From: Parvularia atlantis | Taxonomy: Eukaryota; Opisthokonta; Rotosphaerida | Direction: 5' to 3' | Assembly (NCBI GenBank): GCA_943704415.1 | Contig: CALSCO010001249.1 | Span: 1 to 45,455 of the forward strand | Length of the DNA stretch: 45,455 nt | In this document: positions 1 through 45,455 of the stretch, one piece after another | Layout: the number at the start of each line of letters is the position of its first letter | Numbering within the stretch: position 1 is the first letter of the stretch | Program-made: the position numbers and the translations under genes | Notes under the pieces: generated by a model | What the model saw: the letters and a program-made list of their open reading frames with translations, nothing else | Databases searched by the model: none | Told to the model about the DNA's origin: nothing

Positions 1-23
1 CCCCCCCCCCCCCCCCCCCCCCC
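1..23. repeat. poly-C run at left contig edge
   Basis: The window opens with 23 C. Read on the minus strand it is a G run lying 7 bases inside an intron that starts with GTGCGG at 36-31, so it is intronic sequence of the AP-2 alpha gene. The contig probably stops here because the homopolymer could not be assembled. Confidence 0.9.
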
Positions 24-36
24 GTTGCCGCCGCAC

Positions 37-3000
37 CCGCGCCGACAAAGTTGGCCGGGTTCGGGTCGACGCCGTCAAGCACGGCAAACTGGAACGCGAT
101 CAGCACCTGCGCGCGCGAGATTGAGACGGATTGCACGGTGCGCGCGCACTGGGCCGCCCGCACGTTGCGGATAAAGTCGCCCGTGGCGTTGGCCGAGACG
201 CGGATGTCTTTGATCGTCTCGCGCTGGTTCTCGTTACCGATCTGCTTCCATCGCCCGAAAAAGTCGGTGGCGTTGAGCTGCACAGGCATGACGAAGCGCG
301 CGATCGTCACGGGCAGCCGCACGACGATGCGGCGTGCCCCGCCGCCGCCGAGGATGTACGAGAACGCGACCAGGGGCGCCTGCGCCGCACACGCGCTTGC
401 TCAGCATTCAGCGCGACATGCAGCGCGCCCACATACCTCGGCAAACTCGGCCTCGCAGTTGGCCAGGAGGATGTGCACGTTCTGCGCCGCGGGAGCGATC
501 TGCGCTGGCGCGGCCTGCTGCACCTGGAATGACAGGCCCGCGATCGGCGCGACGCTGACCGCAAAGTTGCCCAGCGGCTGCTGCGACTTGTTGCCGATGT
601 AGAGCGCGATGCGCGCGGCGGTTCCCTGGCGTGGGCGGCGAGTGAGCGACGCGTTCAGCGGCCCGTCGGGGGCGCGCACTTTGTACTCGGACTTGAGGCC
701 GATCTGCACCTGGTCGTCCTCAAACAGCACGCCGTCCGTGCGCACCAGCAGCTGCAAGAACCACTTCTCCGAGCCCGGCGTGACGCCTGCGCCCGTCTGT
801 CAGCACCTCCCCACGCACGGGCCCCGCAGCACGTACCGCCCGCTGCCGGTGACTGCGCCGCTGGCTGCGGCGCGCCCAGGCCGAGCAGGTCCTCGAGCTC
901 GGCCGCCTGCGACTTGGGCGGCGAGGGCTTTGCCGGCGAGCCGTTGCCGAGCAGGTCTGCGGCGGAGTCACCGAGTGCTGCGCGCGTTATAGCGACGGGC
1001 GCACGCACCGTCGACCATGGCCGGCGCCGCGGCGCGCTGCTGCGGCGGCGTGGACGACGACGACGCGGGCGAGGCGCGCTCCATGTTGGGCGACGCGCGT
1101 CTGCGCATTGCGGTCGTGTCAGCAGCGACGCCCCCCCGGGGGGGGGGGGGGGGGGGGGGGGCGATCACGCACGTCTCGGCGCCGCCAAACTGCGTCAGTT
1201 TGGTCTTGGGGCGCTGCGCGCCCTGCTGCTCGCGGTCACGCGGGCGCACGCGCTTGTCGGTCGTATCGCCCTCCTTCTTCATCACGAGCGAGACCTGCGC
1301 CGCGGCCGAGCTCGTCAGCGGCGGCAACGCGGGTGCAGGCGCGGGCTCACCAGTGCCGACTCCTTGCGCTCCTCGAACGGCGGCATCTCCTCGCACACGA
1401 GCTCAAGCAGGTGCGCGGGCGAGCGCGCGATGGCCAGGTACTCGGCCGCGCGCTGCTGCACCTCGACGTCGAGCACCGTCGCGTACTGCTTGAAGACCTG
1501 CTCGACCTGTGCACGCGTGTGCGCGGTCAGTCGCGAAGTGCGAGGGTGCAACGCGCACGCACGTCCTCGCGAATTTCCGGGAACAGGTTAAGCAGCTTGA
1601 TGTAGGACGAGAGCAGGAGCGCGCGCGTGCCGAGGGCGCACACGGGGAACTTGGAGTGCAGCGCGCGGAACTGCTCGCGCGGCGACGAGCCCGGCTGCGC
1701 GACGCGAGGTGTGTCAGCAGCGCACGCGTCCGCACGGCGGCCCGGGGCGCGCCTCGTTGGCGATGTAGTCACCAAACTCGCCCAGGATGTAGCCCGCGAC
1801 CTTGACCGCGGTCTCGTGCCAGGTCGGCGAGTTGAGCGCCTGTCACACGGATGAGCAGACTGCGATGCCCGCCCGCCGCAGCGCACCTGGAACACCGTGC
1901 GCGCCGCGTACGCCTGCAGGTTCGGGTTGTTGATGACGATCTGCACCACGCGGTACCAGACCTCCTCCGACACGTGGTCGCCCGCGCTCGAGATCAGCTG
2001 CAGGATCACGTCGACGTACCTGCCAGCGCGTGAGCGCGCGGCGGCGGCACGGCAGGGTCGATACGAACCACGAGTACTCCGTGGCGAAGCGCTCGGCCAG
2101 GATGGCGATCTTGAGCACGAGCTCCTCGCGGATGGCGTAGTCGGCGATGCCGAGGTAGTTGAGCAACCTGCGTCGCGCGCGCCGGCGTGTCAGTGCGCGG
2201 CCGCGGCGAAATGAAGCGTGCGCGCTCACTCGGCCACGATGCGCTTGCTGTTGGACGAGTCGCACATCGTGTAGAGCAGGTCGAGCGCTTGGCGGCGCAC
2301 CGAGATGTCGCGGTCGCGTAGGGCCTTGCCCATCGGCAGCGGTCAGCGTCCAGGCCGCGGGTGCACGCGCTCGCGCGCTGCGCACCTGCATGATTGTGTC
2401 GGTGTGCTGCTTGATGCCGTCGAGGCTGTCGACCGCTGCGCGTGTGCGCGCACAAGAACGTTCGGCTCCGCAGCACCACTAAGGATGCGCAACGCACCCG
2501 CGGCAAAGTTGGCCATCGTGCCCAGGCCGAGGTAGCGCAGGTTTGACTCCTTGTGCGAGATGAACTTGCCGAGCAGCACCGTGCCGCGCTTGACCAGGTC
2601 CGAGTCCGGGTCGAGGTAGATGGCCAGGTTGAGCGCCTTCCAGTGGCCTCGCACGTGAGCAATCGCGTCGACGTCGCAACCGCGCACCTCAAACACAACC
2701 GCGTTCGCCGCGTTCATCGCGTTAAACGAGCGTGCGACGTCGGACGGCTCGGCCGAGGCCTTGTTGACAATCGTGAACAGGACGCGGTTGATCTGCTGGC
2801 GCAGCGAGTCGTCCGCTGCGTTGTCACGACGGTCAGACGGGCGGGCGTCGTCGGCGGCAGCGGGGGACGCAGCGCACTCGGCGGCGGGTAGTATTGCAGC
2901 AGGCGCAGGAGCTTGACCTGCAGCCACGGGTTGGACACCTGGTAGTATTCGTAGTCGCCCGCGTGCTCGGACGTGAGCTGCTCGAGCGGCGTCAGCGGGG

Positions 3001-4070
3001 AGGGCCGCATGTGCCAGGCCGCGCGGGAACGCACCCGCGCCAGGCGCGCGATCGCCTTGGGCACGCACGCGCGGTACTCGGTCGGGTAGTCCTGGGCCAG
3101 CGCGAGCACGAGCGAGACCGCCGAGGTCACCACGCCCTGGTCGTTCTCGTCCTGTGCAACATCAGCGTTCCGTGCAGCAGGCGCGCCGTCGCCGGCACGC
3201 ACCAGCAGCGCCACGACGCGATCGGCCCAGTCGCTGCCGGGGAGCACGTCCGGGTTCTTGCGGTAGAGGCGCAGCAGGCACAGCGCGGCCTTCTTTTTGA
3301 TCGCGCCCTTCATGCCACTGCGGCGGGCATGAGTGCGCACGCCTTGGGCGCGCGGCGCACGCCACGCACGGCGAAAACAAGAGCTTCTGCACGTCGGGCG
3401 TGAGCGCCTCCGACATCTCGCGGCCGCCGATGGACGCGATGGCCGACAGCGCGAGGCAGATGAAAACCTGCACGAGAGGTCAGCGTGGTTGGCCGCGGGT
3501 GGGCGTGCAGCGTTGCCGCGCCTCGTTGTTGCTCATCAGGTCCTGGCGGATCGAGTTGACGACGATGCGCACGAGCTCGCTCTGCTCCGTCAGCAGCAAG
3601 GTCACGGCGAGGTAGCCCTGCGCACGTGCGCGCGCGGATTGTGAGCCGCACGAACCGCTTCTCGCGCGCGCGCGCGCGCGCCTCGCGACGCACGATCTGC
3701 TTCTCGGTGTAGGTCGTGCCAGTGATGAGCTTGACCGACTCGACATGCCCAAAGTCGACGTCCCAGCCGAGCATGTACATGTACAGGAGCTTGCACACGT
3801 ACTTCTTCTTGTCGTAGCTGCTGAGCTTGCCGTCTGTCGCACACGCGCCTCAGTCACCCCCCAGCACGGCACGGCACCGCGCCGCACCCTTGAAATGCGC
3901 GAGGATGTTGGCCTTCTCCTTGTTGATGCGCTTCTCCTCCTCCTCGCGCGAGCGCGCTGCGGACGGCGTGCGCGGCGTCGCACGCGGTCAAGGGGGGGAG
4001 CGCCGCCGCGCGGATCTCCCGCACCGGCGCGGATGTCGCTGATGAAGACCTGCAGACCGCGCATCGCCAT
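37..4070 (-). CDS. AP2A1: AP-2 complex subunit alpha (alpha-adaptin), 3' end missing
   Basis: Large subunit of the AP-2 clathrin adaptor, which binds PI(4,5)P2, cargo and clathrin accessory proteins at the plasma membrane during endocytosis. The start at 4070 gives [15 protein letters not shown], matching the family N-terminus (MRGLxVFISDIR). The first exons are 4025-4070, 3888-3956, 3694-3833 and 3522-3617. Trunk motifs follow in order: [105 protein letters not shown] and [15 protein letters not shown] linker and the appendage domain ([18 protein letters not shown] near 720) come next. The last exon seen ends at 37 in [11 protein letters not shown], so only roughly the last 50 residues are off the window. 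One intron (3468-3521) appears to use a GC-AG boundary. A C/G homopolymer lies in an intron at 1131-1161. Identification is firm; some exon edges are approximate. Confidence 0.93.
1131..1161. repeat. C7G24 homopolymer block in AP-2 alpha intron
   Basis: Seven C followed by 24 G on the plus strand. It sits inside an intron of the alpha-adaptin gene (sense strand: donor GTGCGTGATCG, then the C run, then CTGAC and a CAG acceptor just before codons of the linker). Confidence 0.85.
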
Positions 4071-4246
4071 GGCTGCGGGCGGCGGGTGCGGCGGGCGGCG
4101 GGCGGGCGGCGGTGTGGGGCGCGGCTGCGAGGCGCGAGGCGGTCAGCGGGCCGCGCGCTCACGGACAACGGTGGAGGGGCACCGGCAACGAGCGAAACGG
4201 TAATTGTGGCTGATACAGACTGCGCTCAAGTTGTGCTTCTGTTGTT
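4071..4246. promoter_or_regulatory. spacer between MYST stop and AP-2 alpha start
   Basis: A 176 bp head-to-tail spacer. It must hold the MYST 3' end and the AP-2 alpha promoter. It is G-rich on the plus strand near 4075-4135; I see no further element. Confidence 0.4.
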
Positions 4247-6246
<2,000 letters not shown>

Positions 6247-6493
6247 GCGCGTGCGCGCTCGCGCGGTTGCTGTGGCCGTCTGCGGCGCGTGTGTGCGCGA
6301 AGGTGTCAGACGTGTGTCTTTCCCTCTCTGCGAACCGCTGCGTGGCACGGCCACGCTACACCGCAGCGCAGCACCTGCCCAGCCCCGCACCCGCCCAGCC
6401 GCGCGCCCTGCAGCCCGGCCGCGCGCCCGACGCCGAGCCACGCCTGCACGTCCACATTGTGCGTTTACGCGGCGCCGCCTTGCCGAACCCAAC
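6247..6493. promoter_or_regulatory. divergent intergenic promoter, MYST / MECR
   Basis: A 247 bp spacer between two divergent start codons (6246 minus, 6494 plus). It must contain both promoters. A pyrimidine stretch lies near 6317-6330. I see no TATA or CCAAT box. Confidence 0.5.
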
Positions 6494-8034
6494 ATGCTGG
6501 CGATGCGCCGCGCGCTTTTCTCGACCGCGGCCCGGCGCGTCCCCGCCGCGCTCGTGTACGACACGCACGGCGCGCCCGAGGACGTGCTGCGCGTGCGAGA
6601 GCTCGGCGCGGACGAGCTGCGGCTGCGCGACGCGCACGATGTGCTCGTGGAGGCGCGCACGCGCGGTTTGCGTCCTCCCGGCCGTGCTGACACCACAGCG
6701 CGCCAGATGGTCCTCGCGCCGGTCAACCCAGCCGACATCAACCAGATCCAGGGCGTGTACCCGGTCAAGCCGCAGCTGCCGGCCGTGGTGCATGCTGTCA
6801 CGCTTCGCGGCAGACACGGGCACTCATGCGGCGCCAGGGCGGCAATGAGGGCTTTGGGCGCGTGGCGCAGGTCGGCAGCGGCGTCACAACGCTGCGGCCC
6901 GGCCAGTGGGTCATCCCGTCGCAGGCCGGTGCGCACGATGAGCGCGCTGGGCACCAGGAGCCGAACCGTCCGCAGGGGCAGGCACGTGGCGCACGCACGC
7001 CGTGTTCCGCGCCGAGCACCTCCAGCCGCTCCCGGCCGACATCGCGCCCGAGTTTGCGGCCACCGTGAGCGTCAACCCGTGCACGGCGTACCGCATGCTC
7101 GAGGTGCGGCCGCACTGTGCATGGGCAGGGGCGCGCAGGCTGACGCTGGCCCGTGCGTGCGCAGGACTTTGAGCGTCTCGAGCCCGGCAGCGTCGTGATC
7201 CAGAACGCGGCCAACAGCGGCGTGGGCCTGTCGGTGGTGCAGCTTGCGCGCGCGCGAGGCCTGCATACGATAAACGTCGTGCGGAAGCGGTGCGACTGGG
7301 TGCGGTGCGCACGCGGCGCGCTGACGAATATGCGCACGCACAGGTCCGGGCTGGACGTGCTCGTGCGCGAGCTGACGGCGCTCGGGGCCAGCGCGGTGGT
7401 GACCGATGACGAGCTCGCGGTGACGCCGAGCATGGTCAAGGTGTGTGCGCGTGCCCCGCCACGCGCACGCGACTCACGCACCGCGCACAGCTGATGCAGG
7501 AGCGCGGGTGGGGCGCACCGCGCCTCGCGCTCAACGCGGTCGGCGGCCGCAGTGCGACGGACCTGGCGCGGCTGCTGGCGTGCGTAGAGTCTGTGGCCGC
7601 CCTGCCACCTGAGCGCCCGCGGCGGCTGCAGGCCCGGCGGGACGATGGTCACGTACGGGGCCATGTCGAAGCAGCCCGTGACGGTGCCGAACGCGCTGCT
7701 GATCTTCAAGGCGCACACAAGGGGCGGCACGCGCACGCACAGGGCTGGCTGACGGCGCATGCGGCGCAGGACGTGCGGCTGCGCGGCTTCTGGATGACGC
7801 ACTGGACGTCGACGCACACCGCCGCCCAGCGCGCGGCGATGCTTGAGGAGCTGGCGGCACTGCACCGGTGCGGGGCGCCGGGCCTGCGCGCGCCCGGTCG
7901 CGGCTGAAGCTGGTCGCAGGCGCGGCCTCTTTGCCCTGCCGACGCACGCGCGCCCGCTGGCCGAGTTCCGCGACGCCCTCGCCACCGCACAGCAGCCGCA
8001 TCCGAGCACTAAGCAGCTCCTTAACATGAGTTAG
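6494..8034 (+). CDS. MECR: mitochondrial trans-2-enoyl-CoA/ACP reductase
   Basis: NADPH-dependent last step of mitochondrial type II fatty acid synthesis, which supplies lipoate and supports respiratory assembly. The start at 6494 gives [17 protein letters not shown], a typical mitochondrial presequence. Exons then encode the medium-chain dehydrogenase/reductase fold: [40 protein letters not shown], the structural part [17 protein letters not shown], the cofactor motif [51 protein letters not shown] and LRGFWMTHW. The last exon ends [11 protein letters not shown], like the family C-terminus. Length about 365 residues, normal for the family. The stop at 8032-8034 lies 23 bp before the NDUFA9 start. 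Zinc ligands are not expected in this family and none are seen. Confidence 0.92.
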
Positions 8035-8057
8035 CCAACAGACACTTCCAGAAGAAA

Positions 8058-9687
8058 ATGCTGCACACGTCTCTGCGCCGCTCGGCGTCGACGGCGGCGG
8101 CTGTGCCCGCGCCCGCAGGCCACGCGGCGCTGGTGCGCGACGCGGGTGCAAGGTGGGAGAGCCGCGTGCTCAGCCGCGGCACAGGCGCAGGCCAAGAAGG
8201 GCCGCATCGAGACCGTCATCAAGTACGGGCCCGGCGGCCGCTCGTCCGTCTCGGGCTTGACGGCCACCGTGCGCGCACGCTCCAGCGCGGCCGGCCACGC
8301 TGACCGCAACCGCCCGCACACACAAGGTCTTTGGCAGCACGGGCTTCCTCGGCCGCTACGTCGTCAACCGCTTCGGCCGTGTCGGCTCGCTTGTGCTGTG
8401 CCCGTACCGCGGCGACGAACACGACTGGCGGCACCTGAAGCAGATGGGCGGTGCGCGCTGCGCGCATTGCGGGCGTGCTCGCTCACACGCGACGGCGCGC
8501 CCCCGCAGATCTCGGCCAGATCAACGCGGCCTTTTACAACCCGCGCGACAAGAGCGACATCCAGCGCATGGTCGCCCACTCCAACGTTGTGTTCAACCTG
8601 ATCGGCCGCACATACGAGGTCCGTGCCCGCGTCGCGGCCCCGCCGGCCGTACCCTGACCGGCCGCGCACGCGCACGTGCCGCAGACCAAGAACTTTTCGT
8701 TCGCGGACGTGCACGTGCGCATCCCCACGCTCATCGCCAAGGCCGCGGCCGAGGCCGGCGTGACGCGCCTGATCCACGTCTCGGCCCTGGGCGCGGCCGA
8801 GGACTCGCCCTCGGTCTTCCTGCGCAGCAAGGTCAGTGGGCGCGCGTGCGTCATGAGGACGTAGGTGTTGAGCGGGCGCGGCGCCGCAGTGGGAGGGAGA
8901 GCAAGAGGTGCGCGCGGCCTTCCCCGGCGTGACCATCGTGCGGCCGGCGTCGATATTTGGGCACGAGGGCCGCTTCCTGCACCAGATGGCTTGTGCGTGC
9001 GCCCGTTGCGCCTTGCTTGCCGCTGAGCGCGTCGCACCGCCACGACGCAGACCTGCACTTCCAGCCGCTCGTCTACGGCGACCCGCTCGTTAACGAGGGC
9101 AAGACCGAGTTCCAGCCGGTCTACGTCGCCGACGTCGCCGAGGCGCTCATACGGATAATGAAGGACGGCGAGACTGGCGGCCTGACTTACGAGCTGCTGG
9201 GGTGCGTATGCCGTCGCGTGCAAGAGCGCGCAGGCGTGCTAACCGGGCGCGCGCACACAAAAGGCCCAAGCGCTACGCGTATCTGGACCTGCTCGAGATG
9301 TTTTCAGAGGTGGCCAAGCGCCCGATCAACCCCATCAACTACCCGCCGGCGCTGCTGCGGTGCGCACTATGGTCGCCTGGACAGCGGCTGATGCACGCGA
9401 GGGCGCAGGGGGCTGGTGAACGTGCTCAGCAAGCTGCCGCCGGCGCCCAAGATCTCGCCGGAGGACCTCGTGCGCGTGCGTGTGCCGGCGGCCACAGCGC
9501 CCGTCGTGCGGCTGATCGTGCGCGCAGCTCGAGCTGGACGAGCAGCCGACAAACCAGCCCGGCTTTGATGCGCTGGGGATCGTGCCCGCGACGCTCGAGC
9601 AGCACGCGCTGGACCTGCTGCGGCGCTACCGCTCGGGCGCGTACTACGACGAGCCGGCGGACGCGCGCCTCGCCCGCGAAGAGGACT
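8058..9687 (+). CDS. NDUFA9: NADH:ubiquinone oxidoreductase 39 kDa subunit (complex I)
   Basis: Accessory subunit of mitochondrial complex I with an atypical short-chain dehydrogenase fold that binds NADPH at the matrix/membrane arm junction. The ATG at 8058 opens [15 protein letters not shown], a presequence. Downstream exons give [18 protein letters not shown], the nucleotide-binding loop [91 protein letters not shown] and [16 protein letters not shown]. The C-terminus is [14 protein letters not shown] with TAG at 9685-9687. Around 370 residues, typical for the family. It is separated from the MECR stop by only 23 bp on the same strand, so the two could share a transcript or have overlapping transcript ends. 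Confidence 0.93.
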
Positions 9688-9760
9688 AGACTACTACGGG
9701 GGACGCAGCAGTCTTAGTGAGCCGACTTGTCAGCATGGCCGCGGAGACTGGTTATCATTA

Positions 9761-9892
9761 GTGGCGGTGTGCGGTGCGTGTGAGCGACTGGCGAGGCGCA
9801 CACAAGGCAGGCGAGAGAGTGCGTGACCATGCAGCGCCGGAGGCGGGTAGTGATGGATGGGTAAGTGGCTGTAGGCTCAGTGAACTCAACGG
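9761..9892 (+). repeat. left arm of imperfect inverted repeat
   Basis: Pairs with 10136-10275 on the opposite strand. Starts GTGGCGGTGTGC and ends GAACTCAACGG. A core of about 27 bases (from 9773) is identical in both arms. The arms differ by scattered substitutions and three small indels. No target-site duplication is visible at the outer ends. Confidence 0.8.
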
Positions 9893-10135
9893 AGAGCCTG
9901 AACGTGCGAGTTCGCAGCGGCGCGGCAGCGGCAGGTGGGAGTCGGAAAGAGAAAGAGGGAGGGGGCAGCGAGCGGAGGAGAAAGCGGTGCGAGCATGCAC
10001 CGCGCAGCAGGTGGCCGATGGACGTCGCGATGAGGCCACGCAGATCGGGTGTGCGCCCGCCCGCGCCGCACCCGCCACACCGTGCCCAGCGGCGCGCCCG
10101 CCGCCTGCCGCCCGTCGTGGCACGCACGCGCACTC

Positions 10136-10275
10136 CCGTTGAGTTCACCACAGCGTACAGCCACTTACCCACCGAGCACTACCCGCCCTGGCTACACGGT
10201 CTCGCCTGCCTTGCGCGCGCCTCGCCAGTCGCTCACACGCACCGCGCCCCCTCGCCCACCACCGCACACCGCCAC
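10136..10275 (-). repeat. right arm of imperfect inverted repeat
   Basis: Reverse complement starts GTGGCGGTGTGC and ends GAACTCAACGG, like the left arm, with an extra stretch of about 17 bases near the outer end and a deletion of about 13 near the middle. The loop between the arms is 243 bp. It ends 18 bp before the proposed start codon of the next gene. Confidence 0.8.
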
Positions 10276-10293
10276 ACTGCGGCCGCACCCGGT

Positions 10294-12410
10294 ATGGCAC
10301 GTGACCCACGCCGCCCGGTCACAACCAAGCAGAACCTCCTCGAGCGCCTTTGCGCGTGTCATTCAGCAGTGCGGTGCGGGCCGTGCCGCGCGGCGGGCCC
10401 ACGGGCCTGACGCGCAGCAGGCGTCGACTATGAGAGCCGGCCGATCATCGTTGTCTCGGCCAGCAACCTGCCCAGCCCGGCTGAGGCAAGCTACAACGAG
10501 CTGCTGCGGTGCGCCCGTCACGCACGTAGTGGGAGGCCTGACAGGCGCGCCCAGGTACATGACGCAGCAGCTGGACCCGGTCGTCGAGAGTGACTACGTC
10601 ATGGTCTTCTTTTACACGGGTATGGTGCACAAGCCGACGTGGTCGTGGATCAAGGAGGCCTACTCAGTGCTCGACCGCAAGTGCGTCCGTCACGCGACCG
10701 CGCCGCCCGTCTCCGCTGACGCACAGGCGGCAGGTACAAGAAGAACCTCAAGGCGATCTACGTCGTGCACCCGACGCTGTGGCACCGCCTGCTGATGAGG
10801 ATCATCGAGGTCTTTGTGAGGTGCCGTCGGACCGCAGCACCATCCTGCGCTCGCGCCTATGCCACGTCGCGCAGCAACAAGGTTGTGCGCAAGATCGTGT
10901 ACATCCACCACCTCGCCGACATCGACAAGCACCTCCCGCTCAAGCAGATCTACGTGCCCGACGCCGTGCTCGAGTGCGTCGCCCGATTGCGCCGTGGTAG
11001 CGCTCGCTCACGGCGCCATCCGCACACAGCTACGAAAAGCAGCGCCGTCCCGCGTCGATCGCCGGCGCGGCGTCGGGCAGTGCGGCGGCGGCGGGCTCGA
11101 CGGCAGCGGCGGCGCTGCCCACGGCGCAGTTTGGCGTCACGCTGGACGTGCGTGCTGGGCCGCGCGCCGGCGCAGCGTCTTACATTACACGTGAACGGCA
11201 GGCGCTCGCGCGCGACGAGGCCGGCGTGCCGCGTTTCGTCTCGCTCCTGACCGAGCACATCCGCAAAGAAGGCCTCGACGTCGAGGGCATCTTCCGACGG
11301 TCGCCCAGCTCGGTGCAGTTGCAGGAGGTTAAGGCGGCGGTGAACCGCGGTGCGTGTGGCGGTGGCAGCCGCTGCGGGTGGCAAGAGCCCAACCGCCCGT
11401 ACAGGCCAGCCCGTCAACCTGGCCGACTACGACATCCACGTTGCGGCCGTGCTGCTCAAGATGTTTCTGCGGGAGCTGCCGTCGACTGTCTTCCCGGAGC
11501 AGCTGCACGAGGCCATCCTGGCGTTGAACTGTGCGCGTTGCTGTGCTCTCCTGCAGGCACGCTCACCCTGCGCGGCAGCGCTCGAGAATGAGGCCGAGCG
11601 GCTTCGTATGACGCCGCGACTGATAGCGTCGCTGCCACCGCTGCACGCGGCGCTGCTGGCCCATCTGCTCGCGTTCCTGCGCGACGTCGCGCGGCACAGC
11701 GATAAGAACCTGATGACGTCACAGAACCTCGCGATCGTGTTTGGGCCCAACGTCGTGCCGTTCTCGGTCGTGACGGCGAGCCAGGTGCGCGCGCCGTTTG
11801 GCTGCGACAGCGTGCTAGGCATCTGATCGCGGCGGGGCCAGGGCGCGGCCGTGAACCTGGTGCGGCGGCTGATCGACCACGACGAGCTCGTCATCTCGTG
11901 GCCGGTGCACGATGCCGCAGCGCTGCCCGTGCACGAGCCTGTGCAAGTGCAGCAGATGACCGAGCCAGTGGCTGTGCGCAAGCCTGTGCCTGTGCATGAG
12001 TTCCTGGCTGTGCACGAGCCTGTGGCTGTGCGCGAGCCGGAGCCAGCGCAGCCGGAGCCAGTGCAGCCAGAGCCAACCCAGCCAACCGAGCCGAGCCAGC
12101 CGGAGCCAGAGCCAACCCAGCTAGAGCCAACCCAGCCAGAGCCAGTGCAGCCAGAGCCAACCCAGCCAGAGCCAGCGCAGCCGGAGCCAGCGCAGCCGGA
12201 GCCAGTCCCGATCGCCGAGATTCGCAAGGCCGCCGCCGTCATGGCCGCCGCCGAGGCCGAGCAGGTGCAGCTGCTGCAGGTGCGCTGGTGTGAGCACGGC
12301 GATCAGGCCTGACGCGCGCGCGCGAGCAGGAGGCGCAGGCGAACGTGGACCGGCTGGCCGACGAGGAGGCGGCGCACGTGTTTGAGGTCGCCGTCGCCGC
12401 GCAGACGCGG

Positions 12411-12444
<34 letters not shown>

Positions 12445-12485
12445 AGGCGCAGGCAGACAGTGCCGCGCCACCGTCGCCCGCGTGA
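10294..12485 (+). CDS. CRAL-TRIO (Sec14/BCH) - RhoGAP protein, p50RhoGAP/ARHGAP1-like
   Basis: GTPase-activating protein for Rho/Cdc42 proteins with an N-terminal lipid-binding module. The CRAL-TRIO part has YESRPIIVVSASNLP, QQLDPVVESDYVMVFFYTG, AYSVLDRKYKKNLKAIYVVH, RKIVYIHHLADIDKHLPLKQ. The RhoGAP domain begins near 11200: GVPRFVSLLTEHI, GLDVEGIFRRSPSSVQLQEV with the arginine finger in GIFRRS, VAAVLLKMFLRELPSTVFP, and SDKNLMTSQNLAIVFGPNVV. A tail of EPxQPEP repeats (about 12030-12210) and a QEQA repeat follow before TGA at 12483-12485. About 590 residues. The first exon (MARDPRRPVTTKQNLLERL) is my least certain part because the upstream inverted repeat abuts it. Known p50RhoGAPs lack this Pro/Glu/Gln tail. 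Confidence 0.85.
12030..12210 (+). repeat. coding EPxQP repeat
   Basis: Tandem short repeat in the C-terminal tail of the CRAL-TRIO/RhoGAP protein. Units read EPAQP, EPVQP or EPTQP with small variation. It is followed at 12414-12455 by a QEQA hexanucleotide-type repeat. Both keep the reading frame. Confidence 0.8.
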
Positions 12486-12509
12486 GCTCACTTTCCATAT
12501 GTTTAAGCG

Positions 12510-13845
12510 ATGTTTGCCGCCCGCAACCGGAGCCTCCAGCTCGCCAGCATGGCCCGCGCGGCCACCGGGGCTGCGGCGCACATGCGGCGAACGCTGTGCG
12601 CCCCGATGCCGTCGGCGGTCGCGGCGCGCGCGATGTCGACCGAGGCGGTCTTGGGGTGCTCGCTGCTCAGCTGGCGCGCGCCCATCTGCGCCGTTGAGCA
12701 GACGTTTCAAGGTGCGTCAGCGGGACGACGTGGCGCGAGCGGCTCCCCCTCATCGTCGCTCGCGCGCAGCGATGCACGACGCGACCGGGCTGCCATGGTG
12801 GGCGACGGTCGTGGTCGGGACGATCGCGCTGCGCAGCCTCATCTTCCCGATCTCGGCCTTCGCGACCATCAACGTCGAGCGGATGTGCGCCGCCGCCGCG
12901 CAGTGCGCTGCGCGCGAGCCGTCGCCGACCACGCGTCCGCGCGCGCAGCCGCGCTCATATGGAGGCGTACCGACACGCGCACTACCAGCTGCTCGTTCAC
13001 CGCATCGCGCGGGCCGAGCCCTTCCTGTATCGCCACGAAGTGCAGCGCCGTGCAAACCGCGAGGCGCGCCTTCTCGCCTCGTGCTCTCGCGCACGTGTGC
13101 GGCTCAGACGCGCCGCCGGTTCAGCTGTGGAGTGACGAGGACAAGACGCGCAGGATGCTCAAGCTGCCCCGGCAGTGGTCAATGCGACTGGCTATCGCGT
13201 CGCAGGTCATCCTGTGGATCTCTGCGACCCTCGCCCTGCGCTCTCTCTGCGGCATGCCGCAGTGGATGGTGCGGCCGACGCCTCTGGATGTGCGTACAAA
13301 CCAGCTTGCAGTGGCCGCCGACTGCCTGACCGCCCCGCCGTGCCCCGCAGCCCGCCCCCGGCCTGACGACCGAGGGCCCGTTCTGGGCAGTCAACCTGGT
13401 CGAGGCCGACCCGACCCTGATTCTGCCAGCGGCCGTCTTTGTCGCATGCGTTGCGGATGGCTTTGTGCGCGCCGCACAGACCACCGCTGCTCCGTTGACG
13501 CGTACGCGACCCGCAGTTGATGCTGTCCGCCGTGCGGCTTCCCGATACCCTGTTCTACCGTGCGCGGCACTTCATGGTGCTGGGTTTCGCGGTGCGTGCA
13601 CGCTCGGTGTCCTGCTGCACTGCCAACCGCGTGCATAGGCGTACCTGGCCAACGTTTCATCCGAGTACCCCGCTCTCCTGGCGATGTTCTGGTCCACAAA
13701 CTCGCTGACCTCGGTCGTGCACACGATCATCATCGCCTCGCCCGGCTTCCGCCGGCTGACCGGCGCTGGCATGACAAATAACGAGCGCGCGGGACCCCTC
13801 ATGCGCATCTTCGGGGCCAACCACGACTCGCGTGGCTCAAAGTGA
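12510..13845 (+). CDS. COX18: COX18/OXA1-family mitochondrial inner-membrane insertase
   Basis: Membrane insertase of the YidC/Oxa1/Alb3 family; COX18 exports the C-terminal tail of cytochrome oxidase subunit 2. The ATG at 12510 opens a long Arg/Ala-rich presequence (MFAARNRSLQLASMARAA). After the first intron comes HDATGLPWWATVVVGTIALR, a family hallmark and first membrane segment, then RSLIFPISAFATINVERM. A charged matrix stretch follows (AYRHAHYQLLVHRIARAEPF, DEDKTRRMLKLPRQW). Later membrane segments are LAIASQVILWISATLALRSL, DPTLILPAAVFVACVADGF and LLAMFWSTNSLTSVVHTII, closing with ASPGFRRLTGAG as in COX18. TGA at 13843-13845. It lies 24 bp after the previous stop, and its stop is 13 bp from that of the convergent Tom40-like gene. 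COX18 fits better than OXA1 by its C-terminus. Confidence 0.82.
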
Positions 13846-13858
13846 TCGCGTGGCTGTG

Positions 13859-15750
13859 TCACCACAGGCTGTTCAGTGTCACTTCCAGCCCAATGGCGCC
13901 GCTGCCTGCTCGCGTGCAGGGGGTCGGTCAGCTGTGCCCGCGCCCGCGAGGGTAGGCTCGGCACGCACTGGTTGCAGGGTTGTACACGCCGTGCACCGCC
14001 GCCGTGCAGTGCACATCCGGCAGCGTTACCTCGACGCGCCCGGCGACCTTGCCGTCGGAGGCGATCTTGGCCTGGAGCTGTGACGCGGCACCGCGTGAGC
14101 TGGCGCGGCGCGGCATGGCGCCCCGGCCGCCAAGCGCACCCGGCCCACAATTGTCTGCAAGCTGGTGCCGTCGGACGACTGCAGGATCGAGCGGTGCTCC
14201 TGCGCCAGCGCGTCAGACAGGGCCGCCGCCGCCTCCGCGCGCAAGGGGGCTGCCGCACCGCCTCGTACGCCACCGAGCCCGCGTTGTACACGTCGTGTCT
14301 CAGCGGGCAGTGCACGCCCTCGACCACGAGCGCGGCCCGGAGCTTGTCCAGCGTCGCGATCGAGCTCAGCCCGAGTGCGCCCATGCCCGGCACCCACCGC
14401 AGAAACGCCCACGGGTACGACGCGACCGCCTGGTGCACGCCGTGCGGTGGGCGCAGAGCAACTCGAAGCACACACGCGCGACGCACCACGACCACCTTGG
14501 CCTCGCCGTTGATGTCGAGCCGCGCCGCGACGCTCACCGTGTCGAGCGGGCGGAAGAGCGCGCCAACACCGAGCACACACTGCAACTGCCTGTGCGCGGG
14601 GATGCGTGCTCAGCGCGACGCTTCCCACAGTCGCACGCACGTTTCCAGCTGCTTCCGCTTGAGCAGCATCAGCTCTAAACCAAACGCGGCGTGCGGCGTG
14701 CGGTACTGCATAAAGTTGACGCCAATGCCGGCCACCTGCCGCAGCCCAGACGTCAGCAGGCAGCGCGACAGTGCGCGTGTGCGCGCGTGCCTGCAGTCGC
14801 GGGTCGTCGGCGCGTGGCGCTGGCTCGGTGCGTGGCCTGTGCGCCCAGCCGTCAGCGAGCACACGTCCGCGCCCGTCCACGCACCGCCAGTGAGGTGTGG
14901 ACCAGGGCATGCAGTTGGCCGCAAAGTACCTGAGCTGCATGCTGGAGCTGCTGCGCCGCAGCGAGTACTGCAGCACGGTCTCGTAGTCGCCGCTGTTGCC
15001 CTTTGCGCGCGAACCAGAAGCGCGTCAGCGTATTCGCAAACCGCACACGCGCACCCACCTCGACGTTCTGTAGCATCGCGCGCAGGCGTAGGTCGTGCGG
15101 CAGCGCCGGCAACTCGCCCATGGCCACCTTCAGCCGCCCTTGCTGTGCCGCCCAGTCACGTCAGCCGATGCGCAGCCGCGCGCTCATCGCGGACCTCGAG
15201 CGTGCGCAGACGCAGTGCCAGGCCGCCGAATGGCCCGGGCCCCACGCGCCCGCTCCACCCAGCGCCGGCGTCGACCACGCCCTGGACGCCGTGCTGCATG
15301 CGATCGAGGCCGTGGAAGTCAAGGCTGGCGCGCCGGAGCACATCAGCTTGCAACGTGGCGCGAGCGCATCGCGCGCACCTCCACCCGCGTTTCCACGTCT
15401 GATTGCGCAGGCCGGCGCCGGGCTGCTGCACGAACGCCACTCGTAGCGGATCGTCCGTGAACAGCTCGTCGTGCGTGCGCGCGCGCCCGTCCTGCCCGCG
15501 GCCCCGCGCGCGTCATGTCAGACATGTCTGCCTCGCGCATCGCGTGCGCTCTCACCGGCACGCCGTCGGCCGGTGCGAGCCACGCCCACCATCGCGCGCC
15601 CGCGGGCGAAGACGATGCCCTGCCCGCCGGTGTCACGCCCGCGGGCGGCGCCGGGCCCGTCTCGCGCGGCGGGAACGACTTGCGCAGCACCTCGCGCACC
15701 TGATCGACCACATACAGCGCGCCCAACCACTGGACCACCATATCGCGCAT
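13859..15750 (-). CDS. Tom40-like mitochondrial outer-membrane beta-barrel (Porin_3 family)
   Basis: Probable pore of the outer-membrane protein translocase, or a related Porin_3 barrel. The sequence alternates polar and non-polar residues: ELFTDDPLRVAFVQQ, FGGLALRLRTLE, LRLRAMLQNVEVGAR followed by GNSGDYETVLQYSL, MQLRYFAANCMPW, VAGIGVNFMQYRTPHAAFGL, QLQCVLGVGALFRPL, WVPGMGALGLSSIATLDKL. The end is the best guide: LQAKIASDGKVAGRVEVTLP, HCTAAVHGVYNPATS, spliced to SGAIGLEVTLNSLW and TGA. This resembles Tom40 C-terminal strands (KxxSDGxVxxxLE...GxGL). About 340 residues. Exon joins between 14760 and 15060 are uncertain: one intron seems to end in AAG and one may start with GC. The start at 15750 is 17 bp from the divergent Tudor gene. 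A VDAC-type porin is the alternative. Confidence 0.6.
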
Positions 15751-15767
15751 ACATAGTCGCTTGCTGG

Positions 15768-16301
15768 ATGCGCTGTCTCGCGGCGTGGACGGACGGGCTC
15801 TTCTACCCGGCGCGCGTGGTGCGGACGGACGCGGCGCGGGGCGTCGTGTGCGTGGTCTTTGACGGCTTCGAGGACGAGGGGCCGGTCGAGGTGCGCGAGG
15901 CCGATGTCGTACGGCGCGAGGTCGACCACGACGACGCGGGCGACAGCGACGATGCGCGGTCACGACGACCGCCGCAGCGCAGGCGGCGCGACGATGCGGA
16001 CGGCGACGACCTGCCCGGCACCGTGCGCGTGCGCCGTGGGCGGCTCACGGCGGCCGAGCGGCGCGAGCGCATTGCGGCGCTGCAAGCGGGCAAGCCGGCC
16101 GGCGCGGTCGTGGTCGGGACGACGCCGCGCAGTGTGCGGCAGCGGCAGCTGGGCGAACTATTTGCGCGGTTCGGGCGCGACAAGGGCTGGGCGACGCTGG
16201 GCGACATGGCCCGGCACATCGCCGACGCGAGCACGCGCGCTGAGCGCAACCACCTGCTCGACCGCTTCTACGGCCTGCTGGGCGATGCGGGCGGGCGATG
16301 A
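15768..16301 (+). CDS. small Tudor-domain protein, single exon
   Basis: An intronless 177-residue protein. The N-terminal half reads as a Tudor/SMN-like barrel: AAWTDGLFYPARVVRTDA, CVVFDGFEDEGPVEVREADV, with the aromatic and acidic residues usual for methyl-arginine or methyl-lysine readers (Trp8, Tyr13, Phe31). An acidic/basic linker (DDAGDSDDARSRRPPQRRRR) follows, then a helical C-terminal part (RQRQLGELFARFGRDKGW, LGDMARHIADASTRAERNHL). I do not recognise the C-terminal half. It could act in RNA processing or chromatin, but this is inference from the Tudor fold only. Its start codon is 17 bp from the divergent Tom40-like start, and its stop is 51 bp from the convergent RhoGEF stop. Confidence 0.7.
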   Translation: MRCLAAWTDGLFYPARVVRTDAARGVVCVVFDGFEDEGPVEVREADVVRREVDHDDAGDSDDARSRRPPQRRRRDDADGDDLPGTVRVRRGRLTAAERRERIAALQAGKPAGAVVVGTTPRSVRQRQLGELFARFGRDKGWATLGDMARHIADASTRAERNHLLDRFYGLLGDAGGR

Positions 16302-16352
16302 ACAGAGCGACGTGGCAGCAGGCACAAAAAAAAGAAAATGGGGCTCAAACGG

Positions 16353-19300
16353 TCACGGCACCGCGCCCGGCTCGTCCGCGATCAGCTCGTCGGCAAACAC
16401 GCCCGGCGTGATCAGGTAGTCCTCGTTCACCTCGGGCGCGTCGTCCAACTGCACGGCCTGGCCATCAGTGATGGAAACGCGCGTGCCATGCCGCCGCCGC
16501 ACCTGGTCCATCAGCGGGTCGCGCGTGTGCGTGCACATGACCGCGACCGACTTGAGGCACTTGCGGTGACACCGAAACGAGCACTCTGCGGGCGCGCGTT
16601 GAGAAGAGGCCTGCACCACGCCCGCCGGCGTCACGCACCCGAGCACTTCATGCCCTCGCGCCCGTGCGGCGCAATCGAGGCTGCGCGCGCGAGATAGGCC
16701 CGTCAGCAGCCGCGCGCGCACGACCGGCAGCGCTTGCACCGGAGCAGACGTCGCAGCGGACCGAGCGTGCAAACACCTTTGTCTCAAAGTTGTGTGACTT
16801 CTCGGCCCGGTCCTTCTCATCGGCCTCGTCGGCCTCCGCCGCAGCGTCGACCTCCTGGCGGCGCGCGCGCGCGTTCTTAGGTCGGCGAGCACACACGCGC
16901 GGCTCGCACCCAGGCGCACCTGCAGCCTCGGCGCGTCAATCATCGGGTTGAACTCGACGATGGGCGACGCCGGCAGCTTTGTGGCGGCCATGAGAGACCC
17001 TGAGCGCGCCAGCTGTGCGGCGAGCGTGAGCGCACCCCCCCCCCCCCCCCCCCCCCGGGCGGTGCGGTTTGCGAGCCGCACCATCGGCGGCGGCGCCGAG
17101 TCGCTGTCGCGCAGAGGCTCCATCTTATCTGGCTGGCTGTTTTCCTTGTGCGACTGGACCGACGACGCATCGACGTCGCGCGCCGGCTTGGCCTGCTGCG
17201 GTACCGGCACGAAGTCTTCCTGCGACGTCGAGATGCGCACAGAGACGCACCTGCGGCCGTCGTCAGCCCGAGCGCCGGCCGTCTTGTACGCGCGCGCGCA
17301 CACGCACCCCTTCACCGTCTTGCCGCTCGCGTCGGCCGCGCTGGGGCTGGGCGCAACGGCCGCGGTCGTCTTGGCGGGCGCAGGCGCCGTCTTGCCCTTA
17401 AGCGGCGGGCCGGTGGCCGCAGCAGCCGCGGCAGCGGCGGGCGCCGGGTCGCTCCCGGCCTCGGCGGCCAGGTTGTTTGCGCTGCCGCCGCGGCTGATGG
17501 TGCTCTTGCTGCGTGAGGGCCCTGCGGATGCATCGGATGAGTGCAGTGTCACACCAGCTACGTGTGCATCCCGCCCACCGCGCAGCAGCCGTCGCCTGTC
17601 AGTGACGGTCGCGTTGACGGTCGTGTTGCGATACAGCGACTGTGCATGCGCGGTGTGAGCGCGGTCAGTCGCTCAACGACGGCCGCACCGATCCACTAGC
17701 GAGATGAGACACGGCCTGCGCGCCCTCCATCACCTGTGCGCGCGTGCGTCAGAGTCGCGCACTGGGCGCGGCATACACACCTTTTTGTTGATCTGCTGCC
17801 CGACAGACTTGGACAGCGTCGAGAGCGACGACACGGACGCGTCCAGCAGGCCCTTCAGCGACCAGACGCTGGCGGCTGGGGTCGTGCGGGGCGCGTGAGG
17901 ACGGGCGCGCGCATACTGCACCGGACGTACACTTCTTCTTCTTGGCGTGGCTGACCTCGTCCTCACCGATCCGGTTTAGCTCGGTCTTGCGCCAGTGTGT
18001 GATGTCGCGGATCCACTCGTCGCGCTGGGACGTGCTCCGGACGACAAAAGTGAACGACTGTGGCCCACGCGCGCGCCCGCACGCGCTCAGACAACGGTGC
18101 ACGCGCCACGCAACGCGGGCGGCGCACGTGATTGTCGTCCGTGATGATCGCCAGCCCGACCACGGGCTCGTACAGCCGCATGCGGTCGCGCTGCTGCTTG
18201 AGCTCCTTGGCGATCAGCTCCATGTTGGACTCGGTCTCGCCGACCTGGCCCACGCCGCGCGAACGGGTGTCAGCGATGTCGCCGACGCCCGCGCGCGGGC
18301 GAAAAGAAAGCAAACCTCGCGCTTGGCCTCGTTCTTCGTCGCGCGATTGTTCTCCATCTTGTAAATCTGGGCGATCTTGGCCGCCGAGCGCTCAATGTGC
18401 CGCTCGATGTCCAGCTGCTTCTCGAGCCGCGCGATCTCCTTCATGATCTCGTTGGGCTCTGGGGCGCGGCGTCAGCAGCGGACGCGCACGTGCGGCGCGC
18501 GCGCTCGCACCAACGTAGCCGCCCTCCTTCACGGGCTTCTCGATTGCGTGCAGACCCGAGAGATTCAGCAGCGGGACCATCCAGTCGTACTCAAACTCAA
18601 ACTTGGCGTTGCTCATGACTTTGCTGACGATCTGCGTGACACGCCAGTCGCCGCTGAGCGCCGCGCGCAACCCGTGCTGCGCGAGGACGCACGTGCGAGT
18701 TGCCCGACGGGTTGAACTTGGACACGCACAGGAGCGCGTCGTTGAACAGGAACAGGCGCCGCATCTCGCGCCCGCCGTCGAGCGACGCGACAATGTCCCC
18801 GTCGCGCACAAACAGGCGCGTGTCGCTCGTGAGCGGCTGTGACGAGCGCGCGCACACGCGTCCGTCAGCGCGCACGCAGCCGCACGGCACGACACGCACG
18901 GGAAAGTCGCCCGACATCTTGGACTCGATCTCGGCGACCTGCGCGAGCCGCGTGAGCACACATATGCAGCCCCGCGCAACGCACCTTGGCGCGCGCCTCA
19001 GCCTGGCGCTTCTTCTCGTTGATAAAGTCGGCCACGCGCTTGATCTCGATGACGCCCGCCTTGAGGTTGGCAAAGTCCGGATGGTCGGCGGTGGTCTGGG
19101 CGAGGATTTGCTGCGATGGCGGCGAGCGTGAGCAGCGCGCAGGCACGGTGACGGGCGATGTACGCTCAGGAGCAGCTCGTAGCGCGGGATGCGCTGGACG
19201 GGCATGATCAAAAAGTCGGACAGCTTGAGGCGCTGGGTCGAGGCCTGCTCCATCTCCTGCGCGGGGTGTGAGCGACGGGGGCCCTGCCGCTGCGACCGCC

Positions 19301-20223
19301 GCACCGTCACAAACTGCGCAAAGGCCGCGTTCGAGCGCTCGTGCTTGCGCAGGGTCGCGTGGGCGAGCTCGTAGTTGTTGACAAAGGCCGTGTACGACTC
19401 GAATGTCGGCGACTGCCCCCCAACCCCCGCGCCGGCGCCCGGCCATCAGCAGCCCCGCGCACCCACCGCGTCGCGCACCATCTCCACAAAGACGTCGCCG
19501 ATAAGCTGCCAGGCAGACCAGTGCTTGAGCCGCGCCTCGAGATGCTCGAGCAACTTGATGTTGTTGACGAGGATCGGCTGGATCTGCGCGGCGCAGTTTC
19601 AGCGCGTGCAACAGACTCGCCGCGCAGCCGCGCACCTGGAAGAACAGCGCCTTCAGGTCCTTCTCGGGCACGAGCGCCGCGCCCTTGGCCGCGCGCTCAA
19701 ACAGCGGCTTCTCGTACTTCTGCTCGGCGACGTGGGTGAGCGCCGCTTCCACGCGGCACACATGCGCACCTCCACGACGTAACGCAGGCTGTCCACGTAC
19801 GCCTTCTCGGTGCTGAAGAGCTCCTGCACAATGTACGTGCGCTTGACTGCGCGACCATGTGAGCACGGGCAGGCGTACGCGGGCCCCGCGCACTCGTCGC
19901 CTTGAAGCGCCGCCGCGCCACCCGCCGCCGCCAGAGCGACTGCACAAAGACGATGTCGCTCACGTCGTCGGCGCTGCGCTTGCCCGTCGCGTCCTGGCCC
20001 GCGCGCCGAGCGCTGTCAGACAACACCGCCGAGAGCGAGCTGGGACGCGCCTGGACGGCGAGCCTGGACGTCTTGCGCACGCGCGTGCGCCGCACGGCCA
20101 GTGGCGGCGGCTCATCGCCGAGGGCCGGCCGCGACACGGCGGTCTCGTCTGCGCCCGCGTGCGCGTGAGAAGGCAGCGCGTGAGCAGACGGCGCGTCGCA
20201 CCGGCAGCCGAATCGGAGGCCAT
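16353..20223 (-). CDS. Rho guanine nucleotide exchange factor, IQ-DH-PH-C1
   Basis: Activator of Rho-family GTPases. The start at 20223 gives MASDSAA, spliced to DETAVSRPALGDEPPP. An IQ-like calmodulin-binding motif is DIVFVQSLWRRRVARRRF (about residues 75-95). The DH domain runs from AVKRTYIVQELFSTEKAYVD through QIQPILVNNIKLLEHLEARL and RLKLSDFLIMPVQRIPRYEL to HPDFANLKAGVIEIKRVADF. The PH region has RLFVRDGDIVASLDGGREMR, LFLFNDALLCVSKFNP, a long helical insertion (IMKEIARLEKQLDIERHIE), then SFTFVVRSTSQRDEWIRDI. After a Ser/Ala/Pro-rich stretch a C1 zinc finger follows near 16500-16830: HNFETKVFARSVRCDVC, spliced to SIAPHGREGMKCSECSFRCH and RKCLKSVAVMC, with all His/Cys ligands present. About 960 residues. 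I joined the DH-PH and C1 parts because the frame stays open across GTGCG...CAG introns. An intron at about 17035 holds a G22 run. Confidence 0.85.
17035..17056. repeat. C22 homopolymer in RhoGEF intron
   Basis: Twenty-two C on the plus strand (G run in the sense strand), between a GTGCGGCTCG donor and a CGCCGCACAG acceptor of the RhoGEF gene. Confidence 0.85.
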
Positions 20224-20569
20224 CGCGGCACCTGTGCGAAACGCGGCGTTTCATCAGAAATAGATCCCGCACGCACGAGGGGCGAGTGCGGGGACGGCAC
20301 AAGCGCACAGGACGCTGGCGCGGTCGGTGCGCGGCGTGAAACCACTCGGCGCATCCCGCTCTCACGCGCAGCGCCGCACGCGCGACGGGCAGCGGTTGCG
20401 CGCGCCCTCCGCCGCAAGCTGCACCCACGCCACGCCGAGCTCGCGAGCACGGCCACCGCAGCAGCCGCGTCACGCGCCACGCGCGCGCGGCCGCGCGGGA
20501 CGCGTGCGTCACAGGCGCACGAGGTGACTGCTGCGCGGATCCGGCGGCGCGCCTGAACCAGCAACGCGA

Positions 20570-20655
<86 letters not shown>

Positions 20656-20796
20656 GCGGGTTGTGTGCACATCTCCAGAAAGCACACACCAAACACACCG
20701 ACACACTAGGGGACAAAAGGCGGATCAAGGGGGCAGCGCGCACTTACACGCGCGCGCGGGCACGGGGCACACCACACAGACGCGCGCGCGCGTCGC
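20224..20796. other. 573 bp spacer upstream of RhoGEF, downstream of tetraspanin
   Basis: No gene seen. It holds the (GA)38 microsatellite at 20579-20654, a CA-rich stretch (20670-20706), and GC-alternating tracts near 20745-20790. It must contain the RhoGEF promoter and the tetraspanin 3' end. Frames that read through the GA tract as Ser-Leu repeats are artefacts. Confidence 0.6.
20579..20654. repeat. (GA)38 microsatellite
   Basis: Perfect GA dinucleotide repeat of 76 bp, about 355 bp upstream of the RhoGEF start codon. On the RhoGEF sense strand it is CT, which can act as a GAGA-type or pyrimidine-tract promoter element in other eukaryotes; that role is inference. Confidence 0.95.
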
Positions 20797-21942
20797 TCAC
20801 GAGTAGTCGTTCATCTCAATGTCCTTCGACGCCTCGTCGGCCTGGATGGCCAGGGCGATGGCGAAGATGAGGCCGAAGACCTCGATGCCGGCCAGGACAC
20901 CCGCGCCGGCCTGGAGGTAGACGATGTAGAGCGAGTAGAACGAGTAGTACGCATCGAGGCAGCTCTGGACGTAGCCGTCCTTGTTGAACGAGTTGTAGTA
21001 GCAGTAGTACACGTCGTACGTGTTCTGGGGTGGCGGGTCCTGCTTCGGCGCCGGGTTGGTCGAGTTGTAGTTGTTGACGGCCAGGCAGCACGTGCTGTTG
21101 GGCGTGCTGAAGTCGGTCGTGTTCAAGAAGCCGCAGCAGTTGAAGCCGTTCTCGAGCGCCGCGCGATCCGTCTCGCTCAGTTTGCGGTACTCCTGACCCA
21201 GGAAGCTCTCGAGCGAGGACGTGTACTGGTACGCGACGACAGCCACGGCGATCTCGGCTGCAAGGATCATGACGAGCAGCGCGAAGTACTGCGCGTGCGT
21301 GCGGGGGGCTGTGTGAGTCGCGCTGCACGTGCGCAGGCGCGCGTGGTGGGGCGGGCCGACGCACGATCCATAGCATGATCTTGTTGATGATGATCGCGGC
21401 GACGAGGCCGACGAGCGCGATGACGATGACGAAGATGGCCACGACGATGGCGCCTGCGCACAGGCGCGGGGTGAGCACAGCCTGTCCAACAGCAACGCAC
21501 GCGCGCTCCCACGCACCGACCGAGAAGGTCCGCGGGATGCCGTACGTGCTCGCCTGGACGTAGAAGTAGATGCCGGCCGCGAGCACGGCGATGCCGGCCG
21601 CCAGGAAGAGCGAGTTGAAGATGATGAGGCCCCAGCGCGAGATCTTGGCGCAAGTGCCCTGCACGTTTTTTCGTCGTCGTCAACACGTGCGCAACTCGCG
21701 CGCGCACTGCGGAAATCGTTCTCCGCGCTCGACCCGCGCGAGGACGCGAGCGAGAGCGGGGGCGCGCTTGCGAGGGGCATCGAGGGGGAGGCGGCGTGCG
21801 CGCGCGAGCAGCGACAAGGGCCAACAAAAAAAGCAACGAAAAAAGCAACGGGAACCGAGGTCTTGCCCACCGCACGCGCGCGCCGTGCGCCACCCGCCGC
21901 CCCTTCCCCCCTCTCTCCTCTTCCCCGCTCTCGCGCGGCACG

Positions 21943-21987
<45 letters not shown>

Positions 21988-21996
21988 ACGCACCAT
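20797..21996 (-). CDS. tetraspanin
   Basis: Four-pass membrane protein that organises receptor and adhesion microdomains. Segments in order: TM1 in ISRWGLIIFNSLFLAAGIAV, TM2 in AIVVAIFVIVIALVGLVAAI, TM3 in YFALLVMILAAEIAVAVVAY, a large extracellular loop with the hallmark CCG (ENGFNCCGFLNTTDF), STCCLAVNNY, further cysteines (YYCYY, QSCLDAYY), and TM4 in AGAGVLAGIEVFGLIFAIAL. The C-terminus is EASKDIEMNDYS. About 241 residues. The second exon begins at 21658 with GTCAKISRW but has no ATG. The most economical start is an exon whose only coding bases are ATG at 21996-21994, directly followed by GTGCGTCC. This gives MGTCAKISRW, a standard tetraspanin N-terminus. The intron 21659-21993 is unusually long here (335 bp) and carries a GCC repeat. 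Confidence 0.9.
21946..21987. repeat. (CGG)14 trinucleotide repeat in tetraspanin intron 1
   Basis: Fourteen CGG units on the plus strand, ending six bases inside the proposed donor site of tetraspanin intron 1. Confidence 0.9.
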
Positions 21997-22235
21997 GACT
22001 GCTGCGGGACGGCGGCTGCGGCTTGCAAAGGGGCGACGGAAGTGCCTATTCCTCGGAACTCACGCGCTGATTGGCTGGCGTGCAAACAGCGTGCTTCCGG
22101 GCGCGTCGAGAAGGTTCGGCTTTATCTCTCAGATCTGTCGCGTCACCAAAAGGTCGCTCGGCGTGGCCTGGCGCGTGCGCGCTGATCAGCGCTGACCCCG
22201 CGCCCCGCACGCGCGCACAGCCCGCACACAGCCCG
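21997..22235. promoter_or_regulatory. divergent promoter region, tetraspanin / SPX-UAA gene
   Basis: A 239 bp spacer between divergent start codons. An inverted CCAAT box (ATTGG, 22070-22074) lies in its first half. No TATA box seen. Confidence 0.5.
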
Positions 22236-24869
22236 ATGGTCAACTTTGGGACGTACCTGCGCTCGTTCCGGAACGCGGCGTGGGCCGACGACTACCTCAA
22301 CTACGAGCTGCACAAGGGCACGATCTACGCCATTGAGCGCGCGTTGCAGGCGCCCGAGGCCGAGCGTGCGTCTTGCGCAGAGCATCAGCACGTCACACGC
22401 TGACCGACCGCGCGGCACACAGGCGACGCCACCGGCGCGGCGCAGCAGCTCGGCGAGGTCCGCGCCTTTGCGCGCGAGCTCCTGGCCGACCTGGACAAGA
22501 TCAACGCGTTCTACGAGCGCAAGCTGGCGCAGCTGCGCGAGACGTTTGCGCAGCTGCAGGCGCACGTGGAGGGCGCAGACCTGCGCAAGCTGCCGGAGCT
22601 CGAGCGCGAGCGCCTCAAGTACGCGTTCCACACGCTCTACGTCGAGCTGAGCCTCCTGCGCGACTACTCATCGCTCAACTACACCGGCTTCTCCAAGATC
22701 CTCAAGAAGCACGACAAGACCCTGCCCATGCTCAAGATGAAGCGCGACTTCTTCAAGAACGAGATCAACCGCCGCGCGGTCTTTGGCACGCTGGACGAGC
22801 TGCAGCAGATCCAGACGCGGACGCAGGTGTGCGCACACCGGCGCGTGTGTCCCGCTGCTCACGCACGCACGCGCGCTCCCAATGCTGCAGCACCTTTTCG
22901 CCGAGCACTTTTGCGGCTTCAACCGGCTCGACGCCGAGATCTCATTTGGCGAGGCGCTTGCAAAGGCCACGGACGAGAGCCAGCGCGCGTCCAGTGCGTG
23001 CGCGCGCGAGTGCCGTTGCTGCCGCTGCCGCACGCGCTCACACGCGCCCGGCGCCAGGCCTGCTCAGCAAGAAAAGCGCCGTCATGGGCACACCGTTCCA
23101 GGCGCAGCCGCTCACGTTCGACACTGGCGGCGACCATCTGCTCCTGGCTGAGAACATGCAGGTGCACTTGTGCCCCCCCTTGCCTGCGTGTCTGGCCTCC
23201 GCCGATGCGTCTGCGCGGTCAGGGCTACCATCGCGGCAAGGACGAGGACACGAGCGTGATCTCGAGCGCGCTCTGGCAGCGCGCGCGCGTGACGATGATG
23301 GCCGTGCAGGCGCTGCGCCGGGTGCGGCCGCACACGCACCGCCCGTCGCGGCCGCTCAGCCAGCGCACGACGCGCAGGAGCCGGTCATCATGCCCATCAT
23401 CACCTCGCTCGTGCTCATGCTCGTCGGTGGCTGCGGCCAGGCGTTCTGTCTCGGTGCGTCGCCGGCCCGCTCCTTGCGCCGCAGCCCGCATAAAGCCTCG
23501 CATCGCCGCACCGACAGAGTACATGGTGAAGATCGACCCCGGGTGCGGCTCGACGATCACGTTCTTCCAGTACCTATTTGTAGCGCTCGAGGGCCTGCAG
23601 AACTACGTCACGTGGGACTCGATGGTGCGCGCCGGTGCCTGCGTGCACACACAGCGGCGTGACGCACGTTTGCCACAGGCCGGCGGCGTGTTTGGCAAAG
23701 TGTTGAGCGTGCGCATGAAGCCGCTCAAGATCCCCATCGCTTACCACGTCGGTGCGCGTCGCTCTCCCTCACTCGCGCCCGCGCGCGACGCTCAGCGGCG
23801 CGTGCGCCAGGTTGCGTGCTCATGTCGTGGCTCGCGGCCGTGCTGTCGAGCTGGGCGTACTGGTACAACGTCTCTGTGCCGTTCCACATGGTCTTCAAGA
23901 GCTCGATCCTGCTCGTCAACATGACCATCGGCGCGATCATGCTGCGGCGGCAGTGCGTCGCCACCCGAGGCCGCTGCTCGCTCGCTCGCTCACTCACGGC
24001 GACGGCAGGTACTCGCTCGGCCAGGTCGGCTCGGTCGTGCTCGTGACCATCGGCGTGATGATCTCGACGCTCGCGTCGCTGCCCGCTGCACCGGTGGGCC
24101 TCGTGCGTGCACTTGCGCGTGCTGACGCTGTATGCGCCCGTGGCAGGACAAAGCCGACGCGGTTGAGATGCAGAACTTTTGGCTATGGGTGCTCGGCGTG
24201 AGCATCCTCGCGCTCTCGCTCGTCTTCACGGGGTGCGGCGCGTGCGGCACGTTCGTGGCCGTCTAACGAGCGCGAGCGCAGCTTCCTGGGCATCCTGCAG
24301 GACCTGGCCTACCGCAACTACGGCAATCACTGGCAGGAGGCGCTGTTCTACGCTGTGCGTCTGGCGGCCTGCGCCCACGCCGGCTGACGCGGCCGCGCGC
24401 ACGCGCAGCACTTCCTCGGCCTGCCGATGTTCCTGACGATCGCGCCCGACATGGTCAAGCACATGCTGCTATGGTCGACCGCGCACCCGGCGATGTGGGC
24501 CGTGCTGATGCTCAACACGATCGCGTCATTCATGGGCGTGCGCGGCATGTACAACCTGACGAGTGCGCCCGCGCCCTCACTCCACCGCCGTGCCCTGACG
24601 CGGGGCGCGCGCGTGCTAGGCCTCACGAGCTCGCTCACGGGCAACCTCATGATCACCGTGCGCAAGTTCCTCTCGCTCATCCTCTCGGTCGTGTACTTCA
24701 ACAACGTCTTTGGGCTGTCGCACTGGACAGGTGCGCGCGTGCGCGCCTTGCCGCGCCATGTGACGGCTCACGCTGTCGCGCAGGGGCCGTGCTGGTCCTC
24801 GTCGGCACAGTGCTGTACACGGGCGCGTCGCAGCAGGCGGCCAAGGCGGCCGTCAAGAAGCAGGCCTGA
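22236..24869 (+). CDS. SPX domain fused to UAA-family nucleotide-sugar transporter (SLC35B4/YEA4-like)
   Basis: The ATG at 22236 begins an SPX domain: MVNFGTYLRSFRNAAWADDY, LNYELHKGTIYAIERAL, VRAFARELLADLDKINAFYE, LKYAFHTLYVELSLLRDY, then LNYTGFSKILKKHDK with the lysine cluster that binds inositol pyrophosphates in known SPX domains. A linker (LLSKKSAVMGTPFQ to ALWQRARVTMMAVQ) leads in frame into a multi-pass UAA transporter: PIITSLVLMLVGGCGQAFCL, DPGCGSTITFFQYLFVALEG, MSWLAAVLSSWAYWYNVSVP, FHMVFKSSILLVNMTIGAIM, RYSLGQVGSVVLVTIGVMIS, FLGILQDLAYRNYGNHWQEA, TGNLMITVRKFLSLILSVVY and GAVLVLVGTVLYTGA. These match SLC35B4/YEA4, which move UDP-GlcNAc or UDP-xylose into ER/Golgi. About 650 residues. 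I checked the joins around the linker: each uses a GT donor and CAG acceptor and keeps the frame, with no stop between domains. Two separate genes remain possible through the internal ATG at 23084. Confidence 0.85.
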
Positions 24870-24919
24870 TGCCGCGGCGATGTACAGCATTTGGTGTTGC
24901 GCGCATCGATCAGGAAGCA

Positions 24920-26015
24920 TCACTCGCCGCTAAACAGCTTGTTCTCAAAGGTCACGTTGACGTCGTCCTCCTGCAGCGGGTTTACGACGATGTCGACGGG
25001 CTCGGGTGCGGGCGCGGGCTCCTCGACCGCGAGCAGGTGCGCGCCCGCGAGGCCGCGCACGGTCAGGTACATGTTCTTGATCGTGGCGATGCCGCTCGAG
25101 CGCTTGCGCGAGGTGTGCGCGCTGCCCTCGCTGCTCTTGCGCGAGTCGTCTGCACGGCGGGTGAGCGCGCGAGCGTACCGCCGCGATCTGCACGCGCGAC
25201 GCACTGTCCGAGTCGTCGCGCGCGCGCTCGTGCGTCGTGCCGCTGTACTTGGCCGCGTACTGCTCCCAGGCGGCGCGCCAACGGTCGCGGTCGGCCTCGG
25301 ACGCGGCCTCGAAGCTGAAGCTGCTGTCGCCCACGAAGACCGAGAAGGCGAGCGGGCGCGGCTTGGGCTTGCGCAGGGAGAGCGTCTGGGTGAGCGAGGT
25401 CGGGGCGACGTACTCCTGCACGGCGACCGTCCCGGCCAGCACGACCTCGTCGCGCAGCGTCGTCGCGTCGACCGTCCCCTCAGGCGTCGGGGTGTAGAGC
25501 GAGACCGTGGCCGGGTCGCCGTCCTTGAGCTCGACCAGGAACTGGAGCCACTTGTGGCTCTTGGCCTGCTGCACGTGCAGCAGCCCCAGGCACGCCTCGA
25601 GCTGCGCGAGCGGCGTCCGGCCGCGGTCGAGCCCCCCGCCACCGCCACGTGCCGCCGCCGCCGCCGCCGCCGCCGCCGCCTCGGCCTGCGCCTTGGCGCG
25701 CCGCGCCGCCGCCCACCGCGCCTTCTCCTCGGCCTCCTCAGCCTCCTGGCGCTCGAGCTCGGCGCGGCGCGCGGCCTGGCGGGCGATGATGAGCGCGTGC
25801 GGGTTGACGGCGCCGCTGAGGATCTCCTCCTGCACCGCGCGCGCGTGCGCCGCCTCCTCGTGCCGCACGCGCCGCTCGGCCTCCTCCGCGGCCGCCCGCT
25901 GCGCCGCCCGCTGCTCCTCCTCGCGGCGCCGCTGCATGGCCTCGAGCACGGCCAGGTGCGGGTTGTCGCCCGCCGCCACGGCCGCCGTTGGCGACTGCGG
26001 CTCAGTCTCGCTCAT
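24920..26015 (-). CDS. coiled-coil and PH-domain protein
   Basis: Two coding exons. The N-terminal half (residues 15-130) is a charged Glu/Arg/Ala-rich helix, likely coiled coil (EAMQRRREEEQRAAQRAAAE, ERQEAEEAEEKARW), ending in an Ala run and Gly run. A PH-like domain follows (about residues 140-265): HKWLQFLVELKDGDPATVSL, VVLAGTVAVQEYV, PLAFSVFVGDSSFSFEAASE, then the C-terminal helix ADRDRWRAAWEQYAAKY with its conserved Trp. The second exon adds RKRSSGIATIKNMYLTVRGL and an acidic tail ending ENKLFSGE. About 350 residues. Likely a membrane- or phosphoinositide-associated adaptor; no partner can be named. The stop is 50 bp from the convergent SPX-UAA stop; its start is 34 bp after the Psf1 stop. 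Confidence 0.75.
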
Positions 26016-26049
26016 CGCAACACAAACACGCGTCCGCAGTGCGCCGCCG

Positions 26050-27014
26050 TCAGTCCAAGTGTACCAAGAAGCCCTGCTTCACTAGATGCTCCACGTCCGT
26101 GCGCCGCACAAAGTGCTGGCTGTTGCGCCGCAGGTGGATCGCACCCTGCGCCGTCGCGTTTGCGGGCGCGTGAGACACACGGCGTGCAAGCAACGCGCGC
26201 GCGCACACGCACCTGCTCCGTCTCGATCACGCCGCAGTCGTACACCACCCGCACCTCTACAAACAGCTCCTTGGGCGGCAGCGACGTCGCCATCAGGTCC
26301 AGGTCGAGGTACTTGGCTTTGTAGTCTGTTATCAAGCTGCGTGGCGGCTCAGTCGCCGCAGGTCGCGCACGCCGCCCGCGCACGCACGCGTTGTAGCTGC
26401 GCATATAGTCCACCTCGGGCTTGCTCAGCAGCGCGCGTACCGATGGCGGCGGCAGCGTGCCCAGCTCCCAGCACAGGCTCTGCACGGCGAGAACCCTCTG
26501 CACACATCGGCCGCGCTGAGCTCGGTGCCTGCGGCCGCGTCACGCGTCGTGCGCGCACCTGCATGTGGTACGCCAGCAGGCAGCGCTTGTTGCGCTGCAT
26601 CACGGCGTGGTAGATGACGACCTTCATGTCGCCGCGCATGCCCTGGATCCATCGCGGCCGCGTCAGTCCGTGCATCGCCCGCGCTGCGCACCGGCCGCGG
26701 CGCACCGGCTGCTGCAGCAGCGCGCGCGTCTCCTGGAACATCGTCACGGTCTCGCGCACGACGCTTCGCACGACCTCCTCGTTGTACGGCGACAGCCCGG
26801 CCGCCGACGCCGTGGCCGAATCGGCCGAGCTTGTCCCGCCGGGCCCTGCCGCCGCCGCGGCCGCCGCGATCGCCGCTGCCACTGCCGATGCGCCGCCGCC
26901 GCCGCCACCGCCGCCCGCCGCCGACACGGCCGCCGAGGACGCCGCCGCCGCCGCAGCAGCAGCGCTCGCCCGGCGCGCGTCGCGCACGAGTTTCAGAGCG
27001 TCGTCGCCCAGCAT
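26050..27014 (-). CDS. PSF1: GINS complex subunit Psf1
   Basis: Subunit of the GINS tetramer in the CMG replicative helicase, needed for replication origin firing and fork progression in the nucleus. The start at 27014 gives MLGDDALKLVRDARRA, the usual Psf1 helix 1. A low-complexity Ala/Gly block of about 70 residues is inserted before LSPYNEEVVRSVVRETVTMF. Then come MKVVIYHAVMQRNKRCLLAY, the strongly conserved NKRCLLAYH element, QSLCWELGTLPPPSVRALL, PEVDYMRSYN, LDLMATSLPPKELFVEVRVV, and the C-terminal B-domain LRRNSQHFVRRTDVEHLVKQ ending GFLVHLD. About 280 residues against about 200 for most Psf1, the excess being the Ala/Gly block. Its start codon overlaps that of the divergent USP gene. 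Confidence 0.9.
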
Positions 27015-30000
27015 GCCGGCGGCGGCTGACGTGTCATGGAACCTGCTCGCGGAGGCGGAGCGGCTGCTGTGCGAGGTGCGCCGCGCCCGTGCCCCGTGCG
27101 CCGGCTGAGGGGAGGACGTGGGCGGGGGGCGTGCGCAGCACGAGGACGCGTGGAAGCGGCACGACGGCGCGGTCGCGCGCGACACGCTGCAGCGGTTCCT
27201 GCGGTGCGGCGAACCGAGACGTGTGACGACAGCCGCGCGGCGCGGCAGCTGACGCGCCGGCCGACCGCAGCATCGTCACCGAGACCCTGCCGCGCCACCC
27301 GGACGCACTGAGGCTGGTGCGTGCGCACGACCCGGGCGCGCACGACGACGCGGCGCTGCGGGCGAGCCACGAGTACCAGCGCCTGATGCAGGTGCGCGGC
27401 CGCGTCGCCGCAGTCCGCTCCACCCCGCCCGCTGACGTCGCGGCAGCGCGCCGACGAGCTGCGGCCGCGGCTGGCGCAGGCCGCGCCGACCGTGGACCTC
27501 GACGCTGACGACGACTACGATGACGACGACGAGCTGGCGGCGTACATGGACGAGTACGACCCGCACAACGCCCTCGACTACCTCGACGACGACTTCCTGC
27601 ACCCTGCCGCACCCGCCGTGCCCAAGGCCGACCAGCGTGTGCCAGTTCAGCCGCCACACGCGCACTCGCCCGCGCCCAGGGCCGACCAGCGCGTGCCGCA
27701 CGCCGTGCTCGGCTCGCTGCACGACTTTGACCCGCTGCACGCGAACGTGCACGGCCCGCCGCCGCCGATCACGCGGGCACCGGCAAGGGCCGCTGCGGAC
27801 AACGGTGGGCCGCTCATCTTGCTCGACGACGACCATCGAGGCAGCAGCAGCAGCAGCGGCAGCAGCACCGGTGCGAAGCCGAGCCTCGGCTTCCCGAGCT
27901 TGCTGGTGGACGTATCGCCGCCGCCCGCCGCGCCTGCCATGGCGAGCCCGCCTAGCGCGATGCTCATCGACATCACACCGCCAGCAACGGCCGCGCGGCT
28001 CACGACAGCGGCAGCAGCGGCCGCCACGGTCACCAGCAGGGCAGCGGGCTCGTTCAGCGACGTCGACACGCTCTTCGACGCGCCGGCCGCGCAACGCCGC
28101 CCCGCAGTACCGCTCGCCGCCCCACCGGGCAGCGCGGGCAAGGCACCGCCGTCCAACGTGCGGCGGCCGTACGTACCGCCGGCGGCACCGGTCAAAGTCA
28201 CGCGCTCCGTCAACGAGATCATGGTGCGCCTCGCATCCGCTGCGTGCTCGGTCGTCTGACGCGCCGCGCACAGCAACACAAGCCCGGGTTGCGTCCGCAG
28301 CCGCTATCCATGACAAGCTACTCGGATCCGATCGCGCGTATGTCGTTCGCTGCAGCCCGTCCGACCCCGTTCGACAGCCCGTACCAGTTCTTCGAACGCT
28401 CGATCGTGTCGCCCGCGCCCGCGTCAACGCCGAGGCCCGCACAGGCGCCACGGCCTGTAACAGCGCCCCCCGTGGCAGCGCCCGTGGCACCGCCCGCGTC
28501 GCTGCCGCCGACGCCGCCGAGCGCGCAGCCGACCATGGCGTCGACGCCGTCGTCCAAGCCGAGCACGCCCTCGTCGGCGCCGCGCGGCCGACCCGCGGCG
28601 ACGGTGCCGCTGACCTCATTCGCACCAAACGCGTCACCGCTCGCGCCGATCCTGCCGCCGCTCGACGCGTCGTCGCCCGTGACCAACGGCGTGATCGGGT
28701 TCCGCAACCTCGGCAACACATGCTACATGAACTCGACCCTGCAGTGCCTCTCGGCCACGCTTATGCTCACGCGCAAGTTCCTTGACGGCAGCTATGTGCG
28801 CTGGATCAACACGACCAACCCGCTCGGGACCAAGGGCGCCCTCGCGCGCGCCTACGCCGACCTGCTCAACCAGATGTGGCACAGCCAGCAGGCGTTCCTG
28901 TCGCCGCACGTGTTCAAGGCGGCGATCGCGCAGTTTGCGACGCAGTTCCAGGGCGACGATCAACACGACTCTCAGGTACGGCTGACCCATACCGCTGGGC
29001 GAACGTACGTCTCATGCCGTTGGGCGCAGGAGCTGCTTGCGTTTCTCCTCGACGGCCTGCACGAGGACCTCAACCGCGTGCGCACCAAGCCGACCGTGAC
29101 GGACCCGGACAGCGATGGCACCAGCATCCCGGACGACGTACGTGTGCGCATGTTTCTGCCGCCGGCCTGCGACTGACGCCTGCGCCGAAGGACCTGGCCG
29201 AGGTGTCATGGCAGAACTACCTCCGGCGCAACGACTCGATCATCGTCGACCTGTTCCAGGGGCAGTACAAGTCAGTCGTGGCGTGCCTGGCCTGCGGCAG
29301 GGTGCGCACCTGCCGCATGCGGGGCCATGCTCACGCCGCCGCCGCGCAGAAATCTGTTAGCTTCAACGCGTTCATGTACCTGAGCGTGCCCGTGCCGCTC
29401 GCGCGCGACGCCTCGCTGGCGCAGTGCCTCGACATGTTCACGGCCGCCGAGACGCTGACCGAGGACGACGGGTGGTGCGCGCCGCGCGAGTGCTCGGACG
29501 TTTGGCCGATGTCTCACGCTCGCCCAGGTTCTGCCCGCGTTGCGAGACGCAGCGGCGCGCCACGAAGCAGCTGCAGCTGTGGCGCCTGCCGGACTACCTG
29601 CTGATCCACCTCAAGCGGTTCTCGTTCGACGGGCCGTGGCGGAGCAAGATCACGACGGACGTGCGCTTTCCGCTGCAGTGCGTGCGGCTCTGCGCGTTGG
29701 CACCACGGCCGTCAGCTCACACTGCCGGCTTGCTCGCAGGCTGCAGATCCGCTCGGCCAGCCCGCGCGACCGCCAGACGCACGTGTACGACCTCTACTCC
29801 GTGTCGGTGCGCGCTCGCTAGCTCGCATGCGGCATGGCGCGGTCGCTGAGCGTTGCACATGGACAACAGAACCACTTTGGCAGCCTCACGGGCGGGCACT
29901 GTGCGTTGACGCGCTCGCGCAGCCGCGCGCATCGCTCACCTTCGCGCACGCAGACACCGCGTGCTGCCAGAGTAGCTACTCGCGGCGCTGGCACTACTTT

Positions 30001-30170
30001 GACGACTCGCGCGTGTCGATCGTGCCCGAGAGCAACGTGCAGGCACGTGCGCCGTTCGCCCGCGGTCGTTGCTGGCTGACGCGCCGGGCCGGTGCCAGTC
30101 GCCCGCGGCCTACATCCTCTTCTACGCGCGGCGGAAGGCGGGCGGCGGGGCACCGCAGGCGTCGCTGTGA
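27013..30170 (+). CDS. ubiquitin-specific protease (USP family, USP8/USP4-like core)
   Basis: Cysteine protease that removes ubiquitin from substrates. The proposed start at 27013 opens a helical region (MPAAADVSWNLLAEAERLLC, YQRLMQRADELRPRLAQ) that may resemble the USP8 dimerisation/MIT-like fold; this part is inference. An acidic block (DDDYDDDDELAAYMDEYD) and a long Pro/Ala/Ser-rich linker follow to about 28670. The USP domain has the Cys box GVIGFRNLGNTCYMNSTLQC, the [20 protein letters not shown] box, LRRNDSIIVDLFQGQYKS, a Cys4 zinc ribbon (CLACGR and FCPRCET), LPDYLLIHLKRFSFDG, and the His box GSLTGGHYTACC, split by an intron after the histidine codon. It ends SPAAYILFYARRKAGGGAPQ. Catalytic Cys and His are intact. 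About 880 residues. The stop is 65 bp from the convergent NMO stop. Confidence 0.88.
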
Positions 30171-30235
30171 AAGCTTGCACTCATGTTGTACTGCATATAG
30201 CGCACACAAAGGGCGCGACGCCCGCGCAGTGCGGC

Positions 30236-31933
<1,698 letters not shown>

Positions 31934-32033
31934 CTAGGCCTGGATGAAAAGTGGAGCTTGCACACACCCCCGATCACGACGTGATCCTTGCACACGATGT
32001 ACAGAACACAGGCAGCGCGCACCAGCGCCCCAC

Positions 32034-33813
32034 TCAAAAAGCACCGTCGTCGTCCTCGTGCATGCGCAGAAACTTGTGGTACGACTCGCGCTGCATGTCG
32101 CCCGTCTCAGGGCTGAACCGGTACTTGTACAGGCTGCCGTCGCCGCAGAGCGCTGGCGACTCGGGGCGTCAGCGTCCCAGGCGGCGAGCACCCGCGCGGC
32201 GGCGCGCACCGATCACGGCGTTCTTGTCGTTGCCCGTGCCAAAGGCGGCGATCACGGCCGGCTCGGACACGTGGAAATGCGCGAACGACCACTCGGACCC
32301 AAAGTACTTGACGACGTCGCTCAGGAACGCGAGCCTGGCCGCGCACATGAGCGAAGCAGCTCTACGTGCGGGCGCACACGCACCCGCTGGTCGTGTTCTT
32401 GCCCGCGGCCAGGTTAAACACGTGCACGCTGCGCTTGTCGCTCGTCACGCACAGGCGCGTCGAGTCAAAGTTGAAGCTCAGGCTGCGCGGCGGCGCACCC
32501 TCGTCAGACGCGCGTCGTACACGCGCGAACGGATCGAACGCACCTCCAGATCGTGCAGGCGTCCATCCCGCGCCGCAGCTCGTTCAGCATCTGCCCGGTC
32601 TGCGCGTCAAACACGCGCACGAGCGTCCCCTGTTGCCGCGCGCAGTAGTAGATGTCAGTGCGAGGGGCCGGTGGCAGGCGCAGTGTCCGCGCCTTCTCCG
32701 ACGCCGAGGCGATTTTTGTGCCCTCGGCGTTGATCGCGATGCAGCTGAGCGCAGACTCGTGCGCCTGCGCGCGGCGCCATATCAGCGAGCGAGCGAGCAT
32801 GTGCGTGCACACGCGCACCCGGACGATGTTGGAGACGCGCCGCGCCTCGCCGATGTCGACGATTTGGATGTGCCCAGGCTGCCGCGCGGGGAAGGCCATG
32901 AACGCGTTGGTCGAGCTTGGACAGAGCGCACATATCCCTGCGCGGCGCGAGACCGCTGAGCGACGGCGGGGCGGTGGGCTCACGCGCACGCGCGCGCGCG
33001 CCTTTGTCGTTGTCGATCGTCTCGAAGACGTGGAGGCGCTGCGGGTTGTTGGTGAAGCTGTGCACGATGACCTTGTTGGCCAGCACGACGACGAGGCTGC
33101 GCCACCCGGCCGCGTGAGGCCGGGCGCGCGCGGGGCGGGCGTGCGAGCGCCGCACCGGTCCCTGCGCAGCCTGACCGCCTTGACCTCGCTGCGGAACGTG
33201 AGCTCAATCACGCACTTCTTCTTGACATCATCCCAGATGATCACCTGGGGCGCGCACGGGGGGACGGCGTCGGCCCGCGGCCCGCGGCGCGACGACGGCG
33301 CCACGCACGACGTTGGGCGGGTACTTTGGGTTGCGCCCGCCGCCGACCAGCGCGAGGTAGTTGCTGCGGAAGAGCATCTCGACGTAGCCGACGCCGCCGT
33401 CGTCAAACTCTGTGTGCGAGAGCGCCGTGATGAGCCGCGCGGCCCCCCTCCCCGCCGCAGCCGCGCCACGGCACCGGTCCGCATGCGCTCGTTCAGCGGG
33501 TCGGCGTTGTAGATGCGGAAGCCGTTCTCCAGCCCGGCCGTGAAGCACCCGTTGTCCTGCGCCGTGACATAAACAAGTCAAACGTCAGCGGGTGCGTCGC
33601 GCGACCACCCGCGTCCTGCCGAGCAACCCGCACCGAGCCTTTCGTCGGCCACGCGCGCAGCCAGGCCCGCGCCGCGCGCCCCGCACATCCACAACGCACT
33701 CCGGGCCCCCCGACGAGTGGCGCGCGCTCACAGACACACACCTGGTTGAAGCCGAGGAACAGCAGCCCGGCCGCGCGCGCCGACGCGACGTTGCGCAGCG
33801 AGATGGACGCCAT
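32034..33813 (-). CDS. PROPPIN beta-propeller, WIPI3/WIPI4 (WDR45) / Atg18 family
   Basis: Phosphoinositide-binding WD40 propeller acting in autophagosome formation and endolysosomal membranes. The start at 33813 gives [20 protein letters not shown]. Blades follow: [100 protein letters not shown], then [18 protein letters not shown] with the LRRG lipid-binding motif (the two Arg that bind PI3P and PI(3,5)P2). Next are [20 protein letters not shown] and [20 protein letters not shown]. The end is [20 protein letters not shown] and a short acidic tail. About 370 residues. The ELRRG context and length match WDR45/WDR45B better than WIPI1/2. Confidence 0.88.
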
Positions 33814-34295
33814 TCGGGGAGGGGGCGGGGCGCGCGCGTGACGGCACCCACCGCGCAGCGCTCTCGACGCGTCTGTGGCCTGGCCGGGCGCGAAGGCTAC
33901 GTCGAGGCTCGTGAGCTGAAGAACGTCAACGAAGCCTGTGAGCGAGCGTCAGCCACACTGCATTCGGTCGAGAACGAGCGCGTTCACGGTAGATAATGTC
34001 AAAAAGTCTCGACTTTCGATACAGTGACGGCGTTGCGCTTGCAAGGTGGCAAATTGCGTCGGCTTTTGCCGCTTGTCTGCCCGCTCTCTGCTTTGCTCTC
34101 TGCATGCGCGCGCGCACTGTGCTCGCTGCCGTGTGCGCGCAAGCTGCTGTCGCTCGCTGAATCAGCTTGCGGTGGGTGACATCCTTGGTGACCATCACCA
34201 ACGTCAGAGACCGCATTTTAGCGGGTCGAACGCGTGTCACAGCCCGCATTCCAACCTCGCCGCGCACGCCGCACACGCAGGCCGCACGTCACGAG
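33814..34295. other. 482 bp divergent spacer, WIPI / orphan ORF
   Basis: No gene recognised. The stretch 33990-34040 is clearly AT-richer than its surroundings (a run around TAATGTCAAAAAGTC). It must contain the WIPI promoter and that of the plus-strand ORF. No tRNA-like fold or A/B boxes seen. Confidence 0.5.
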
Positions 34296-34895
34296 ATGAA
34301 GAACTATGAGCCCTGGGGACTTGCACAGAAGCTGCTCATGCGGTCGACGCTGACCGCGCGCCGCTTCGCCGTGACGTCGCGCTCGTCGCTGCACCGCCTG
34401 CACGCGCGGCCAGTGCTGCCGTCGGCGCAAGACATGGCCCGTGTCAAGATGCATGCCACCCGCGCGCGTGGTCTGCGCCGATTCCAAACGCCCCAGGACG
34501 GACGGGTGACGTCAAGCTGGGCTGGAAACACGTCCAGCGACGCTGCTGCCGGTCAAGCCCCCGGCGCAAGCACTGGCGCCCACCCAGAAAACATCGTCTT
34601 CCTGCTGCCGTCGAGCTACGCCCGCTCGCCCGCGCGCCTGCGAGAGCTGGAACGGATCGGCCTCCACCCGCGCCCCGGACAGCGGCTTGCCGTGCGCGTG
34701 CCGTTCGCCATGGTGCTGCCGTTCCTGCCGCTCGAGTTTGCGGCAATGGACGTGGAGGCGCAGCGCGCGGCCCTGCCCGGCTTGCTGCGCGTGGTGGCCA
34801 ACACGGTCCTCCGCAGCCTGCTCACGCGCGCGCTTGGTCAGCAGGCAGCGGCGGCGGCCGCGGCCGGCAGCGTCACGCAGACGACCGGCTCATGA
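34296..34895 (+). CDS. hypothetical protein, possible mitochondrial presequence
   Basis: A single-exon frame of 199 residues from ATG 34296 (MKNYEPWGLAQKLLMRSTLT). An alternative start at 34338 gives MRSTLTARRFAVTSRSSLHR, which looks like a mitochondrial targeting peptide: basic, Ser/Thr/Leu-rich, no acids. The middle is polar and Ala/Gly-rich. The C-terminal part has a more protein-like pattern: NIVFLLPSSYARSPARLREL, GQRLAVRVPFAMVLPFLPLE, LPGLLRVVANTVLRSLLTRA, with one or two hydrophobic helices. I do not recognise the family. Its spacing from neighbours (482 and 196 bp) is normal for a gene here, and the frame is open without introns. Confidence 0.55.
   Translation: MKNYEPWGLAQKLLMRSTLTARRFAVTSRSSLHRLHARPVLPSAQDMARVKMHATRARGLRRFQTPQDGRVTSSWAGNTSSDAAAGQAPGASTGAHPENIVFLLPSSYARSPARLRELERIGLHPRPGQRLAVRVPFAMVLPFLPLEFAAMDVEAQRAALPGLLRVVANTVLRSLLTRALGQQAAAAAAAGSVTQTTGS

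Positions 34896-45455: not shown

Follow-up and report, generated by a model that had tools for sequence, protein, structure and literature searches.

A predicted gene in Parvularia atlantis joining an SPX domain to a UAA-family nucleotide-sugar transporter, with possible regulation by inositol pyrophosphates

In a 45,455-nucleotide stretch of DNA from Parvularia atlantis (hereafter the window) we identify a gene model on the forward strand (22236-24869) that combines an N-terminal SPX domain with a transporter of the UAA family. Analysis of the sequence confirms the joining of the two in one gene model as well supported. We propose, with a probability of about 55%, that this single nuclear gene codes for an ER-resident carrier of the SLC35B4/Yea4 type with a cytosol-facing SPX domain, and that its import of sugar nucleotides would be regulated by InsP. 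In the parts of the literature examined, the proteins that carry SPX domains serve to transport, store or signal phosphate, and the architecture described here would constitute an SPX-regulated transporter design with a new transport module, a novelty that is provisional and is measured against that literature rather than against eukaryotic proteomes.

Architecture of the gene and the SPX domain

The model comprises 15 exons coding for 610 amino acids, with a TGA stop at 24867-24869. Its 14 introns are of the GT-AG type and short (49-64 nt), begin with GTG in every case and with GTGCG in 11, and end in AG throughout and in CAG in 13; the lengths of ten of the 14 are indivisible by 3. These splice sites were picked by us with both domains in view. 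Exons 1-2 (22236-22365 and 22423-22826) code for the SPX domain (residues 1-178), as delineated by Pfam and by alignment with XPR1. They are followed by exons 3-5 (22891-22993, 23058-23161 and 23223-23321), which code in the joining frame and contribute the remaining SPX region together with the linker to the transporter, about 100 residues separating the SPX core from the first helix. Exons 6-15 (23378-24869) code for the transporter itself, and intron 5 (23322-23377) forms the seam between it and the linker. The initial annotation had described the SPX domain as leading without a stop into the transporter: the joined frame of 610 codons stands, but it is not one open frame, as 14 introns have to be removed from it. 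Five codons inside exon 6 lies the ATG of M285 (23390-23392), which aligns near M1 of yeast Yea4, with 284 residues preceding this native start position. The placement of intron 5 five codons upstream of M285 (23322-23392) is what would be expected if a set of SPX-bearing exons had been joined upstream of a complete transporter gene.

Searches with Pfam recovered the SPX family (PF03105) with an e-value of 2.1e-20 (74.5 bits against a cut-off of 27.8), bearing out the position and strand at which the initial annotation had placed this domain. Its best match among solved structures is XPR1 (8tyu_B, e-value 2e-16, residues 3-148). In an alignment with 5ijh_A, Y23 and K27 (22302-22304 and 22314-22316, within 22302-22316) and the lysines K135, K138, K139 and K142 of the KILKKHDK motif (22695-22718) fall on XPR1 Y22, K26, K158, K161, K162 and K165, with identity at all six positions; we take these XPR1 residues to be those of its inositol-pyrophosphate pocket. 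The position of XPR1 K2 is not kept, with N3 aligning there. The spacing of the four lysines is also that of K200, K203, K204 and K207 of SpXpr1, which are reported to contact InsP6 (PMC13083964). These features support a putative, motif-complete pocket for inositol pyrophosphates in the SPX domain.

Such a domain could be part of a real fusion and still have a role other than gating the carrier, serving instead for dimerisation, anchoring or turnover (e.g. through InsP8-dependent recruitment of partners) or exerting a weakened form of regulation. This is the alternative that survives best, although we regard it as unlikely. There are precedents for it in the VTC complex, which uses SPX-SPX contacts (PMC10167327), and in NLA, which is described as acting by its ubiquitin ligase function (PMC11528361), and the long linker between the SPX core and the first helix would also be compatible with it; nevertheless, the pocket residues have been kept and, as in XPR1, the SPX domain lies N-terminal to a ten-helix carrier, here predicted to face the cytosol.

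Coding potential across the join

The linker exons 3-5 were excluded from the training of the codon table, and these held-out exons (102 whole codons) score +0.342 log-odds per codon in the joining frame. None of 5000 noncoding samples drawn from the window reached this score (mean -0.463, sd 0.134, maximum -0.025 per codon), with the qualification that this null leaves out our own choice of splice sites. That these exons are coding in the joining frame makes chance adjacency of two genes or an assembly chimera unlikely. The missing stop codon, on which the initial annotation had based its case for the join, turns out to be weak evidence when taken alone, because 974 of the 5000 noncoding samples of matching size were likewise stop-free by chance in this GC-rich DNA. 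When each exon was scored with a leave-one-out codon table the modelled frame outscored the other five in 15 of 15 exons, although exon 15 barely scores above zero (0.02) and the lead over a reverse frame is narrow in exons 6, 9 and 10. GC3 amounts to 93% over the gene and to 82-97% in the linker exons, and the introns are 75% GC. The splice signals were also compared with 102 same-strand gaps from the rest of the window, the edges of which derive from a coding-potential annotation trained on the SPX-UAA gene itself: GTGCG lies no more than 36 nt from the donor edge in 73 of these, as against 16.4% expected by chance, suggesting that the donors of the SPX-UAA gene are of the usual type for the host genome, and CAG lies near the 3' edge in 83 (a count that comes with no chance value).

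This evidence bears directly on the possibility that the locus comprises two transcription units, or yields isoforms, such that SPX-only and transporter-only proteins are its main products and the joined form is rare or absent, which we judge to be distinctly improbable. It has in its favor two in-frame internal starts, namely M222 (the ATG at 23084 that the initial annotation had singled out) and M285, the latter being at the native start of the transporter family and thus a possible alternative or internal start for a stand-alone transporter. Furthermore, retention of intron 2 or of intron 3 is predicted to shorten the product to 264 codons, whichever of the two is retained, and the transporter is predicted to be lost upon the single retention of intron 2, 3, 4 or 5 or the skipping of exon 3 or 4; since several single splicing errors would have this effect, SPX-only products are possible. 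Speaking against two units are the coding of exons 3-5 in the joining frame, even as they are part of neither core domain, the stop-free state of frames 0 and 2 from 22826 to 23600, and the lack of any evident space for a terminator and a promoter; likewise, skipping of exon 5, or retention of introns 4 and 5 together, is predicted to keep the frame of the transporter.

The transporter, its probable location and the surroundings of the gene

Residues 290-595 match the Pfam UAA family (PF08449) with an e-value of 4.7e-74 (249.8 bits against a cut-off of 26.2) over nearly the full length of the profile (positions 5-308 of 311), so that this domain, too, lies at the position and on the strand initially given for it. 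EamA, PUNUT, CRT-like, FAM92 and TPT also match, more weakly and in each case below the family's own cut-off, and EXS is absent among the seven Pfam families listed at e-values up to 1. Ten hydrophobic segments were detected between residues 282 and 593 by a crude hydropathy method (19-residue segments with a mean of at least 1.1, a cut-off that we set). Their even number would place both ends of the carrier on one side of the membrane, and as both ends are cytosolic in the SLC35 topology this side is probably the cytosol. For placement within the family we used yeast Yea4 and Hut1, the latter being the yeast SLC35B1: the UAA part aligns with Yea4 at 137 bits (93 of 347 positions identical) and with Hut1 at 41 bits, in a pairwise comparison confined to these two. 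Hence, the carrier is likely to be nearer to the Yea4/SLC35B4 than to the Hut1/SLC35B1 subfamily, in line with the SLC35B4/YEA4-like assignment made at the outset. A match to the UAA family does not in itself reveal which substrate is carried. Substrates reported for these relatives are UDP-GlcNAc for YEA4, UDP-GlcNAc and UDP-xylose for SLC35B4, and additionally GDP-fucose for Efr (PMC6245738).

Less probable still than separate products is an SPX-regulated carrier that does not transport UDP-sugars but, for instance, ATP/ADP (as for SLC35B1/AXER), PAPS or phosphate. The only solved UAA relatives matched by the transporter part are SLC35B1 chains (e-values of 8.7e-11 and weaker), and SPX domains elsewhere are mostly found on phosphate carriers; set against this is the far better match to Yea4 than to Hut1, in a comparison confined to these two proteins and less telling for the PAPS branch (SLC35B2 and SLC35B3). 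An ATP carrier of the SLC35B1 type was rejected as the first choice on account of its weaker match.

The protein terminates in KKQA (24855-24866), a signal of the KKXX dilysine type that is associated with ER retrieval. Comparable dilysine endings are reported for SLC35B4 (KDSKKN), Efr (KKVE) and YEA4 (IKKSK), all three of which have been placed in the ER; removal of the dilysine shifts SLC35B4 or Efr to the Golgi, and tagged YEA4 remained in the ER (PMC6245738). Given this ending and the residence of these relatives, the SPX-UAA protein is likelier to be in the ER than in the Golgi, which is where the initial annotation had set it with reference to Erd1 as an SPX-EXS relative. That relationship was mistaken, as Erd1 is described as being without an SPX domain (PMC5714488). 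We therefore rejected the Golgi placement by analogy with Erd1, the SPX-UAA protein moreover having a dilysine ending.

GC content is 67-74% across the window, and exons neighboring the gene match the eukaryotic families MOZ_SAS, RhoGEF, tetraspanin, UCH, WD40, NACHT/NPHP3-like and Cpn60_TCP1 in Pfam; an additional match, to Adaptin_N, is below its curated cut-off, and two of the ten neighboring exons tested have no family match. Neither Rfam nor the tRNA scan returned a hit for the window. A gene upstream, in opposite orientation (20800-21669, reverse strand), codes for a tetraspanin (Pfam e-value 8.5e-17 for 20800-21345), and between it and the RhoGEF gene lies a long (AG)n simple repeat (20577-20654). 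Elsewhere on the reverse strand the window contains a gene for a MYST-type histone acetyltransferase (4250-6260; MOZ_SAS e-value 2.1e-17 for 4767-4994) and a long open exon (40819-42072) with a weak NACHT/NPHP3-like ATPase match (e-values 2.6e-06 and 4.5e-05), which is followed in the direction of transcription by a repeat-like region (40024-40796) that by eye resembles tetratricopeptide repeats. That the SPX-UAA gene is an assembly chimera of two unrelated loci is very improbable: although it rests on a single contig and no second copy was found, neither domain is truncated, the gene shows one intron style and an even GC3 throughout, and the linker codes in the frame of the join, whereas a random join would keep the frame in one of three cases and would not spare both domains.

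A possible link between phosphate sensing and sugar-nucleotide import

In the mechanism we favor, the lysine/tyrosine pocket of the SPX domain would bind InsP7/InsP8, the level of which would report cytosolic phosphate, and the InsP-bound SPX domain would move relative to the ten-helix carrier, thereby altering the rate at which UDP-GlcNAc (alternatively UDP-xylose or a comparable sugar nucleotide) enters the ER lumen in antiport with UMP. InsP7 and InsP8 are reported to rise with cytosolic phosphate, and in the working model for SpXpr1 the binding of InsP rotates the SPX domain (PMC13083964); in fission yeast, phosphate starvation results in a rapid drop in UDP-GalNAc/GlcNAc and UDP-glucose/galactose (PMC11980565). 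Based on these two observations, we prefer a sign of regulation in which InsP8 would permit import when phosphate is plentiful: starvation would lower InsP8 and reduce import, sparing the shrinking pool of UDP-sugars, and repletion would increase import. This sign is uncertain and not predictable from precedent, because deletion of the SPX domain has differing effects among the known transporters, with lower activity reported for human XPR1 and higher activity for SpXpr1 (PMC13083964), and undiminished transport for PHO1 (PMC5714488).

The classes of SPX proteins described in the parts of the literature examined are SPX alone, SPX-EXS, SPX-MFS, SPX-RING, SPX-VTC, SPX-SLC13/CitMHS and SPX-DUF202 (PMC12388464, PMC11528361, PMC13153306), together with the Gde1-type proteins (PMC5714488). 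The closest parallel is with the SPX-EXS phosphate exporters XPR1, PHO1 and Syg1 (SLC53), which share the N-terminal SPX domain, the KILKKHDK pocket and a ten-helix carrier; however, their transport part is EXS and their substrate phosphate, whereas in the SPX-UAA protein the former belongs to UAA/SLC35, with the drug/metabolite transporter fold, and the expected substrate is a sugar nucleotide. From the other side, the ER transporters of UDP-GlcNAc and UDP-xylose (SLC35B4, Yea4 and Efr) are alike in their ten segments, in the C-terminal dilysine and, probably, in a Yea4-like sequence, but the SPX-UAA protein has 284 extra N-terminal residues, and no SPX domain is described for them in the available text of PMC6245738. 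SPX-MFS, SPX-SLC13/CitMHS and SPX-VTC proteins similarly place SPX on a membrane transport or polymerase module, with the difference that their partners handle phosphate or polyphosphate rather than nucleotide-sugars. Erd1, which functions in Golgi phosphate recycling, provides a comparable link between glycosylation and phosphate, but in contrast to the SPX-UAA combination it consists of EXS only and is described as perhaps escaping SPX regulation (PMC5714488).

The initial annotation knew of no SPX-UAA fusion, and this agrees with our survey: within the accessible portions of literature pairing SPX with UAA, SLC35, UDP-sugar or nucleotide-sugar transporters, none was found, eukaryotic protein databases being outside its scope. 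Protein searches of viral and prokaryotic contigs recovered no relative, a result that says little about eukaryotes. A DNA pattern for KILKKHDK recovered four viral loci and 43 from the prokaryotic collection, none a convincing relative, and a tblastn search of these 47 loci with the SPX and UAA parts returned seven rows (best e-values 0.018 for UAA and 0.081 for SPX). The SPX family was found in 0 of 1 bacterial genome, but the controls also scored 0 of 14, rendering this uninformative. Fusions of this kind may already be present, unremarked, in public proteomes.

We tentatively suggest, at somewhat short of even odds, that the SPX-UAA carrier represents a new phosphate-responsive class in which InsP8 directly sets the entry of nucleotide-sugars into the ER. 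Since both halves of the protein are well studied, the effect of InsP8 on nucleotide-sugar transport is a directly testable question. If the proposal is true, glycan or wall synthesis would be a direct output of phosphate sensing by inositol pyrophosphates, and glycosylation in the ER, which uses UDP-sugars in large amounts, would come under direct control by phosphate.
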